A DNA stretch of 64,000 bases, taken from the NCBI RefSeq assembly GCF_009455635.1, contig NZ_QPER01000002.1, forward strand, positions 372,001 to 436,000, in the 5' to 3' direction. The position numbers and the translations under genes are program-made. The notes beneath the pieces are model-generated. The model was not told the DNA's origin and searched no databases. It saw nothing but the letters and a program-made list of their open reading frames with translations. This document shows positions 1 to 64,000 of this stretch, piece by piece (position 1 is the stretch's first letter; every line of letters begins with the position of its first letter). Origin of the DNA: Paraburkholderia agricolaris. Its GTDB lineage: Bacteria; Pseudomonadota; Gammaproteobacteria; Burkholderiales; Burkholderiaceae.

Positions 1-135
1 ATCCATCGATTCGAACAGCACGGTGGACGCCCGCACGATGGGCGGATTGACGGCGCGTCCGCCTTCGAAGACAGGCGACGTGCCGCCCTTGACGAGGCGA
101 GTGGCCAGACCTTGCGATGAGGATTTCGATGACAT
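1..135 (-). CDS. Cys/Met metabolism PLP enzyme (cystathionine beta-lyase-like), N-terminal part
   Basis: Only the first 45 residues lie in the window; the gene runs off the left edge. The peptide starts with a Ser-rich stretch followed by LATRLVKGGTSPVFEGGRAV and then NPPIVRASTVLF, which is the usual N-terminus of the Cys/Met-metabolism PLP family (MetC, MetB, MegL). These enzymes cleave or form C-S bonds in cystathionine, cysteine or methionine. The PLP lysine and all catalytic residues are outside the window, so substrate cannot be assigned. It is the last visible gene of a minus-strand operon for cysteine-type sulfur compounds, 75 bp beyond the rhodanese gene, which fits a beta-lyase releasing sulfide or a thiol. 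Family assignment is fairly safe; specificity is inference. Confidence 0.72.
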   Translation of the reverse strand, partial: MSSKSSSQGLATRLVKGGTSPVFEGGRAVNPPIVRASTVLFESMD

Positions 136-210
136 GTCTGTTCCGGTTGTGATGACCGGACGTCGAGCGTCCGGCAAATTCGATCTCATGTTCGCAGAGG
201 TAATCGATGG

Positions 211-1800
211 CTACAGCGTAGCGGCATGCGCCCCGATCTTGAAGCCAGCCAGCTCTTCCGCATCGAGTTGCGCGAGCAGTCCGGTTTCCCAGGCAAGGTA
301 CTGCCGGGCCGCCGCCTTGTTGCCGTCGTGCCGGTCGTGCACGAAGAACAGGTAGTCGATGCATTCGCTGTCCGGCGGCAACTCGGGTGTCGCTTCAACC
401 GGCTGATCCGCTGCCGTCCACGCGGCAAAACCGCCGGCCAGCAGCATGAAGCGCGCGTTGCTGTACGGTGCATGCCGACGCCAGTCGGCGGCCGCGAGTT
501 CCGCGATGCGATCGTCGTCGGCCACCAGCACGATATCAAGGCCGGCTGCGAACACAGGGGGGCGCGAGCGGATGACCCACGTCGAGCCTGGCACGTGCGC
601 ACACCGATAGGCCGTGCTCGGCCGCAGATCGACCACTTGCGCTGTTCCGGCCGCCAACGCATCGGCAAGGGCCTCGACACTGACCGAGGACAATGCTGGC
701 AGTACGACCGCAGTGGCCACGGGTACCGATGCCCCGCTCGCGATGCCGTCACGCAGTACGTAAGCATCGTGTCCCATCAGGCGCAACCAGCTGGCGACAA
801 TCGCGGCACGCACGCCGTCGGCATCGAAAAGGACGAGACGCGCGTGACGTACGCCGACGTACTGATCGGTCGCCTGGATCAACTGGCCGCCCGGCGTATG
901 CTGCGCACCGGGCAAGCTACCCTTGGCGAATTCCTCCGGCGTGCGTACGTCGCACAGGAACAGGCTGTGCGTGCCTTCGTCGACCCAACGCGCGAGCGTG
1001 GCACGGTCGATGTCGGGAACGGTAAAGCGTTCGGCGAGTTGATGACTTGCGTGCCGCATGTCTTCGACCGCCGAGGGCGTGACCGCATCGGGATAGCGGC
1101 GCGTACTGCCGTGCTCAAGCTCGAAGTCCTCAAGGAACCAGCCCTGCGTGCCGTTCTCTAGCGCCATGACAGGATTCGAAATGCCCAGATTGATCAGCGT
1201 CTGCGCACCGATGATGCTGCGCGTGCGCCCTGCGCAATTGACGACGATGGGTGTATCCGGATTCGGCACCAGTTCGCGGATACGGTAACCCAGTTCACCG
1301 TTGGGGCAGCAGATCGACGACGGAATCGTCATCTTCAGGTATTCGTTGACCGGACGGCCATCGACGATGACGACATCGGCGCCCGAATCGCGCATCGCCG
1401 CGAGTTCTCGCGCGGTGACGCGGGGCGTATGAAAGGCCGCTTCGACAAGTTCACCGAAAGCCTTGGATCGCACGTTCACGCCGGCAAACAGCGTATAGCC
1501 CGCGCGCGTCCAGCCTGATGCGCCGTCCCGCAGTACGTACACGTCGGTATAGCCGAGGGCTTCGAGGCGCTCGGCGGCTTCGAACGCGACGGTGCCATCG
1601 CCGTCGTACACCACGACGCGAGCCGTGCGGCGCGGCGCGAGACGCGGGGCGTCGATCTCGAGCCGGCTGAACGGTAAGGGCACGGCGTAGAACAAATGGG
1701 CTTCGCCGTACTGGCCGTGCTCGCGCACATCGAACAGCGCGATTTCGGCGCCGTCGTGCAGCCAGGCTTTCAGGTCTTTTGCGGTAACCAGCGATGTCAT
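211..1800 (-). CDS. four-domain rhodanese-like sulfurtransferase
   Basis: A 529-residue protein built of four rhodanese-homology domains (about 1-105, 120-235, 260-360 and 370-490). Rhodaneses move sulfane sulfur from a donor such as thiosulfate to an acceptor through a persulfide on an active-site Cys. Only domain 2 has the loop intact: VVNCAGRTRS puts the catalytic Cys at residue 189. The matching loop positions in domains 1 (VVVYDGDGT), 3 (LVLFDADGV) and 4 (IVLVADDDR) carry no Cys, so three domains are probably structural or substrate-binding. There is no signal peptide, so it should be cytoplasmic. It follows the cysteine dioxygenase gene and precedes a Cys/Met lyase, so it probably handles sulfane sulfur released by cysteine breakdown. 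The ATG at 1800 has only a weak ribosome site, and a large hairpin lies just upstream. Confidence 0.88.
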   Translation of the reverse strand: MTSLVTAKDLKAWLHDGAEIALFDVREHGQYGEAHLFYAVPLPFSRLEIDAPRLAPRRTARVVVYDGDGTVAFEAAERLEALGYTDVYVLRDGASGWTRAGYTLFAGVNVRSKAFGELVEAAFHTPRVTARELAAMRDSGADVVIVDGRPVNEYLKMTIPSSICCPNGELGYRIRELVPNPDTPIVVNCAGRTRSIIGAQTLINLGISNPVMALENGTQGWFLEDFELEHGSTRRYPDAVTPSAVEDMRHASHQLAERFTVPDIDRATLARWVDEGTHSLFLCDVRTPEEFAKGSLPGAQHTPGGQLIQATDQYVGVRHARLVLFDADGVRAAIVASWLRLMGHDAYVLRDGIASGASVPVATAVVLPALSSVSVEALADALAAGTAQVVDLRPSTAYRCAHVPGSTWVIRSRPPVFAAGLDIVLVADDDRIAELAAADWRRHAPYSNARFMLLAGGFAAWTAADQPVEATPELPPDSECIDYLFFVHDRHDGNKAAARQYLAWETGLLAQLDAEELAGFKIGAHAATL

Positions 1801-1890
1801 GACGATAAGAGATCGGATCGAAAGGATGAGCGGGGCCGCACCGCGAGCAACGCTGCGGTGGACGGCAACAGGGTGTGTCAGGTAAGGCGG

Positions 1891-1922
1891 GTTCCGGAGC
1901 GGCAGCGCTGCCGTTCCGGAAC
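1891..1922. repeat. 32-bp near-perfect palindrome between two operon genes
   Basis: Two 16-base arms (GTTCCGGAGCGGCAGC and its near-complement) meet with no loop; one mismatch interrupts the pairing. It sits between the stop of the dioxygenase gene and the start of the rhodanese gene. No T-run follows on either strand, so it does not look like an intrinsic terminator. An mRNA stabilising or processing hairpin inside the operon is the likeliest reading. Confidence 0.6.
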
Positions 1923-1931
1923 GCGCGGGAA

Positions 1932-2528
1932 TCAGCGGCGCGTTTTAACGCCGATATCCATGATCTGGTACCGGCCGGTGGCCAGATCGAACGTGATGCG
2001 TTCGGTCAGCGTTTCGAGCGCGCGACCGTACATGTGGAGATGGCGGATCGGCGCGTCGCCCTTGATCTCGACGGCGTGGATGTCGTCGGCCGCGAGTGCT
2101 ATGCCGTGACCCGGATCGACGACCACGGTATCGGTCACCTCCAGAGTGCCGACGCCGGGGATAGTGCCGTCGTCGGTGCGGCGATAGACGTAGTTGTATT
2201 CCGTTCCCTCGACCGCGGCGATGCATGCCCACGTCGTATGGTTGTGCGGCGTGATCTTCTTGCCGGGACGCATGACATTCAGGTACAGCGCGTAGCTCTG
2301 GTTCGCGTCCTCCGAAATCAGATAACGCGCCTGCAACTCGCCTTCGGCCGGCGCCGGGAACTCAGCGTCTTGCCAGAACGTACTGTATGCGGCGAGGGCC
2401 TTGACCTCGTCGAGCACGGCGGCCAGCGCGGTGCGAGTCTCGCCCTCGCGTGCCAGCGTGGCCTTCATGGCGGCAATCGAAGCGGCGACGGCGGCCTGAC
2501 GTTGTTGAGGAACGGACAGCGTGGACAT
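1932..2528 (-). CDS. cysteine dioxygenase-type cupin
   Basis: A 198-residue single-domain cupin of the cysteine (or 3-mercaptopropionate) dioxygenase family, which uses Fe(II) and O2 to oxidise a thiol to its sulfinic acid. The iron-binding triad is visible: H95 and H97 in ITPHNHTTW and H151 in [10 protein letters not shown]68 in [10 protein letters not shown] is positioned like the carboxylate-binding Arg of type I enzymes, and Y113 lies in the region after the first cupin motif. Length is normal for the family. It is the fifth gene of the minus-strand operon, after the amino-acid ABC transporter ATPase, which supports cysteine or a close thiol as substrate. Family certain, exact thiol substrate not. 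Confidence 0.87.
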
Positions 2529-2563
2529 AACAGGATTCTCCGAACGGTATTGAGCAAAAAATG

Positions 2564-2587
2564 AGTCGTTAAGTCGTTAAGTCGTTG
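2564..2587. repeat. three 8-bp tandem repeats in an intercistronic gap
   Basis: The unit AGTCGTTA occurs twice and is followed by AGTCGTTG, directly head to tail, between the ATPase stop and the dioxygenase ribosome site. It is short enough to arise by slippage and could vary in copy number. No function can be assigned. Confidence 0.6.
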
Positions 2588-2601
2588 AGGCGATCAGGGG
2601 T

Positions 2602-3357
2602 TCAATCGACCAGCGTGGCGGCGTGCGACGCGGGGCGCAGCACGTCCTGCAGAAAGCGCTGCGCGCGCGCATGCGCGGGACGATCGAAGAACTGCGCGGG
2701 CGGCGCGTCCTCGAGTAATTCGCCCTGGTCCATGAACCAGACGCGGCTCGCGACTTCCCGTGCGAAGCCCATCTCGTGGGTGACGATCATCATCGTCATG
2801 CCTTCGTCGGCGAGCGAGCGCATCACCTGCAATACTTCCTGCACCATCTCGGGATCGAGCGCGCTGGTCGGTTCGTCGAACAGCATGAGCGGCGGCTTCA
2901 TCGCCAGCGCGCGCGCAATCGCCACCCGCTGCTGTTGGCCACCGGAGAGATTGGCCGGCATCGCGTCGATCCTGTTTGCCAGCCCGACTTTGGCGAGCAG
3001 GGTCTCGGCCTGAGCGACGGCCGCGTCACGCGACATACCCAGTACCTTGGTCGGCCCAAGAATGAGGTTCTGCCGCACGGAGAGGTTCTGGAACAGGTTG
3101 AAGCTCTGGAATACAAAGCCGATTCGCGCCCGCAGCCGGTTGACGTTGCAGTCACGCGCGACGACGTCGCGCCCCTCGAACAGGATGCGTCCGCTCTGGA
3201 TGGCTTCGAGACGCGTCACGGTGCGGATCAGCGTCGATTTGCCGGAGCCTGACGGACCGCACACCACGACCACTTCGCCTCGGTTGATCGTCGCGTCAAT
3301 TCCCTTGAGCACGTGGAAGGTGCCGTAATACTTGTTTACGTTCTCGAATGCGAGCAT
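2602..3357 (-). CDS. polar amino-acid ABC transporter ATP-binding protein
   Basis: A 251-residue GlnQ/HisP-type ATPase that powers uptake of a polar amino acid. Walker [10 protein letters not shown] is at 34-42, the Q-loop Gln at 84, the signature LSGGQQQR at 137-144, Walker B LMLFDEP at 157-163 and the H-loop His at 194; all are intact. It follows the second permease gene by 18 bp, and the dioxygenase gene comes next. With the two permeases and the binding protein it makes a complete PAAT-family importer. The neighbouring thiol dioxygenase, rhodanese and Cys/Met lyase point to cystine, cysteine or another sulfur amino acid as cargo, which is inference from context. Confidence 0.95.
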
Positions 3358-3375
3358 GGTGTAGGGGTCTCCTGA

Positions 3376-4068
3376 TTACGCGAGCCCGATGCGATGACGG
3401 GCGACGCGGCGCTCCAGCCACCCGGCGAAACGGGAGATTGCGAAGCACAACACGAAATAGAAAGCGGCGAGCACCAGGAAGGTTTGCAAGGGCTTGGTCA
3501 ACGTGATCGCATTCACCTGGGCCGCCGAATACGTGAGTTCAGGTACGCCGATCACGTAGGCGAGCGATGTCGCCTTGATGATCGACACGGACTGATTCAC
3601 GATCGACGGAAGCATGTTGGTGAGCGCTTGCGGCAACTGCACATAGCGCATGCTCTGCAGCCATGAGAGGCCGTTCGAGCGTGCCGATTCCATCTGGCCG
3701 CGCGGCAGGCTTTCGAGGCCGGCACGCACGATCTGCGCGAGAAACGCGCTCTCGTAGACGATGATCGCGCACACCGCGGTCGTGAAGGCCGAGACTTCGG
3801 CGCCCACCAGCAGCGGTACGGCGAAATACGCCCAGAAGATGATCAGCAGCAACGGGATGCCGCGTACGAAGCGCGTCCATACGCCCGCACCGGTCCGTAG
3901 CCAGCGCCACGGCGAGACTTGCGCCATGCCGATAGCGATCGCGAGCGGAAACGATGCGACGAGCCCGAGCGCCGCGAGGATCAACGTGTTTGCCACGCCG
4001 CCGAGCGGGCCGTTTGGCCATGCGCCAACAAGGAATAGCGCCAGATGGTCATGCAGGATTTCAAACAT
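3376..4068 (-). CDS. amino-acid ABC transporter permease (second permease)
   Basis: A 230-residue integral membrane protein of the HisM/GlnP type with about five membrane segments and the EAA-type coupling loop around RGQMESARSNGLSWLQSMRY. The start MFEILHDHL at 4068 is chosen because CAGGAG lies 8 bases upstream; a longer reading from 4107 would overlap the previous gene by 35 bases. Only 4 bases separate it from the upstream permease stop, so the two are probably translationally coupled and form the heterodimeric channel. Spacing to the ATPase is 18 bp. Cargo is inferred to be a sulfur amino acid from the rest of the operon. Confidence 0.92.
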   Translation of the reverse strand: MFEILHDHLALFLVGAWPNGPLGGVANTLILAALGLVASFPLAIAIGMAQVSPWRWLRTGAGVWTRFVRGIPLLLIIFWAYFAVPLLVGAEVSAFTTAVCAIIVYESAFLAQIVRAGLESLPRGQMESARSNGLSWLQSMRYVQLPQALTNMLPSIVNQSVSIIKATSLAYVIGVPELTYSAAQVNAITLTKPLQTFLVLAAFYFVLCFAISRFAGWLERRVARHRIGLA

Positions 4069-4072
4069 GACG

Positions 4073-4765
4073 TCAAACTCCTGTGGGCGCCGTACGGCGT
4101 TTGACAAAGTGTTCCGAAAGCGCCATCAGCGCCAGCGTGCCGATCAGATACAGAACAGTGGCCACAAGGAAGATGTCGAAGGTGCGGAACGTGAGGTTGT
4201 CGATCTGCTTCGTGCGATAGAGCAGTTCGTGCACGCCAATGGCCATTGCCAGCGAACTGTTCTTGAACAACAGCAATGCCTGGTTGAGCAGCGCCGGGAG
4301 CGCGGCCCTGATGCCCTGCGGCAGGATTACGTAGCGCAATGACTGCAGATACGTGAGGCCGATTGACCACGCAGCTTCCTGCTGGGTATAGGGTATTGCG
4401 CGGAGCCCGGAGCGGATGTCCTCGGAGACGAAAGCGCCCGAGTTCAACGAAAGCGCGACGGCGGCGAGAAAGAACTCGGTATTGCCCGCGTTGATCCACA
4501 GCTTGAGCGGCTCAGGCAGGATCTGTGGAACCCCGAAATACCAGACGAGAATCTGCACCAGCACCGGCACGTTGCGATGGTATTCGACGATCACCACGAC
4601 AAGCGCCTTGCAGAAGCGAATCGGCAGCGCGCGCAGCGTGGCGAGCACGATACCGATCGCGCTTGCCATCAGACCCGAGACGACGAACAGGCGCACCGTG
4701 GTCAGCACGCCGTTTCGTAGCAGCGTTAGGTAACCGTCGTCGAGAAGGAACGAGAAATCGAACAT
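4073..4765 (-). CDS. amino-acid ABC transporter permease (first permease)
   Basis: A 230-residue HisQ/GlnP-type inner-membrane permease with about five hydrophobic segments and the coupling loop around RAIPYTQQEAAWSIGLTY, where the ATPase docks. It starts 10 bp after the binding-protein gene and ends 4 bp before the second permease, so it belongs to the same transcript. Having two different permease genes is normal for polar amino-acid importers. No unusual residues were seen. Confidence 0.93.
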   Translation of the reverse strand: MFDFSFLLDDGYLTLLRNGVLTTVRLFVVSGLMASAIGIVLATLRALPIRFCKALVVVIVEYHRNVPVLVQILVWYFGVPQILPEPLKLWINAGNTEFFLAAVALSLNSGAFVSEDIRSGLRAIPYTQQEAAWSIGLTYLQSLRYVILPQGIRAALPALLNQALLLFKNSSLAMAIGVHELLYRTKQIDNLTFRTFDIFLVATVLYLIGTLALMALSEHFVKRRTAPTGV

Positions 4766-4775
4766 TGTCTTGGGA

Positions 4776-5600
4776 TCACTGTGCCTTGATGGGCTCGACC
4801 TTGTAGTCGCGCGTGAACTTGTAGACGGAGTTCGTGCCGAGCCACTTGTCGAAGCTCGTCTGCAGGCCGTTGGTCTTGTCGTAGTCGAGGAGGATCTTGT
4901 TGACGGCCGCCATCAACGCCGGTTCGTTCTTGTTCATCACCACGCCCCAGCGCTCCTCGTACACCGGGCTGGCGAGCAGCCGATATTGCTGGCCATGGTT
5001 CTGTGCCGCCTCGTTGGCAAAGCGCGCGAGGATCAGCTGACCGGCGACCAGGCCGTCGACCTTGTGTTGTTGCAGCGCGAGATAGGCGGACGAGATGTCG
5101 TGAAAGGTCAGCAGGTTCGAGTCGGGCAGGCTTGTCACGGCGACCGCCGCTGAACTGGAGCCTTCGGACGCGGCGATCTTCTTGCCCGCGAGTTGATTGA
5201 GCGTCTGAATCGGCGAGTCGGCGCGCACCAGCACACGAATGGGCGCGACGAAGTACTGATCGCTGAAGTCGACCTGCGTGGCACGCGCCGGCATCCACGC
5301 CATGGCGGCGGCCAGCAGGTCCACACGATGTGTCTTGAGTTCGGCGATTCGTGCGTCGGTCGAGAGCGCGCGTTGGTCGAGTTTTACCCCGAGTCCCTGC
5401 GCGAGCGCGCGGCAAACATCGACATCGAAGCCGACGATCTGCCGCGTGGCGGTATCGGGGAAGGCATAAGGTTCGCTGGCATTCTGCGTGCCGCACACGA
5501 GCGTGCCGCGCGCCTTGATGTCGGCCAGCGCGTCAGCATGCGCGACGCCTGCGGTGGCAGTCGTTGTGAAGATAAGGACAGCCAGTTTTCGTTGCCACAT
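4776..5600 (-). CDS. periplasmic amino-acid-binding protein
   Basis: A 274-residue family 3 solute-binding protein. Residues 1-22 form a signal peptide ending in AGVAHA, followed by DALADIKARGTLVCGTQN, the standard opening of these proteins. The ligand-binding pattern TDARIAEL, with a conserved Arg contacting the ligand carboxylate, is present. It is the first gene of the minus-strand operon and should deliver the amino acid to the two permeases. Divergent from it is a LysR regulator with 193 bp between the starts, the usual arrangement for LysR control of an uptake operon. Confidence 0.93.
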   Translation of the reverse strand: MWQRKLAVLIFTTTATAGVAHADALADIKARGTLVCGTQNASEPYAFPDTATRQIVGFDVDVCRALAQGLGVKLDQRALSTDARIAELKTHRVDLLAAAMAWMPARATQVDFSDQYFVAPIRVLVRADSPIQTLNQLAGKKIAASEGSSSAAVAVTSLPDSNLLTFHDISSAYLALQQHKVDGLVAGQLILARFANEAAQNHGQQYRLLASPVYEERWGVVMNKNEPALMAAVNKILLDYDKTNGLQTSFDKWLGTNSVYKFTRDYKVEPIKAQ

Positions 5601-5698
5601 GGTCTTTCGTCTCCGATTGAATGAAGCTGATTCCCCGCTTCGGCGCCTTGCGGGGGTGACCGCGACGCGCCGACGTTATCGCCAATTCCTTAAATATT

Positions 5699-5713
5699 GC
5701 TTGAGTGTCAAGC
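5699..5713. promoter_or_regulatory. candidate LysR operator between sulfur operon and regulator
   Basis: GCTTGA and TCAAGC form a perfect 6+3+6 inverted repeat in the AT-rich divergent promoter region. The T...A spacing resembles LysR-type boxes. It lies about 100 bp upstream of the binding-protein start and about 80 bp upstream of the regulator start. Assignment to the adjacent regulator is inference. Confidence 0.5.
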
Positions 5714-5793
5714 AGGTTATCGCGAGAATGACCGGCAACAATTTAATTTTTAACGCGAAAGCATTAGAAATTCTGAAGTGAGCGAAGCGGGTG

Positions 5794-6663
5794 ATGCGAA
5801 ACCTCGATATCGATTTGTTGCGTACTTTCGTCGCGATTGCACAGCATGAAACCTTTGCGGCGGCGGCCGAGCGCGTGGGCCGCACGCAGTCCGCCGTGAC
5901 GCAGCAGATGCAGCGGCTCGAGCAGGAGATGGGGTGCTCGCTGTTCGAGAAGCGTGGTCGGCACAAGTCGATGACGCCCGACGGGACGCGGCTGATGGCC
6001 TATGCGCACAAGATCCTGGCGTTGAACGACCAGGCGGTGCAGGTGATACAAACGCGCGGGCCAATCGAGAAAATTCGCATTGGCTCGCCGCACGACGTGG
6101 CGGACTCGATCTTGCCGAATCTTTTGCGGCGTCTGTCGAAGCTCTCGCCCGAGTTGCAGATGGAGATCAACGTCGGCCGCAGTCCGTTCCTGATGGATGC
6201 GCTGCGCGACAAGGAACTCGATCTGGCGATTTCCACGCGTTATGACAATGCGTTTCCGGGAATCAAGCTGCGCACTTCGCCGATGGTATGGATCTGTGCG
6301 GAGGACTTTATCTTCGACGCAACCGCGCCCGTGCCGTTGGTGATGGCCGACGAGCTGAGCCTGTTTCGTCAAGTATCGATTTCGTGTCTGGACGAGCGGC
6401 ACATTCTGTGGCGAACCAGCTATATCTCACCGACGCTCGTGGGGATCAAGGCGGCTATCAGTGCTGGCTTGGGTGTGACCGCCCGCACGACTGAATTGCT
6501 TGACGCGAATATGCGTGTGTTGACGGAGGCGGATGGTTTGCCGCGTCTGCCGGAAGTCGCGTTTTATCTTTATGTGCAGCCCAGTTGTACGAGTCCGATT
6601 CTGCGTGAACTGTTCGATTCGAACGAGCATATTGCGACGCGGTTTGGGCCGCAGTTTGTGTGA
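5794..6663 (+). CDS. LysR-family regulator, divergent to sulfur operon
   Basis: A 289-residue LysR-type regulator. The N-terminal winged helix (residues 1-65) has the family pattern DLLRTFVAIAQ, then AAAERVGRTQSAVTQQMQRL and SLFEKRGR; the rest is the periplasmic-binding-like effector domain. The ATG at 5794 is chosen over the GTG three bases earlier. It is divergent from the cystine/cysteine-type transport and oxidation operon and probably regulates it in response to a sulfur amino acid or a metabolite. The effector is unknown. Confidence 0.9.
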   Translation: MRNLDIDLLRTFVAIAQHETFAAAAERVGRTQSAVTQQMQRLEQEMGCSLFEKRGRHKSMTPDGTRLMAYAHKILALNDQAVQVIQTRGPIEKIRIGSPHDVADSILPNLLRRLSKLSPELQMEINVGRSPFLMDALRDKELDLAISTRYDNAFPGIKLRTSPMVWICAEDFIFDATAPVPLVMADELSLFRQVSISCLDERHILWRTSYISPTLVGIKAAISAGLGVTARTTELLDANMRVLTEADGLPRLPEVAFYLYVQPSCTSPILRELFDSNEHIATRFGPQFV

Positions 6664-6801
6664 GTGGTGGGGTGGGGGTGGTGTGGTCACGATAGCGCGA
6701 TGCCGATGGGTGGGTGGCTGCGTTGACGGACTGTGCATGTCCTTTGTCCTACCGCTCCTTATCCTTTAGGCCAAATCAAACATTTGGCTTGCACGGTCGG
6801 A

Positions 6802-6828
6802 TTCAAGCGCGGTGGTCTGCCTTATAAT
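6802..6828 (+). promoter_or_regulatory. candidate promoter of structured leader RNA
   Basis: A perfect TATAAT lies at 6823-6828. The best upstream hexamer is TTCAAG at 6802-6807 with a short 15-bp spacer, so the -35 assignment is weak. Transcription would start near 6835, right at the first hairpin of the structured leader. Confidence 0.5.
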
Positions 6829-6837
6829 TGTCGAGTC

Positions 6838-7016
6838 GTCGGGATACACCCGGCGATCAGGTTTGACAGCCTGTAGTCAGAAACCGCACACCCGCTCAGG
6901 CGGGGCGTGCGTCTACCTCTGCACGTCTATATTCCAATGGGCGGGCCTTGGTAGGGGAGCCGCAAGGCTCGCCGGTATGTTTCTGACCCGGTCTGTCAAC
7001 CCTACTTCGTGCCCGC
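6838..7016 (+). ncRNA. structured leader RNA with nested long-range stems (C4-like candidate)
   Basis: Several stems can be read directly. CGGG/CCCG forms a hairpin at 6840-6852. GGTTTGACAG (6860-6869) pairs with CTGTCAACC (6993-7001), and inside it TCAGAAAC (6877-6884) pairs perfectly with GTTTCTGA (6979-6986). Within that closing helix lie CCCGC-TCAG-GCGGG (6891-6904), CGTGC/GCACG (6906-6925) and GAGCC-GCAA-GGCTC (6957-6970), the last with a GNRA tetraloop. GCGGGC (6941-6946) can also pair with GCCCGC (7011-7016), and CCCGCTCA occurs twice (6891, 7012). A perfect -10 box precedes it and a small gene follows at 7074. The architecture recalls C4 antisense RNAs in front of phage ash/icd genes; that match is inference, and a riboswitch-like or other leader is possible. 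Confidence 0.6.
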
Positions 7017-7073
7017 TCACCCACGTTTCCAGCGAGTGTCGGGCGATCCGAGAAGTAACAGGGAGATCGCGCC

Positions 7074-7544
7074 ATGAGCAAATCCACTAAAAAACAACCC
7101 GCTTCACGTCCACCTGTCGACGCACTCCAGTACGAAAAGCTTGCGCTGTCGGCATTCGATTTGTGTAACCGGCACCTGGATCAACTGAATACCTTGATCA
7201 CACTTACGTCCTCAATATGTAGGAATCCTCCCATTACACTTGAGGAAAGACGGCGCCGTCAGACACTCCTTGAATTGCTGGTGGATACGTCGGAGCGGTA
7301 TCAACAGGAACTCCAGTGCGACCGTGAGTTATACCAGGTGATTGCGCTCGATGCAAAGGGCGTTCCGCAAAACCGCATCACCGCACGTCATGCGGCGAAC
7401 CTGCTTGCGGAAGAGGTAGTGCAGCGAGGTGGGGAGTCTATTGCGACTGAAAATGCGTCACTGGGGGAAAACGGGTCGGCAGAAGGTGCCGCGGCGTTGA
7501 GCGCTGAGGATGCGGAAGAACAAGCGGTTGTCGCAGTTAGCTAG
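7074..7544 (+). CDS. small protein of unknown function behind structured leader
   Basis: A 156-residue soluble protein that I do not recognise as a named family. Residues 25-125 are predicted helical, with an ERRRRQTLLELLVDTSERY stretch that may form a coiled coil. The C-terminal 35 residues are acidic and Ala/Glu-rich, and there is no signal peptide or membrane segment. The ATG has GGGAG upstream. Short helical proteins like this behind a highly structured leader are typical of phage-derived loci in Burkholderia. It stands alone with no operon partner, and a 9-bp-stem inverted repeat lies 64 bp after the stop. It may be a prophage relic or a genus-specific regulator; no function is assigned. 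Confidence 0.7.
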   Translation: MSKSTKKQPASRPPVDALQYEKLALSAFDLCNRHLDQLNTLITLTSSICRNPPITLEERRRRQTLLELLVDTSERYQQELQCDRELYQVIALDAKGVPQNRITARHAANLLAEEVVQRGGESIATENASLGENGSAEGAAALSAEDAEEQAVVAVS

Positions 7545-7608
7545 GCGATCGTCGACGATTCACCTCGTCGGTTCTGCGGACTGCGCTTATGTGGTGAGTT
7601 GCAGCGGA

Positions 7609-7645
7609 GCACCCCGCAATGAGGTCCCGACGCGTCGCGGGGTGC
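7609..7645. repeat. inverted repeat after the small gene
   Basis: GCACCCCGC and GCGGGGTGC are perfect 9-base complements separated by 19 bases. It lies downstream of the small gene and could end its transcript, but there is no T-run, so a Rho-independent terminator is not supported. Confidence 0.5.
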
Positions 7646-8394
7646 GGCGCGTAGATTAGTTTGCAGAGGAACTCCGCCTGCAACATCGGGGACGGGTCTG
7701 GGCAACGCGATTCGATTTAAACCGGTTTGCGATCAGGGTTGAACGTATAACCGCTCGCGCTTGTACCGCGCAATTATAAAGATGGATCTGCCGTATTGCT
7801 TTCGACAACTGAAAATGAGGATCTTTTGGATACCCTGTTCGAACAACCTTCCCCAACAATCAGAACGGCCGGCTTTTCTTCTGGATATATATTCGTGGGT
7901 GCGCGAACTACTTGGCGAGTACTATTTTATTTTGTATAGACACATCCGTAGTGGAGACCCCTCCATGTCGAATGGCAAAATCTGATCATTAAATACAGAG
8001 GCATGCCGTACAAGCGGCTTAGTGGTGCAATTCGCCTGTAGCAGGATTTGCATATTCGATGTCGAGGTTCGGCTAAGGCCCGTCAGTCACCTACCCAACT
8101 CGCCGCGAATTTCCCTTGTCGGCCATTTCGGTCCTTCCGTCTGCTTTAAAGCCGTCCCTCAAGAAGTGCCATTGCGACAAGCGGATACGAAGATCTCCAC
8201 AGAGGCATGCGTGTCGACCGCCTACGCCATTGACGCTAGATTCGTAAGCAGCCGACGAACACACCTCGGCTGCTAATTCGTGCCGGTCAAGCCACGGCGG
8301 GGAGCCGGGCTGTTCGAATCAGACCGCGCTGATGGCGGCGCCGCACTGGCTGGGTCGAAGTGAGCCGGTGAACGACCCACTGCGTGCATCGCGC
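7646..8394. other. gene-poor stretch with one dispersed-repeat match
   Basis: I see no convincing gene here. The longest open frames lack ribosome sites and recognisable domains. The segment 7900-7990 is AT-rich. Bases 8081-8130 resemble bases 35428-35480 (shared CGTCAGT, CCAAC, CGCCGCG and CGAATT blocks), so this is probably a degraded copy of a dispersed repeat. Confidence 0.45.
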
Positions 8395-8712
8395 TCAGGT
8401 ATGCGGATGGCATTCCCAATTGTTGTAGGTCGGGGGATTGATCGGCGTGAGTCCGGGAATCATGAAAACCGAACAGCTGAATCTCCTGCCTTTCGCCGTG
8501 GTTGCGTCATAGGTTACCGGCACGCCGCCGAGCGCATTGTGCTGCCCATACTGCACGTTGGAGATTGTCAGTTCGTCGGAAGAAGCAAGTCCCAACGTCT
8601 TCGCGGTCGAGTTCTGTACGTCAATTGTGTTGAGTTGCGTGGTACCGCATGCGGCAAGTCCGACAACTACCGCACTGGTCAACATCACTGTAGTTAAACG
8701 CATCTTGTTCAT
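8395..8712 (-). CDS. small outer-membrane lipoprotein of unknown function
   Basis: A 105-residue lipoprotein. The start MNKMRLTTVML at 8712 has GAGAA upstream and gives a typical lipoprotein signal ending in the lipobox VVGLAAC, so Cys22 should be lipidated. The mature part begins with GTTQLNTIDVQNST, and two further Cys residues (in FSCSVF and NWECHP) could form a disulfide. It resembles other short lipoproteins that are common in Burkholderia, including those at 55394 and 61915 in architecture but not clearly in sequence. No operon partner. Function unknown; localisation is fairly secure. Confidence 0.78.
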   Translation of the reverse strand: MNKMRLTTVMLTSAVVVGLAACGTTQLNTIDVQNSTAKTLGLASSDELTISNVQYGQHNALGGVPVTYDATTAKGRRFSCSVFMIPGLTPINPPTYNNWECHPHT

Positions 8713-9104
8713 GATGGGAGTTCTCGTGCAAATGTTGAAGATGAGTACTGCCTGTACGCCCAGATGTTTGCGGCGAAAGGAGTATAACCGGTATTCATGC
8801 GACAAAAGTGATATCCGTCTGCCAGCAGGAATGGGCAGATCGGCATTAATGCGCACGCCGGCGCGGGTGCCAAATGTGGCATCGGCAACAGGCATCGCCC
8901 GCAGGTCCGAACCTTTAATTCAAGCAGCGATCGCGCGGGTATCTGTCATAAAACTCGAGAATAAGATGTTGGCGCACGGCGTCAGCAGTTCGGAATATCT
9001 TTGACGGATCGGCGACCTGTCGATATTGCCGATTTGCTAGAATGAAATGAAAGGAATTTGAAAAAAAGCTGGTCAACTATTCTATTGATTCCTTCGAATC
9101 GGCC
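8713..9104. other. intergenic region, no gene seen
   Basis: Nothing beyond the presumed promoter of the lipoprotein gene can be supported here. Open frames on the plus strand are antisense to the lipoprotein or lack start signals. Confidence 0.4.
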
Positions 9105-9326
9105 TTAACGCCGTACGCGGCGGCTTGGGTCACGCTGGGCAGGGTCTACGCCGAGTTCTTTCAGGTGGGTGCGGAGTCGCTGGTTGTCCGCAAACAGCCC
9201 GGCAAACGCCAGTGCGAACAGCAGTAGATAGAACCACTCGCCTGAGTAATGAATCAGTCCCCACGCGGCACCGGCACACGCGATGGCCGCCAGCAGAAGC
9301 GCTGCCTTATCCACTAACCAGTTCAT
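9105..9326 (-). CDS. small membrane protein of unknown function
   Basis: A 73-residue protein starting MNWLVDKAALLLAA with an AGGCGG ribosome site. Two hydrophobic segments (about 6-24 and 28-45) are followed by a basic, hydrophilic tail ending DPSRRVRR, so it is probably a two-pass inner-membrane protein with a cytoplasmic tail. No family is recognised and no operon partner is visible. A longer reading from 9371 lacks a ribosome site. Confidence 0.55.
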   Translation of the reverse strand: MNWLVDKAALLLAAIACAGAAWGLIHYSGEWFYLLLFALAFAGLFADNQRLRTHLKELGVDPAQRDPSRRVRR

Positions 9327-9647
9327 ACCGCCGCCTGAATGGAGCCAAGCAGACTGCCAGGAGCAGGCCAACCCAGCGCGCTCATGTTCGCTGTAAATCT
9401 ATTGCCAAAATCGCCGTGGGTAGTCGCCATAGCCCGTGCGCTGTATTCAACTAGGGAGCATCGATCTTAACTGACAAATAAGGCGAATTATCTGGCGCAC
9501 TGCAGTTGATGCGGCATGCGTGAGCGCTAGATTGGGCACGGCTTGAATCCGGGAGACTGGACTGAAACTGGGCTATCAGACAGGCTTTGCACCAGTCATT
9601 CGACCCTGAACCATCGCCGCCCGAGACCTTGCAATGTGACTTTGAAC

Positions 9648-9690
9648 GGCTCAGTTCGACCCAGAGTGTGTGAAAACGCGTTGATTGCCA
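9648..9690. mobile_element. solo left end of IS1182-type element next to dispersed repeat
   Basis: GGCTCAGTTCGACCC, the right part of dispersed repeat A, is followed by AGTGTGTGAAAACGCG and TTGATTGCC. The latter closely matches the left end of the complete IS at 38709. No transposase follows, so this is an IS scar. The surrounding 9327-9898 otherwise holds no supportable gene. Confidence 0.6.
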
Positions 9691-9898
9691 GCGCTGTACC
9701 GTCCCGTTGCCGCGATCGCGAATAGCGCCACCGTCACCATCCCAGCGGCAAGTAAGGCGCAAGCGGAAGCAGGCTCAGACAGACGCCTCGGACGCGCGTA
9801 ACCAAAGCAACACTGAATCGCCCCTCCTCCTCCGCAAGGCACCTTACCAAGTGAAATCACGACTTGCGTTCGAGCATCGTTCGTGGTCGAATCACATA

Positions 9899-9917
9899 TC
9901 GGAATCTAATTCCGAAA
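9899..9917. promoter_or_regulatory. palindromic operator, IclR-type candidate (copy 1)
   Basis: TCGGAATCTAATTCCGAAA contains a perfect 7+3+7 inverted repeat. The same 19 bp occurs in reverse orientation at 16708-16726 in front of the hot-dog/CoA synthetase operon. It lies about 60 bp upstream of the HD-domain gene. The nearby IclR-family regulator at 12241 is the likely binder. Confidence 0.72.
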
Positions 9918-9975
9918 CTAAATTGTCGGCGATGATGCCGATGAAACTGCAGTTTCGATCTGAAAGGAGATGATG

Positions 9976-10584
9976 ATGGAATCAGCGCAAGATGACCTCG
10001 CGCAGTTTCACGCGATGACCGACGGTACGTACGACGACTGGCAGAAGATCGGCAAGGCGATGAAGCCCTTTGCAAAAGCTTTACCGGATCGGTTGATTGC
10101 CCACCTCAAACTGTTACGCGGCGACTACGGCGGCTTTCCTGTGGACCGGCTCGAACATTGTCTGCAGACGGCAACTCGCGCCGCCGAAGCCGGCCGGGAC
10201 GACGAGTACGTGGCATGCGCGCTGGTTCACGATATCGGTGATACGTTGGGACCGCGCAATCATGCCGACCTTGCTGCAGCTATCGTCCAGCCATTCGTCT
10301 CCGAGCAAAATCACTGGATTGTCGCCAACCACGGCATCTTCCAGGGCTACTACTTCTTCCATCACCTCGGACTCGACCGCGATCTGCGCGAGAAACATCG
10401 CGGTCATCCCTACTTCGATGCGACCGAGGAGTTCTGCAGACTCTACGATCAGAACTCATTCGATCCGGGTTTCAAGTCGATGCCTCTCGAGGAATTCGAG
10501 CCGCTGATGCGACGCATATTCGAGAAGCCGCAGCGATCCATCTACGTCGCGCCGAAGCCCGAGGCGGCCAGGCAAGCGATATAG
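9976..10584 (+). CDS. HD-domain metalloenzyme, PhnZ-like family
   Basis: A 202-residue HD-superfamily protein. Numbering from the third ATG at 9976, 6 bases after AAGGAG, the metal ligands are H61 in RLEHCLQTA, H85-D86 in LVHDIGD, H96 in RNHADLA, H119 in VANHGIF and an Asp near 158-163. The H...HD spacing of 24 residues equals that of the diiron oxygenase PhnZ, which cleaves C-P bonds of hydroxyphosphonates. So the protein may be a mixed-valent diiron oxygenase rather than a phosphohydrolase. It sits under an IclR-type operator shared with a CoA-ligase operon and precedes an MFS carboxylate transporter. That makes oxidation of a small carboxylic or phosphonic acid plausible, but the substrate is unknown. 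Confidence 0.75.
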   Translation: MESAQDDLAQFHAMTDGTYDDWQKIGKAMKPFAKALPDRLIAHLKLLRGDYGGFPVDRLEHCLQTATRAAEAGRDDEYVACALVHDIGDTLGPRNHADLAAAIVQPFVSEQNHWIVANHGIFQGYYFFHHLGLDRDLREKHRGHPYFDATEEFCRLYDQNSFDPGFKSMPLEEFEPLMRRIFEKPQRSIYVAPKPEAARQAI

Positions 10585-10798
10585 CTTCCACCAGGCAGAG
10601 TGCCGACTATCGAATGATCCACGCTTTGCGCACCATTCGCGAACGCGTGGACACAGAGTTGCGAGCGAAGATGTTGAACGCAAAAGCCAGGCGTTAGTAT
10701 TCGTCGCACCTTACGATTCGTCGATCAGTCTGAAATCTCATATCCACCGAGTTCCAATGAAGGACGCGGGGCACTCGATGAGAGTCATAGGAGACGTC

Positions 10799-12133
10799 AT
10801 GGAAACATCAATTTCGCAGCCGGAGTCCGTATCGACACAGGGATGCAGCACTCCTGAAAAAGAGCTTGTCTACAGGAAAATTGCCTGGCGACTGATGCCA
10901 TTCATTTTTTGCTGCTACCTGTTCAACTATCTGGACCGTGTCAATATCGGTTTCGCGAAACTTCAGTTTCTCCACGACCTTAAGCTAAGCGACGCAGTGT
11001 ACGGGCTCGGCGCCGGCCTGTTCTTCATTGGCTACGTGGCCTTCGAAGTTCCAAGCAACTTGCTGATGGCCCGCATCGGCGTACGGGCAACCATTACGCG
11101 CATCATGGTTCTGTGGGGGGCGATCTCAGTCGCGACAGCGTTCGTCTCGACTCCAATGCAACTTTACCTGGCCCGGTTCTTTCTGGGCGTCGCCGAAGCC
11201 GGGTTTTTCCCGGGCATCATCCTGTACCTGACCTACTGGTTTCCGGCGGAGCGGCGCGGGCGCATGACAGCGATTTTCATGTTGGCTCTGACCTTTGCCG
11301 GCATCGTGGGTAACCCGATCTCTGGCTGGATCATGGCTGAGATGGGCGGTACGTGGGGTCTGAGGGGCTGGCAGATGCTGTTCATTCTGGAGGGTTTGCC
11401 GGCGGTGCTGCTAGGCGTCGCCGCGTGGTTCTATCTGGCCGACTCGCCCGCACGTGTTAGCTGGCTCGCCGACCATGAGAAAGCGATCGTGAATAATGAC
11501 CTCGCACTGGATCGCCGGAATTGCGCGCACGACAAGTCGTCATTTGTGCACGCATTGCTCGATCCGCGCGTGTACGTGGCCGCGTTCGCTTACGGCACCA
11601 TGACTGTCACATCCGTATCGATTGCGTTATGGGCACCGACCTTGATCAAGAGCACCGGCATCGATTCCGTCAAGACGGTTGGTGTCCTCATGTCCATCCC
11701 CTACATTGCCGGCGGACTGGGTATGTACTTTGTCGGCCGTAGTTCCGACAAGCGGATGGAACGCCGCTGGCACACTGCGCTCGCGACTTTTGTTAGCGGA
11801 GTTTCCCTGCTCCTCCTACCGCTCGCGGCAAATAGCGTCCTCGGAACAGTCACTTTGCTGGCGATCTGCGCAACAGGCCTCTTTGGCGCAATCGTCGTGT
11901 TCTGGACGATTCCGTCGAGCTACCTGAGCGAATCGGCAAGAGCTGGCGGTATTGCGTTCATAAGCAGTCTCGCCTCGCTCTGTGCATTTTTTGGGCCGGC
12001 GATCGTCGGCTGGATCAAAACACAGACGGGGAGCCTTTACCTCGGCCTGTCAGGGCTCGGCGCTGTCGTCATATTCGGCGCTTTCGTGCTGATCATAGGC
12101 TTTCCGCGCCGGCTCCTAAGCGAGCACGTGTGA
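10799..12133 (+). CDS. MFS transporter, anion:cation symporter family
   Basis: A 444-residue transporter with 12 predicted membrane segments. The opening RKIAWRLMPFIFCCYLFNYL followed by DRVNIGFAKL is the hallmark of the ACS family (tartrate, phthalate, hexuronate and similar organic anions). The start at 10799 is chosen because AGGAG lies 6 bases upstream; an in-frame ATG at 10757 has none. It lies 214 bp after the HD-domain gene, possibly in the same transcript, and converges on the IclR regulator. It should import the organic acid that the linked CoA-ligase operon activates. The substrate cannot be read from sequence. Confidence 0.9.
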   Translation: METSISQPESVSTQGCSTPEKELVYRKIAWRLMPFIFCCYLFNYLDRVNIGFAKLQFLHDLKLSDAVYGLGAGLFFIGYVAFEVPSNLLMARIGVRATITRIMVLWGAISVATAFVSTPMQLYLARFFLGVAEAGFFPGIILYLTYWFPAERRGRMTAIFMLALTFAGIVGNPISGWIMAEMGGTWGLRGWQMLFILEGLPAVLLGVAAWFYLADSPARVSWLADHEKAIVNNDLALDRRNCAHDKSSFVHALLDPRVYVAAFAYGTMTVTSVSIALWAPTLIKSTGIDSVKTVGVLMSIPYIAGGLGMYFVGRSSDKRMERRWHTALATFVSGVSLLLLPLAANSVLGTVTLLAICATGLFGAIVVFWTIPSSYLSESARAGGIAFISSLASLCAFFGPAIVGWIKTQTGSLYLGLSGLGAVVIFGAFVLIIGFPRRLLSEHV

Positions 12134-12240
12134 CGAAAACTTCGGCAAGAGGTACGAGCGCAACAAAGGGAAGCCATCGCGGAACAACGCGTCACGCATC
12201 GGATCTTGTTCAAGGCAGCAAGCTACGCTGCCTGTCCCGA

Positions 12241-13104
12241 TTATCTGGCGCGTATCCCGAGGGCGTCCTCGTCTGCCGCCGTGAGAATTCCCGCGACTTT
12301 GTGGACGAGATCAACAAGTCGTGGTGCGATGTCGTCTTTCAGTCGCGCGGGCGTCACGAGATGCGAAAGACCGCCTACGCTAAAGATAAAATGCGTCGCA
12401 TGACGCGGCGACCAAACCGCCACCGCCACGCCGTTGAGGTTGGGAATCCATTTGCCGCACGACACGACATAGCCACTCTTCTGATACGACTTGATGTCGC
12501 GCTGTACCTCCGGCAGCATCTCGGGCCAGCCCGGTTCATCGCGCGTCTCGAGTTCCGCGAATAGCTCGGCACGAGCTTCCTCGCTGATCGCCGCTATGTA
12601 CGCATGGCCCGCAGCCGTCTTCAGCACAGGAATACGCGAGCCGACACTATGCCGTAGTGCCAGCGGCTCGTCGGACTGTACATGCTCGATGTAGACGATG
12701 CTTTCACCGTCGTAGATTCCAATGGAGCAGGATGCCGACGAAAAATCAGCCAGCTCCTTCATGTAGGGACGCACCGTCAGGCGGAAATCGAGGCCACGAA
12801 AGATCGACCCGCTAAGTGCGATCGCGCGCTCACCGATCTTGTACTTCGACTCGTCCGGAAGGTAACTCAGATAGCCCAGGCGCGTCATCGTGTAGGTGAG
12901 GCGCGCGACTGTTGCCTTGGGTAAGCCAGTGATTCGCGCGATGTCCTGATTGCCCAGGCGCGACTGCGTACCGTCAAAGGCGAACAGCAACTCGAACGCC
13001 TTGGCAACTACATTGACGAAGGCTTTGTCTTCGTTGGGCGCCGGAGCACGCTCGCCCTGTGGCGATTCCATCATTTCCGTCAGCATGCTCGATTTGCGAA
13101 CCAT
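12241..13104 (-). CDS. IclR-family transcriptional regulator
   Basis: A 287-residue regulator. The N-terminal winged helix (about residues 28-95) has NVVAKAFELLFAF, then NQDIARITGLPKATVARL and the wing YLPDESKYKIG. The C-terminal effector domain (about 105-275) follows IclR patterns, including SCSIGIYDGESIVYIEHVQ and AGHAYIAA. IclR proteins bind pseudo-palindromes near their own gene and respond to small aromatic or aliphatic acids. The two identical 19-bp palindromes at 9899 and 16708 flank this gene and are the natural targets, which would make it the local regulator of both operons. Whether it activates or represses is not visible. Confidence 0.9.
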   Translation of the reverse strand: MVRKSSMLTEMMESPQGERAPAPNEDKAFVNVVAKAFELLFAFDGTQSRLGNQDIARITGLPKATVARLTYTMTRLGYLSYLPDESKYKIGERAIALSGSIFRGLDFRLTVRPYMKELADFSSASCSIGIYDGESIVYIEHVQSDEPLALRHSVGSRIPVLKTAAGHAYIAAISEEARAELFAELETRDEPGWPEMLPEVQRDIKSYQKSGYVVSCGKWIPNLNGVAVAVWSPRHATHFIFSVGGLSHLVTPARLKDDIAPRLVDLVHKVAGILTAADEDALGIRAR

Positions 13105-13657
13105 TCCCTCTCCAGCCCTATGGGTTCCAACTTGAAAGTATCCGAAACGGCCAGGCTCCGCAGTCCAGAATCGCCGATGCCAGGTCTACCGGCGGACGAG
13201 ACGCGACACCTGGCACCGCGGCAAAGCGATCGCATTCGAGCGAAGTCGATCTCGTCCTGTCAGTGCCGCAAGCAAGTTTTATGTGAGAGATATTGTAACC
13301 TGCCAAACCCCCGGTCCATGGGCGACAAAACCCAACGACATACCTTTCAGCAGCGATCAGAAGTCGAACTTTGCTCTCTCGATCGTGTGTAGATATTGGC
13401 GGCGTATGCCTCGCACGGGTAGTCGTTAGCTGGCGAGATGAAAGGATGGACGGATGGAGGGATTGATCGTCGACCCGCCGACGGCGGATCTATCTTGCAA
13501 GCGTGGGCCGCATCGATGGCCTGTGACGCGTATAGCGCGAGCAGAACACCCGCCTGCCGATCTGCAAGCGCTCACGGGACGAAGCATAAAGAGTACTTCG
13601 CGGTACCGGATGGTCTGAACGATCGACCGGGGGCGATGTCCAGACCATCTGAGGGAA
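13105..13657. other. intergenic region, no gene seen
   Basis: The 553 bp between the IclR start and the end of the acyl-CoA synthetase gene contain the IclR promoter, but no coding frame with a ribosome site or a recognisable domain. No copy of the 19-bp operator was found here. Confidence 0.45.
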
Positions 13658-15802
13658 TCAGTTCAGGTGAATGAGCGCATCCACAGCAACCGCACCATCT
13701 TGCTTCACGAGGACAGGATTCAGATCGAGTTCACCGATCTCGGGATGCGTAGCGATCATGTGTGAGGCTGCCGCGATAACGCGAGCAAGACTCTTTGTAT
13801 CGCGAGGTGCCTGTCCGCGCACACCTTGCAGTAGTGGATACGCCCGCAGGCTTCTGAGCATTCTCTCCGCGCGTTCGGGCGTCACCGGGGCCGGGCAAAA
13901 AACTACATCTTTGAGAACTTCAACGAAGATGCCACCCAGACCCACCATTACAAAGGCGCCGAGCACCGGATCGCGCTTTGCACCGACGATCACTTCGACG
14001 CCGTCGGCGACCATCTCGGACACGATAACGCCGCGGATTTTAGCGTCCGGAACCTTTGTTCTCACGGCAGTAAGGATCTCATCCGCCGCTTTGCAAGCTT
14101 CTTCGCGGGATCTAACGTTCAGAACAACGCCGCCGACATCGCTTTTGTGCAGGACGTCGTCCGAATCGATCTTGACGACGACCCGCTCGCTGTCGATACG
14201 GTCAAAAGCCTGCATGGCAAGACTCCCGTCCGTCGCAGGTTCATGCCGAGGAACAGCGACCTCCATCGCCTCCAGTACGTCGCGCAATTCGGATTCGCCC
14301 AGTATCTGAGAGCCGGCAGCTGTTGCGTTCTTGATCTTCTCGGCCAGGAGTCTGGCGGCAGCGCCAGAATACCTCTGGTGGGAACCCGAATCTGCGACCG
14401 CGAATTCACTGAATTCGACCAGATAGCGTGCGGCCCGAACTGCACGCGCCGGATCCGCGAACACGGGAACACCTCCCTTTGCCAGCAGCCTCGTGCCGTC
14501 CGGATCAGACGCCACCCAGGAGACAAGCAGTGGTTTGGGGGATTCATGGGCGATACGCGCAAGGTGGTCCGTGAGTGCCTTCACATTGACCATCTGGACA
14601 CCGAAGGTCACGACAACCACGTCCACCGACGGGTCATTCACAATGTGTTCGATATGCGACGCGACCGTGTCTACGTCCGTATGGGCCTGTAACGTCACGT
14701 CCACCGGATTGGACGCTGCGCCGAATTCCGGTAGCCGTTTTGCAATGGCTGCAACCGTCGCATCGGAGAATTTCGCCATTTCGAGATTTTGACGAAACAC
14801 ATCATCGGCGCAGAACACGCCGAGCCCGCCCGAATTGGTCAGAATGCCAATCCTGCGACCGGCCGCCACTGTGGATACCTGCGCGAACGTCACAGACGCA
14901 TCCACCAGTTCTTCGATGCTATCGACAAGAAATACACCCATTTCCCTGAGGGCCGCGTCGTACAGTTCAGCCGATCCTGCCAGGGAGCCAGTGTGCGAAG
15001 CAGCCGCCTTCGCCGCCTCAGGGCTTCGCCCGACCTTAAGAATGACGATGGATTTCCCGTTGAGACGGGCGCGTGTCGCTGCCTCGCGAAACGAATCGAT
15101 ATCCCGGATCGATTCGAGGTATCCCGCGATCACTTTGATATCAGGATCATCCGCCATGTAGGCGACGACATCGGAGAAGTGCATTCCAGCTTCGTTTCCC
15201 GTACTGACGAGATAGCCGACACCTAGTTCACGCGCGAGGCACTCGAGGACCATCAGCCCACCGATCAGACCGCTCTGCGAGACGATTCCCACATTGCCTG
15301 GCAGTACCGGGGCAACGCTTACCGAGGAAGAGAAGTTGACGACCATGCCATTTGAAAAATTCGCGATGCCCTGACAATTCGGCCCACAAACGATAAGCCC
15401 AGTGTCGGCCGCGATCTCCCGGATTTGCCCTTCGACAATCTCCCCTTGCGGTCCCATTTCTCCAAAGCCACTTGTGTAAATCACAAGGGCGCCGACTCCA
15501 AGTCGCGCGCTGTCTTTCACTACCTGAAGGACATGCCGTGCGGGAACGGCTACAACGACAAGATCAGGAATCTCCGGCAGGGCCTGCAGATCAGCATAAC
15601 AACGATAGCCGAACAGTTCGTCGTATTTCGGATTGACAGGGTATACGCGCCCGACAAACTCATACTTTCCCAGCAAATCAAGGGGACGTCCGCCGACTTT
15701 CGTTGCCTGATCCGACGCTCCGACAACGGCCACGCTGGCGGGCTTGAAGAGGCGATGTAAATTGGTGCGCCGCGTTTCCTTGATGGATTTATCTGCGATC
15801 AT
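13658..15802 (-). CDS. ADP-forming acyl-CoA synthetase (acetate-CoA ligase family)
   Basis: A 714-residue single-chain NDP-forming acyl-CoA synthetase: carboxylate + ATP + CoA gives acyl-CoA + ADP + phosphate. Residues 1-135 are the CoA-binding Rossmann domain (VAVVGASDQATKVGGRPLDL), about 145-460 the succinyl-CoA-synthetase-like ligase domains, and about 490-714 an ATP-grasp domain. H270 lies in SHTGSLAG, a conserved motif of the family. Its start overlaps the stop of the MaoC-like gene by 4 bases (ATGA), so the two are translationally coupled. With two hot-dog proteins upstream it forms a CoA-thioester pathway. Family members act on acetate, branched acids or ferulate; the acid here is unknown. 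Confidence 0.9.
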   Translation of the reverse strand: MIADKSIKETRRTNLHRLFKPASVAVVGASDQATKVGGRPLDLLGKYEFVGRVYPVNPKYDELFGYRCYADLQALPEIPDLVVVAVPARHVLQVVKDSARLGVGALVIYTSGFGEMGPQGEIVEGQIREIAADTGLIVCGPNCQGIANFSNGMVVNFSSSVSVAPVLPGNVGIVSQSGLIGGLMVLECLARELGVGYLVSTGNEAGMHFSDVVAYMADDPDIKVIAGYLESIRDIDSFREAATRARLNGKSIVILKVGRSPEAAKAAASHTGSLAGSAELYDAALREMGVFLVDSIEELVDASVTFAQVSTVAAGRRIGILTNSGGLGVFCADDVFRQNLEMAKFSDATVAAIAKRLPEFGAASNPVDVTLQAHTDVDTVASHIEHIVNDPSVDVVVVTFGVQMVNVKALTDHLARIAHESPKPLLVSWVASDPDGTRLLAKGGVPVFADPARAVRAARYLVEFSEFAVADSGSHQRYSGAAARLLAEKIKNATAAGSQILGESELRDVLEAMEVAVPRHEPATDGSLAMQAFDRIDSERVVVKIDSDDVLHKSDVGGVVLNVRSREEACKAADEILTAVRTKVPDAKIRGVIVSEMVADGVEVIVGAKRDPVLGAFVMVGLGGIFVEVLKDVVFCPAPVTPERAERMLRSLRAYPLLQGVRGQAPRDTKSLARVIAAASHMIATHPEIGELDLNPVLVKQDGAVAVDALIHLN

Positions 15803-16200
15803 TTTCCTGTCTCCATTGATGCGTCACCAACCACAACGGCTGTTCCATCGCTCTTCTTGATCTCGAACGATAGTTTGGTTGCATAGGGCGTGGATTCCGT
15901 CACGAGAAGCTCCACACGCGTCGCTTCACCGGGGCGCGTATAGGAGATGAACCTGGCGTCGAGCGCGCCACAGCGAAGCCATCGGTCTACGCCGAACAAC
16001 ACGCTCATCGCATCGTGGAGCGGTGCCGTAACAAGGCTTGCCTGTACGACAGGCCCCTTCAGGAAAGTGCTTCTGGCAAAGACGGGGTCCGTGTGGATGG
16101 GACCGTTTGTGCCGAGTAGTGCGCCATAAGCGTTGACTTGTTCCTGCGAAATGGCCGGCACGTTCAGTACGAAACCATCGCCCTTGTTTAGTTGATGCAT
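15799..16200 (-). CDS. MaoC-like hot-dog protein (enoyl-CoA hydratase-type, altered motif)
   Basis: A 133-residue single hot-dog domain protein. The hydratase-2 motif is recognisable as LGTNGPIHTDPVFAR with the catalytic His at 36, but the Asp that normally precedes it is Thr31. It may therefore work with a partner subunit or have changed chemistry. The start has a perfect AGGAGG ribosome site. It lies 9 bp after the other hot-dog gene and overlaps the CoA-synthetase start by 4 bp. Two single hot-dog subunits encoded side by side often form one heteromeric dehydratase, so a hydratase acting on the CoA ester made by the synthetase is likely. Confidence 0.8.
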   Translation of the reverse strand: MHQLNKGDGFVLNVPAISQEQVNAYGALLGTNGPIHTDPVFARSTFLKGPVVQASLVTAPLHDAMSVLFGVDRWLRCGALDARFISYTRPGEATRVELLVTESTPYATKLSFEIKKSDGTAVVVGDASMETGK

Positions 16201-16209
16201 GATCGCCTC

Positions 16210-16647
16210 CTATCGCGGCCACGTCAGACGACGTTCGATGTTCATGATGGGCTGCCGGTCTGCGACGCGCGTTATCGCCAACTCCAGGATGACAAACCGC
16301 TTATCGTTCTTCAGATACTTCGACTTCACGGAAAGGACGGCCTCCAGCGCTTCACCGACAAAAGCCGGCGCCTGGAGGACTATCTGCTCGCGCGCGTGCA
16401 GCACACCGTTGGGCATGTTGATCGCTGCTCGCATTGCCTTAAAGGTATTGAGCATGAACGGCGACAGCGGTGCCCTTTCTGCATCCCCCTCTGCGACGAC
16501 CGCCGTGCCGTCGGCTCGGGTCAGCGATGGGATGCGGACACATTGGTTATAGATCGCCTCATCATCCGCAGACGGTGTGAAGCAATACGGTGAAAAAGTC
16601 TGACCTTCTTGCAGGTCAGCGAACAGGGTTTCCGGGTTGGATCCCAT
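16210..16647 (-). CDS. hot-dog-fold protein, FAS1-like dehydratase partner
   Basis: A 145-residue protein. The start MGSNPETLFADLQ at 16647 is favoured because GGAGGAAC lies just upstream; an in-frame ATG at 16698-16701 has no ribosome site and would nearly touch the operator. The pattern of a short N-terminal helix, then a long conserved middle with LSPFMLNTFKAMRAA, resembles the N-terminal half of MaoC-type dehydratases that lack the catalytic Asp-His motif. It is the first gene of the three-gene operon and probably pairs with the following MaoC-like subunit. The operon is preceded by the 21-bp palindrome at 16708. Confidence 0.68.
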   Translation of the reverse strand: MGSNPETLFADLQEGQTFSPYCFTPSADDEAIYNQCVRIPSLTRADGTAVVAEGDAERAPLSPFMLNTFKAMRAAINMPNGVLHAREQIVLQAPAFVGEALEAVLSVKSKYLKNDKRFVILELAITRVADRQPIMNIERRLTWPR

Positions 16648-16707
16648 ATCGGTGTTCCTCCATGTCGTGGACGCGCCAGCGGCAGCCTCCGTGCTCATCA
16701 ATTCTAA

Positions 16708-16728
16708 TTTCGGAATTAGATTCCGAAA
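16708..16728. promoter_or_regulatory. palindromic operator, IclR-type candidate (copy 2)
   Basis: TTTCGGAAT-TAG-ATTCCGAAA is a perfect 9+3+9 inverted repeat, 61 bp upstream of the first hot-dog gene. Nineteen of its bases are identical (in reverse orientation) to the operator at 9899. It ties this operon to the HD-domain/MFS transcript. The 16729-17042 stretch beyond it holds nothing I can support. Confidence 0.75.
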
Positions 16729-17042
16729 CTATTTGAGCACAAGTTCATGTGGCTTGCAAGCGCGGAAGATCAGCGCCGCTCAGCGCCAAACGCCTTGACA
16801 GGGTGCGCTGGAAAGGCATTCGCCTCGCGTTTAGGGACTTTCCCTCGGTCGCTCCGTCCAGCGACCATCCAGCGAGAGATGCATTGAGACGCAATCGTTT
16901 TCCGACCTTGGCCCCTGCCTAGTCAGGCACGCCGGACGCCATAGCCGGCAAGAGATGCTTTGCACCAGCAGATCACGCGCTCACGGGATGAGCTTCATAG
17001 AGGCCGCGACGGGCGACACCGGAAACGAGCCATGTCAGTCTC

Positions 17043-17273
17043 CGGTCGGGGACAAAAGAAATTGCACGAGACAAGGGCGCTCGCTTCGTCGAGCAGGATA
17101 TCGCTGGGCCACGCACGGAAGCGCACTGGGACAGCTACATGGACCCGTTGACGCTGCAACTGGGACCGGGCGACGAAAAGTTTGTCGACAGTCTGATGCC
17201 TGCTGGACATGCGTCGACGGTCGGCTATACGGACCCGAGCTATCCGGTTGAAGGCCGCCGCGTGACCGGTTGA
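17043..17273 (+). pseudogene. C-terminal remnant of an unrecognised protein
   Basis: An open stretch of about 76 codons ends at TGA 17271-17273. It reads as convincing protein (RSGTKEIARDKGARFVEQDI, later HWDSYMDPLTLQLGPGDEKF and ending DPSYPVEGRRVTG) but has no start codon of its own. It looks like the 3' end of a gene whose front was lost. I do not recognise the family. It is followed 57 bp later by a truncated dehydrogenase, suggesting a deleted catabolic operon. Confidence 0.45.
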
Positions 17274-17330
17274 TCCGCCGGCAGAGAACACTGCTGACTA
17301 CCGTACCTGTACGAGTTGAGGGAATTGATT

Positions 17331-17642
17331 GTGAATATAATTTTTGAGAACAAGGTTGCACTCGTCACGGGTGCGGGCTCCGGCCTTGGTTTGGCGACGG
17401 CGAAGGCGTTTGCCTTGTCGGGGGCTTCGGTTGTGCTGGCAGACTGGGATAGAGAGACCGTGGAGTCGGCGCCCGACGAACTGAAGGACCGCGGTTGTGC
17501 GGTCCTCGCTGTGCATTGCGGCGTGGCGAACGACGCACAGGTAGAGGCAATGGTCGTTCGCACGGTACAGCGATCGTTAGCGGGCTTCCAATTCAGCCCA
17601 GCGGCGCCCTATCTGTTGCGGCCTCGCACGATCTCAGGCTGA
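17331..17642 (+). pseudogene. truncated short-chain dehydrogenase (SDR) remnant
   Basis: A GTG start with GAGGGA upstream opens a typical SDR: NKVALVTGAGSGLGLATAKA (cofactor loop TGAGSGLG), then VVLADWDRETVE and a Val-Ala-rich stretch to about residue 80. After residue about 82 the similarity stops, and the frame continues with unrelated residues until the stop at 17642, overlapping the end of the convergent LysR gene. The catalytic Ser-Tyr-Lys region is absent, so it cannot be a working dehydrogenase. The break marks a deletion endpoint next to the LysR gene. Confidence 0.72.
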
Positions 17643-18557
17643 CTCGGGCTGCCTCATAAAGCCCGGGCCGACATCGAAGCCTAGTGCCGTCGACGCGATC
17701 ATGATCCAAGCCTGGCAGCTCCGACTCACGTAGCTACTGGAACGCCGGACGAGTGCGAGTTCGTAGGAAAGCTTGGGATTGATGAGCGGGATTGCAACCA
17801 GCTCTGGCAATGCAATCTTGTCCCAAAGTGTTTTTGGAAAGATAGTGACGCCCATCCCCGAGCGGACCATCGCAATCACGAGGTCCAGGTGACTGCTGCG
17901 GCCTGCGGTCCTCGGTGCGAATCCATGGACACCGCAAGCGCTACGAATCAGATCATTGATTCTGAAATCCTCCGTGAACGTCACAAATGATTCCGCCGCG
18001 AGGTCCGCCACACGCACTTCGCGCTTTCGGGAAAAACGATGCTTGCGTTCAACGACCAGCATCAGTCTGTCCACCGCGAAGCGCTGGATCTCGAACTCCT
18101 TTTCGTCGAGGGGAAGCATTGCTGCGGCGACCTCGACGAGTCCTTCTCGTAGCGCACTTTCCATCTGGTTGGAGCCCAATTCGACGATCTGCAGATCGAC
18201 AAGTGGGCAGCGTGCGCGAAACGCCGTGATCACCTCGGCGAAGAACGTGGAACCGATGATGGGTGGCAGACCCACGCGCAACGTATCGGTCATGGCAGCG
18301 CTCGCGTCGTGCAGTTCACCTCGAAGATTGTTCACCTGCTGAAGGATGAGCCTGGCATGACGGAGAAGAATCACGCCTTCGTCCGTGAGGCGAACGCTCC
18401 TGGGCTCCCGAATCAGCAGCCTGTGACCCAGTTCATCCTCCAGTTCCTTGATCCCGCGGCTGATCGCCGGCTGGGTCACATGCAACGTTTCGGTTGCCCG
18501 CCCGAATCCATTGTGGCGCACCACCTCGACGAAGTACCGAAGCTGCCGAATATCCAT
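17634..18557 (-). CDS. LysR-family regulator, divergent to decarboxylase
   Basis: A 307-residue LysR regulator starting MDIRQLRYFVEVVRHNGFGR. The helix-turn-helix is in ATETLHVTQPAISRGIKELE (about residues 18-37) and the effector domain spans about 90-295. Longer in-frame starts up to 18629 exist but would run into the divergent promoter. It lies 119 bp from and divergent to the ThDP-dependent decarboxylase, so it most likely controls that gene. The effector is unknown; an aromatic keto acid is possible by context. Confidence 0.88.
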   Translation of the reverse strand: MDIRQLRYFVEVVRHNGFGRATETLHVTQPAISRGIKELEDELGHRLLIREPRSVRLTDEGVILLRHARLILQQVNNLRGELHDASAAMTDTLRVGLPPIIGSTFFAEVITAFRARCPLVDLQIVELGSNQMESALREGLVEVAAAMLPLDEKEFEIQRFAVDRLMLVVERKHRFSRKREVRVADLAAESFVTFTEDFRINDLIRSACGVHGFAPRTAGRSSHLDLVIAMVRSGMGVTIFPKTLWDKIALPELVAIPLINPKLSYELALVRRSSSYVSRSCQAWIMIASTALGFDVGPGFMRQPESA

Positions 18558-18676
18558 GGCTCGACCCATAACGAATGGTAATCGCATGGATGATAACAAG
18601 GAATTTCCATTATCGCGGCGGGTCGCCAATACTGGGTCCGTCGGTCATCAATCTTCCTTTTGCAATGGAGAGAATC

Positions 18677-20332
18677 ATGGGCAAGACGGTTATTCAGCAC
18701 GTTCTTTCGCGCTTGAAGGAACTGGGCATCAAGGACGTTTTCGGCGTCGCGGGCGATTACGCGTTCCCAATCGAGGACGCAGTGTGCGCAGACAACGAAA
18801 TGCGGTGGATCGGCAGTTGCAATGAACTCAACGCTGCTTATTCGGCGGACGGATATGCGCGCATCCATGGCATGGCGGCGCTCAGCACCACCTACGGCGT
18901 CGGTGAACTCAGCGCAATCAACGGGATCGCCGGCTCGTTCGCAGAATTTCTGCCCGTATTTCATCTGGTTGGCATGCCGGCGAGCAACGTGCAGAAAGCG
19001 CGCCGACTCGTCCATCACACGCTGGGCAACGGCGAATTCGACATCTTTTATGACATGGCCGAACCGGTTGTTTGCGCGCGCGCCATCATGACGCCCGACA
19101 ACTGTATCGCGGAAACCGAGCGGTTGATCTCGGCAGCGCTGCGAGAGCGCCGACCGGTCTACCTGGGCTTTCCTTCTGATTACGCAATTATGCCGATCAT
19201 CGGTGCGGTCGACCCCACTCCTGATCACCCGATTAATCCGGCGACAGATCCAGTCTCGTTGAATGCAGCGGTTGCAGCGATCGTCGATGCATTGGTTCCA
19301 AGCAAGACAGCATGCATTGTCCCGGGGATTCTCGTAGCGAGATCCGGATTGGCAGACAAAGCACTGGCTGTCGTCAATGCTTCCAACTTGCCGTTCACGA
19401 CGATGTTCATGGACAAATGCGTCCTCGACGAGTCGCACCCGAACTACATTGGCATGTATAACGGCAAGCTGATGAACGAACAGGTAGGCGTCTTCGTAGA
19501 AGGATGCGATTGCGTCGTGGGCATCGGGGCCATGCTGACAGACTTCAACTCCGGTTCGTTCACCGCACAAATTGACCGCTCGAAGAGCATCAATATCTTG
19601 CCCAATACCGTTCGCGTCGGCAACGCGTCCTATGACAATGTGCGCATGGAAGACCTACTGACGGAACTGGCCCGGAGAATTCCCCGCAAAGAAGTGTCTG
19701 CCCCCACAGGGCAAGGACTGGAAGCACCAGTCGGCAATCTCGAAGGTCCGGTCACCGCCGGGTATCTCTATCCGCGGTGGCAACACATGCTAAAGCCGAA
19801 CGATATTGTGATCGCCGAGACGGGAACAGCATCGATGGGGCTCGGCTTTGCTCACATGCCCAGGGGAGCGACCTTCCAGAACCAGACGCTATGGGGTGCG
19901 ATCGGGTGGGCGACACCCGCAGCATTCGGCGCCGCGATCGCTGCCCCCCATCGCAGAACGATTCTGGTTACAGGTGAAGGATCTCATCAACTCACCGCGC
20001 AAGAAGTTAGTCAGTTCCATCGATTCGGTCTCAAACCGATCATCTTTGTGTTGAATAATGATGGTTACCTCATCGAGCGGCTACTTTGCAAGGACCCCGA
20101 GTCGTACTACAACGACCTGGCAAAATGGAACTACTCGAAACTTCCGGAGGCAATGGGTTGTGATGGCTGGTTCACTGCACGCGTGACAACGTGCGCAGAA
20201 CTGGATCAGGCTATCGCCACGGCGGAATCATGCGGCACCGGGGCCTACATCGAGGTAATAGCAGGCAGGTATGAAGCGTCGCCGCTTTCGATGAAACTAC
20301 ACGAGTCCGTCGATACGCTCTATTCCGCGTAG
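18677..20332 (+). CDS. ThDP-dependent 2-oxo-acid decarboxylase (indolepyruvate/pyruvate decarboxylase family)
   Basis: A 551-residue enzyme that decarboxylates a 2-oxo acid to the aldehyde using thiamine diphosphate and Mg2+. The start MGKTVIQHVLSRL at 18677 has GGAGAG upstream and places the ThDP-activating Glu at residue 50 (CNELNAAYSADGYAR). The HH pair follows in LVHHTLGNGEF, TYGVGELSAINGIAGS matches the family, and the cofactor motif is GEGS (433-436) with NNDGY further on. Length and order are those of pyruvate, indolepyruvate and phenylpyruvate decarboxylases. It is divergent from a LysR gene and monocistronic. Which keto acid it prefers cannot be told; an Ehrlich-type or auxin-forming step is possible. 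Confidence 0.9.
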   Translation: MGKTVIQHVLSRLKELGIKDVFGVAGDYAFPIEDAVCADNEMRWIGSCNELNAAYSADGYARIHGMAALSTTYGVGELSAINGIAGSFAEFLPVFHLVGMPASNVQKARRLVHHTLGNGEFDIFYDMAEPVVCARAIMTPDNCIAETERLISAALRERRPVYLGFPSDYAIMPIIGAVDPTPDHPINPATDPVSLNAAVAAIVDALVPSKTACIVPGILVARSGLADKALAVVNASNLPFTTMFMDKCVLDESHPNYIGMYNGKLMNEQVGVFVEGCDCVVGIGAMLTDFNSGSFTAQIDRSKSINILPNTVRVGNASYDNVRMEDLLTELARRIPRKEVSAPTGQGLEAPVGNLEGPVTAGYLYPRWQHMLKPNDIVIAETGTASMGLGFAHMPRGATFQNQTLWGAIGWATPAAFGAAIAAPHRRTILVTGEGSHQLTAQEVSQFHRFGLKPIIFVLNNDGYLIERLLCKDPESYYNDLAKWNYSKLPEAMGCDGWFTARVTTCAELDQAIATAESCGTGAYIEVIAGRYEASPLSMKLHESVDTLYSA

Positions 20333-20538
20333 TGCTTCGTATAGCACCTTGCCCTTGCGGCACGGTTCTTCTAGTGCAGCCGATCGCTGCGACCGGCTGC
20401 GGCAGCCGAATTTCGCATCCGGCCGAAAGTCATCGAGTACATGCACAGTACTTTTCTTCCCGTAAATCAGCGTGTCTGCTATCAATGCGGAAGAGACATT
20501 TGACTGACGGCAACTTCGGCTCATCGAGTGGCCGTTGC

Positions 20539-20582
20539 TGGCTCGAACTCCGTCCGAGGACGAACGAGGCTGTGTGAAAACA
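20539..20582. mobile_element. solo IS1182-type end attached to dispersed-repeat remnant
   Basis: GAGGCTGTGTGAAAAC at 20566-20581 is identical to the left terminus of the complete IS at 38709. The preceding bases (CTCGAACTCCGTCCGAGGAC) are a shortened copy of dispersed repeat A. No transposase is attached here; a related truncated transposase lies 370 bp further on. Confidence 0.6.
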
Positions 20583-20609
20583 CGTTACTCTGGTCCATCA
20601 AGTAACTCG

Positions 20610-20870
20610 CTAGTCATCGGTGCCGCTGGGCTTGAAACGAAGGGTGATGGTTGTTTCGCTCATTGAAAGGAACGCGCATACTTGCTCGGCCGCGTCCGGT
20701 GACAGCCCCGGATACTCTTCCTGCAAGTATTCAATGGTTTGTTCGGGCAGCCAAGGCCCTAGCGAAGCCATGTAGTCTTCGATGTCTTCCTGAATTTCTT
20801 GCCACGATACGTATTGCTTTCGTGACAGCAGGATCCGGTTGTCTCGTGTATAGATCACATGCAGGTTCAC
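20610..20870 (-). CDS. small hypothetical protein
   Basis: An 86-residue soluble protein starting MNLHVIYTRDNRILLSRKQY with GAGAAGG upstream. It is rich in acidic residues (WQEIQEDIEDYMASLGPWLP) and predicted alpha/beta; no signal peptide, membrane segment or known domain was recognised. It is wedged between an IS scar and a truncated transposase, so it may belong to a mobile segment. Its codon use and clean start suggest a real gene, but no function can be given. Confidence 0.5.
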   Translation of the reverse strand: MNLHVIYTRDNRILLSRKQYVSWQEIQEDIEDYMASLGPWLPEQTIEYLQEEYPGLSPDAAEQVCAFLSMSETTITLRFKPSGTDD

Positions 20871-20954
20871 TACCTTCTCGCCGTAAGTTCTCGATTCAAC
20901 ATTCTCGCATCAGATGGCCTGGACTGAATTGACTCATTCAGCGTGGGTGACCGG

Positions 20955-21125
20955 ATGAAGCGATTCATAGAAGGCGAAGACCGCAAGCAGGTAACGCTGT
21001 TGCCCGAATGCCTGGATGACTTCGTTGCCGAGGATAACCCGGTGAGGATCATCGAGGCCCTTGTCGAAGAGCTCGAACTGGAATCGATGGGCTTCGATGA
21101 CGTCACACCATCAACGACGGGTCGC
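20955..21125 (+). pseudogene. 5' fragment of IS1182-family transposase
   Basis: The first 57 codons match the complete transposase at 38772 almost throughout: MKRFIEGEDRKQVTLLPECL, then DDFVAEDNPVRII and TPSTTGR. At base 21125 the match ends abruptly and porin sequence begins in another frame. The DDE catalytic core is missing. Its upstream bases are only loosely similar to the other copy, so it is a related but older element. A deletion removed the rest of the IS and the front of the porin gene. Confidence 0.85.
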
Positions 21126-21831
21126 GCTGAGCGCGTATGCAAACGCAATCTACGACACGGATGGGATCAACAACACCTATCGAAGTCAGAACTCAGTGAA
21201 GTATATGAGCCCGACCGTTGCAGGCCTGACCGCAAGCGCCCTCTACGGCTTCTCGAATCAACCGGGTGCGTTCGCTAGCAATCGCACGTGGAGCGTCGGC
21301 GCGAACTACCTGAACGGCCCGCTACGCTTCGACGCCGCATACGCGAAGCTGACCAATCCGGCCAGCAACGGAAATGGTGCAATTGCATCGGACAACTACT
21401 TTTCCAGTGCCACTTCCATCATCACCAATGTCAGCAACAACCGCGTGTTCGGCGGCGGCGGCGCCTACACGTTCGGGGCTGCAACGCTTGCCATGCTATA
21501 CACGAACGTGCAGTTCGACTTGCTGACGGGTGGCAGCCTGCACTTCGGCAACTACGAAGCTAATCTGCGTTACCTGTTGAATCCTGCGCTACAGGTTGCG
21601 GCCGGCTATATCTATACGACGCAGCGTAGCAATTCATCCAGTTACGCGAACGCTCACTATCATCAGTTGGTGATTGGCACGAATTATTTTCTGTCCAAGC
21701 GGACCGATATTTACATCAACGGCGTCTATCAACGCGCGTCCGGCGCGAATGCATGGATCGAACTCACCTCGGCCCCTTCCAGCGACAACCATCAACTGGT
21801 GGTGGTCGTCGGAATCCGTCAAAAGTTCTGA
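21126..21831 (+). pseudogene. beheaded outer-membrane porin
   Basis: About 234 residues of the C-terminal two thirds of a Burkholderia-type general porin (OmpC-like, Gram-negative porin family). Strands such as NGPLRFDAAYAKLTNPASN, HFGNYEANLRYLLNPALQVA and the closing VVVVGIRQKF with terminal Phe are plain. The signal peptide and first strands are absent; an IS1182 fragment abuts the coding part. Without a signal peptide the product could not reach the outer membrane. A complete relative lies at 44426. The hydrolase gene follows 63 bp later and may once have shared its transcript. Confidence 0.85.
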
Positions 21832-21894
21832 ACCCTTTGCCGCAGATAAATCTGCCGTGCAGATGCGTGGCACTCACAACCCATGGAGGACAAG

Positions 21895-22683
21895 ATGCCC
21901 ATTATTGAAAATATGAATGCACACCTGAATTACGAAGTGCATGGTGACGGATATCCCGTTTTCTTTATCCACGGCGGCGGCGGCAATACAATGTGCTGGT
22001 TCCAGCAGGTGCCGTATTTTGCCAAAAAGTACAAAGTAATCACCGTCGATCTGCGCGGCTTTAAAAAATCCATTTGTGACCCGGAACTGGTTCATCCACG
22101 GTTCTTTGCGAACGACATACGAGCGATCATGGACGCCGAGGGCATCAAAACGGCTGGCTTCGTCTGTCAGTCGCTGGGCGCCTGGGCGGGGCTGCCGCTC
22201 GCCGTACAGTCTCCTGAGCGCGTAGCTTGCCTGTTCGTCACTGGCTCGCCCACGCCCGCCTTTTCGGAGGAGAACTGGGCGGTCCTGCGCTCGTCGGGAG
22301 ACATCTACAATAGCGGAAGGCTGGGCGGCAGCGGCCGCAGTGTAGGCGTGGGATGGAATCGCGAGATTGTCCGGACCCGCCCGGAACTTACGTTCCTGTA
22401 CAGCCAGATCAAACTGCTGAACGGGCCCTTCGACGCGCGTACGATGCAGGACGACATCGTACAGCTCCATCCGTCTGCCTTTGCGAACTACCAGGTGCCG
22501 ACCATGGTTGCGGGCGGCGCACACGATGACTTTCTCACGCCCACGAGCCACCTGCATGTGGCAAGTCTGATTCCCGGCGCGCACGCGCACACGTTCGCCA
22601 ACGCCGGGCATTCTGCGTACTTCGAAACACCGGACGAGTTCAACCCAGTCGTCGACGCGTTTCTGCGAAAGCATCTGAAATAA
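21895..22683 (+). CDS. alpha/beta-hydrolase
   Basis: A 262-residue alpha/beta-hydrolase. The start MPIIENMNAHL at 21895 follows GGAGG by 6 bases. The oxyanion region is FIHGGGGN (about residues 24-31), the nucleophile elbow is CQSLGAWAG with the Ser near 95, the acid is probably Asp in GAHDDF, and the catalytic His is in NAGHSAYF near the end. Members hydrolyse esters, lactones or C-C bonds of ring-cleavage products. It lies just behind the broken porin and near the decarboxylase, so it may be a catabolic leftover, but the triad is complete and the gene looks functional. Confidence 0.85.
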   Translation: MPIIENMNAHLNYEVHGDGYPVFFIHGGGGNTMCWFQQVPYFAKKYKVITVDLRGFKKSICDPELVHPRFFANDIRAIMDAEGIKTAGFVCQSLGAWAGLPLAVQSPERVACLFVTGSPTPAFSEENWAVLRSSGDIYNSGRLGGSGRSVGVGWNREIVRTRPELTFLYSQIKLLNGPFDARTMQDDIVQLHPSAFANYQVPTMVAGGAHDDFLTPTSHLHVASLIPGAHAHTFANAGHSAYFETPDEFNPVVDAFLRKHLK

Positions 22684-22705
22684 CAAGCTGCTAATTGCAG
22701 TCGCA

Positions 22706-22733
22706 GCGGGACAGCGAGGCACGCTCGTCCCGC
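22706..22733 (+). terminator. candidate terminator hairpin after hydrolase gene
   Basis: GCGGGAC-AGCG and CGCT-C-GTCCCGC form an 11-bp stem with one bulged C and a 5-base loop, 22 bp after the hydrolase stop. No T-run follows, so it is either a weak terminator or an mRNA-protecting hairpin. Confidence 0.4.
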
Positions 22734-22976
22734 GCTGAAACCTGGGAAACCGTGGTCCGGCATGCGATCGCTCAAAGCCGAGACCTTGCTGCAGAAAAGG
22801 GCACCGCTTATGTATGTTTTTGATCGAAAGCGGTCGTTCCTATTGGGGAGCGGAACGTCCCTAAACGGCCGACCGCTGCCCGACGCGGCGGACCGTCATC
22901 GACCCGGAGGGGACAATGAGTGTGCTCTACAACGGACATTCAGGGGGAGTCGGTACTCGTGCCGCGCCGACGCGCG

Positions 22977-23348
22977 TCAGACGCCAGAGGGAAGCCTTTC
23001 TATCTCGCGCGCAAGCGCTTCATTTTTTCTTGCGACCCACAGGAAGAGAAGTCCAAGAACCCCAAAGATGACCACCAATGCTGCGAATTCTGCTGCAAGA
23101 ACACTGCTCGGGGATTTGGGGTGGATTGCCAATCCCACACCCAGCACGAATGGGAAAACGAACAATATCCTGCCAAGCCAGCGCATTTGTTTTCCTGTTG
23201 CTAGCAACTTCTGCACTGAAGCACCGTTCTCCAACGCGAACTGCGCTGGACTCAACCCCCGCGCCTTTGCATTTCGGCAGCGGATCGCTCGAAGCACTCC
23301 AACAAATAAAATTCCCACTGCAAGAAATATGTTGTATGAGGCGTGCAT
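22977..23348 (-). CDS. small three-segment membrane protein of unknown function
   Basis: A 123-residue protein starting MHASYNIFLAVGILFVGVLR. Hydrophobic segments are at about 4-20, 53-71 and 85-105, with a basic cytoplasmic loop between the first two (RAIRCRNAKARG) and a charged C-terminus (ARKNEALAREIERLPSGV). No domain is recognised. A reading that extends upstream to 23636 runs through dispersed repeat A and is not credible. It stands alone. Confidence 0.62.
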   Translation of the reverse strand: MHASYNIFLAVGILFVGVLRAIRCRNAKARGLSPAQFALENGASVQKLLATGKQMRWLGRILFVFPFVLGVGLAIHPKSPSSVLAAEFAALVVIFGVLGLLFLWVARKNEALAREIERLPSGV

Positions 23349-23438
23349 GGTTCGCAATTGATTTTTAGACGGCGATTGGACGGAGCCGGAGGTCAAGATT
23401 GTCGGCGATTCGCGCCGGCCTGTCGAATGACCGAAATT

Positions 23439-23479
23439 GGCCGAACTCAGCCCGACGACGACCGGTTCAGTTCGACCCA
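23439..23479. repeat. dispersed repeat A (copy)
   Basis: GGCCGAACTCAGCCCGACGA is followed by CGACCGGTTCAGTTCGACCC. The core recurs at 25208, 38671 and 42595, with partial copies at 9648, 20539 and 43617. Left flanks often carry GATTGTC and GTCGAATG. It contains GGCCGAACT...AGTTCGACC, an imperfect inverted repeat, so it behaves like a REP-type intergenic element. Confidence 0.75.
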
Positions 23480-23586
23480 ATGCTGAGTTTTGATTTTCTC
23501 CGCACCGCACGCTCGTGGAATGAGCATGCCCATGCGACAACAGCGCGGCCCATCCCTCTTGACGTCCGCTACCCGTGCGGTGTGTA

Positions 23587-23916
23587 TCAGTCTTGTACTG
23601 GCAACCCGAGAACATGGGCCAGAGCGCCGTCGCCATACGTTCGAATGACCTCGGAAATAATCACCTGATAGCCGGCCAACCAATTTGACTGCGCGGCTTT
23701 CGCCTCGATATGAGCGGGATGTTGGATTAGCATTTGAAGCGCTTCAAGCGACTCCCAGTAGTACACGTTGGACGTCAATCCGGTGGAAGCGTTTTCCCAC
23801 GCTTCTTCGCCCAGGTAGCCCGGGATTGTCCTGGCAGCGTCTGCGATTGTTTGATCAAGCCGATGAAACTCATCGTCGAACTGCTTGGTCGCAAAGATAA
23901 ACGTGGAGGAATACAT
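23587..23916 (-). CDS. ABM-fold monooxygenase-like protein
   Basis: A 109-residue protein of the antibiotic-biosynthesis-monooxygenase fold (dimeric alpha/beta barrel, also used by heme-degrading HmoA-type enzymes). The pattern is complete: FIFATKQFDDEFHRLDQTIA, then GYLGEEAWEN, VYYWESLEALQMLIQHPAHI and AGYQVIISEVIRTYG. These proteins are cytoplasmic and act on quinols, heme or polyketide-like substrates, or simply scavenge reactive electrophiles. No operon partner is visible, so substrate is unknown. The start MYSSTFIFA is the only reasonable one. Confidence 0.78.
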   Translation of the reverse strand: MYSSTFIFATKQFDDEFHRLDQTIADAARTIPGYLGEEAWENASTGLTSNVYYWESLEALQMLIQHPAHIEAKAAQSNWLAGYQVIISEVIRTYGDGALAHVLGLPVQD

Positions 23917-24065
23917 TCTGTTGATTCAATTCGAAAGTTACTGGTTCGACAACGGACAGGTTTCGCTACGCGATCCGACTAGCACACGATTCGAGTTGTC
24001 TTCTGTCGGGAGCGCTGTCTCCGATTGTCGACGATCTATCACACAGTGTCGAACGTCTTAAGCTC

Positions 24066-24178
24066 GCCGGTCACGAGTTGACGGCGATCGGCGGCATTCG
24101 TTCCGAAGCAGCCGGCTGAAGTCACTGGTGACGGACGTTCGAGCAGGGCGCGGCGCCAGCGAATACCCGCAGCCGATG
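24066..24178. repeat. 113-bp dispersed repeat B, copy 1
   Basis: This segment aligns without gaps to 48782-48894 in the same orientation, with about 17 differences in 113 bases. Shared blocks include CGGCGATCGGCGGCA, CCGAAGCAGCCGG and GCGAATACCCGCA. Both copies lie between genes. No coding function is apparent. Confidence 0.75.
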
Positions 24179-24269
24179 CTACTCTCGATATATCTGCGAT
24201 CTCGCCATAACCCTGACAACCCATCGAGTGAACATTCGAGTCGCCGCGAGCGGGGACATTGCATCGCTA

Positions 24270-24420
24270 ATCATGGTTCGAGAAGGTGCGCGACGTAAGG
24301 GAATCGGGATCGCGATTCTGCGCGAACTGGCGTCTCAGTGCCGGGGCGTCAAACTCTTTACCTCGACCCATGCATCGATCAACCGGATGCTCCGCCAGGA
24401 AAGACCTCCCTCTTCGCCCC
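24270..24420 (+). pseudogene. GNAT acetyltransferase C-terminal fragment
   Basis: The stretch reading VREGARRKGIGIAILRELAS, then FTSTHASINRMLRQE, carries the acetyl-CoA-binding R-x-x-G-x-G/A signature of GNAT N-acetyltransferases. Only about 45 residues remain; the N-terminal half is absent, and the frame afterwards is unrelated. It is a gene relic between repeat B and the YdeI-like gene. Confidence 0.6.
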
Positions 24421-24551
24421 GATGGATACACGCTGAATTGTCGATAAATCGGGTATTCCCAAATCCGCGCAAATCGGTAATCTGCGAGGTTTCAGTGAAC
24501 GAAAGAGCCTCACTGCCTGAATGCAACCATTTGCAACCATTCGGATCGTCC

Positions 24552-25121
24552 ATGACTGAGCCTCGACTGACATTCCTTGACCAGAATGAATGGGAAACCT
24601 GGTTGACGCAAAACGGCAGCACCTCGACCGGAATATGGCTGCGCCTTGCCAAAAAGGGCGCCGGGCAGGCAACCTTGACTTACGAACAAGCGCTGGAAAG
24701 TGCCCTTTGTCATGGCTGGATCGACGGCCAAAAACAGACTGAAAGTGAAGAATACTGGTTGCAACGTTTCACTCGGCGCTCCGCCAAAAGTATCTGGTCC
24801 AGGCTCAACAGAGACCGGGTCGAAGCGCTGATCGCCGCAGGCAGAATGCTTCCTTCGGGCATGCGGGAAGTCGAGAAAGCCAAAGGGGATGGCCGCTGGG
24901 AGGCCGCTTATACGTCGGCCAGCAACTCGGTCGTGCCGGACGACCTGCAGGCCGCGCTGGCTGCCAATCCCAAGGCCAGCGCTTTCTTTGCGACGCTGAG
25001 TGGCCGAAACCGCTACGCCATTCTGTTTCGGATACAGAATGCCAAAAAGCCTGCAACACGGGTGCGCAAGATCGAGGAGTTCATCGGCATGCTGAATCGC
25101 GGCGAAACCATTCATCCCTAG
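24552..25121 (+). CDS. YdeI/OmpD-associated family protein
   Basis: A 189-residue protein starting MTEPRLTFLDQNEWETWL. The family pattern is clear: GIWLRLAKKGAG, TYEQALESALCHGWIDGQ, then YWLQRFTRRSAKSIWSRLN and the C-terminal basic AKKPATRVRKIEEF. Members (YdeI, bacteriocin-protection type) are small cytoplasmic proteins linked to stress and peptide resistance, but their molecular role is not settled. An open frame runs upstream into the GNAT remnant; the ATG at 24552 is chosen because family similarity begins there. No partner gene. Confidence 0.82.
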   Translation: MTEPRLTFLDQNEWETWLTQNGSTSTGIWLRLAKKGAGQATLTYEQALESALCHGWIDGQKQTESEEYWLQRFTRRSAKSIWSRLNRDRVEALIAAGRMLPSGMREVEKAKGDGRWEAAYTSASNSVVPDDLQAALAANPKASAFFATLSGRNRYAILFRIQNAKKPATRVRKIEEFIGMLNRGETIHP

Positions 25122-25207
25122 ACCAGGAGGTTACGGTTTCTTTATTTCTTTGGCCGCTATTGGCGTGCGACCGGCCGTTACGAAAATCCGGCTGAGCTTC
25201 GGATTCT

Positions 25208-25245
25208 GGCTGAACTCAGCCCGACGGCGACCGGCTCAGTTCGGC
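25208..25245. repeat. dispersed repeat A (copy)
   Basis: GGCTGAACTCAGCCCGACGG is followed by CGACCGGCTCAGTTCGGCC. It is the only repeat in the 25122-25503 intergenic stretch, which otherwise holds no gene I can support. Confidence 0.7.
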
Positions 25246-25503
25246 CGACTACCGCCTGACGCGAAACCACCTGCAAGCGGACATTCATCGGCAATCCCGC
25301 CCGGCGATGAACGACCGCAATGGCAGACGGAACTGCCGGATGCCGATTCTGCCTATGCGGCGGATGGGCGACCGTTGCCGCCACTCAGGCATCGCTGTCG
25401 GCGAGGCCGTTACGTGTTTTGTTCCTGACGTTTCGCACGTGGGCCGCGAGTCACTCCACAGATCATCGACCGAGCGATCGCAGAAGAAGTCGAATGCTTC
25501 TTC

Positions 25504-26439
25504 TCAAACCTTATCGACCTCCGCCGCCAGCAACCGCCGCACAAGCTCCGGAAACCGGGACGCGTTGATATCCTCAACAAAACTCGCCCGCAGCGCATCC
25601 GCTGCCGGACTAAGCGATCGTCCCGCAAGTTCGACAAATCCCACGGTGCGCTCGATGCGCGGCGCGTCGAGCGGGATGAAGCGCAGCGTGTCCCGATAGC
25701 GTTGCTTCGCAAGATAAGGCAGCACGGTGAGCCCGACGCCGCTTTCCACTGCGGCCAGCAGCGTGGTTGTATTGGCAATGAAAATGTCGTCCTGCTGGGC
25801 CGCTGCTTCACGCACTGCGGAAGGCAAAGCGCGCATTGTGCCGTTGCCGATCAGCAGATACCCCGACAGATCGCTCCATTCGACCCGCCGCTGCCTGAAA
25901 AGCGCGTGCCCGGAATTCACGACCACGCACATGACGTCCGCGATCAGCGGCGTAAAGCTCAACGCTGATTCGGACTCGGAGGCACTGGCGATGCCGAAAT
26001 CGATCGCGCCGGAGCGCACGCGATCGTGGATGTAAGCGGCCGTGCCGTCTTCGACATGAAGCTGGATGCCCGGATAGCGTGCGGTGAACCGGCTGATCGC
26101 GCGCGGCAGCATTTCGTGAGCGACCGAGGGCACGGCGGCGACCCGCACGCTGCCGCCACGCACTCGCGCGACGTCGATGGCGGCGGCGATCGTGCGTTCG
26201 TAGTGCTCGACGAGTTTCCGCGCTTCGCGATAGAGCATGGTGCCGAACGGTGTTGGCGTCGCATGGCTGCCCTTTTCAAAGAGCGGGGCGCCAAGCGCGG
26301 TTTCCAGTTCCTTGATGGATAGCGACAGCGCCGGCTGGCTGCGGAACACGGCCTTCGCCGCAGCCTTGAAGCCGCCATGTTCGACGACGGAAACGAAGTG
26401 CCGCAACTGCGCGATTTTTACATCCGGGAACCGGTCCAT
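25504..26439 (-). CDS. LysR-family regulator of the betaine-type operon
   Basis: A 311-residue LysR regulator. The helix-turn-helix is AAAKAVFRSQPALSLSIKEL (about residues 26-45), followed by the linker helix and an effector domain from about 95. It is divergent from the aldehyde dehydrogenase, with 103 bp between the starts and a perfect inverted repeat in the gap, so it is very likely the operon's activator. Its effector should be the operon's substrate or an intermediate. Confidence 0.9.
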   Translation of the reverse strand: MDRFPDVKIAQLRHFVSVVEHGGFKAAAKAVFRSQPALSLSIKELETALGAPLFEKGSHATPTPFGTMLYREARKLVEHYERTIAAAIDVARVRGGSVRVAAVPSVAHEMLPRAISRFTARYPGIQLHVEDGTAAYIHDRVRSGAIDFGIASASESESALSFTPLIADVMCVVVNSGHALFRQRRVEWSDLSGYLLIGNGTMRALPSAVREAAAQQDDIFIANTTTLLAAVESGVGLTVLPYLAKQRYRDTLRFIPLDAPRIERTVGFVELAGRSLSPAADALRASFVEDINASRFPELVRRLLAAEVDKV

Positions 26440-26467
26440 GGCTTAAATAAGTTTTACAAATAAATTT

Positions 26468-26511
26468 ATCAAAACAATTGGTTTTGATTATTTTACAGCT
26501 ATTTCTAGAAT
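26468..26511 (+). promoter_or_regulatory. LysR operator and promoter of the ALDH operon
   Basis: ATCAAAAC-AATTG-GTTTTGAT (26468-26488) is a perfect 8+5+8 inverted repeat with the T-N11-A character of a LysR box. A promoter overlaps its right arm: TTGATT at 26484-26489, 16 bp, then TAGAAT at 26506-26511. An activator bound here could touch RNA polymerase. Confidence 0.65.
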
Positions 26512-26542
26512 CGGTCTCATGTCAAACGCATAGAGATCGAAG

Positions 26543-27985
26543 ATGAATCCTCAGACTTTTTTGAACTGGATCGACGGCCATTGGGTGGCCGGCGAAACGG
26601 TTGTCGAGAACCGCAGTCCGTCCGACACGGACGATCTGATCGGCTGCTACACGCAGGCCACCAGCGGGCAGGTGCACGCAGCCATTGCAGCGGCGGCCAT
26701 CGCGCAACCCGTCTGGGCGGCCACTGGGCTTGAAAAGCGGCACGACGTGCTGCGGGCTATCGGTGACGAACTGATCGCGCGAAGTCAGGAACTGGGGCGG
26801 CTGCTGGCGCGCGAAGAGGGCAAGACGCTCGCGGAAGGCGTCGGCGAAGTCTACCGTTCAGGACAGTTCTTCCATTACTTCGCCGCCGAGGTGCTCCGTC
26901 AGTTAGGCGGCAAGGCCGATTCGGTCCGCGCGGGCATCGAGATCGATATCCAGCGCGAGGCGCTCGGTGTCGTCGGCGTGATCACGCCCTGGAATTTCCC
27001 CATGGCAACCGCGAGCTGGAAAATCGCACCCGCGCTCGCGTTCGGTAACGCGGTGCTGTTCAAGCCAGCCAATCTGACGCCCGCCAGTGCCTGGGCGCTC
27101 ACGGAAATCATCAGCCGGCAGGCATTGCCTGCCGGCACCTTCAACCTGCTGATGGGCGCGGGCGCATCGGTTGGCAACGAGCTTGCCGCTTCCCAATCGG
27201 TCAACGGCATTTCCTTTACCGGCTCGGTGGACACCGGCCGGCGCCTCGCGGGTGTCGCCGCGCCGAACCTCATCAAGCTACAGATGGAGATGGGCAGCAA
27301 GAATGCGCTCGTGGTGCTCGACGATGCGGATCTCGACCTCGCCGTCGAATGCGCGTTTCAGGGCGCCTATTCGGGCACGGGGCAGAAATGCACAGCCTCG
27401 TCGCGGCTGGTGGTGACACACGCGGTGCATCGGCCGTTCGTCGAACGGCTCACCGCAAAACTGCGCAGCGTGAAGGTGGGACGCTCGCTCGACGATGGCG
27501 TGCAGATGGGCCCGGTGGTCGATGCCCGCCAACTCGAACAGAATCTTCGGTACATCGAGATCGGCAAGCGCGAAGGCGCGCGGCTCGTGCATGGCGGTGA
27601 ACGTCTCGCGCAGCCCGAACGCGCGTTTTGCATGTCGCCGGCCTTGTTCGACGATGGCCGCAACGACATGCAACTCAATCGCGACGAAGTGTTCGGCCCG
27701 ATTGCCTGCGTGATCCCAGTGCGCGACTACGACGAGGCGCTGGCGGTTTCGAACGATACGCCCTTCGGTCTGACGGCGGGCATCGTCACGCAATCGCTCA
27801 AGCACGCCACGCATTTTCGTCGTAACGCCCAGGCCGGCTGTGTGATGGTGAATCTGCCGACTGCGGGAACCGACTATCACGTGCCATTCGGCGGTCGCAA
27901 GTCTTCGAGCTACGGCCCGCGCGAGCAGGGTCCTAATGCAGCTGAGTTCTATACGACGCTGAAGACTTCTTACACGCGCGCCTGA
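26543..27985 (+). CDS. NAD(P)-dependent aldehyde dehydrogenase
   Basis: A 480-residue aldehyde dehydrogenase most like the semialdehyde dehydrogenases (2-oxoglutarate semialdehyde or succinate semialdehyde). The catalytic Cys is C283 in GQKCTASSR, the general base Glu is E249 in QMEMGSKNALVV, and the cofactor region shows ITPWNFPMATASWKIAPAL and FTGSVDTGRRLA. Length is normal. It is the first gene of a six-gene plus-strand operon with an M19-type protein and a BCCT transporter, so it probably oxidises an aldehyde released from a quaternary amine or amino acid. The exact aldehyde is inference. Confidence 0.9.
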   Translation: MNPQTFLNWIDGHWVAGETVVENRSPSDTDDLIGCYTQATSGQVHAAIAAAAIAQPVWAATGLEKRHDVLRAIGDELIARSQELGRLLAREEGKTLAEGVGEVYRSGQFFHYFAAEVLRQLGGKADSVRAGIEIDIQREALGVVGVITPWNFPMATASWKIAPALAFGNAVLFKPANLTPASAWALTEIISRQALPAGTFNLLMGAGASVGNELAASQSVNGISFTGSVDTGRRLAGVAAPNLIKLQMEMGSKNALVVLDDADLDLAVECAFQGAYSGTGQKCTASSRLVVTHAVHRPFVERLTAKLRSVKVGRSLDDGVQMGPVVDARQLEQNLRYIEIGKREGARLVHGGERLAQPERAFCMSPALFDDGRNDMQLNRDEVFGPIACVIPVRDYDEALAVSNDTPFGLTAGIVTQSLKHATHFRRNAQAGCVMVNLPTAGTDYHVPFGGRKSSSYGPREQGPNAAEFYTTLKTSYTRA

Positions 27986-28002
27986 ACGGACGGGGAAACG
28001 CC

Positions 28003-29049
28003 ATGAGCCTCCATAACGCTTTGCTTGTCATCGACGGCACGCAGTACTCGAACTGGAACCGGCAGATCTTTGAAGAGATGCGTGCCGGCGGAGTAGCCGC
28101 GGTCAATGCGACGATTGTCTACTGGGAGAATGCACGCGAAACGCTGTCGCGTATCGCCGAGTGGAACTCACTTTATGAGCGCCACGGCGATCTCGTGATG
28201 CCGGCGCGCACGATGGACGACGTTGTACGCGCAAAGCGCGACGGCAAGATCGCGATTCTCTACGGATTGCAAAACTGTTCGCCGATCGAGGACGATATCG
28301 GTCTCGTCGAAGTGTTCCGCGACCTCGGTGTGCGCACCATGCAACTGACGTACAACAACCAGAGTCTGCTTGCGACAGGCTGCTATGAGTCGTCCGACAG
28401 CGGTGTCACGCGGTTTGGCCGTGTGGTGATCGAGGAAATGAACCGCGTCGGCATGATCGTCGATATGTCGCACAGTGCGGAGCGCTCCACGTTGGAGGCG
28501 ATCGAGATTTCCGCGCAGCCGATTGTGATCAGTCACGCGAATCCGAGCTTTTTCCACGAAGCCAAACGCAACAAATCGGACCACGTATTGCGTGCGCTCG
28601 CGTCGCGCGGCGGTTTGGCCGGATTCAGCCTTTATCCCTTTCATCTGAAGAACGGCAGCCGTTGCACCGCCGGCGAATTCACCGACATGGTGGCGCGGAC
28701 CGTCGATCTGATCGGTATCGACCATGTCGGCATCGGTAGCGATCTGTGTCAGGGTCAGCCGTATAGCGTGCTCGAGTGGATGCGTAATGGTCGCTGGAGC
28801 AAGGAGACGGATTTTGGCGAAGGCAGCGCGAACAATGCGGCATGGCCCGAGCCGGTCAGCTGGTTCCGATCGAGCGCGGACTTTCCAAACCTGACGGCCG
28901 CGCTGGAGCACGCAGGTTTTGCCGACGCCGACATCGCGAAGATCATGGGCGGCAACTGGATGCGGATTCTACGTGACGCGGAAAACAGCCGTTACGCGAG
29001 TACGCCCGAGACAGGTGAAGCGCAACGCTGCGCAGCGGCTATGTCCTAG
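28003..29049 (+). CDS. M19 dipeptidase-like protein lacking some metal ligands
   Basis: A 348-residue TIM-barrel protein of the renal-dipeptidase (M19) family. It resembles the subfamily found beside glycine-betaine and dimethylglycine genes in pseudomonads (PA5396 type): IDGTQYSNWNRQIFEEM, LYGLQNCSPIEDDIGLVEVF, then VGMIVDMSHS, ISHANPSFFHEAK and HVGIGSDLCQG. Classical M19 enzymes have His-x-Asp after the first strand and a bridging Glu. Here those positions read Gly-Thr-Gln and Gln, while the two later His and the Asp are kept. So it may bind one metal or do different chemistry, for example hydrolysing an N-substituted amino acid. It starts 17 bp after the dehydrogenase stop. Confidence 0.85.
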   Translation: MSLHNALLVIDGTQYSNWNRQIFEEMRAGGVAAVNATIVYWENARETLSRIAEWNSLYERHGDLVMPARTMDDVVRAKRDGKIAILYGLQNCSPIEDDIGLVEVFRDLGVRTMQLTYNNQSLLATGCYESSDSGVTRFGRVVIEEMNRVGMIVDMSHSAERSTLEAIEISAQPIVISHANPSFFHEAKRNKSDHVLRALASRGGLAGFSLYPFHLKNGSRCTAGEFTDMVARTVDLIGIDHVGIGSDLCQGQPYSVLEWMRNGRWSKETDFGEGSANNAAWPEPVSWFRSSADFPNLTAALEHAGFADADIAKIMGGNWMRILRDAENSRYASTPETGEAQRCAAAMS

Positions 29050-29141
29050 CCGCACCACTGCTTCGTCACAACAATTCAAACGGCGCCCCCTTCATACAAC
29101 AACGTACCGGCGCCATAACGATTTATCCTCCTGGAGGAGAC

Positions 29142-30698
29142 ATGGAAATTCCAACTACGGCAAGCATTGCAGCCAAAGGTCATGCAGTGGCTCATCGCAA
29201 AGGAAGCATCGACTGGCCCATTTTCTGGATCAGCGGTGGCTTCTTCCTGCTGTTCCTGATCGCCGCGCTGGTCAATCTGCCCTGGCTAACCACGGCGGTG
29301 GACACGGCTTTCACCTGGGCCACAAGAGGGTTCGGGCTCTACTGGCAAGTGCTGATGCTCGCCACCTTCGCGGTCAGTCTTGGCATCGCGTTTTCGAAGC
29401 TGGGGCGTGTGAAACTCGGTGGCATCGCGCAAAAACCGTCCAATTCGACGTTCAACTGGGTGGTGATCATCATGTGCGCGCTGCTGGCCGGCGGCGGTGC
29501 TTTCTGGGCAGCCGCCGAGCCCTTGATGCATTTCGTCAACCCGCCGCCCTTCTACGGGGTGCCAGGCAAAACCTATGCGGGCGGTGTCGCGGCGCTTGCG
29601 CAATCCTTCCTGCACTGGGGCTTTCTCGCGTGGGCCGTGCTGGGCAGCCTGCTGAGTATCGTGTTGATGCATTTGCACTATGACAAGGGTTTGCCGCTCG
29701 CGCCGCGTACCTTGCTGTATCCGTTGTTCGGCGCACGGGCTCTCAAAGGGCCGATTGCAGCGATAGCCGATGCAACGTCGATCATTGCGGTTGCTGCGGG
29801 GACAATTGGACCGATCGGCTTTCTCGGTCTGCAGATTGCCTACGTGCTCCATTCCGTCTGGAACGTACCCGACACGATCACCACGCAGGCCCTCGTCATT
29901 CTTGCGGTCACGGCGATCTTCACGGCGGCTTGCATTGCCGGTCTCGAAGGGCTGCGTTTTGTCTGCAAGATCCACGTGTGGCTGATGCTTGGACTCGCTG
30001 CATTCCTTTATGCATTCGGGCCGACCGAATTTCTGACGACGGTCTTTTTCAAGGCGTTCGCCACGCACATTGTCGATTTCGCGCAGACCGCCATGTATCG
30101 CGGCGATGGCAAGTGGCTCAATTCATGGACGCTCTTCTACTGGGGCTGGTTTATTGGCTACGCGCCGATCATGGCGATCTACGTCGCGAAAGTATCGCGC
30201 GGCCGCACGATCCGCGAAGTGGTGGTGCTGTTGTCGGTCGCGGCGCCGCTGATCACGATGCTGTGGTTCACGCTGGTCGGCGGCACCGGAATCGGTCTCG
30301 AACTGAAGTCGCCCGGCGTGGTAATCGGCCATGGCACGCAACCCGAGGCGCTGCTGTTAGGCGTTGCTCAGGCGATGCCGTTGCGTAACCTGATTTCCGC
30401 GTTGTTCCTGTTTCTCAGCTTCTTCTCCGTGGTGACGAACGGTGGCTCGATGGCCTACACCATCGCGATGGCGGTGACCGGCGATCGCGGCGAGCCTGGC
30501 AACTGGTTGAAGATCTTCTGGGCGGTCGGCATGGGTCTGGTGGGCGCCGTGTTGATTACGATGGGCGCCGGCGGCGTGAGCGCGCTACAGTCGTTCATTG
30601 TGATTACGGCCGTGCCTGTGTCGATCATCATTCTGCCTTCGTTGTGGGATGCGGTTCGCATCGCCCGCACGATGGCCGCAGAGCAAGGAGTGAAATGA
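29142..30698 (+). CDS. BCCT-family betaine/carnitine/choline-type transporter
   Basis: A 518-residue secondary transporter with about 12 membrane segments. The BCCT signature is clear: WTLFYWGWFIGYAPIMAIYV followed by AKVSRGRTIREVV, plus the Trp-rich segment near residues 345-380. BCCT proteins import quaternary ammonium compounds by Na+ or H+ symport. The start has GGAGGA upstream. It lies 92 bp after the M19 gene, and its stop overlaps the ATG of the next gene (ATGA), so the two are translationally coupled. It makes a betaine-like compound the most probable substrate of the whole operon. The short termini argue for a nutritional rather than an osmosensing role. Confidence 0.93.
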   Translation: MEIPTTASIAAKGHAVAHRKGSIDWPIFWISGGFFLLFLIAALVNLPWLTTAVDTAFTWATRGFGLYWQVLMLATFAVSLGIAFSKLGRVKLGGIAQKPSNSTFNWVVIIMCALLAGGGAFWAAAEPLMHFVNPPPFYGVPGKTYAGGVAALAQSFLHWGFLAWAVLGSLLSIVLMHLHYDKGLPLAPRTLLYPLFGARALKGPIAAIADATSIIAVAAGTIGPIGFLGLQIAYVLHSVWNVPDTITTQALVILAVTAIFTAACIAGLEGLRFVCKIHVWLMLGLAAFLYAFGPTEFLTTVFFKAFATHIVDFAQTAMYRGDGKWLNSWTLFYWGWFIGYAPIMAIYVAKVSRGRTIREVVVLLSVAAPLITMLWFTLVGGTGIGLELKSPGVVIGHGTQPEALLLGVAQAMPLRNLISALFLFLSFFSVVTNGGSMAYTIAMAVTGDRGEPGNWLKIFWAVGMGLVGAVLITMGAGGVSALQSFIVITAVPVSIIILPSLWDAVRIARTMAAEQGVK

Positions 30699-32467
30699 TG
30701 GCGCACGACGCGATCATGGAAGAACAACGCGAGCACCTTGCGGGATTCGGCAAACCTGCGGACCCCGCGACGTATCCCAGCGCACCGCTGCGCAGTCCCG
30801 ACATCACGAACCGCACCGAGCGTCTCGGCGCGATGCACGGCACCCGTCTGAGCTTCGTGCGTTCGCTTGTGCGGCGGATGGCGCACGACAACTGGCGGGT
30901 CCGTGTCACCCACATGGATCTCGATGACAACGGCTACGGTGTCTGCATCTATACCATCGAAGCCTATGGCGAGCGCTACAGTCAGGTGATTTTCTCGCAG
31001 CATCTCGACGACGCCGAGCGGACCGACCGGGTCATCGCCCAGAAGTGGGACGTTACGTCAGCGCTGATCTGCGGAGTCCCTGGCGCCGCCGACATCGAGT
31101 ACTTGCGCGGGAATGTCCCGTTGCAGGAAGCGGGACGCCTGCGTGCAAATGACCTCGTCCTGTGCCGCGCGAACAAGAGCGTACGCAACTTTAGCTACGT
31201 GGCGGAATGCCTTGCCGCGGGCAGGCAACCCGATCCCGCCATGTTCGAAAGGGTCGGCTATCTGATCCGGACGACCGCGGTGTACGGCAACGGAAAATTC
31301 GGTATTGCGGACTATCCACGGCTCGTCGATAGCCAGGCTTTCAATCGCGGCTTTTCCGCGCAGATGTGCGCCGTCTTCGTGCTGCGTGACTTTAGCGTGC
31401 GGCTTGTCGAGCACGTTGCGGCGCGACGCAATCCGCGCGCAGCGGTCAAACTGGCGCACAGCTTCCGGCGCTATCTCGGCGTGGGCAATGCGACCGGGCT
31501 TGGCATGGCGCCGTTTCTCGTACGTCATCCGATTCAGGTCGATCAGTGGATACGGGCACGCGAGACCGCGCTTGCTCGCGTGCTCGGCGTTGAATCAGTC
31601 GAACCCGCTGCATTCGGACGCTGTATGGGATTGATCGCGCGTGCGGCACGCCACGTTTCGCAGGTTCACACCGATCATCCGCAGGAAGCGGCCCGCAATG
31701 CGTTGATTCTTGCAGAGTTGCCACGGCTGGAGCGTGAACTGCAGATACGTTACGAACGAAAAGACACGTTCCGCTGGAGCGAGTTGTTTGCGTGGACGGC
31801 TCAGGCGCTTTCCTGTGCGACGCAGGAAGTCTTCGTCACTGTGTTGCTCGAGCTTTATCCGGCCTTGGTGGATTCGATCGAATGTGCGGCGCCCGTGGAT
31901 GATGCGCAAACGCTCGATCCAGACATGTCTGTTGGCGAACTGCTCAAGATTGTCGAACAGGACTACCGATGGGTATTCGAACAGCCCGAAGTGCAACGTG
32001 ACGACGATCATTTCTTCTGGTACAGGTCGGCGGAAAAGGAAGAGCCGCGGCTTGGCGTGCGTGTCGAGGAGAGAGGGGCAGAGCGGGAGGTCCCATTGGA
32101 TATCGCGCGTCAGGTGCTGCGGCTGCACGCGAAGCTGAAGGCGGAAGCGGACGGCTTACGCACTGTCGCGGAGTTGGTAGGCGAGGCGCCTGAGCATCGC
32201 GCCATCGTGCGGCGAATTCAGGCGCTCACATCGCACGCTTACGGTGAAATCCGTCACAACCTGCTGGCGCGAGACATGCTGCCGATCGATCTGATGCGAG
32301 CCAAGCTGTCCATGTTCGGTGCGAGCAAGTTCGATCCGAAGTCGAATCTCTGGGTTCGGGTCACGCTCTTTCAGGGCGCCCCGACGCTCGATGATCTGTC
32401 GCCGGAGATGGTCGACGATTGGGCGTTTCCGTGTGTGCCGGGTGGCAACGAAGTAGGGGGGCTTTAA
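30695..32467 (+). CDS. 590-residue cytoplasmic protein of unknown function
   Basis: I do not recognise this protein. It starts at a double ATG (30695 or 30698) overlapping the transporter stop, with AAGGAG just upstream, and ends 1 base before the next start codon region, so it is firmly in the operon. There is no signal peptide or membrane segment. Residues 50-130 look alpha/beta (RMAHDNWRVRVTHMDLDD, then GVCIYTIEAYGERYSQVIFS); residues 150-330 are mixed with many conserved-looking Arg, Asn and Trp; the C-terminal 250 are mostly helical with VPLDIARQVLRLHAKLKAEA. It must be a dedicated enzyme or complex subunit of this pathway. No cofactor motif (Rossmann, PLP Lys, Fe-S Cys cluster) was seen. 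Confidence 0.85.
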   Translation: MMAHDAIMEEQREHLAGFGKPADPATYPSAPLRSPDITNRTERLGAMHGTRLSFVRSLVRRMAHDNWRVRVTHMDLDDNGYGVCIYTIEAYGERYSQVIFSQHLDDAERTDRVIAQKWDVTSALICGVPGAADIEYLRGNVPLQEAGRLRANDLVLCRANKSVRNFSYVAECLAAGRQPDPAMFERVGYLIRTTAVYGNGKFGIADYPRLVDSQAFNRGFSAQMCAVFVLRDFSVRLVEHVAARRNPRAAVKLAHSFRRYLGVGNATGLGMAPFLVRHPIQVDQWIRARETALARVLGVESVEPAAFGRCMGLIARAARHVSQVHTDHPQEAARNALILAELPRLERELQIRYERKDTFRWSELFAWTAQALSCATQEVFVTVLLELYPALVDSIECAAPVDDAQTLDPDMSVGELLKIVEQDYRWVFEQPEVQRDDDHFFWYRSAEKEEPRLGVRVEERGAEREVPLDIARQVLRLHAKLKAEADGLRTVAELVGEAPEHRAIVRRIQALTSHAYGEIRHNLLARDMLPIDLMRAKLSMFGASKFDPKSNLWVRVTLFQGAPTLDDLSPEMVDDWAFPCVPGGNEVGGL

Positions 32468-32468
32468 C

Positions 32469-33209
32469 GTGAAAATGGCAATCAACGAATTGAGCTCACT
32501 GTGCCGTAGCGCGCTGGAAGGCAGCGGCTGGGCGCAAGGCGACTATGAGGACGCTGCGCAAGCTGCGGTATGGCTGCAGGCGATGGACTTCGACGGCATG
32601 GATGCAATCGGCGCGTTGCTAGGCGCCGCGCGGCAGGAGGCATATTGTGTCGAGCCGGTGCTTGCGGGCACGCGGCACACAGGTGCACAGGGAACCACCT
32701 CCTGTGCGGGGCTCGCTGGCTGCCTGCTCGCATTTGAGCTGGCGTGGGCGCGGGCGACGCAGTGTGGCGTGGGTGCCGTGCGGGTATCCAATGCGTTGTC
32801 GCCGCGTTTGGCTCTATATGGGCTGAAGGTCATGTGCGAGCGGGGTCGCCGGTTCGATCTTTCGTGGACAGACGCTGCAGGCCGGCATTTCGCCACCGCT
32901 TCCGGACACGACGAATATCCAGACTACCTGGGTTTCAGCGCCGGGGCAGCGACTACGGCGCCGGAACTCACGGTTTGCTGCAGGGTGGGCGAGGCGGCAT
33001 CGAAGGCATCGCCTGGCCGGGACGTACCGCTCGCCGGAGCAATCGATCAGGCGGAACTGGAGGCGCGCTATCGCGATGCCTTGTGGCGCGGTATCGAGGT
33101 CCATGCTTCGCATCTCGACCGGTTGGTTGCGTGGAAGGAGAAGGTGCTTGTTCCAGCCACGCAGGCGTCGCGAGAACACGGTGCAGGAGGCGCGGATGAC
33201 GGATTCTAA
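32469..33209 (+). CDS. DUF3726-like protein
   Basis: A 246-residue soluble protein. The opening INELSSLCRSALEGSGWAQG and the AAQAAVWLQAMDFDGM segment match my recollection of the DUF3726 family, whose function is unknown. The GTG at 32469 lies 1 base after the previous stop, 8 bases from a GGGGG ribosome site; ATG 32475 is the alternative. The middle contains several Cys (HTGAQGTTSCAGLAGC). It shares the operon with the 590-residue unknown and RidA, and the last 14 bases overlap the RidA start. The two unknowns may form one enzyme complex. Confidence 0.72.
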   Translation: MKMAINELSSLCRSALEGSGWAQGDYEDAAQAAVWLQAMDFDGMDAIGALLGAARQEAYCVEPVLAGTRHTGAQGTTSCAGLAGCLLAFELAWARATQCGVGAVRVSNALSPRLALYGLKVMCERGRRFDLSWTDAAGRHFATASGHDEYPDYLGFSAGAATTAPELTVCCRVGEAASKASPGRDVPLAGAIDQAELEARYRDALWRGIEVHASHLDRLVAWKEKVLVPATQASREHGAGGADDGF

Positions 33210-33669
33210 GGTGCACGCGGAACGTGATGGTAACGTCAACGTCAATGATGTCAGCGTAATCAGGACCGGTCTGCCGCAAAGTGCCACGCAGGTTTTCGAA
33301 TGGGCGGTTCTCAGCAACGGCACGCTGTATACGGCGCAGATACCGGTGGGTGCCGATGGTGCTGTCGTTGCGGGAGGTATCGAGAAACAGGCACAGCAGG
33401 TGTTCAAAAATTTGATGCAGACGTTGGCCTCGGCCGGCGCGTCATATCGTGACGTCGCGCAGGTTCTCATCTATGTGACGGATCGGGCGTGGTTGCCGGC
33501 CGTCAACGCGGTGTATCGAGAGCATTTCTCGGCGCCGTTTCCAAACCGCGCATCGTTCGTCGTGGCCGGCCTTGCTCGTGAGGAAATGCTGGTGGAAATT
33601 GTGGCGTATGCCTGCGCGAGGCCGCAGGCGAATAGAGAAGACGGTGAGATTCGAATCACTTCGGGATGA
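33196..33669 (+). CDS. RidA-family protein (enamine/imine deaminase)
   Basis: A 157-residue RidA/YjgF protein. The start MTDSKVHAERDG at 33196 has AGGAGG upstream and overlaps the previous gene. The family pattern is present: LSNGTLYTAQIPVGADG, QAQQVFKNLMQTLASAGASY, then DVAQVLIYVTD, FSAPFPNRASFVVAGL and the closing VEIVAYACA. RidA proteins hydrolyse reactive 2-aminoacrylate-type enamines and imines to keto acids plus ammonia. Its place at the end of the operon suggests the pathway makes an enamine or imine. The substrate-binding Arg usually at about residue 105 of E. coli RidA is matched by NRASFVVAGL. Confidence 0.9.
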   Translation: MTDSKVHAERDGNVNVNDVSVIRTGLPQSATQVFEWAVLSNGTLYTAQIPVGADGAVVAGGIEKQAQQVFKNLMQTLASAGASYRDVAQVLIYVTDRAWLPAVNAVYREHFSAPFPNRASFVVAGLAREEMLVEIVAYACARPQANREDGEIRITSG

Positions 33670-33756
33670 TTCGTTGCGTAGTCGTGCTGTATGCAGAACG
33701 CGAAGCTCTGTGTCCAATAAGGAATCAAAAGCAGACACTTCAGACCTTTCGACAGG

Positions 33757-34215
33757 TCACATTATTCTGACGTAGCACTCCTTTTTCTCCACCTGTTCGA
33801 GTTTGAATCCCTTCTGGGTCATGCATGAAGAGATCTCGTCCGGGAACGGATTCAGATTAAAAATCCGTTGGTCGATTTTGGAGGGAATTCCATGATCGAG
33901 TTCGTCTTGCGCCTCTGCGCAGGACGCCTTCGCGAGCCCGATCCTGACGGGTTCCCCGGTGATGCGGTTGCGAATTTTTTCATACTCTCCGCTTTCGCAA
34001 GCCGAAATGGCGTCCTTCAGATGTTGTGTGTAGAGGACGTCGACGCATGCATTGTCTTCCCGGTCCGCATCCTTGAACACCGCCGCGATGGTCTGGGACT
34101 TCCACTCGGATTCGTAATGCGAAGTCTGCTCAAGCGGCCAGCAGCCGCACCCCGTCAGCGTCAGCATCAAGGCAACCATGCCCGCGCGGGAAAACCATCG
34201 CTTTCGTACTTGCAT
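33757..34215 (-). CDS. lipoprotein of unknown function
   Basis: A 152-residue lipoprotein: MQVRKRWFSRAGMVALML then the lipobox LTLTGC, so Cys23 should be lipidated. The mature part is hydrophilic with six further Cys residues (in NACVDVL, ISACESG, KASCAEAQ, SSCMTQ and ECYVRIM), which probably form disulfides in the periplasm. No family is recognised. It converges on the operon ending at 33669 and has no partner of its own. Confidence 0.72.
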   Translation of the reverse strand: MQVRKRWFSRAGMVALMLTLTGCGCWPLEQTSHYESEWKSQTIAAVFKDADREDNACVDVLYTQHLKDAISACESGEYEKIRNRITGEPVRIGLAKASCAEAQDELDHGIPSKIDQRIFNLNPFPDEISSCMTQKGFKLEQVEKKECYVRIM

Positions 34216-34328
34216 AAGCCCGGCTCTTTTGAAATTGGAATGGGTTAAGCAGGATGCGGGTTGATTGTTGATCTATTGTACCGGTGCCGTTGCCTTGAGC
34301 ATTCTGGGGACCCGGCGGCGCGCGTGGA

Positions 34329-35081
34329 TTATCGGCTTAGGGCGGCTTGGGCCCGTTGCAGCCACTCGCTGTTATGTTCGAGGGCGTGGCGTGGCCAGTG
34401 CCTCGCATCCTGCACAATCTCGGCGTAGAGTTCGCGCGCACGCTGATGGTCTGCCTCGTCGGGCTGCGCCGCCAGCCAATCGGCGTACAGGCAACGCGGT
34501 GCGGCGTCGCTTGCGCTCGCGAGCGCAAGCTCGAACGCGGCGCGTGTGCCTGGCGCGCCAATCGCTGCTAGGGCGCGTGCATACAGCAGAGCAGGCTCCG
34601 ACTGCCGGCGTGCGAGAGGATTGGCGGCGAACAGTTTTTCGAGCGCGTCCTGCGTGGCCGAAGCATTGCCGTTGGCAAATTGCGCACGCGCGAGCCCTTG
34701 GAGTAGAGCCGGGTCGGACGAGAACGGTCCGCTCGCAGCCGCCTGGTAATGCTCCAGGGCTTCGGCGGCATTTCCTGCATCGAGCAGCGCCGCAGCCAAC
34801 CGCATGCGATGCGCGACAGTCGGCGCGCGATCGAAATCCGTGCGCGCCTCGCGTACCGCCCGATTGGGATCGACAAGCTGCGAGATGGCCCTCGTTGCCG
34901 CTCTTGCGCCACGCGACTGGCGCAGGGAGGGCAAGTAAATGACAAAGAAGTAGACCGCACTCCCGAGGCCAGGGAAAAGAAACAGGATCAGCAGCCAATA
35001 CATGTTCTGCTGGTTGCGCACGGCATGCACCGCAAAGAACAGAGCGATGATGACGTAAAGACTGATTCCGAAGATGCGCAT
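34329..35081 (-). CDS. membrane-anchored TPR-type protein
   Basis: A 250-residue protein with two N-terminal membrane segments (about 5-19 and 28-50, MYWLLILFLFPGLGSAVYFF). Then comes a long helical domain with tetratricopeptide-like pairs, such as MRLAAALLDAGNAAEALEHY, LQGLARAQFANGNASATQDA and ALLYARALAAIGAPGTRAAF. This arrangement is common for small inner-membrane scaffold proteins whose helical repeats bind a partner. No enzyme motif and no linked operon genes. Assignment to the TPR superfamily is secure in outline; partner unknown. Confidence 0.8.
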   Translation of the reverse strand: MRIFGISLYVIIALFFAVHAVRNQQNMYWLLILFLFPGLGSAVYFFVIYLPSLRQSRGARAATRAISQLVDPNRAVREARTDFDRAPTVAHRMRLAAALLDAGNAAEALEHYQAAASGPFSSDPALLQGLARAQFANGNASATQDALEKLFAANPLARRQSEPALLYARALAAIGAPGTRAAFELALASASDAAPRCLYADWLAAQPDEADHQRARELYAEIVQDARHWPRHALEHNSEWLQRAQAALSR

Positions 35082-35567
35082 TGACGAGAGGGTTAGTTAT
35101 GGGACGTTGCCGACGGGACGTCAGCGAAACGGTAGGGTGCTATTGTGACAGAAGCGCGCTAACCAGAACGACCCCGCACCGGAGGGAGCATCCGGTTGAT
35201 GCAATGCTTCATCAGCGATGTTCGCTGCTTCCAGTTCTAGAAGTGCGGTGAAGGTTAGCTTATCGACGTGTACAGCGGTCTTCCAACATGCAAGATCGCA
35301 TCGGTACCGAATTTGCGGACTTCATGTAGCAGTTGCTCAAACATGAACACGCCTCTCGGTTGACGGTGATCTGGTTTGTGGTGTTGAGCGTTTTCAAATG
35401 GCTGAGCCCAGAAGTTTGGTTACCGCGCGTCAGTACACTATCCAACCGCCGCGCGAATTCCCCTTATCGATCCATAGCCGACATTTGCGCTTCTCAATTG
35501 CTGTCACTCGCGCATTGCTTGGCCGCATGCTCTGCTTGCTGGCCGATGTCAGCGTCCGTTGCGCTCG
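35082..35567. other. gene-poor stretch with dispersed-repeat match
   Basis: No frame with both a ribosome site and recognisable protein character was found. Bases 35428-35480 share order and wording with 8081-8130 (CGTCAGT, ATCCAAC, CGCCGCG, CGAATT, CCCTT), indicating a second degraded copy of the same dispersed element. Confidence 0.4.
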
Positions 35568-36044
35568 TCAGTAGGAACTAATATCCTCCAAAGACAAGAC
35601 CAGGCGAGGATTAGCCTCGTTAGTTTCAAAGATTACGAAATTGGCGCACAAGTCGCTCCATTTTCCATTTATCGGCAAATCGTAGTCGATGGTTGCCCAC
35701 AGTCTTGTTGAATTTGACTTATACCGAGTGACGATTTTTCGAGGCTGCGGGTTGCCACCGATGGCTTGTGCTTTCTCCGTGACGCGAAAATCGTCGACAC
35801 AGGGAAAGAATGTGGAGGAGCGATATTGTCGGATTTCCCGGCGAATACATTCTGCAGGCGGCTCACCGTACGCCACGGCATACCCGAGAGCCGAAGCAAC
35901 CGTTTCATAGTCCTGCTTGGCAAGGAGGTCTATCCAATTGCCAGCGATTTCCAGCAATTGGCTATCGGTAGCGCATCGAGATACCAAGACCATATCGGTG
36001 TCGTCCTTCCTACTTTTGGTGGCCCAGTCAGCGTTGCCCATCAC
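35568..36044 (-). CDS. immunity-like small protein of unknown function
   Basis: A 158-residue soluble protein. It starts four bases inside the end of the upstream gene (ATGA overlap), so it is the third gene of a minus-strand operon. The C-terminal half has the look of small immunity-type proteins: TRLWATIDYDLPINGKWSDL followed by CANFVIFETNE and LVLSLEDISSY. No signal peptide. I cannot name the family with confidence. The location near a decayed T6SS effector supports an immunity or orphan-immunity role, but that is inference. Confidence 0.6.
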   Translation of the reverse strand: MMGNADWATKSRKDDTDMVLVSRCATDSQLLEIAGNWIDLLAKQDYETVASALGYAVAYGEPPAECIRREIRQYRSSTFFPCVDDFRVTEKAQAIGGNPQPRKIVTRYKSNSTRLWATIDYDLPINGKWSDLCANFVIFETNEANPRLVLSLEDISSY

Positions 36045-36796
36045 CCTCCGGGCGTGGCATTACGAGCTGCTGCCTCGAAAAGCGTTTTCTCACGCGTGAC
36101 CAGGAACAAACCGGGTGTACCTGAACCGAGCACGTGCAGAGGCTCGAACTTGACGACCTGCCTCCAGAATTCTTCCGTGTACGTGTCATCGACGTTGAGC
36201 GGACTAAACCCTAAGCGATTCACGAAATTTGCATGGGGTTCAAATTTTATAAGCCTGTCGTACACGTACCACTCATCAAAGCCTGGCATCGGAAGCTGAG
36301 ATATCACCTTGACTAACGGACTGACCGCGAGTTCGCCGATCTTTGACCATCCCACCGTGAATTCCTCATCGGTCGGCGTATATGGGCCGCTGTCACAACT
36401 TGCGATTGCAACATATCGCCCGAGCACTAATTCCGGAAAGCGTAGAACTAAGTCCTCGATAGCCCCGTCAGTCCCGTCGTTCCATTCGACGATCTGATAA
36501 CCGGCACGTTCGCCTGTTCGCGTTACTCTCTCCTCGCTCTCGTCCGTCAGATTATCGATCATCTTTTCCAGTAATTCCCGCACGTGTGCTTCCGCTTCTT
36601 CGCGCGTGCCCTTGAAGTCCAACCTGCTAGCGCCGTTTCCGAATCGACAATCAATTGCCTCCTGCACTACTTCGTAGCCGAATATGAATGTTCCGTCGTT
36701 GCGCCGATATACGTGAAAACCAACGTCGTACGTGAGGCCGTGCGCATTTTGTCGCACATACCGAAACGTCTGTTCATATCCGGCCTGGAGTTTCAT
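36041..36796 (-). CDS. hypothetical protein, second gene of immunity-like operon
   Basis: A 251-residue soluble protein starting MKLQAGYEQTFRYVRQNAHG; the start is fixed by GGAGG 7 bases upstream and by a 4-base overlap with the preceding gene. It is acidic with many aromatic residues (YQIVEWNDGTDGAIEDLVLR, MPGFDEWYVYDRLIKFEP). No domain is recognised. Overlapping neighbours on both sides show that the three genes are made together. An accessory role in toxin immunity is possible from context only. Confidence 0.65.
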   Translation of the reverse strand: MKLQAGYEQTFRYVRQNAHGLTYDVGFHVYRRNDGTFIFGYEVVQEAIDCRFGNGASRLDFKGTREEAEAHVRELLEKMIDNLTDESEERVTRTGERAGYQIVEWNDGTDGAIEDLVLRFPELVLGRYVAIASCDSGPYTPTDEEFTVGWSKIGELAVSPLVKVISQLPMPGFDEWYVYDRLIKFEPHANFVNRLGFSPLNVDDTYTEEFWRQVVKFEPLHVLGSGTPGLFLVTREKTLFEAAARNATPGG

Positions 36797-37041
36797 CTGG
36801 TTGCCTCCGTTCGACAGCAATTGAGACTTACGGTCTGGATCTTTGTGCGGTTCCGTGATCTTGCGACGGACGATGCGTCTGCTTCTTCGTGCAACATGGC
36901 GAATACCTTCGGCAGATATCCTTGATACTCATCGCGTGCCAGCGGGTTGTGTGCAATCCCGATCGGATCCCTGACGTAGTACAAGACTTCATCCACTCGT
37001 CGGTACAAATCCAGTTCGGCGTTGGTCAATTGTCGTTCCAC
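36793..37041 (-). CDS. small protein with DEVLYY-DPIG motif, immunity-like
   Basis: An 82-residue protein. Residues 1-50 contain VDEVLYYVRDPIGIAHNPLA followed by RDEYQGYLPKVFAML. I know this motif from a family of very small proteins often found beside polymorphic toxins, though without a firm function. The last 25 residues (SVARSRNRTKIQTVSLNC) look unlike the family, so the C-terminus may have been altered, but the 4-base overlap with the next gene shows this frame is the translated one. It is the first gene of the three-gene minus-strand operon. Confidence 0.6.
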   Translation of the reverse strand: MERQLTNAELDLYRRVDEVLYYVRDPIGIAHNPLARDEYQGYLPKVFAMLHEEADASSVARSRNRTKIQTVSLNCCRTEATR

Positions 37042-37196
37042 AGGTGCCTCATACGTTTCACGTGACGGTCAATGACCAAAGACAGTAAATCAATTGTCAA
37101 CGTTCTGGATACTGATGTCGACCGGCCGCTTGTGGCCGGACAGCGCCTTGGACCTTCGATTGCGCCGAAGGCCGCCTCCGTATCGGGCTTTTTTGT

Positions 37197-37496
37197 CTAT
37201 GCCGCTCGCTGTTTCCGGTAATGCAGCAACGCCCGGTAACCGGCAAAGATAAATCCACCGACCAGCAGCGTGGACACTACCCAGTACAGAAGTAGCGCGA
37301 GCATTGCCATGTCGTCGGGGTTCGCCATATCGCTGTTGCCGGTCACGGACAGCACGAAGCGGACGAATGTATCTACCGGCTGCGGCATTTCGATTGGCAA
37401 CCGGCTGTAAAAGACCGCCACGTACCAGGCCCCTATCACCGACACGACGACGAAGGCGACGACTAGCAGCGCTTTTACCGCAAACTGTATTTTCAT
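37197..37496 (-). CDS. two-segment membrane protein, probable immunity to the adjacent Tlde1-like effector
   Basis: A 99-residue inner-membrane protein. It has hydrophobic segments at about 5-30 and 66-88 with a periplasmic loop between them (YSRLPIEMPQPVDTFVRFVL, then NSDMANPDDM). It overlaps the stop of the broken L,D-transpeptidase-type gene by 4 bases, the usual arrangement of effector and immunity. A periplasm-facing loop fits neutralising a peptidoglycan-targeting toxin in the periplasm. The effector being decayed, this would now be an orphan immunity gene. Confidence 0.6.
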   Translation of the reverse strand: MKIQFAVKALLVVAFVVVSVIGAWYVAVFYSRLPIEMPQPVDTFVRFVLSVTGNSDMANPDDMAMLALLLYWVVSTLLVGGFIFAGYRALLHYRKQRAA

Positions 37497-37965
37497 TTCA
37501 CTTCAACCGTTCCATACGCCTTCATGGTCGTATCCGGGACCGTTGTCGTGAGCCCCTGTGACCGGATGTATTTCTGAAGTCCATCAAAGGCGTCAGGGGT
37601 GACGACCATAATGCACCCTTCGCTTAGCCGGAGCGGACCCGTGGGATGCAGTCGAAAGTTTCCGCGTTTCACACCGTTGACGTTCGTCGTGTCGCCAGTC
37701 GCAGGATTCAGAGTATGAACCACGCGTGCCTGTCGGTTGAGCCATAGCCGTATTCATTCCATAGATCACGCATGAACTCCACGCACCCGCCCGATTGGCG
37801 GTCTACGAGATAGTAAATCCCTTTAGGTAGCGGACCGATATCTCCATCGCCACGTCGTCAGCATTGTCGCGGCCCTGTGCGGTTCCAGCGAAAGCGGCGA
37901 CGGGTGCGGTCCCAGGGCACGAGAGAACGAACGTTTCTGCTTGTCAAGCACAAATGCGCACGTAG
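37493..37965 (-). pseudogene. decayed Tlde1-like (DUF2778) L,D-transpeptidase-type T6SS effector
   Basis: Four pieces in shifting frames rebuild one protein. They are CAFVLDKQKRSF, then LSCPGTAPVAAFAGTAQGRD, then DIGPLPKGIYYLVDRQSGG with RDLWNEYGYGSTDRHAWFIL, then NPATGDTTNVNGVKRGNFRL. The last piece continues to LHPTGPLRLSEGC, which carries the catalytic pattern H-x2-G-x4-S-x-G-C. Frame breaks lie near 37925, 37843 and 37712. No start codon is left at the front. Intact members remodel or damage peptidoglycan of rival cells after type VI delivery. Only a 76-residue C-terminal frame is open here, so activity is very unlikely. Confidence 0.78.
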
Positions 37966-38302
37966 CTGGCGCAGGGCTGATCCCGCAGAGCGTAAAGCGC
38001 CGATTTTAGTCGAGACTTAGGAAAAAAATCGCCAAAAATTCTCAAACACCGTGCTCGATGCGCGATGCATTTTTCGCGCACCGTTTTTTCTCGGGTTCGG
38101 CCATCACGCGCAGTGTGGGGCATTAGCCCTTAGCCACTGCACCTCCGCTGTTGTCAACGATCTCCCCGCAAGTGCCGAGCGGCCGAAAGTGCCCGACTAG
38201 CGTCTGAAGACTACGCGGAAAAATCATCCGGGGCGCATCCAATTTAAGAGGCATAAGCCGATGTGACGTGATCTCTTGTGGAGCAGGAAGCGCGTGGCTA
38301 GC
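37966..38302. other. intergenic region, no gene seen
   Basis: It probably contains the lost 5' end and promoter of the decayed effector gene. No open frame with protein character or a ribosome site was found on either strand. Confidence 0.4.
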
Positions 38303-38563
38303 TCATACCGCCTGGCTTTCTACCCAAATAGGTTCATCAGGATGATGCTCTCGAATGACATCGATTGCGTGCGCCAACGTTTCTGTATTCTCGGGCCGAA
38401 CCTCGTGTGTGAATTCGGTCACACGCACTCCGGTTAAGCGAAGCGTTGTGAGTTGCTCATGGGTCAGGATGTCTCCACTCACCCACAACTGGCAATCGAG
38501 ATTATCGCGGCTCAGTTTTTCAAAGGCAGCGACTCCAACCGTGGACCACGCGAAGAAAATCAT
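38303..38563 (-). CDS. small hypothetical protein
   Basis: An 86-residue protein starting MIFFAWSTVGVAAFEKLSRD with GAGGAAAC upstream. Most of it is hydrophilic and alpha/beta in pattern (LTHEQLTTLRLTGVRVTEFT, then ETLAHAIDVIREHHPDEPIW). No domain is recognised and there is no convincing signal peptide. It lies between the effector relic and repeat A/IS1182, so it may belong to the accessory toxin-immunity zone. Real-gene status is likely but unproven. Confidence 0.5.
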   Translation of the reverse strand: MIFFAWSTVGVAAFEKLSRDNLDCQLWVSGDILTHEQLTTLRLTGVRVTEFTHEVRPENTETLAHAIDVIREHHPDEPIWVESQAV

Positions 38564-38670
38564 GTTTCCTCTGCAACGACGCGACGATTGTCAGACTTCG
38601 AATCTAACGAGGGCTCTAAGTACGCAACGATTGTCGGTCATCTAGATATCAAAGTCGACGGCCCGTTTTT

Positions 38671-38708
38671 GGCCGAACTCAGTCCGATGATGACCGGCTC
38701 AGTTCGAC
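38671..38708. repeat. dispersed repeat A, abutting the IS
   Basis: GGCCGAACTCAGTCCGATGA then TGACCGGCTCAGTTCGAC runs right up to the left inverted repeat of the IS at 38709. The same junction wording recurs at the solo end at 9648, so insertion next to this repeat has happened more than once. Confidence 0.75.
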
Positions 38709-40387
38709 CGAGGCTGTGTGAAAACGCATTGATCGCCTAAACTGAATCAACGCGTTTGGGTCGGGGGATTCATGAAGCGATTCGTTGAGGGCGAAGACCG
38801 CAAGCAGGTAACGTTGTTGCCCGAATGCCTGGACGATTTCGTTGCCGAGGATAACCCGGTGAGGATCATCGATGCCTTCGTCGAAGAGCTGGAACTCGAA
38901 TCGATGGGTTTCGATGGTGTCACACCATCAACAACAGGTCGCCCCTCCTACCATCCAGCAGTGCTGCTGAAGATATACATCTACGGCTACCTCAACCGGA
39001 TTCAATCGAGTCGTCGCCTGGAGCGTGAATGTCAGCGCAACGTTGAGCTGATGTGGCTCACAGGCCGTCTGGTACCAGACTTCAAGACGATAGCCGACTT
39101 TCGACGGGACAACGGCGCCGGCATCCGCAACGTTTGCCGCCGGTTCGTCGTTCTGTGCCGCGATCTGAAGCTGTTCTCACAGGCACTGGTTGCCATTGAT
39201 GGAAGCAAGTTCAAGGCATCGAACACTCGCGACCGCAACTTCACGACGGGCAAGATCGACAAGCGGCAGCAGCAGATTGAGGAGAGCATCCAGCGCTACC
39301 TGAGTGCACTGGAAACGGCCGACCGGACGCAGCCCCCCGAGCTCGAAGCGAAGACCACCCGGCTGCAGGAGAAGATCAAGCAATTGCGCGATCAAATGCA
39401 TCGCCTCGAGCAGATCAGGGAAGAACTCAAGACGCAACCGGATGGCCAGCTTTCGCTGACTGACCCCGATGCGCGCTCCATGGCGACGAGCGGCAGGGGC
39501 TCGGGCATGGTCGGCTACAACGTGCAGGTGGCCGTAGACGCCAGGCACCACCTCATAGTTGCTCATGAGGTAACGAACTCCGGACACGACCGGGTGCAAC
39601 TCAGTCCGATGGCGCAAGCAGCCCGTGATGCCATGGGCAGGAACAGACTGAAGGTCATCGCCGACCGTGGGTACTACAGCGGTCCGCAGATAAAAGCATG
39701 TGCGGATGCGGGCATTGCCGCCATTCTCCCAAAGAACCTGACGTCAGGCGCCACAGCCCATGGCCGCTTCGACAGAGCGGACTTCATCTACATTGCCCGG
39801 GATGACGAATACCTTTGTCCAGCTGGACAACGTGCGATTTACCGCTTCACACGCGAAGAGCATGGCATGCAATTGCACCGCTACTGGAGCAGTGCCTGTC
39901 CTCGTTGCGATATCAAATCACAATGTACCCCGAGCGATTATCGACGCATCACGCGATGGGAACATGAGTCTGTACTGGAAGCTGCTCAGAAGAGACTGGA
40001 CAGAATGCCGAATGCGATGATGGTGCGAAGGCGAACCGTTGAACACGTCTTCGGAACGTTCAAGCACTGGATGGGCTACACGCACTTCCTGACGCGCAGA
40101 CTGACCAACGTAAGTACTGAGATGAGCCTGCATGTGCTGGCGTACAACCTCAAGCGCGTAATAGCGATATTGGGATTCTCGCGAACCATGAGGGCAATGC
40201 GGCTGGTGGGTGCGTGAAGCACCTGAGCCTTCCAACATATGCCGGGCAACAGCTTGCGTTAAGGCGGCGGAGCCACCCAATATCTCTCAGTTGATCGATT
40301 GACTGCGAGAGCGCAACGCGGCTATATAGTCGCCGAATCAGATTTTTTGCACATCAAATCTACGTTCCGCGTTTCCACACAGCCTCG
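38709..40387 (+). mobile_element. complete IS1182-family insertion sequence, about 1.68 kb
   Basis: The left terminus CGAGGCTGTGTGAAAACGC (38709-38727) and the right terminus GCGTTTCCACACAGCCTCG (40369-40387) are inverted repeats differing at one of 19 positions. One full-length transposase gene lies between them. A target-site duplication is not evident, possibly because the flanks have changed. Related remnants lie at 9648, 20539 and 20955. Confidence 0.87.
38772..40217 (+). CDS. IS1182-family DDE transposase
   Basis: A 481-residue transposase. The N-terminal domain (MKRFVEGEDRKQVTLLPECL, then GRPSYHPAVLLKIYIYGYLN) binds the IS ends. The catalytic acids appear in VAIDGSKFKASNTRDRNF (D at about 141), in KVIADRGYYSGPQIKA (second D) and in RRTVEHVFGTFKHWMGYTHF (E). 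Between them lies a helical insertion with QQQIEESIQRYLSALE. A zinc-type Cys cluster (SACPRCDIKSQC) sits near residue 380. The frame is intact, so the element may still be able to move. Confidence 0.93.
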   Translation: MKRFVEGEDRKQVTLLPECLDDFVAEDNPVRIIDAFVEELELESMGFDGVTPSTTGRPSYHPAVLLKIYIYGYLNRIQSSRRLERECQRNVELMWLTGRLVPDFKTIADFRRDNGAGIRNVCRRFVVLCRDLKLFSQALVAIDGSKFKASNTRDRNFTTGKIDKRQQQIEESIQRYLSALETADRTQPPELEAKTTRLQEKIKQLRDQMHRLEQIREELKTQPDGQLSLTDPDARSMATSGRGSGMVGYNVQVAVDARHHLIVAHEVTNSGHDRVQLSPMAQAARDAMGRNRLKVIADRGYYSGPQIKACADAGIAAILPKNLTSGATAHGRFDRADFIYIARDDEYLCPAGQRAIYRFTREEHGMQLHRYWSSACPRCDIKSQCTPSDYRRITRWEHESVLEAAQKRLDRMPNAMMVRRRTVEHVFGTFKHWMGYTHFLTRRLTNVSTEMSLHVLAYNLKRVIAILGFSRTMRAMRLVGA

Positions 40388-40580
40388 ACCCACACGCGAC
40401 CGTGGTCTTTCCACAAAGCGGTCGTTGCTGCTCGATCCCATACTGAGGCGTACGTACATGCTACGTTCGATGATCCCGAGCGACTCGCCGCATTATCCAC
40501 AGTCCCACCCCTCGAAGTAATTCCCGCTTCGCTTGTCTAAATGAAAGGCAGAGGAACATCTACGCCGCTCTCCGCAAACC

Positions 40581-41087
40581 TTAGTAGACGGATCTTTTCT
40601 TGAAGAGATGCCGGTCTTCTTCAAGCACAAAAGCATCGACAAAGTTAAGGTCAAAGCCCAAATCGTTTCTGCAAAATTCACCTATTCCTTTAGAGCAGCT
40701 GTAGCCAAACAGCCCCCAATTTAGTGCATGCCCTAAGAAATACTGCGTTCTTTCTGCGGTCAAGGTGCTAATGCGGGTATCGCATCGCTCCCACCAGCGG
40801 CCATCTTGGGTTTCTTTAGCTATAGCCGCAATGCGAGGACTATAGGGGGCATAAGTTTTAAATACCCATGAAAAACTCTTTTCTTTAGTTTGATATAAAT
40901 CAACTGAATATACCCCCTCACTTGATCTCCAAACCACGAAAGCTTCGGGAATGCCTTCAAGGTGTTGGCGAACAATTTGAACTTGAGGATATTTCAGCGC
41001 GAAGGTTTCGACTATCTCTGTCCACTTCAAGTTTGTACTTCCGTACACGCTTGCTTTAATTTGATCTCTGAGACGCGAAAACATCAT
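40581..41087 (-). CDS. AT-rich orphan gene of unknown function
   Basis: A 168-residue soluble protein starting MMFSRLRDQIKASVYGSTNL. Its base composition is visibly richer in A and T than the neighbours, pointing to recent transfer. Segments such as WTEIVETFALKYPQVQIVRQ and VYSVDLYQTKEKSFSWVFKT are well-formed protein, and several Cys occur late (FGYSCSKGIGEFCRNDLGF). No family is recognised. It lies 194 bp from the IS right end. The size and setting suggest an orphan immunity gene, but nothing proves it. Confidence 0.6.
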   Translation of the reverse strand: MMFSRLRDQIKASVYGSTNLKWTEIVETFALKYPQVQIVRQHLEGIPEAFVVWRSSEGVYSVDLYQTKEKSFSWVFKTYAPYSPRIAAIAKETQDGRWWERCDTRISTLTAERTQYFLGHALNWGLFGYSCSKGIGEFCRNDLGFDLNFVDAFVLEEDRHLFKKRSVY

Positions 41088-41584
41088 TCCCCCGTGGTCG
41101 TATTTTGGTATTGGCGAAGTATAAAGTTGGAGTGGAGGGAGCGCAAATCGCGTCAGACCTGGTCGTTTTCGGTATTGTTCGACGCCTCACGTCAACGTCT
41201 CATGCACAAGTCTGACGGTTTCGCCGTTGGCGTACGTAAACGTCCGAAACTTGACGGCACCCCTAGATACCCGACAGCGCCATGGGTGACGTCTTGGGGT
41301 CGTCACAACCTACAAAAGAGCGGTCACCCGCGAGGATGAGAGACCAAAATTTTCTACCGCTACGGCATCGATCGGGCGTTCGTTTGTCGATTGAAAATCA
41401 TCTAGCGGACCTCCAGCCGACCGCGTCGAACGTCTCAAACTGGCCGGTAATGGGTGCCGGACACGGCCGGCCGCAAGCAACGTCATCGACGTTTCGCGCC
41501 CTTCCGAGAACGGCCGGTCTTCCGCGCTATCCGCAACATTTGGACGTTCAACGAAACCGACGGCGATTCATTTTTAGGTGAGTG
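41088..41584. other. intergenic stretch with repeat-like DNA
   Basis: No gene supported. Around 41420-41560 the DNA carries GTCGAACGTCTCAAACTGGC, GGTAATGGGTGCCGGACA and several GGCCGGC blocks. These resemble the wording of repeat B and its left flank (GTCGAACGTCTTAAGCTCGC at 24044) but are more degraded. It is probably an old intergenic repeat. Confidence 0.4.
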
Positions 41585-42403
41585 CTATCCCTTCACGTCC
41601 AGAATGCGCTCCGAACGAGAAAAGGCTTCGGCAATTGGGTCAAGCCGTGTTTTTCCGGATTGGAGATCTCGTACCAATTGCGCACTGGCATCCACGACTT
41701 GTGTCAGTTTTCCTTCCTGCGCAAACTTCTGTGCCGTTTCTTCGGTGACGCCATACCCTCTCGCGTGAAGCTCTTCAATCCGTACCGACCTTTCTGCGCG
41801 CAATCCCTGCAAAGCTGAGTAGCATGCTCCATAGCGCTCCAGAGCCTGCACAGGTGCTTGCCGTCCATAGCGTGATTCGGTATCGCTCAACCCCCGCCGT
41901 GCGGAACTGGTCTGGTCCGCCGCAAGCGTAATCAACTCTTCAAGCTCACCGAGCTCGACGATAGATCGCAGCACTTCCGGGCTAAACTGTTTGCTTCGCG
42001 TCCGCTCGACATAGACGTTTTTCTTGTCATACAGGGCGAGGTATACGAGCGGCCTGCTATCCCAGATCGTCGCTGCGTCGTTGACTGCTTCCTCAATGTC
42101 ACCTGCGTCCACTTTGACGCTCTTCCGTTTCCCGTCGTTCGATACGATCAGCAAGTTCAGACCCGGAACCCGAACCGGTTGCGGTGGAACAATAACCTCT
42201 AACTCCACGACCTGCGGTGAGGATGCCGGCTCAATCTGCTTTGAGTAATACGAAAAGGACAATCCACTCGAACGTGCTGGTAAGTCATCGTAATCATCAT
42301 AGTTTGCACCGATCTGATTTAACCGATTATCCTCGCTCGCATCGTACGCGGGATTGTTCGGATTCATGCTGTCGCTGCGATCATCATTCGGACTTCTGGC
42401 CAT
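41585..42403 (-). CDS. hypothetical cytoplasmic protein
   Basis: A 272-residue protein starting MARSPNDDRSDSMNPNNPAY with GGAGAA upstream. The first 55 residues are rich in Asn, Asp and Ser and probably disordered. Residues 70-160 look alpha/beta (VVELEVIVPPQPVRVPGLNL, VSNDGKRKSVKVDAGDIEEA) and the rest is helical with a long charged stretch (SLSDTESRYG-like region through LRDLQSGKTRLDPIAEAF). No known domain. It lies in the accessory zone between the IS and the PhzF-like gene and has no partner. Confidence 0.6.
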   Translation of the reverse strand: MARSPNDDRSDSMNPNNPAYDASEDNRLNQIGANYDDYDDLPARSSGLSFSYYSKQIEPASSPQVVELEVIVPPQPVRVPGLNLLIVSNDGKRKSVKVDAGDIEEAVNDAATIWDSRPLVYLALYDKKNVYVERTRSKQFSPEVLRSIVELGELEELITLAADQTSSARRGLSDTESRYGRQAPVQALERYGACYSALQGLRAERSVRIEELHARGYGVTEETAQKFAQEGKLTQVVDASAQLVRDLQSGKTRLDPIAEAFSRSERILDVKG

Positions 42404-42594
42404 AGGTTCTCCATTCAATAGCGATGCCGGGGATTTTGAGCGCCTGAACGGCACGAGCGCCGGGTGCTTATTATCACGTCAGGCAAATGCCACTTGTGCT
42501 GTTGGTGGTCTATGCCGTTTCGCCTTGCAGTTTCACGTACTCTAACCGCTGTGATTGTCGACGATCCAGGCGGCGTTGTCGAACGTGCCCTCAT

Positions 42595-42635
42595 GGCCGA
42601 ACTCAGCCCGATGATGACCGGTCCAGCTCGACCCA
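42595..42635. repeat. dispersed repeat A (copy)
   Basis: GGCCGAACTCAGCCCGATGA is followed by TGACCGGTCCAGCTCGACCC. The left flank carries GTGATTGTCGACGATC, as at other copies. It is the only feature I can support in the 42404-42721 gap. Confidence 0.72.
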
Positions 42636-42721
42636 CAAGCAACAGACATCGCCCCCCGAACCGGTCATTCGCCAACCCTGATACAGTTGGAATGCTTTGC
42701 GCATCAGCACGGTGGGACGTG

Positions 42722-43510
42722 TCAGAGCGTGCCCCTAGTCGCTCGTCCACCAACTTGTACCGCCCCGTTCAGATAACGGGCCAAGAGCGAACACGGACGT
42801 CCGAGCGCGTCGCCCTGCAACACCGTAATGCTCTGTTCAAGCACTAAGGCAAGTGCGCCGGCCGCCACCCCGGTTGCGGCATCTTCCAGATGCGACTCCA
42901 GGTGATTGAAATTGCGTCCAGCATAGATATCGTCGTGAAGATGACAATATGCATACACGCCCGAAACGCCATGTTTGCGGCTCCAGTGAGCGATGGCTGT
43001 CAGATCGGGGCGCAACGCATCAAGCGCGGATTGCCCCGCCATCTGTACCAGCAGCTTTGCGCTCCCAACCGATGCGAGTCTAGGAACGCCGATCAGAGCC
43101 GTCGGTTCGATGCGAAGTAAGCGGGCTATTTCCGCGAGATCAGCACTCAATGCTGGACACGGTTGCGACTTCACGCCGATGAAAATGCCCCGATCAAGGC
43201 GCTCGACCTCAAGGGTCTGCCGATGCATGCTTGTAACGAACTGAATCCGCCTGTTGTCTGGGTAGCGTTCAAAGAAAACGGCGCTCGCTGCAAGCGTCGC
43301 ATGCAGGCAAAGGGGGCTGCGCGTGTGCGGGTAGTAATAATCGAGCCGCACGCCAGCAGCATCGGTCTCTACAAACACCGTAGCGTTTGCGTCTTGCTGC
43401 TGAGCAAACTTCAGCCGTTCCGATTCAACCAGGTGTGAGTCCTCGACCACGATCGCAGCATTGCCGCTCTCATCATTACGGCCGAAGCAAAGAAAACGAT
43501 GGATGTTCAT
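42722..43510 (-). CDS. PhzF-like isomerase-family protein with altered catalytic Glu
   Basis: A 262-residue protein of the PhzF/diaminopimelate-epimerase-like fold. The family landmarks are GNAAIVVED near the start and HLEDAATGVAAGALALVL near residue 215. In PhzF proteins a conserved Glu (S-E-T motif, about residue 45) is the acid/base; here the stretch reads QQDANATVFVE, with Ala43 at that position. Without the Glu, classical isomerase activity is doubtful. No phenazine genes are nearby. It stands alone between repeat A copies, and function is unknown. Confidence 0.78.
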   Translation of the reverse strand: MNIHRFLCFGRNDESGNAAIVVEDSHLVESERLKFAQQQDANATVFVETDAAGVRLDYYYPHTRSPLCLHATLAASAVFFERYPDNRRIQFVTSMHRQTLEVERLDRGIFIGVKSQPCPALSADLAEIARLLRIEPTALIGVPRLASVGSAKLLVQMAGQSALDALRPDLTAIAHWSRKHGVSGVYAYCHLHDDIYAGRNFNHLESHLEDAATGVAAGALALVLEQSITVLQGDALGRPCSLLARYLNGAVQVGGRATRGTL

Positions 43511-43616
43511 TGTTGTTAGTGCGTGCGACGTTGACTATACACAGAAGGAAATGCGCGCGACGGGTCTAATCGATGATTGTCATCAATTCACATGCTTTTG
43601 TCGAATGGCCCTTGTT

Positions 43617-43628
43617 GGCCGAACTCAG
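43617..43628. repeat. truncated dispersed repeat A
   Basis: GGCCGAACTCAG is preceded by GTCGAATGGCC and GATTGTC, as in full copies, but the right half is missing and the lipocalin-like gene ends a few bases later. Confidence 0.5.
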
Positions 43629-43639
43629 TGCAGGGAAAA

Positions 43640-44065
43640 CTACTCGCGTCTAAAACTGAGAATACCCCTTCCCATTGGATTTCCTGACACTAACGGATTC
43701 GGCATCCAGGCCGTACGGACGTCGAGTGTGTCTCCATCCAGCTTGTAGAATCGTTCCTGCTCAGTGCCGTTCCAGGCTTCGTTCCAGGATGAGTCGATCT
43801 TTGTGATGAACCTATCCCCATCGATCCGATACCGTCCCGTATAAGCCATCACCGTACGGAAAAGTGCCACCAGTTTCTCATCTGTATTCCCTGGCTCCCG
43901 CGCTTGCGCGGTAACTAGCACCATCATTCGCCCACCAGCGTCGAAAATAAGGTACCCGTTGGGATCGGCGCCCCACGGTTGAGTACGCTCCTTTGAATCC
44001 TGAAGCTCGGTATCAAAAGAAACCAACCGCCAGCAACCTTGGAGCTTTGTGTCGCGCTCAGACAT
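43640..44065 (-). CDS. lipocalin-like domain protein
   Basis: A 141-residue protein starting MSERDTKLQGCWRLVSFDTE with GAGAGGGA upstream. The pattern GCWRLVSFDTELQDS, then PNGYLIFDAGGRMMVLVTAQ, AYTGRYRIDGDRFITKID and ILSFRRE is that of bacterial lipocalin-like domains, small beta-barrels that bind hydrophobic ligands. There is no signal peptide, so it is probably cytoplasmic. Upstream in-frame Met at 44206 lacks a ribosome site. Ligand unknown; no linked genes. Confidence 0.8.
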   Translation of the reverse strand: MSERDTKLQGCWRLVSFDTELQDSKERTQPWGADPNGYLIFDAGGRMMVLVTAQAREPGNTDEKLVALFRTVMAYTGRYRIDGDRFITKIDSSWNEAWNGTEQERFYKLDGDTLDVRTAWMPNPLVSGNPMGRGILSFRRE

Positions 44066-44311
44066 ATTCCCTCTCGTAGTAGTTTGACTGAATGTTCCCG
44101 CCTGCCGAATGTTGGGTAAGTTGCCATGCAAATTGCAATAACACCATCTAATTCGCGGGATGCGGTTGCACCATCGTGCACTACGAGGACAACACCGCGT
44201 CTGCATGACGATCTCCTTTCAAGTGAAAGTCGAGCGTCATCACGCACGCCCCCGAATTTCCCTCGCTGAAGTCAATGCCTGTTGCGAGTGGGCGACATTG
44301 GCACCGAATTA

Positions 44312-44340
44312 TTGCGACATTAATTGTCACGAAATATGAT
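44312..44340 (+). promoter_or_regulatory. sigma70-type promoter of the porin gene
   Basis: TTGCGA at 44312-44317 and TATGAT at 44335-44340 are separated by exactly 17 bp. Transcription would start near 44347, giving an untranslated leader of about 80 bases before the porin ATG. The rest of 44066-44311 shows nothing I can support. Confidence 0.65.
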
Positions 44341-44425
44341 CGCCACACGGCGCGTCAGGCTTGCGCCACTCACGTCAGCGCACGCTTACGTGCAGCTTTC
44401 GACATGACAACAATCGGGATACCTC

Positions 44426-45511
44426 ATGAAAAAAACACTTGCGGCAGTCGGTGCAGGTCTACTCGCCCTTTCGGCTCAGTCCACCTTCGCACAAAGCTCG
44501 GTCACTCTGTATGGCCTCGTTGACACAAGCGTGCGTTATCTGACGAACGCGAATTCGAATAACGATTCTCAGGTGTCGATGGGTGAAGGTGTCGAGACAC
44601 CGAGCCGTTTCGGTTTGAAAGGCACTGAAGATCTGGGCGGCGGTACGTCGGCGGTCTTCAAGCTCGAGAACCAGTTCCAGCTCTGGTCCGGCAAACTCGA
44701 CAACAGCAACAACACACTGTTCCAGCGCAATGCGTATGTCGGACTCTCGAACAACCAGTACGGCACGCTGACCTTCGGCCGCCAGCAAACGCCATTTTTT
44801 GACGTGATGGGCAACACGTATGACCCGCTGACCGTCGGCGACTTCTGGCAGGACAGCTGGATCTATAACCCGGTAGGGCGATATCTGTTCACCAACAGTT
44901 CGGCGAAGTACACCGGCCAGTTTGGCGGTCTGCAAGTGGAAGGTATGTACGGCTTCGGCGGCGTGCCGGGTAGCACCGGCCAGAACAGCATGTACGGCTT
45001 TACAGCGTCGTATGCGCTTGGCCCCCTCTCGGCCGACGTGGGCTTCCAGCAGAACGATAACGCCGGCAAGAAATTCAACCTGGTCAACGTCGGCGCAGTC
45101 TACGCAATCACACCGTCGGTCAAGGTCCTGGCGGGCTGGTTGCATTCGCAGGACAACACCGGGCTTGTCGATGGCGACGAGCAGCAAGCCGGCGCACCGG
45201 TGCTGACGCATGTCAGCCCGAACCGTATCGACGACAGTTTCTACGTCGGCTCGACGTGGCAAGCTACGCCGGTGCTGGCGCTTACGCTGGCCGGCTACTA
45301 CGATCATGCACGCAATGCGGCAACGCTCGACGGCACGCTCGGCGCCGGTATCAATTACTCGGGCACGCTGCTCGCAGAGTATTCGTTGTCGAAGCGCACC
45401 GAGGTATACGGAACGGTCGACTTTACCCGTGGCACCGGTGCGTTTCTAGCGGACTACCCGGGCCGCAACAACCAGACCGGTGTTGCAATCGGCCTACGTA
45501 ACATCTTCTGA
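44426..45511 (+). CDS. general outer-membrane porin
   Basis: A 361-residue trimeric-type porin. MKKTLAAVGAGLLALSAQST ends a signal peptide cleaved before QSSVTLYGLVDTSVRYL, the usual first strand of Burkholderia porins. Further marks are SRFGLKGTEDLGGGTSAVFK, then FQRNAYVGLSNNQYGTLTFG and RQQTPFFD (with the PEFG-like constriction loop altered), and the closing TGVAIGLRNIF with C-terminal Phe. It should form 16 strands and let small hydrophilic solutes across the outer membrane. Its own promoter lies at 44312 and two hairpins follow the stop. It is probably a single-gene transcript. Confidence 0.93.
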   Translation: MKKTLAAVGAGLLALSAQSTFAQSSVTLYGLVDTSVRYLTNANSNNDSQVSMGEGVETPSRFGLKGTEDLGGGTSAVFKLENQFQLWSGKLDNSNNTLFQRNAYVGLSNNQYGTLTFGRQQTPFFDVMGNTYDPLTVGDFWQDSWIYNPVGRYLFTNSSAKYTGQFGGLQVEGMYGFGGVPGSTGQNSMYGFTASYALGPLSADVGFQQNDNAGKKFNLVNVGAVYAITPSVKVLAGWLHSQDNTGLVDGDEQQAGAPVLTHVSPNRIDDSFYVGSTWQATPVLALTLAGYYDHARNAATLDGTLGAGINYSGTLLAEYSLSKRTEVYGTVDFTRGTGAFLADYPGRNNQTGVAIGLRNIF

Positions 45512-45518
45512 TCGCACG

Positions 45519-45537
45519 GCCCGGGTTGCCGGGCTTT
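45519..45537 (+). terminator. porin terminator hairpin (first)
   Basis: GCCCGG-GTTG-CCGGGC is a perfect 6-bp stem with a 4-base loop, 8 bases after the porin stop, followed by TTT. It would end or slow transcription, with a stronger hairpin behind it. Confidence 0.6.
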
Positions 45538-45550
45538 CTGCTCAGAATGG

Positions 45551-45585
45551 ACCGCGCGTGTCGTGAGACGCGCGCGGTTTTTTTT
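45551..45585 (+). terminator. porin terminator (second, intrinsic)
   Basis: CCGCGCGT, a short loop and ACGCGCGCGG form a GC-rich stem followed by eight T residues, the classic intrinsic-terminator layout. With the first hairpin it isolates the porin gene from the convergent secreted-protein pair. Confidence 0.8.
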
Positions 45586-45637
45586 GCGTCGACGAAATAC
45601 ACTGATCCACACTATTTTTCAAGCGACGTTGAGCCAA

Positions 45638-46327
45638 CTACGGCCGAACTTCCTGGAACGATTGTTTTTGAGGATCCCACGCAAATGTGGCCCCCACGCA
45701 CGCACCGTTTTCGACCGCCACCCCCGCCACGCTTACCTGCGGAGTAGGTCCGTCTTCTTTTACTTTCACCGTATCGATGCCCCAATCGCACAGCGTTCCA
45801 TGAGCGGGGGCCAGCGCCTGGACAAGATCGCCAGTTTTCTTGTCCCGCACCTCGATCACGCGATTGAGCGTCGCGATCGATGGAATGACGAAGTACCAGC
45901 GATCCGTGGATGCCGCCTGGAGTATGGGAACCGGCTCGGCACCGTAAGTGCTGTAGGCGACGAGGTTCAAATGGATAGGCAGTTTCTGTCCGGTGCGATA
46001 GCTGATCCAGGTGCCCTCGTACGACTTCGGCGGAAAGATATCACTCGGCAGTTCAAGCTGGGCTACCGGCAACCCGCTGGCGTCGAGTTCATCGATGTGG
46101 ATGTTCCCCGAGGTATGGAAGATCGTGGGTTTGAGTCGGATGGGGGTGCGGTGCCGGTCGTAAAAATAGATCCCTGTGGTCACAGTATTGCTGAGCGACA
46201 GGTACAACGTAACGGGCTGCTTTCCAATGGTCCCTTGAAACAGGGAATGGGCTTGAGCGGCTGGCGCGCTGATTCCCAGCAGTGTCACGCCCAACAATGC
46301 CACGATGGCTTTAAGGCGCTTGATCAT
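45638..46327 (-). CDS. secreted protein of unknown function, second of a pair
   Basis: A 229-residue periplasmic or exported protein. The signal peptide MIKRLKAIVALLGVTLLGIS ends at APAAQA before HSLFQGTIGKQPVTLYLSL. The mature chain has beta-rich segments (VTTGIYFYDRHRTPIRLKPT, SYEGTWISYRTGQKLPIHLN) and no catalytic motif that I know. Its start overlaps the stop of the previous gene by 4 bases, so the two are co-translated and probably act together. Both mature proteins open with a similar idea (G-x-I-G-x-Q-x-V-x-L-x-L), suggesting a shared domain. Confidence 0.75.
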   Translation of the reverse strand: MIKRLKAIVALLGVTLLGISAPAAQAHSLFQGTIGKQPVTLYLSLSNTVTTGIYFYDRHRTPIRLKPTIFHTSGNIHIDELDASGLPVAQLELPSDIFPPKSYEGTWISYRTGQKLPIHLNLVAYSTYGAEPVPILQAASTDRWYFVIPSIATLNRVIEVRDKKTGDLVQALAPAHGTLCDWGIDTVKVKEDGPTPQVSVAGVAVENGACVGATFAWDPQKQSFQEVRP

Positions 46328-47250
46328 CGGTTCATGGGTCCCTTGGTGCTGCCGGTAAATACCAGTGTTCCGGGCGAGGTGAACCGGTAGTGGTTCCAGG
46401 TCGCCAGGCTATTGCGATAGTCGACGCCCGACTCCGCCCTGACGTCGATCCGACCACGGGGCAAGAACCAGAGTGTTCCGTCCTCTGCCAGCTGATCGAG
46501 TGGGGGGAAGTCGCGAAACCCGCCGTCCAGGAACAGGAAGTAGCTCTGGCTGCCGGTGGAGCGATTGCCGCTGCTATCGACCGCGAGCCGCGACACACGG
46601 AAGTCCGTACGCCCATCTCCGTTGTAATCGCCGAACTGCAGCGTGTCGGTGTAGTTGAAGTCCAGTTGCAGGTGATCCAGGGTCTGGACCTTGTGGCCAC
46701 TGGCGCGATCGTAGACATCGATGCGATCCACCAGGCCGCCGTATTCACCACGGGCCTTGTGTGCGTGTACCCGGAACAGATAGCGGCCACTTTTCCCGGT
46801 CTGCAGCAGGTCGCCGTCGTAGGCCACGGAGGCGCCGGACTCTCCGAACAAGGCCGTCTGCCTGAGTTGGAACGCGGTGCGGATCCGGCTTCCCAGATCC
46901 ACCCAGTCGCCGGCCAGTTTATGGTCCGTCCAGCGGAAGGCATGCAGCACCAAGGTTGCGAAGGACTGCCCCTTCGCATTTTTTACGTTAATAGAGAGAT
47001 CGGGTGTCGCCTGCGGGCCGTCCACCAGCGGCGTCTCCTCCAGGGTCAACAGCAGGCCGCCGTTCTGCTCAAATACGTAGCCGCTCAGGCTGGGACCATG
47101 ACTGTCGAGACGCAGGATCAGTTGTACGGCCTGACCGCCAATGCTGCCTTCCTGCACCTGGGTGTCTACCGCCTGGGCGGATGCGAGGGAGGTGAGCCAT
47201 GGAGCAATGCACAGCGTCAGTCCGGTTGCCCATCTGGAAAATTTCGTCAT
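46324..47250 (-). CDS. secreted FG-GAP/EF-like protein, first of a pair
   Basis: A 308-residue exported protein. MTKFSRWATGLTLCIAPWLT ends a signal peptide near SLASAQA. The mature part begins with QEGSIGGQAVQLILRLDSHG, close in wording to its partner gene. Near residue 215 a calcium-type loop, FGDYNGDGRTDFRV, resembles the Asp-rich loops of FG-GAP repeats. The rest is beta-rich (GSQSYFLFLDGGFRDFPPLD). The ATG at 47250 is preferred to an upstream TTG. Together with the overlapping partner it may form a periplasmic or surface complex. No known function. Confidence 0.72.
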   Translation of the reverse strand: MTKFSRWATGLTLCIAPWLTSLASAQAVDTQVQEGSIGGQAVQLILRLDSHGPSLSGYVFEQNGGLLLTLEETPLVDGPQATPDLSINVKNAKGQSFATLVLHAFRWTDHKLAGDWVDLGSRIRTAFQLRQTALFGESGASVAYDGDLLQTGKSGRYLFRVHAHKARGEYGGLVDRIDVYDRASGHKVQTLDHLQLDFNYTDTLQFGDYNGDGRTDFRVSRLAVDSSGNRSTGSQSYFLFLDGGFRDFPPLDQLAEDGTLWFLPRGRIDVRAESGVDYRNSLATWNHYRFTSPGTLVFTGSTKGPMNR

Positions 47251-47664
47251 CGGTACGGGAGCATTCAAAAATCATTCTGGTTTGAGGACGTTGCCAAGGC
47301 AACATGACTCAAACAAATCGGTTTCTTGGAAAGGCCATAAACAGCAGTGAGTTGAAATGCGGTTTCCACATCGCTATATGCAGTTGGATAATGCATGACA
47401 GGACGCACGCAGCGGGACAGATTGTCTGCGATCCAGAAACGGATGTCGATCATCCGTTTCTGGCGGCCCACTACCTCATGCAGGATGCATGCGCAGCCCG
47501 AACCCGCAAGATCGCAAGATCGCAAGATCACGATTGGCAGTACGGGACTCACAGACAACCGCCCTTTCGCGAAGCGGTCGTTCAATTGACGCGTGATCCT
47601 GTTTGAAAGCCGACATCCAGGTCCCTTCGGCCGCGCGTGTCTGCGCCGCGGGGGAAGCCTATAT
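47251..47664. other. intergenic stretch, no gene seen
   Basis: Nothing beyond the promoter of the secreted pair can be supported. GATCGCAAGATCGCAAGATC near 47510 is a short tandem duplication. Confidence 0.4.
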
Positions 47665-48675
47665 TCATGCTGAGGGCTCAACGAGACCGGGCGCTTCGGT
47701 GCGTTGAACCAGAATTCGTACAGTGCGTACGAGGTCACTGTTTATCGTCGGAATCAGTGACGTAGGAATGTCATAGGGGCCAGCGGTCCGGAAATCAGCC
47801 GCATGCATAATGTGCCGCAAGCCTATGTTGAACTGGACAAAGGCCTCAATGCGCGAGTCGGCCTGCATCGCCTGCTTCATTGCTTCGTCATCCAGCCCAT
47901 GAGGCGAATGGAGCGTAAAGGTCGGGGCGTCAAACGGCGGAAGTGCCCGGAACCCTGCGTGAACGAGCCAGTCATACTGCGCTCGGTCTACTTTGCAGAT
48001 GAGCGGAGCGCCGTAAAGAGTCACACCGCTTCTGGCCAGATGGTCAATCCACCAATCATTCTGCCAACGCTCGTAGCCAAGCAATGCACCTTCGAGGCGC
48101 TCCAGATTTTCAAAGCCGTCGCCCTGCCTGTTGATATGTTGTCGTATAAACTCAAGGGCGGGGATACGCCACTCTTCACCTTTTAGCGTATAGAAGATTT
48201 GCCCGATCTGATGTCCCGGGCGGCTCGGACGACCAGCGACATCAATAATTTCTTCCTGCGAATGTAAGAGACCCTGGGCAACGTACGTGTCAAATTGAGC
48301 CTTCAGGCGGACTGAGGTTGGTCTGCCACTGTGAAAGTCGATAAAGCCGAAAGGCTTACGCCTTTGGACCATCAACGCTAACTCATAGCCCGTGTGAACC
48401 AGGTAAGGGAAATGAATTCCGTTATCGACGTATTGAAAGAGAAATGCTTCACGCGGGCCGTGCTCAAAGTTGATTTCGAAGGCAACGCAAACGGCCTCGA
48501 CTTGGGCTGGAGTCAGCAGGTAGAAATTTTCGGGGCCGAGATGTTCCGAGGGATCTAGCTCGAGGAGTCGGCGCAGCGTGTCAAAGTCGTCGGTTTCGAA
48601 ACGGACTTCAAGCCAGGGGCAGAGTAAGTCAGGATCAATGGCAGACAGAATGAAACAGGCAGCCGGGTGGCGCAT
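47665..48675 (-). CDS. hypothetical cytoplasmic protein
   Basis: A 336-residue soluble protein starting MRHPAACFILSAIDPDLLCP. It has clear folded-protein character: DPSEHLGPENFYLLTPAQVE, then ALMVQRRKPFGFIDFHSGRP, SRPGHQIGQIFYTLKGEEWR and YERWQNDWWIDHLARSGVTL. There is no signal peptide or membrane segment, and no family or catalytic motif is recognised. It is a single gene between a secreted-protein pair and repeat B. Function unknown. Confidence 0.7.
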   Translation of the reverse strand: MRHPAACFILSAIDPDLLCPWLEVRFETDDFDTLRRLLELDPSEHLGPENFYLLTPAQVEAVCVAFEINFEHGPREAFLFQYVDNGIHFPYLVHTGYELALMVQRRKPFGFIDFHSGRPTSVRLKAQFDTYVAQGLLHSQEEIIDVAGRPSRPGHQIGQIFYTLKGEEWRIPALEFIRQHINRQGDGFENLERLEGALLGYERWQNDWWIDHLARSGVTLYGAPLICKVDRAQYDWLVHAGFRALPPFDAPTFTLHSPHGLDDEAMKQAMQADSRIEAFVQFNIGLRHIMHAADFRTAGPYDIPTSLIPTINSDLVRTVRILVQRTEAPGLVEPSA

Positions 48676-48781
48676 AGATAAGTCTCCAATGTTGTCGCTC
48701 TAGTCTGTCGAGATAATGGCTGGCTTAACACGCGCGTTGATTGTCAAGGATTTAAGTAGCGTCGTCGAGTGGCTGCTTGTG

Positions 48782-48894
48782 GCCGGTCACTGCCTGGCGG
48801 CGATCGGCGGCACTCGTCCCGAAGCAGCCGGTTGAAGTCACGGGTGCCGGATGTTCGAACGGGGCGCGGTGCAGGCGAATACCCGCAACCGATG
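48782..48894. repeat. 113-bp dispersed repeat B, copy 2
   Basis: This is the gapless partner of 24066-24178 in the same orientation, about 85 percent identical. Shared blocks include GGCGATCGGCGGCA, CCGAAGCAGCCGG, TGAAGTCAC and GCGAATACCCGCA. The equal length and lack of gaps imply that the element has defined boundaries. Confidence 0.75.
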
Positions 48895-49441
48895 GACTGG
48901 CTTCTGTCATCTCCTTGCGCACGCGGCACTTAGCCTTGAGCGGCATGTGTCGATGGATGCAATCGTGCAGTGCCGAACTCGGTCTTCTCGCCGTGCCACC
49001 GGACGCAAGCCGCGACAGCGCCGACAAAATCCGAACCTGGTCGACCAGGCAGTCGAGGAACGCCCTGATTCTTCCCGGGATATGTCCACCTTGTTCAGGA
49101 TAGACAGCACAAAAGCCCGTTTGAGTCCGGATAGTTCAAACACCTTTGGGCCTGAACGGTGGTTTCCAGTCGACCCGCCTACCTTTGTTCCACGCATCAG
49201 GGGCTTGTTCGGTATTCGTGGCACACTCCTACAAGAAGGATGGGGGAGACCATGCTCCGGCGAAGGTTCACAATCGTTCCGATTGCTGCCACTGGAGCAT
49301 TCCCAGCCGGCGTGGCTCGATGGCGGGTCCATACCGGAACTTGCCGGATCGGTAACGGGGCTTCCCGGCCGATGCCGTTGCAGGTGGCTTTCGTTAGAAT
49401 CTGTTTCCGATTCATTAATTCGTCCATTACCGGAGGCGAAC
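48895..49441. other. long leader region of the aminotransferase gene, no gene seen
   Basis: The frame of the aminotransferase stays open upstream to 48851, but the extra residues have no protein character and include repeat B, so they are not coding. GGAGG at the end of this stretch is the ribosome site for the GTG at 49442. No strong promoter hexamers with proper spacing were found. Confidence 0.45.
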
Positions 49442-50569
49442 GTGCCAGGCTTACTTCCCGATGTCGACCGCGAGGGACTCCTCGAGTATTCGGTCGTGTA
49501 CACCGACCGATCAATCAATCATATGTCGCAGCTTTTTCAAGGAGTCGTGCGCGATATTTCCGGCGCCCTGAAAAAGGTCTACAACGCGAAGTCGGCGGTT
49601 ATCGTCCCGGGCAGCGGGACATTCGGCATGGAAGCCGTCGCCCGGCAGTTTGCGACGGGCAAGAAGTGTCTGGTCATCCGCAATGGCTGGTTCAGTTTCC
49701 GCTGGTCGCAGATTTTCGACATGGGCAGCATTCCATCTGAATCGATCGTGTTGAAGGCGCGTCCGGTCGAACAAGGAAGGCAGGCCGCATATGCACCGCC
49801 GCCGATCGAAGAAGTGGTCGCCGCGATCAAGGAGAACAAGCCGGATCTGGTCTTTGCACCGCATGTCGAAACGGCCTCCGGGATGATGCTGCCTGATGCC
49901 TATTTGCGTGCCGTGTCCGACGCTGTTCACGCCGTCGGCGGCATGTTTGTACTGGATTGCATCGCTTCCGGCACGGTCTGGGTCGATATGCAGACTAGTG
50001 GTGTCGATGTCCTGATCAGCGCACCGCAAAAAGGGTGGAGCGCGTCACCGTGCTGCGCACTCGTCATGCTCAGCCCTCTTGCCCGCGAAAGAATCGACGC
50101 GACAACCAGCACCAGTTTCGCTTGCGATCTTCGCAAATGGCTGCAGATCATGGAGGCCTACGAGAACGGCGGGTTCGCGTACCACGCCACGATGCCCACG
50201 GACAGTCTCGCGACGCTGCGCGACGTCATTAAGGAAACCGAGGCATATGGCTTCGACAAAGTGAAAGCGGAGCAGCTTGAACTCGGCACGCGCGTTCGCT
50301 CACTCTTGACGGCCAAAGGTTTCCGAAGCGTGGCGGCGGAAGGTTTTCAGGCTCCAGGCGTGGTGGTCAGCTACACGGACGATGACGGCATACGATCCGG
50401 CAAGAAATTCGCCGATGCCGGTTTGCAGATCGCGCCCGGCGTTCCCCTTCAATGCGACGAGCCTGAAGACTTCAAGACTTTCCGCATCGGACTATTTGGC
50501 CTCGACAAACTGCATGATGTCGAAGGCGCGGTCGCCAGGCTCACCAAGGCATTGGACAGTATTCTTTAG
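49442..50569 (+). CDS. class V PLP aminotransferase (alanine-glyoxylate aminotransferase-like)
   Basis: A 375-residue fold-type I PLP enzyme. The GTG start has GGAGG 5 bases upstream and begins PGLLPDVDREGLLEYSVVYT. The PLP region shows VPGSGTFGMEAVARQFATGK, FVLDCIASGTVWVDMQTSGV (the Asp that contacts the pyridine N) and ISAPQKGWSASPCC with the Schiff-base Lys in QKGW. Members move an amino group from Ala, Ser or phosphoserine-type donors to glyoxylate or similar acceptors. It stands alone, with an AraC remnant behind it, so its pathway cannot be deduced. Confidence 0.9.
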   Translation: MPGLLPDVDREGLLEYSVVYTDRSINHMSQLFQGVVRDISGALKKVYNAKSAVIVPGSGTFGMEAVARQFATGKKCLVIRNGWFSFRWSQIFDMGSIPSESIVLKARPVEQGRQAAYAPPPIEEVVAAIKENKPDLVFAPHVETASGMMLPDAYLRAVSDAVHAVGGMFVLDCIASGTVWVDMQTSGVDVLISAPQKGWSASPCCALVMLSPLARERIDATTSTSFACDLRKWLQIMEAYENGGFAYHATMPTDSLATLRDVIKETEAYGFDKVKAEQLELGTRVRSLLTAKGFRSVAAEGFQAPGVVVSYTDDDGIRSGKKFADAGLQIAPGVPLQCDEPEDFKTFRIGLFGLDKLHDVEGAVARLTKALDSIL

Positions 50570-50639
50570 CGCCTTTTTCCGGCGCATGTGCGCATGGCTC
50601 GCCCTCGCAAGCGCATCGACCGGAGGGCCCCGGAACCTG

Positions 50640-50779
50640 TGGGAATAGCTATGCGCACGCTTCGGTCTTTGCCGCCATTCGACAAACGACAACCCCGTGT
50701 CGTGCCGAAAAACGCGGGACAGCGTGCGACGGCTGGCGCACAGTACGCCCACGACGTCCGCCACCTGGTATTTCCGCAA
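50640..50779 (-). pseudogene. AraC-family regulator fragment
   Basis: The minus strand reads KYQVADVVGVLCASRRTLSR followed by VFRHDTGLSFVEWRQRPKRA, the C-terminal double helix-turn-helix of AraC regulators. Just upstream, across a stop codon, QLRQRLTVGEAMF may continue the same relic. The rest of the regulator is gone. It is a decayed copy lying between the aminotransferase and the efflux leader. Confidence 0.6.
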
Positions 50780-50892
50780 TCAGAACATTGCTTCGCCTAC
50801 GGTAAGCCGTTGCCGAAGTTGACAGTGTGACGTCGAGTGAAGGATGAGCGCGATGCGCCGGACCCCTATGCTTTGACAGGCAATCTCGGCAG

Positions 50893-50922
50893 TTGACATC
50901 GCCGAAGCATACCGCCTAACAT
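50893..50922 (+). promoter_or_regulatory. promoter of the efflux leader transcript
   Basis: A perfect TTGACA at 50893-50898, an 18-bp spacer and TAACAT at 50917-50922. Transcription would start near 50929, about 23 bases before the leader peptide ATG. Confidence 0.7.
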
Positions 50923-50951
50923 CGCTCAGGATCACCAGGAGAAAATTCAGC

Positions 50952-51002
50952 ATGAATGCCACGTTTATCATCGTACTAGGAAGTCGGCGCATGGTCCGGT
51001 AA
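50952..51002 (+). CDS. 16-residue leader peptide MNATFIIVLGSRRMVR
   Basis: A complete short frame: AGGAG at 50937-50941, ATG at 50952, 16 codons, TAA at 51000. The hydrophobic stretch FIIVLG recalls the IFVI-type stalling peptides that sense macrolides. The coding region overlaps the 5' arm of a hairpin (50986-50994), and a strong intrinsic terminator follows 23 bases after the stop. The next gene is a Bcr/CflA efflux pump. Together this is the layout of translation-coupled attenuation: ribosomes held up early in the peptide would leave the antiterminator free to form. Peptide expression and antibiotic link are inference. Confidence 0.7.
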   Translation: MNATFIIVLGSRRMVR

Positions 51003-51027
51003 CGGCACCTGGCCGTCCCCATGCGCC
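50986..51027 (+). promoter_or_regulatory. candidate antiterminator stem
   Basis: GGCGCATGG (50986-50994) pairs perfectly with CCATGCGCC (51019-51027), enclosing a second perfect hairpin ACGGC-ACCTG-GCCGT (51002-51016). Its 3' arm shares bases 51025-51027 with the terminator stem, so the two structures compete. Confidence 0.62.
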
Positions 51028-51053
51028 CCCGACAAGTTCGGGGGCTTTTTTTT
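51025..51053 (+). terminator. intrinsic terminator inside the efflux leader
   Basis: GCCCCCGA (51025-51032), a 5-base loop and TCGGGGGC (51038-51045) form a perfect 8-bp stem followed directly by eight T residues. It lies between the leader peptide and the efflux gene start at 51083, so it would stop most transcripts unless the competing stem forms. Confidence 0.88.
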
Positions 51054-51082
51054 GCCCTGCGCGAAATTGCTTTCGATCGGAA

Positions 51083-52282
51083 ATGCCGATGACTTCAACA
51101 CGACCGCTTCCCACGCTCTCCACGCTGATTCTGCTGTGTGCGCTCTCTGTACTGCCATTGAGCATATTCCTGCCTTCGCTGCCGAACATTGCGATGGATT
51201 TTCACGCCGACTACGCGCTCGTGAGCTTGTCGCTGGCAGGATATGCAACCGTTGCCGCCGTGCTGGAACTGGTCATGGGGCCGCTGTCCGATCGCTTCGG
51301 GCGGCGGCCAATCGTGTTGACCAGCCTGACCGTATTCGTGGTCGGGTCGCTCGGCTGCGCACTGGCGGGCAATATCTGGGCCTTTCTGGCTTTCCGTTTG
51401 CTTCAGGCTCCGATCACCTCCTGTTATCCGGTGTCGATGGCCGCCATCAGGGATATGACCGGGAAGGAGGGGGCCGCAAGCCGGATCGGCTATGCCGCGA
51501 TGGCAGCGGCGCTCGCCCCAATGCTGGGCCCGACGGTCGGCGGCGTTATCGACGAAACCAGTGGCTGGCGAGCAATCTTCTGGGGTCTCGCGCTTGCCGG
51601 CATAGCTTTGTTTGCCGTGTGCTGGTTCCGCCTGGGTGAGACCAACAAGTATCCATCGGACACCATCAGGCAGCAGTTTCGGGCCTATCCCGCGCTTATC
51701 CACGAACGTCGCTTCTGGGCCTACGCGCTGTGCATGGCGTTCTCAACGGGTACGTTCTATGCCTTTCTGGCCGGTGCTCCATTGGCCGCGAAAACGGCGT
51801 TCGATGTACCACCGGCAACGCTAGGTTTGTACATGGGCACCATCACCGCCGGTTTCGTGCTCGGCAGCTTCCTGTCGGGTCGCTACGCCAGCCGCTATCC
51901 GCTCGCTACGACCATCACCGTGGGACGTGTCGTTGCTTGTGCCGGTCCGTTGATCGGCTTGATGCTCTTCTTCGTCGGAGCCAGGCATGCAATAGCACTG
52001 TTCGGCCCTTGCATGCTAGTCGGCGTCGGTAACGGCCTGTCAAATCCGTGCGCCCATGCCGGAGCGCTCTCAGTGCGGCCGGAGCTGGCGGGAAGTGCAT
52101 CCGGGTTGGTCGGCGCGATGACCATTGCCGGCGGCTCCGCCCTTTCCTCGATGACGGGAGCCGTATTGACGGAGGGCAACGCAGCTTACGCGCCGCTTTG
52201 CCTGATGCTGTTCTCCTCCGTGATTGCGATGTTGGCCGCGTCATATGTGCGCATGTTGGACCGGCACGAGGCGTATCGATGA
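51083..52282 (+). CDS. Bcr/CflA-family drug efflux MFS transporter
   Basis: A 399-residue transporter of the Bcr/CflA (DHA1) branch with 12 predicted membrane segments. The opening LILLCALSVLPLSIFLPSLP followed by NIAMDFHADYALVSLSLAGY is typical, motif A is GPLSDRFGRRPIVL, and motif C-like ALAPMLGPTVGGVIDE sits in segment 5. It pumps drugs or amphipathic compounds out with proton antiport; relatives export bicyclomycin, chloramphenicol or sulfonamides. Start is ATG 51083 or ATG 51089. It sits behind the leader peptide and terminator, so its expression is probably raised when translation is disturbed. Substrate unknown. Confidence 0.9.
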   Translation: MPMTSTRPLPTLSTLILLCALSVLPLSIFLPSLPNIAMDFHADYALVSLSLAGYATVAAVLELVMGPLSDRFGRRPIVLTSLTVFVVGSLGCALAGNIWAFLAFRLLQAPITSCYPVSMAAIRDMTGKEGAASRIGYAAMAAALAPMLGPTVGGVIDETSGWRAIFWGLALAGIALFAVCWFRLGETNKYPSDTIRQQFRAYPALIHERRFWAYALCMAFSTGTFYAFLAGAPLAAKTAFDVPPATLGLYMGTITAGFVLGSFLSGRYASRYPLATTITVGRVVACAGPLIGLMLFFVGARHAIALFGPCMLVGVGNGLSNPCAHAGALSVRPELAGSASGLVGAMTIAGGSALSSMTGAVLTEGNAAYAPLCLMLFSSVIAMLAASYVRMLDRHEAYR

Positions 52283-52516
52283 GCGCGCCTCGACACTTCG
52301 CATTTGTGAACCGCCGGCATCATTTTAAGTGGTGTCGAACTCCCGCACGTGATAGCGAAATGGCAGATGAGGGATGACAGTGGCCGGCATAGTTCAGTCG
52401 CCTGGCAGCGCTACCGTTTTTCAGTGGCGATCAACGTCGATATTTTTGACCATTGATCTGCGCGGCGCAATCAGGCGGCAACCGCTAGAATTGCGGCTTT
52501 AGCCCGGAATACGCCA

Positions 52517-53962
52517 ATGTCTTTTGCCTCGCTTGGCCTGATCGATCCCTTGCTGCGTAATTTGCAGGACCTCAATTACCAGACACCTACGCCGGTGCAG
52601 GCCAAGGCGATTCCCGCTGTGCTCAGTGGCAAGGACGTCATGGCTGCGGCACAGACCGGCACTGGCAAGACGGCGGGTTTTGCGCTGCCGCTGTTGCAAC
52701 GGCTGGTGCAACACGGCCCGGCGGTGTCCAGCAACCGCGCGCGTGTTCTGGTGCTGGTGCCCACGCGTGAGCTGGCCGAACAGGTGCTGCAAAGCTTTAT
52801 CGACTACGGCAAAGGCCTCGACTTACGATTTCTGGCCGCCTACGGCGGTGTGAGCATCAACCCGCAAATGATGAAGTTGCGCAAAGGCGTGGATGTGCTC
52901 GTTGCCACGCCGGGCCGTTTGCTGGATCTGAATCGCCAGAATGCAGTGCAGTTCGACCAGGTACAAACGCTGGTGCTGGACGAGGCCGACCGCATGCTGG
53001 ATCTGGGCTTTTCGCGCGAACTCAACGCCGTCTTTGCCGCGTTGCCCGCTCAGCGCCAGACCCTGCTGTTCTCTGCCACGTTTACCGATGACATCCGCGC
53101 GATGGCGGAGAGCATTCTGCGCGGCCCGGTGAATATCAGCGTCAGCCCGCCCAATGCCACGGCCAGCAAGATCAAGCAGTGGGTGATACCGGTGGATAAA
53201 AAGAACAAGCCTGACCTCTTCATGCACCTGGTGGCTGAGAACAACTGGGAGCAGGCGCTGGTGTTCGTCAAAACTCGCAATGGCGTGGATTATCTGGCGG
53301 CCATGCTGGATGAAGCGGGCTATTCGGTCGACACCATCCACGGCGACAAGCCGCAACCCGCACGATTGCGTGCGCTGGAACGCTTCAAGACGGGCGAAGT
53401 CAGTATGCTGGTAGCCACCGATGTGGCTGCGCGCGGGCTGGATATCGACGACCTGCCGCTGGTGATCAACGTTGATCTGCCGATCGTGGCGCAAGACTAT
53501 GTGCACCGTATTGGCCGTACCGGCCGTGCGGGTGCGAGCGGCGTGGCAGTATCCCTTGTGTGTGCCGATGAAGCGCCGCAACTGGCCGCGATTGAAGCGC
53601 TGATCCGGCAAACGCTGCGCCGTGAAGAAGAGCCGGGTTTTGAAGCCGAACACCGCGTGCCGCAAACTAGCGCGACGGGCGAGATCATCAAGAAACCTAA
53701 AAAACCCAAGAAGCCGAAAGTGCCACAAGCTGCGCCGGGCGCCGTGCAAGTGCCCGGCAAAAAACCGCGCCCGCAAAGTAGCGAAAACAAACGCAAGCCT
53801 GCGGCGCAGCGTGCTGTGGCCGCGGGTAAAGGCACAAGCTTGTCCAGCGGTAGCCCATTCAGCGTGCAAAAACCACGCGGCAAACCCGCCAGCAAGCCGG
53901 CTGCGGGTTCACGTAAGCCGGCTGGCAAACCCGCTGGTGGCCGCGGCAAACGCCAACCCTGA
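52517..53962 (+). CDS. rhlE: ATP-dependent RNA helicase RhlE
   Basis: A 481-residue DEAD-box helicase. Motifs in order: Q motif YQTPTPVQAKAIP (21-33), Walker A AQTGTGKT (45-52), Ia PTRELAEQ, II LDEADRML, III SAT, and in the second RecA domain TDVAARGLDI and HRIGRTGRAG. From about residue 380 a long Lys/Pro/Arg/Ser-rich tail (KKPKKPKKPKVPQ and later GKPASKPAAG) is typical of RhlE and helps bind RNA. It unwinds RNA during ribosome maturation and mRNA decay in the cytoplasm. It stands alone and converges on the LysR gene. Confidence 0.93.
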   Translation: MSFASLGLIDPLLRNLQDLNYQTPTPVQAKAIPAVLSGKDVMAAAQTGTGKTAGFALPLLQRLVQHGPAVSSNRARVLVLVPTRELAEQVLQSFIDYGKGLDLRFLAAYGGVSINPQMMKLRKGVDVLVATPGRLLDLNRQNAVQFDQVQTLVLDEADRMLDLGFSRELNAVFAALPAQRQTLLFSATFTDDIRAMAESILRGPVNISVSPPNATASKIKQWVIPVDKKNKPDLFMHLVAENNWEQALVFVKTRNGVDYLAAMLDEAGYSVDTIHGDKPQPARLRALERFKTGEVSMLVATDVAARGLDIDDLPLVINVDLPIVAQDYVHRIGRTGRAGASGVAVSLVCADEAPQLAAIEALIRQTLRREEEPGFEAEHRVPQTSATGEIIKKPKKPKKPKVPQAAPGAVQVPGKKPRPQSSENKRKPAAQRAVAAGKGTSLSSGSPFSVQKPRGKPASKPAAGSRKPAGKPAGGRGKRQP

Positions 53963-53999
53963 TCCGTGGGGACGAGTAGTCTCCCTACGTAGAAAAGAC

Positions 54000-54875
54000 T
54001 CAGCCCGCTTTCAGTGCGGCGCGCACAAACGAGACGAACCGCGATGTAACGGGATTCTTCCTCGCATCCGCCCACACAAGCCCGACACGCCACTTCGCGC
54101 ATTTTCCGCGCAGCGGCAGGACGGTAGCATCCCGAAGCAGATGTTGCGCACCCGAGGGAACGAACGCGACGCCGACGCCGGCAGCAACCGATGCCAGGAC
54201 GGACTGCACATCGTCGGCCTGCTGAGTCACGTTCGGTACAAAACCCTGTTCGCGACACCAGCCGTCGACCTGTGCGGCGAGCCCAGGCCCGCGCGCACGC
54301 CGCAGGGCCAGAAAACCCATTTCATTCAGCTTGTCAAAATCGGAAGGAAGACGCACGCGCTCAAGGGATGGAGGTAACGCCAGCGCCAGGGTCTCATCGA
54401 TCACACGAAGAGACGAGAGGCCCTCGACCGAGGGTGCGCGCATAAAGCCCACATCCAGTTTTCCCGCCAGAAGGCGGCGGGTTTGCTCGGCGGACGACAG
54501 GTCGCTCAACGCGATGGCAATGCCCGGATACTGCTGACGGAAGTCGGCAATGATTCGCGGTGCGATCATCAGCACTGACAGACAAATGCCGATCCGCAAA
54601 TGCCCACGCTTGCCACTGCCTGCCTCTCGCGCACGCGCGAGAATCTCATCCGCGTCGTAGACGAGCGCTTGCGCATCGGGCAGGAAAATTTCGCCGAACC
54701 GCGTCAGTTCCGCGCCATGCCGCCCCCGTTCAAACAGCTTCGCGCCCAGGCTCGCCTCCAGCGCGCCAACCTGTTTGCTCAACGCCGGCTGGCTCAAGTG
54801 AAGCGCCTGCGCCGCGCGTCCGAAATGACGCAGCTCGACGACCGACAAAAACGTTCTCAGCAGTTTCAGTTCCAT
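54000..54875 (-). CDS. LysR-family regulator
   Basis: A 291-residue LysR regulator close in style to the CatR/BenM branch: MELKLLRTFLSVVELRHFGR, AAQALHLSQPALSKQVGALE and LFERGRHGAELT at the DNA-binding end, then an effector domain with HLRIGICLSVLMIAPRIIAD. The CatR/BenM branch senses aromatic-degradation intermediates, but no such operon is adjacent. The divergent side (54876-55393) has no recognisable gene, so its original target may have been lost. Effector and target unknown. Confidence 0.87.
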   Translation of the reverse strand: MELKLLRTFLSVVELRHFGRAAQALHLSQPALSKQVGALEASLGAKLFERGRHGAELTRFGEIFLPDAQALVYDADEILARAREAGSGKRGHLRIGICLSVLMIAPRIIADFRQQYPGIAIALSDLSSAEQTRRLLAGKLDVGFMRAPSVEGLSSLRVIDETLALALPPSLERVRLPSDFDKLNEMGFLALRRARGPGLAAQVDGWCREQGFVPNVTQQADDVQSVLASVAAGVGVAFVPSGAQHLLRDATVLPLRGKCAKWRVGLVWADARKNPVTSRFVSFVRAALKAG

Positions 54876-55393
54876 TCTGCGTAGTTATCGTTTCGATCAA
54901 ATCATTCATTTTACTAATCGATGGGCGAGCTGTTCAATACGGATATGTCTCTCAACACGGGATTGTCCATGGCCTCACCAAATCCTAAGCGTCGCGCAAA
55001 CCGCACGGACCGTGCAGATGTGCCGGTTGACGACGCCGCCGGCAATCCTGAGCCTGCGCAGGCGCGGTTAGTGGATCGGGAGCGCCGCCCCCGGTTCGCT
55101 GACGTCTTCCCGGCAGACGATGGCCGGATGCAAGGGGGTTCGATCGCCGTGAGCTTTGCCGTTGTCTCTCGCCGGCGATGGCCGCGCTGAACCAGACCGT
55201 TCTGCGGACCGTTATCAATTTCAGCGGGGCGGGGATGCCACACGGATTCGCTAGCCGAGCTTACTTTCGACCAGGCGACGACAGGATTTCCGTGTATGCC
55301 ATAACAAAATGGCCGACCGCATCAGGAGGCGATCGGCCAACAGCAGAGCGTCGCGCCGATTGCGCGAATGACTGCCGGGCGCTGCGGAGCAGG
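54876..55393. other. intergenic region, no supported gene
   Basis: An 89-codon frame at 54921-55190 starts beside a weak ribosome site, but its residues are Arg/Pro/Asp-rich with no domain. I do not accept it. Nothing else is seen. Confidence 0.4.
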
Positions 55394-55777
55394 TCAATTA
55401 TGCCAATTGGTCATAACGCCATTTTTGAACCAGAAATACAAACGATCGCTATAACCTTGCTTATCGTGAACATCCGCCAAAGACGCGGCTTGGTTTGCCG
55501 TTGACATCCCGGGAATCATGCCGCTCACGGCAGATATCACATTGCTTCCCGACCGATTCTTGCGATATAACCAGGTATCGAAACCCTTGGCGTCAGTTGT
55601 CTTGTTATCCGGATCCCCGTATAGGCTGAGGATATCTTGCTGCGTTGTCTTACCGACCACTACGTGTTGCTTGATCCAGTCTGGATCGAATTTCTCATTG
55701 CCAACGCCCACCGTTTGCCCCAGGCTCTGACAAGCAGCTAAAAATATCACCAGGACAATCGAGAATATTTTTTTCAT
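55394..55777 (-). CDS. BamE/SmpA-like lipoprotein
   Basis: A 127-residue lipoprotein: MKKIFSIVLVIFL then the lipobox AAC, giving Cys16 as lipid anchor. The mature part has the SmpA/OmlA pattern: IKQHVVVGKTTQQDILSLYG, DPDNKTTDAKGFDTWLYRKN and a closing YFWFKNGVMTNW. Relatives are small outer-membrane lipoproteins that help envelope assembly; this one is not the housekeeping BamE, which is normally elsewhere and differs. Two palindromes lie upstream (55804 and 56017), the second shared with the TetR region at 62424. Confidence 0.82.
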   Translation of the reverse strand: MKKIFSIVLVIFLAACQSLGQTVGVGNEKFDPDWIKQHVVVGKTTQQDILSLYGDPDNKTTDAKGFDTWLYRKNRSGSNVISAVSGMIPGMSTANQAASLADVHDKQGYSDRLYFWFKNGVMTNWHN

Positions 55778-55803
55778 CGTCGTTTCCGTCTGGTTTATTT
55801 ATG

Positions 55804-55820
55804 TCAAACGATCGGTTTGA
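55804..55820. promoter_or_regulatory. palindromic operator upstream of BamE-like lipoprotein gene
   Basis: TCAAAC-GATCG-GTTTGA is a perfect 6+5+6 inverted repeat starting 27 bp before the gene start. The right half GGTTTGATTGAA occurs again at 55986-55997. TetR-type repressors commonly use sites of this size. The binding protein is unknown. Confidence 0.5.
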
Positions 55821-56016
55821 TTGAAGTTTTGGCTAATTGCGGACTTGCCGCGGGAAAAGCAGGGGCGCCACGATAAACGTGGCCATACGGGCCACCCTGA
55901 ATGGAGTAGCCATAGTCTCGTCGCACTCAGAATTAACAAATAGGAGTGTGACGGATTGGGGTGCAATACCAGTATAAAATCTATTGGTTTGATTGAATTT
56001 CCATTTTTTCACATGA

Positions 56017-56045
56017 TATAGATCGTTCTACTCTGAAGTCAATGA
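56017..56045. promoter_or_regulatory. copy of the TetR-region element (copy 1)
   Basis: TATAGATCGTTCTAC (56017-56031) is identical to 62424-62438, and the next 14 bases differ at only three positions, keeping GTCAATGAA. Within it TAGA...TCTA is an imperfect palindrome. It lies 240 bp upstream of the BamE-like gene. The rest of 55821-56500 shows no gene. Confidence 0.6.
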
Positions 56046-56500
56046 AATTTCGCGTGAGCCACGAAGCAGAAAAGTGCGTCACCGGACCGACATCTGGAAA
56101 GCGGCACACGTGGGTGCTCGCGTTAATTCGCTTCAGGTAAAAGAGAAGCCGCCGTGGGGTTCGGGCCGCCGAATTACAGCGACTGACGACACGTTTCAGC
56201 GACTGTAAAAAGCTAATGCGACTCGCGTGGCCTGCCCTAGGACACCAGATGGCCGAATTCGCCCTCAAGGATGAAAGGCCGTATTGCCGTCTTCGCGACG
56301 AGGCTGCTCCGATGGGGGCGAAGCTGTGCCCGGATTGAGTAAGAACTTAGGAAAACATTCGACAGACGAGGGACAAAAACGCACTGCCAGCGCCGGGCGT
56401 AGATCCAGTGGCGCGCCGATAACATTAACGTGACGCTGGTTCGCGTCCGGATACGGAATGGAAGTCGAAACCGAACTGCATCAATTCGCCAAGGCTCAAC

Positions 56501-56600
56501 TCATTCGACGTTTCCCGCAAACCTCTCAGCCAATCGCTGCCGCTCGAACGCTTCGACAACGAAGTCGACAAACACCCGCACAAAACCGTCCCCGCGGTGG
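56501..56600 (-). pseudogene. LysR C-terminal fragment
   Basis: The minus strand reads VRVFVDFVVEAFERQRLAER followed by FAGNVE and a stop at 56501-56503. That is the familiar last helix of many LysR proteins. No further LysR sequence precedes it, because the CoA lyase gene ends at 56606. It is a small relic left by a deletion. Confidence 0.65.
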
Positions 56601-56605
56601 CCTGC

Positions 56606-57562
56606 TCAGCCCCGTTCCGCCATCGCAAGGATGCGCTGCGCCATCCGCACGTTAGCGAAATCGACCAGCTTGCCATCGAGCGAAATGGCTGCGAGGCCCG
56701 CGGCTTGCGCTGCTTCGAGCGCTTCTACGGTTCGGCGGGCGGCGCGCACTTCATCGTCGGTCGGTGAGAAGGCCGAACGGGTCGGCTCGATCTGCCCGGG
56801 ATGGATGACCTGCTTGCCGTCGTAACCCATCGCCGCGGCTTTCAGCGCCCAGGCTCGCGTCAGGACGAGATCGCGAAACGCGCCACATGGACCATCTATC
56901 GCACGCAGTCCAAAAGCGCGTGCGGCGACCAGAATCCGCATCATCGGGTACGTCCAGAGGTCGAGGGGCGTGGCGCTGTAGTGCCCCGCTTCATCCTTGA
57001 GCGTCACGGCATAACCGGCATGTGTGCCGCCGATCTCGACGTTGCGCGCGCCAATGGACGCCGAAAAATCGCCGACACCGAAATGCAAGGCGGTGAGCCG
57101 GCTACTCGCCCCGGCAATGCTATCGACATTCATCACGCCGCGGGCCGTCTCGATCAACGCCTCGATTTCGAGCGGCGCGAACGACCCAGGCCGAGCGCTC
57201 AGCAACTGCTCCACCTGTGCAATGACGTCCGCCGATTCCACCTTCGGAACGAGAATCGAATCGAGCCGGCGAGCTTCGGCGGTCAAGGTCCGGACCTCGT
57301 GCGCGTCGATGCCCCGTTCGTTCGCATTGATCCTGACGCTGACAGTCTTGTCGCCCCAGTCGAGTTCGGCGAGTGCCTGCACGGCCGTTTTGAGCGCCTC
57401 GTCTTTTTTGTCGACAGGGACGGCATCCTCAAGGTCGATGAACACTGCATCGGCCGAGCAAGCCGCCGCCGATTGCAGCATGTTGAAGCGATGCCCAGGC
57501 ACCGCGAGCACGGTGCGCGTCGTACGTGGGCGCCGCTGCGGATTCGATTCGTGTTGACTCAT
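56606..57562 (-). CDS. HpcH/HpaI-CitE-type CoA-ester lyase
   Basis: A 318-residue CitE-like lyase. These TIM-barrel enzymes cleave 3-hydroxyacyl-CoA thioesters such as citramalyl-CoA, malyl-CoA or methylmalyl-CoA. Landmarks are TVLAVPGHRFNMLQSAAACS, FIDLEDAVPVDKKDEA, RINANERG, the Mg-binding Glu in EALIETARGVMNV and Asp in GVGDFSASIG, then GKQVIHPGQIEP. Its start overlaps the stop of the CoA-transferase gene by 4 bases, so the two are coupled: the transferase loads CoA and this enzyme splits the product. Likely products are acetyl-CoA plus pyruvate or glyoxylate. Confidence 0.9.
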   Translation of the reverse strand: MSQHESNPQRRPRTTRTVLAVPGHRFNMLQSAAACSADAVFIDLEDAVPVDKKDEALKTAVQALAELDWGDKTVSVRINANERGIDAHEVRTLTAEARRLDSILVPKVESADVIAQVEQLLSARPGSFAPLEIEALIETARGVMNVDSIAGASSRLTALHFGVGDFSASIGARNVEIGGTHAGYAVTLKDEAGHYSATPLDLWTYPMMRILVAARAFGLRAIDGPCGAFRDLVLTRAWALKAAAMGYDGKQVIHPGQIEPTRSAFSPTDDEVRAARRTVEALEAAQAAGLAAISLDGKLVDFANVRMAQRILAMAERG

Positions 57563-58734
57563 GCGCCGCTCCGTTGCGAGTGTGTATCCGCTGCGATTTC
57601 CGCGAGAATGGCGTCGGTATGCTGGCCGACTGCCGGTACCGGACCCATGACCGGTTCGATCCCCGGGATCGTCACCGGCGGAAGGAACATATCGTGGGGA
57701 CCGCTCTCGGTTTCAACACTACGGTAGCGATTGCGCTCGCGTAGTTGTGGATGATCGAGGAGTGCTTCGACGTCGTTCATCATGCCGTTCGCAATCGACG
57801 CGCGATCGAGCCGTTCCAGTACCTGCGCGCTGCTCCACGCGGCGAAGCGCTCCTCGATGGTCCGTTCCAACGCCTCGCGATTTGCAACCCGTAGTGAGTT
57901 CGAAGCATAGCGCGGCTCGACCGCGATGGCCGCGTCGTCGAGTACGACCGTGCAGAAGCTGAGCCATTCGCGTTCGTTCTGGATACCGAAGAAAACCGTC
58001 TTGCCGTCGCCCGTCGCGAATGGACCGTACGGAGCGATGGTTGCGTGCCGGGCGCCACTGCGCGGCACTGGCTCGCCGAGGCCGCGCGTGTAGTACGCGG
58101 GATAGCTCATCCATTCGGTCAGCGCATCGAACAGCGAGACCTCGAACGCCATGCCTTTGCCGGTACGCGAGCGTTGATGCAGGCCCATCAGGATGCCGTT
58201 CAGCGCGTACATGCCAGTCGCGATGTCGGCAATCGCGAGACCGCTTTTCGACGGTGTCTCGGGTGTGCCGTTGATGGACAGGAAACCGGTTTCGCACTGC
58301 ACCAGCAGGTCGTAGGCCTTCTTGTTGCTGTAGGGGCCGTTGGAGCCGTACCCGGAAATGTCGCAGGCGATCAGTTGCGGGAAGCGCGCGACCAGGGACT
58401 TTGCGTCAAGCCCCTGGCGCTGCGCCGCGCCGGGCGCCAGATTCTGGATAAAGACGTCGGCACGGGCGAGCAGTGCTTCGAGCGTTTCCTGCCCGGGCCC
58501 GGTCTTGATGTCGAGCGCGAGACTTTCCTTCGAGCGATTGGTCCAGACGAACTGGCTCGACAGGCCATCCATCGCGGTATCGTAGTTGCGGGCGAAGTCG
58601 CCGACCTCCGGGCGCTCGATCTTGATGACGCGCGCGCCCCAATCGGCCAGATGCCGGCTTGCCAGCGGCGCGGCAATCGCCTGCTCGATCGAGACGACCG
58701 TGATGTCGTTGAGTGGATGGTTCATCTTCTGCAT
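57559..58734 (-). CDS. family III CoA-transferase (CaiB/BaiF type)
   Basis: A 391-residue class III CoA-transferase, which moves CoA from succinyl-CoA or another donor to a carboxylic acid. The opening NDITVVSIEQAIAAPLASRH, then WGARVIKIERPEVGDFAR and IACDISGYGSNGPYSNKKAY fit the family; Asp142 in AYDLLVQ aligns with the catalytic Asp. Length is normal. It lies 211 bp downstream of the permease, the gap being filled by a 12-bp tandem repeat, and overlaps the CitE-type gene by 4 bp. With the lyase it makes a two-step path for a hydroxy-dicarboxylate such as citramalate or malate. Confidence 0.9.
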   Translation of the reverse strand: MQKMNHPLNDITVVSIEQAIAAPLASRHLADWGARVIKIERPEVGDFARNYDTAMDGLSSQFVWTNRSKESLALDIKTGPGQETLEALLARADVFIQNLAPGAAQRQGLDAKSLVARFPQLIACDISGYGSNGPYSNKKAYDLLVQCETGFLSINGTPETPSKSGLAIADIATGMYALNGILMGLHQRSRTGKGMAFEVSLFDALTEWMSYPAYYTRGLGEPVPRSGARHATIAPYGPFATGDGKTVFFGIQNEREWLSFCTVVLDDAAIAVEPRYASNSLRVANREALERTIEERFAAWSSAQVLERLDRASIANGMMNDVEALLDHPQLRERNRYRSVETESGPHDMFLPPVTIPGIEPVMGPVPAVGQHTDAILAEIAADTHSQRSGA

Positions 58735-58786
58735 ATCCTCACTATTTCAATGCGTAAAACAGGTGCTCAGGCTTTTCTTGCTACAC

Positions 58787-58918
58787 GGCACCACACACGG
58801 CACCACACACGGCACCACACACGGCACCACACACGGCACCACACACGGCACCACACACGGCACCACACACGGCACCACACACGGCACCACACACGGCACC
58901 ACACACGGCATGACACAC
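58787..58918. repeat. 12-bp tandem repeat, ten perfect units plus one variant
   Basis: GGCACCACACAC is repeated head to tail ten times without error from 58787 to 58906. An eleventh copy, GGCATGACACAC, follows at 58907-58918. It lies between the end of the permease gene and the start of the CoA-transferase gene. Perfect copies suggest recent expansion by slippage. The minus-strand mRNA would carry GUGUGUGGUGCC units. Confidence 0.95.
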
Positions 58919-58945
58919 GCTACGGCACCGCGGTGGCCGGCCCGA

Positions 58946-60706
58946 TTACGGCACCATCCAGCCGAGCACCGGCGTGGACTGGAGGTAGACCAGCAGGCTG
59001 AGCGCCGCGATCATCAGGACCGTCCAGCCAGCCACGCGTCTGAACAACACGCCTTCCTTGCCCATCATGCCGACGGCCACCGCGCCGACCGCGAGGTTCT
59101 GCGGCGATATCGCCTTGCCGACCACGCCGCCCGACGTATTGGCCGCGGTCAACAGAATGTCGGACAGGCCGGTGTGATGGGCGGTGGTGAGTTGCAGCAT
59201 GCCGAACAGCGCATTCGCCGATGTATCCGAGCCGGTGAGGGCGGTTGCGAACCAGCCGAGAATCGGCGACACCGGCGCGAAAGCGGGACCCGCCTTGGCT
59301 GCCCAGATGCCGAGCGTCACGATCTGGCCGGACAGGTTCATCACGTACGCCACGCCGACTACGCAGCACACCGTGAAGACCGCCCAGCGCAGTTCATGAA
59401 GATTCTTCAGATAGGTCCGGGCGGCAACCGGCGCGCTGACCTTAAGGATCGGCGCGGACAGCAAACCGGCGATCAATACGATCGAGCCTGCGGAAAGCAG
59501 CCATTCGAACTTGGCGCTGGTAGCCGATACGGCGGCCCCTTTCGGATCGACCACGTGCAGGCCGGGCCATGCGAACGTCGAGGTGACGACACCCAGTGCG
59601 TGACCGATAAAGCCGATCTGCGTCGCTGCGACGACCAGGATCACGGCGGCGTAGGGTGCGAGCGCGCGCAGGATCTCGGCGCGCGAATCGGGCGCCTGGG
59701 CAGTGTCGGCTGATGCATTGCCGCGCACGGCGGCCGTGTGATGGAACTGCGTGCCCGAGCCCGGCATCGGCATAGTCATGGTGGCGCTGTGGGGCGCACT
59801 CGCGAGGCCATGACCATGGTCGGCGTCGGCACGTTGATGGCCACCGGAATTGACGACGACCGCTCCGGCGCCAGCCAGGTCGGCGCGCAACACGCCCGGC
59901 GACCAGACACGCAGGAACGCGATGGAAACGCCCGCGCAGATCAATGCGGCGACGATGTCGACGAGTTCGACCGGCAGCAGCATCGACCCGGCAAACTGTG
60001 CGAACGCGAACACGATCCCGGTGACGAACGCGAGCGGCCAGACTTCCTTTATGCCACGCCGGCCGTCGACGATGAATACGAGGATCAGCGGAATGAAGAG
60101 CGACAGCAATGGCGTTTGCCGTCCCACCATTACGCTGATCTCATGGACCGGCAAACGGGTGATCTTGGCGAGCACGGTAATGGGCAAACCCAGTGCGCCG
60201 AACGCGACCGGGCTGGTATCCGCGATCAGGCAAACTGCTGCGGCTTTCAACGGCTCGACACCGATCGAAATCAGCAGCACCGCGCAGATTGCGACCGGTG
60301 CACCACCGCCAGCCAGCGCTTCCAGCAACGCGCCGAAGCAGAACGCGATCAACACCGCTTGCACGCGCTGGTCGGCGCTGACGCGGGCGAGCGCGCGCCG
60401 CAGCACGTCGGCGTGGCCGCTTTCCTGAGTCAGCTTGAACAGCCAGATTGCGTTGATGCCAATCCAGATGATCGGGAAGAACCCGATCGCGGCACCTTCG
60501 AGTGCGCCACTGGCTGTTTGTCCAGTGGGCATCCCGTAGACGAAAATCGCGACCGCCACCGACACCGCGAGTGAAGCAAGTGCAGCCCAGCGCGCCTGCA
60601 AGCGCAGGACGCCGAGCAGGACGAACAGGGTGAGCAGGGGAAGGACGGCGAAAAATGCGGAAGCCCCTATCGAGTGCGCGACGGGGTCGAAAATCTGGGT
60701 GTACAT
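58946..60706 (-). CDS. L-lactate permease (LctP) family transporter
   Basis: A 586-residue transporter of the lactate/glycolate permease family with about 13-14 membrane segments. Landmarks are GFFPIIWIGINAIWLFKLTQ, LEALAGGGAPVAICAVLLIS, FGALGLPITVLAKITRLPV, LGWFATALTGSDTSANALFG and ISPQNLAVGAVAVGMMGKEG. The start at 60706 follows AAGGAG. A loop at about residues 310-350 is rich in His and Met (DHGHG, TMTMPMPG, FHH), which I have not seen as usual for the family. It belongs to the LysR-controlled cluster and should import a 2-hydroxy acid for the CoA-transferase and lyase. Confidence 0.9.
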   Translation of the reverse strand: MYTQIFDPVAHSIGASAFFAVLPLLTLFVLLGVLRLQARWAALASLAVSVAVAIFVYGMPTGQTASGALEGAAIGFFPIIWIGINAIWLFKLTQESGHADVLRRALARVSADQRVQAVLIAFCFGALLEALAGGGAPVAICAVLLISIGVEPLKAAAVCLIADTSPVAFGALGLPITVLAKITRLPVHEISVMVGRQTPLLSLFIPLILVFIVDGRRGIKEVWPLAFVTGIVFAFAQFAGSMLLPVELVDIVAALICAGVSIAFLRVWSPGVLRADLAGAGAVVVNSGGHQRADADHGHGLASAPHSATMTMPMPGSGTQFHHTAAVRGNASADTAQAPDSRAEILRALAPYAAVILVVAATQIGFIGHALGVVTSTFAWPGLHVVDPKGAAVSATSAKFEWLLSAGSIVLIAGLLSAPILKVSAPVAARTYLKNLHELRWAVFTVCCVVGVAYVMNLSGQIVTLGIWAAKAGPAFAPVSPILGWFATALTGSDTSANALFGMLQLTTAHHTGLSDILLTAANTSGGVVGKAISPQNLAVGAVAVGMMGKEGVLFRRVAGWTVLMIAALSLLVYLQSTPVLGWMVP

Positions 60707-60825
60707 GCGTCTCCTTCGGGCTCTGTGCGAGCATCTCTTATCGACTGCGAAGGCCACAATGTAGACGCGTGCCGCATCGGCGTGAAATACCGATTGGAGC
60801 TACCGGGTATAGGTGACGCCTATAG

Positions 60826-61761
60826 CTATGCCGTGCCGGCGTCGTTGGGGTGCAGCACACCGGACCAGACGCCGCTTTCGACCAGCTCGGCGACAAGGCG
60901 TGTGACCACCTTCTGAATCGCCAGTGAGGCGGCGCTGGTGGGCAGCGCATTCGGCACACACAAGCCGACGGGACGGCTGATCTCCGGATCGATCAGCCGA
61001 TGGATCAGATGCTGGTCCGCGGTGTTGCGCCCGAATGCATCCGACGAAACGATCGTCACCACCTCGCCCTCGCGCGCGATGGCGAGCATGGTCGGCAGCG
61101 AATCGACATCGGCGACGATATCGGGCTCGATGCCTTCGCGTGCAAAGGCGCGCTCGATCAGCACGCGCAAACCATTCGCCGCGCTCGGTAGAACCATCGG
61201 CACGTTCGCGAGTTGACGCAACGTTACGTCATGCGCCGGGCCGATGCCGGCGATCTGTCCGAACACGAACAGGTTTTCCTCGAACAGCGGATGTACCGAG
61301 ACGCCTCGTGTTTCCGATTCGCGAAACAGGATGGCCATATCGAGGCGCCCGTTCGCCATCAATTCGGCGAGGTATCCGCTCATGCCTTCGACGATCTGCA
61401 AACGGATGCCAGGATAATGACGCCGTACGTAGTTGAACATGGGTAGCGCGAACACGACCGCGACGCTGGTCGGCAAGCCAATCGCAACCTGTCCGGATTC
61501 CGTGCCGTTGACCTGCACCGCGAGGGGAATCTGCGCCATCTGACGGAGCACGTCGCGAGCGCGAAGATAGAGTGCGCGACCGGCTTCGGTCGGCTGGACG
61601 CCCTGGTGACTGCGCAACAGCAGCGTCGTTTTCAGTTCGGTTTCGAGTCCGGCGACCTGCTGGCTAAGCGAAGGCTGCGCCACACAAAGCTGTTCGGCCG
61701 CCTTCGAGAGGCTGCCGCAATCGACGATTGCAACGAAGTATTTGAGCTGGCGGATATCCAT
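60826..61761 (-). CDS. LysR-family regulator of the hydroxy-acid cluster
   Basis: A 311-residue LysR regulator of the Nac/Cbl style: MDIRQLKYFVAIVDCGSLSK, AAEQLCVAQPSLSQQVAGLE and the effector domain with VAIGLPTSVAVVFALPMFNY. Unlike most LysR genes here it lies on the same strand as its presumed targets, 119 bp upstream of the permease start. So it may be co-transcribed with them or regulate the gap promoter. Nac-type members often respond to nitrogen or carbon state, but the effector here is unknown. Confidence 0.87.
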   Translation of the reverse strand: MDIRQLKYFVAIVDCGSLSKAAEQLCVAQPSLSQQVAGLETELKTTLLLRSHQGVQPTEAGRALYLRARDVLRQMAQIPLAVQVNGTESGQVAIGLPTSVAVVFALPMFNYVRRHYPGIRLQIVEGMSGYLAELMANGRLDMAILFRESETRGVSVHPLFEENLFVFGQIAGIGPAHDVTLRQLANVPMVLPSAANGLRVLIERAFAREGIEPDIVADVDSLPTMLAIAREGEVVTIVSSDAFGRNTADQHLIHRLIDPEISRPVGLCVPNALPTSAASLAIQKVVTRLVAELVESGVWSGVLHPNDAGTA

Positions 61762-61914
61762 GCGGGTAGCTTAACGCATGCCTCGAGATATGCCGCGTCG
61801 CGCGGGCAGGCGGAACGCGCGTGCCAGGTTTGCCCCCCAATGGCAAAGGCCTGGAATCTTTTCCGCGCGGACCTTTTCTTCAATCAGCCGCTTTTTAACG
61901 ATGGACTATCGCTA

Positions 61915-62346
61915 CTAGAACCCCCAGCCGCTCACATAGTGTCCGCACGAGTTCTGGTTTATTGCCCCATTGGTTTTCATAATATAACGCGTGATGGCTC
62001 CAGACTTGTCCGTAAAGAATGTCATCACGCAGTCCGTATAGGTCGGCACATAATCGTCGTAGGAGCCTTCCTCGATAATGCCGGGGGTAAGCAGAGTCCG
62101 GTATCCCTTGGTGACGTAATGTCCCGGATGGTAGCCGAAGGTATAGACATACGCGTTTTCCTGGGCGTTCACCTGATAGGCGTTGGGCGTCGCCCCCTTC
62201 CAGGTTGGAAGCATTTCCTTAATGTTATGGCCGACCAGGGCATCCATAGCGTTCCTCGTCGGTGAATAGGGCGATAGCCCCATGCAGCCAGTGAGGGTCA
62301 AGGCGGCGATAGCCGCGATTAACAATGTGAGCTTTCCTGTCAGCAT
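61915..62346 (-). CDS. lipoprotein of unknown function, next to TetR
   Basis: A 143-residue lipoprotein: MLTGKLTLLIAAIAA then the lipobox LTLTGC, so Cys21 is the anchor. The mature chain is rich in Tyr and Gly (YVYTFGYHPGHYVTKGYRTL) and ends with an NSCGHYVSGWGF segment; two Cys (DCVMTFF, NSCGHY) may pair. No family is recognised. It is divergent from the TetR gene, with the operator-like element at 62424 between them, so TetR probably represses it. A lipoprotein under TetR control suggests an envelope stress or toxic-compound response. Confidence 0.75.
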   Translation of the reverse strand: MLTGKLTLLIAAIAALTLTGCMGLSPYSPTRNAMDALVGHNIKEMLPTWKGATPNAYQVNAQENAYVYTFGYHPGHYVTKGYRTLLTPGIIEEGSYDDYVPTYTDCVMTFFTDKSGAITRYIMKTNGAINQNSCGHYVSGWGF

Positions 62347-62423
62347 TATTTTTCTCTCAAAAGGCGCGCCGTTGGCTCGGAAAGCCAGATAGGGTAATTA
62401 AAGTTTTTTACCTATCTTAAGTA

Positions 62424-62452
62424 TATAGATCGTTCTACATTGATGTCAATGA
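62424..62452. promoter_or_regulatory. TetR operator candidate (copy 2)
   Basis: TATAGATCGTTCTAC then ATTGATGTCAATGA lies in the divergent region between the lipoprotein and TetR genes. The same 15-mer occurs at 56017. TAGA-TCGT-TCTA and TTGA-TGTCAA give two dyads, as expected for TetR dimers. Confidence 0.65.
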
Positions 62453-62616
62453 AGCCATGTCAGGCTTGTTTTAAGACCCGCCGAGCATAAAGTTGACGCA
62501 GTATTTTCGATTCGCAGCCGGGATGCCGGATGCGGATGCAGAACTATCGCCATCCGGACAATCCTTGCGGTTCCCGGATGGTAAAATTGTTAAATGGCTT
62601 GCAAAAGGGGGAAAGG

Positions 62617-63189
62617 ATGTCTGTGACCAAGCGCCAGCAGATAGTGAACAAGGCGACGGATCTGTTTTCAAAACATGGCTTTCATCCCGTCGGCGTTGAT
62701 TGGATCATTGACGATTCGGGCGTAGCCAGAATGACCATGTATCGGCATTTTTCGGGCAAGGAAGATCTGATCAGGGAAGTTTTGGAGCAGCGCTACAGCG
62801 TTATCGTGGAGGGCATTGCGCAGCAGATGGCGCCGGCATCGGACGCCACCTCCCGGCTGAAAGCCATCTTTGACTGGTATGAGATATGGTTCCGGAGTCC
62901 TGAATTTGCAGGATGTCTGTTCGAGCGTGCCCTTGCCGAATTCGGCCCCACCTATCCCAAGGTCTCGGAAGTGGCGCTTCGTTACCGCGAGAAGTTGCAG
63001 GGTTGGATGAGCGAGATTCTGCGGGAGATCGTACCGCCACCGGCGGCTGACCAGTTGGCTAGCGTTTGTTTAATGCTGTTGGATGGCGCGACGATCGAAG
63101 CTCGCGCATTCGGCGACCCAACCGTTGCAACGCGGGCCTGGCAGGCAGTGGACCTTCTTCTGCGTCAGACAAAAGACTCACGTCAGTAA
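62617..63189 (+). CDS. TetR-family regulator
   Basis: A 190-residue TetR/AcrR repressor. The start MSVTKRQQIVNKATDLFSKH at 62617 is chosen for GGGGAAAGG upstream. The helix-turn-helix is VDWIIDDSGVARMTMYRHFS (about residues 27-46), followed by GKEDLIREVLEQRY and the C-terminal ligand domain with LFERALAEFGPTYPKVSEVA. It resembles the YcnC/AcrR-type repressors that control efflux or oxidoreductase genes. It is divergent from the lipoprotein gene and convergent with a flavin monooxygenase. Ligand unknown. Confidence 0.88.
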   Translation: MSVTKRQQIVNKATDLFSKHGFHPVGVDWIIDDSGVARMTMYRHFSGKEDLIREVLEQRYSVIVEGIAQQMAPASDATSRLKAIFDWYEIWFRSPEFAGCLFERALAEFGPTYPKVSEVALRYREKLQGWMSEILREIVPPPAADQLASVCLMLLDGATIEARAFGDPTVATRAWQAVDLLLRQTKDSRQ

Positions 63190-63225
63190 TCGAATGTCAC
63201 GCACCCTTCACCTGCGCTGACTCGC

Positions 63226-64000
63226 TCAGGCCGATTCACGCGTATCTTCGGGTTCGCCGAACCAGCGCGACGCGATCTGAGCCGCTTGTTCAAGGTCAGG
63301 GAAAGCCTCACCAGCCCAGGCGACGACCCCATCCGGCCGCACGAGCACCGCGCTCAAGCCAAGCCGATCTTTGGCATCACTTGCGGCATACGTGATCCGG
63401 CCGCTCCAGCGGCTCGCCAGAGTCTGAAGCGATGGTCGAGAGTCAAAGTCCAGAAGCAAGCCTTTTCCGTTTGTGAGAAGTTCGCCGAGCTTCGTCCCGT
63501 CGAGCAACTCGAAATCGGGAGCGCTGCGGCCCACCAGCGGATGGCCGCCGCCAAGCTCGTAGCATAGAGAAACGCCCCACACGCGCCCGGCGAAGTAAGT
63601 CGCGCCGTCACGCGTGTCGATAAGATCGCGGATGATGGCTTCGAGCGCGCGCGAATGCCGGCTCGGCCGCATGAGCGTAACCTGGGCGCGTGACCAGTCA
63701 AGTACTTGCGCCCCCACCGGATGCCGTTCGCTCGAATAGCTGTCGAGCAGACCGGCCGGCGCGTCGCCGCGGATGGTGGCCGCAAGTTTCCATCCAAGGT
63801 TCATCGCGTCGCCAAGCCCAAGGTTGAGCCCCTGGCCGCCCAACGGAGAATGAATGTGCGCGGCGTCGCCCGCGAGCAGCACGCGTCCTTTGCGGTAAGT
63901 CGTGGCCTGGTACGCGCGATCCGTCCAGGTGGTGGCAAGCTTTAGCGCGGTCAAGGTGACGTCGGCGCCGGAGACACGGCGCAACACGGCCTGCACGTGC
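63226..64000 (-). CDS. FAD-dependent aromatic monooxygenase, C-terminal part
   Basis: The 5' end is beyond the right edge; at least 258 residues are visible. The second FAD motif is GRVLLAGDAAHIHSPLGGQG followed by LNLGLGDAMNLGWKLA, the GD...P signature of phenol- and resorcinol-type hydroxylases (PheA/TfdB/MhpA). The last 100 residues form the thioredoxin-like C-terminal domain of that group (GRSAPDFELLDGTKLGELLT, then DRLGLSAVLVRPDGVVAW). These enzymes hydroxylate an aromatic ring or antibiotic with NAD(P)H and O2. It ends 36 bp after the convergent TetR stop. Substrate cannot be judged without the N-terminus. Confidence 0.85.
   Translation of the reverse strand, partial: HVQAVLRRVSGADVTLTALKLATTWTDRAYQATTYRKGRVLLAGDAAHIHSPLGGQGLNLGLGDAMNLGWKLAATIRGDAPAGLLDSYSSERHPVGAQVLDWSRAQVTLMRPSRHSRALEAIIRDLIDTRDGATYFAGRVWGVSLCYELGGGHPLVGRSAPDFELLDGTKLGELLTNGKGLLLDFDSRPSLQTLASRWSGRITYAASDAKDRLGLSAVLVRPDGVVAWAGEAFPDLEQAAQIASRWFGEPEDTRESA

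Follow-up and report, generated by a model that had tools for sequence, protein, structure and literature searches.

The ilvBNC attenuator of Corynebacterium glutamicum (Corynebacterium ilvB-II motif) is described with a 15-amino-acid leader peptide, IlvL (MTIIRLVVVTARRLP), and GUA as its control codon (PMC11857589, PMC10272879). One GCC there belongs to both the antiterminator and the terminator and can pair with a GGC on either side, with mutational support, and such an overlap is argued by the authors to allow fast, low-energy switching (PMC11857589). In Caulobacter, the ilvL leader of ilvIH/ilvBN is described as carrying Ile and Val codons in tandem and as attenuating transcription in a translation-dependent way (PMC4117421). 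In Bacillus subtilis, bmrB-bmrCD combines a leader peptide with ribosome-mediated transcription attenuation of a transporter (PMC4191407).

We analyzed a leader in the window (the whole 64,000-nucleotide stretch of DNA) that resembles each of these systems in part. The GCC boundary is the same in the window and in C. glutamicum: the GGC at 36 to 38 and the GCC at 76 to 78 of the latter (PMC11857589) become leader nucleotides 35 to 37 and 75 to 77 if the IlvL ATG lies at +2, as the published text seems to imply, in agreement with Burkholderia; the window counterparts are 35 to 37 and 74 to 76. We liken the two by arrangement and not by homology, the C. glutamicum element being described in Corynebacterium, where it controls acetohydroxy acid synthase genes instead of a transporter and has a longer terminator with the partner at 111 to 113. 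The Caulobacter leader, likened by description and not by sequence, also differs in serving a biosynthetic operon (PMC4117421), and bmrCD is an ABC transporter induced by ribosome-targeting antibiotics (PMC4191407). IlvL-type attenuators control a gene of branched-chain amino acid biosynthesis, whereas a Bcr/CflA transporter lies downstream in the window; homologous elements do precede acetolactate synthase. We conclude that this is a branched-chain amino acid attenuator of a known kind with an unexpected gene behind it. We consider it likely that it is a ribosome-mediated transcription attenuator that senses the charging of Ile, Val, and Leu tRNAs and controls the transporter.

Anatomy of the leader

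The original prediction had described a promoter, a ribosome site, a 16-codon frame, two hairpins, and a T8 terminator, all of which lie where it had put them, and we confirm that this anatomy is real. The features are as follows.

50893 to 50922, plus strand: sigma-70-type promoter, with TTGACA at 50893, an 18-nucleotide spacer, and TAACAT ending at 50922
50937 to 50941, plus strand: Shine-Dalgarno sequence AGGAG of the leader frame
50952 to 51002, plus strand: leader peptide frame MNATFIIVLGSRRMVR and stop, 16 codons, predicted to be translated
50967 to 50978, plus strand: putative control codons Ile6 ATC, Ile7 ATC, Val8 GTA, and Leu9 CTA; an Ile/Val/Leu block is kept in relatives
50986 to 50994, plus strand: antiterminator 5' arm GGCGCATGG, within the last leader codons; the alphaproteobacterial counterpart helix covaries
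51002 to 51016, plus strand: inner hairpin ACGGC-ACCTG-GCCGT, inside the antiterminator loop; the alphaproteobacterial counterpart helix covaries
51019 to 51027, plus strand: antiterminator 3' arm CCATGCGCC, fully complementary to GGCGCATGG at 50986 to 50994
51025 to 51027, plus strand: boundary GCC common to both hairpins, pairing with 50986 to 50988 (antiterminator) or 51043 to 51045 (terminator)
51025 to 51053, plus strand: intrinsic terminator GCCCCCGA-CAAGT-TCGGGGGC, with an 8-bp stem at 51025 to 51045 and T8 at 51046 to 51053
51083 to 52282, plus strand: gene for a Bcr/CflA-family MFS transporter of 399 amino acids

In support of the predicted mutual exclusion, the two hairpins overlap at exactly 51025 to 51027; the 3-nucleotide overlap is also present in the aligned betaproteobacterial set. 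As expected of IlvL-type attenuators, the intrinsic terminator stands before the structural gene. The cmlA leader also places a Bcr/CflA-related exporter behind a leader peptide, as here, and differs in that it works by translational attenuation induced by chloramphenicol, with no terminator switch. A translational attenuator of the ermC or catA type, in which a hairpin hides the downstream gene's ribosome site, was rejected for the window: the second hairpin ends at 51045 and is followed by T8, and neither hairpin includes the pump ATG at 51083.

One promoter-like site was found in 50600 to 51300, compared with 0.3 in shuffled sequences, and one intrinsic terminator at the locus, compared with 0.4. 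Folding of 50980 to 51053 beats all 200 shuffles (z, -3.3). The longer stretch, 50930 to 51053, gives a z of only -2.2, with 2 of 200 shuffles equally good, and at minimum energy it forms the terminator and not the first hairpin, so support from folding and motif statistics of the single sequence is moderate. Such statistics would suit an accident, in which the terminator of an upstream gene happens to follow a chance short frame. Against this, the leader has its own promoter between it and the upstream gene, and the element is conserved in two bacterial classes with synonymous codon change and compensatory changes in the stems. It is this conservation, and not the single-sequence statistics, that rules out a chance origin and refutes the accident, to which we assign almost no probability.

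Two other features of the window were recorded. Between an aminotransferase gene and the leader, a short frame on the minus strand (50492 to 50779) looks by eye like the end of an AraC-type DNA-binding domain and is perhaps a gene remnant. A C4 antisense RNA (RF01695, a phage immunity RNA family; 59.4 bits) is found at 6933 to 7024 on the plus strand, suggesting that a prophage or its remnant may be located close to the start of the window.

Recurrence of the leader before two gene families

A search with the pump sequence gave 47 loci, and leaders were inspected at 37 of these (L004 to L040; L041 to L050 were left out). A leader frame that ends in the antiterminator arm, a complementary arm, and a terminator precede the pump at 28 of the 37 loci, with atypical peptides at two of the 28 (L024, METNLNRIARPVARRRKVR; L025, MKPAVVGGEAWRSDR). 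The nine loci counted as lacking the leader are L006, with an upstream sequence of only 171 nucleotides; two from Mesorhizobium (L007 and L031), where a TPP riboswitch replaces it; two from Burkholderia (L008 and L014), where it is rearranged or degenerate; and four from Comamonadaceae (L032, L035, L037, and L040), where it is absent. These four carry another conserved stretch upstream of the pump, TTGACTCCTGTTG...ACCC...ACGAG....

Burkholderia pump leaders read MKTACFIVVVHRRRVR and MKAAFIIVVVHRRRVR. Most are preceded by CAGGAG, and a TTGAC with a TAACAT- or CTACCAT-like -10 element is likewise present. We built a covariance model, R1, from 16 betaproteobacterial leaders. Under the stricter filters used for all searches over more than 40 genomes, with which misses are possible, R1 matches 37 of 65 genomes in Burkholderia and 4 of 144 in the window's genus. 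The pump is downstream at 28 of the 30 Burkholderia R1 loci fetched (L143 being a partial match) and at all four from the window's genus. It is absent at L146 and L149, each an orphan leader in a Burkholderia genome whose pump has been displaced or lost; the genome of L146 has its pump elsewhere (L008), with a T run and no leader. An order-wide R1 search matched 7 of 300 genomes at E values up to 0.01, six of them weakly (25.6 to 29.1 bits) and with no adjoining pump or synthase, and we took these six as chance matches. The anatomy at 28 of 37 orthologue loci and the R1 matches in 37 of 65 genomes of Burkholderia give good support to a ribosome-mediated transcription attenuator.

Alphaproteobacterial versions of the leader score above the cut-off of Rfam family RF02502 (“Rhizobiales sRNA Atu_C8”); the window matches it weakly, at 28.1 bits (E, 6.5e-4), under the gathering score of 50. 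In Rhizobium's family, 239 of 247 genomes have an RF02502 match, 234 of them over the cut-off; a class-wide draw gave 2 of 142 genomes, one of which was the centre genome. The best 30 of the loci from Rhizobium's family all lie upstream of acetolactate synthase. Of twenty further stretches, picked to include second copies and lower-ranked matches, 18 are followed by the synthase and 2 by the pump. Among 62 above-cut-off loci with the next gene identified, a set that is not random because 13 of its genomes had been selected by their pump loci, acetolactate synthase follows at 53 and the pump at 9. No conserved neighbor genes of the pump were seen by eye in the frame listing of the alphaproteobacterial loci.

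This leader of alphaproteobacterial ilvI is like that of the window in its length, Ile/Val/Leu block, inner hairpin, and terminator, and in its arms, GCGCATGGG and CCCATGCGC; in alphaproteobacteria it also precedes the same pump clade. It differs in having a seemingly leaderless frame and stems that stop short of the terminator. Judged by the shared features, RF02502 and the window leader are homologous elements. At the alphaproteobacterial loci, a TTGAC and -10-like pair directly precedes the ATG, and the RF02502 match begins 2 nucleotides after it (at L034, ATG at 2241 and match at 2243), which together suggest a leaderless frame; betaproteobacterial leaders, unlike these, carry AGGAG. A leaderless frame is also described for rnTrpL of S. 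meliloti (PMC7298713, PMC10117765). The most diverged member seen is the leader of a Roseibium synthase (L068, 1499 to 1616), with largely different yet complementary stems (GCGCGCC and GGCGCGC).

The Rfam label raises the alternative that the RNA is a trans-acting sRNA that merely precedes the pump, with attenuation secondary or absent. Attenuator RNAs can act in trans, as is described for rnTrpL of S. meliloti (PMC7298713, PMC10117765), and RF02502 is catalogued as an sRNA; our literature search on the family found a single benchmark mention in the text available (PMC5913331). However, apart from the orphans L146 and L149, one of two gene families lies directly downstream wherever the next gene was identified, the frame is under coding constraint, and the 3' end is an intrinsic terminator within the transcription unit. 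We therefore regard a trans-acting sRNA as very improbable.

In the window's genome, neither an Ile/Val/Leu leader nor a terminator is present in the 450 nucleotides upstream of the closest acetolactate synthase gene (L171, matching the query piece at 67%; three more distant homologues lay outside this comparison), and the pump leader is the only R1 match. Based on these two observations, the attenuator here seems to serve the transporter alone.

Pump leaders (FIIVL and FIVVV) keep the same Ile/Val/Leu block as synthase leaders, which read MKNFAVILVVGRRMGRMV, MKISIVLIVVGRRMGRMV, MKTVLIVVGPRMGRVL, and similar. We compared 22 distinct 16-codon leaders from Burkholderia (of 28 distinct leaders, excluding 4 from the window's genus and 2 with 17 codons). 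All 22 have Val at codons 8 and 9, via four and three synonymous codons, respectively; codon 7 is Ile in 18, Phe in 2, Val in 1, and Asn in 1; and at codon 10, 17 leaders have Val, 2 have Ile, and Leu, Ala, and Phe occur once each. Likewise, each of the 26 distinct 18-codon synthase leaders (of 31, five of other lengths being excluded) places one Leu and one Ile at codons 7 and 8, followed by Val at both codon 9 and codon 10. The rare codon GTA is strongly over-represented: the Burkholderia leaders use it for 40 of their 64 Val codons, versus 12 of 340 in 14 Burkholderia pump genes; since the leaders are related, we give no exact P value. The block in the window leader is ATC ATC GTA CTA, and in five window genes GTA accounts for 13 of 150 Val codons and CTA for 6 of 226 Leu codons. 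Attenuation leaders are described as typically, though not universally, biased in their codons (PMC1183508). The frame is, by its sequence, rich in Ile/Val/Leu control codons and under coding constraint, and it is predicted to be translated. Together, the synthase-associated copies and the conserved Ile/Val/Leu codons point to sensing of branched-chain amino acid tRNA charging.

The original prediction had suggested ribosome-targeting antibiotics as the trigger. In that case, an antibiotic, or a drug acting together with the nascent peptide, would stall ribosomes at codons 7 to 10 and induce the pump, as in ermC or bmrCD. The hydrophobic run before the Arg residues resembles known arrest peptides, and any general slowing of translation could act on the switch too. 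That drug transporters can be controlled in this way is established by bmrB-bmrCD, as described (PMC4191407). This trigger is nevertheless unsupported at this locus: leaders of this type are followed by acetolactate synthase at 53 of the 62 RF02502 loci examined, positions 7 and 10 exchange mostly among Ile, Val, and Leu, and the Val codons are skewed to GTA. We consider antibiotic sensing possible yet improbable, and less likely than a branched-chain amino acid attenuator; as a whole, the original interpretation is partly supported.

Hairpin exclusion and covariation of the stems

In the branched-chain amino acid attenuator, a ribosome supplied with plentiful Ile, Val, and Leu would reach the stop codon and cover the arm at 50986 to 50994. 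With that arm covered, the terminator (51025 to 51053) would form and the transporter would be off. When branched-chain aminoacyl-tRNA is short, the ribosome would wait at codons 6 to 8, and the free arm would pair with 51019 to 51027, withdrawing the GCC at 51025 to 51027 from the base of the terminator and turning the transporter on. We infer both the signal and this direction of switching.

As a check, the original prediction had proposed conservation of the peptide and covariation of the stems in relatives. The peptide and stems do recur before the pump; covariation was found in alphaproteobacteria and not in the betaproteobacterial alignment (A1), which holds no compensatory pairs because its sequences are too uniform. 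Across 38 alphaproteobacterial sequences, 96.9% of cells in three helices are paired, and 10 pairs are changed on both sides, with 42 such cells, a score reached in 0 of 500 shuffles. A combined alignment (A2) misplaced the 5' arm and was rejected, so covariation was counted on the 38 alphaproteobacterial sequences only.

Assuming that the leading edge of the ribosome lies 11 to 15 nucleotides past the first P-site base, the arm is free with the ribosome at codons 6 to 8 and covered past codons 8 to 9, in support of the original logic that a ribosome held near codons 7 to 8 leaves the antiterminator arm free. At the widest footprint, the arm is already blocked when the ribosome stalls at codon 8 or later. 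In our model of the window, the shared terminator pairs have a probability of 0.10 to 0.42 with the P site at codons 4 to 5, 0.30 to 0.82 at codon 6, and 0.99 to 1.0 from codon 9. Equilibrium folding in Burkholderia lowers their mean only to about 0.83 to 0.90, versus 1.0 (31 of 34 sequences in the betaproteobacterial set fitted the terminator pattern). In the alphaproteobacterial form, the antiterminator arms end about 5 to 10 nucleotides before the terminator, with no direct overlap; in 7 of 9 sequences modeled, the terminator stays at 0.90 or higher at every ribosome position, and prefix folding gave no clear alternative structure. A GGGA:TCCY helix, present in 87% of 43 aligned sequences, was rejected as the alphaproteobacterial antiterminator, since it would lie under a stalled ribosome. 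For this form, the idea that plain 3-bp exclusion works universally is unsupported. Based on these models, three-base exclusion appears well founded for the window but weak at equilibrium for Burkholderia, and how the alphaproteobacterial relatives exclude their terminator is unexplained.

The transporter and its possible role

As the original prediction had held, the gene at 51083 to 52282 belongs to the Bcr/CflA family, passing the TIGR00710 subfamily cut-off (232.2 versus 200.9 bits); the closest pump, in P. fungorum, is 98% identical. The original statement that no such attenuator is known for Bcr/CflA pumps is uncontradicted by our literature search, which found no paper describing a leader upstream of any Bcr/CflA gene from this clade and had most subscription papers outside its scope. 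A tree of 34 pump rows, built with a quick method, with several open forks, and rooted on two long outgroup rows, needs six changes of regulator type. From this tree, we tentatively read the association of leader and clade as old, with a TPP riboswitch having taken over in the Mesorhizobium pair and loss in Comamonadaceae. The riboswitches lie immediately upstream of the pump, at 2297 to 2413 (L007) and 2306 to 2422 (L031) of the two Mesorhizobium loci, and the L031 pump frame contains one in-frame stop.

Residue 27 of the window's transporter aligns with residue 34 of MdfA, which we take to be Asp34, the first-helix acidic residue important for drug/proton exchange. The site is Ser, Asn, or Gly in 30 of 30 clade rows; in distant rows it is Asp or Glu in 5 of 9 and Ser or a gap in the other 4. 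EmrD also has no acid there, so its absence is not decisive. Taken together, the TPP riboswitch in Mesorhizobium and the missing membrane acidic residue make the name “drug pump” doubtful. The switch on branched-chain amino acid supply hints that the supposed drug pump belongs to amino acid metabolism, and the transporter would then serve branched-chain amino acid metabolism rather than general drug export. Against the branched-chain amino acid model stand the folding results for Burkholderia and the alphaproteobacterial form, the arm blockage at the widest ribosome footprint, the atypical leaders L024 and L025, and the lack of such a leader at L171; moreover, an efflux pump induced by starvation has no obvious physiological reason.

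TPP is the cofactor of acetolactate synthase. We tentatively suggest, with slightly more doubt than belief, that the transporter is under a starvation sensor, mostly the branched-chain amino acid attenuator and in Mesorhizobium the TPP riboswitch, and that it may move a keto acid or other pathway metabolite or expel an antimetabolite that blocks the pathway or the charging of Ile, Val, and Leu tRNAs. If the antimetabolite version is true, the poison would be detected via the shortage that it causes. For RF02502, a catalogued “sRNA” label gives way to a testable function as an Ile/Val/Leu leader-peptide attenuator. Across two bacterial classes, what is likely an amino acid starvation switch stands before a transporter annotated for multidrug efflux, and the regulators offer a concrete lead to the real substrate of this orphan transporter clade.
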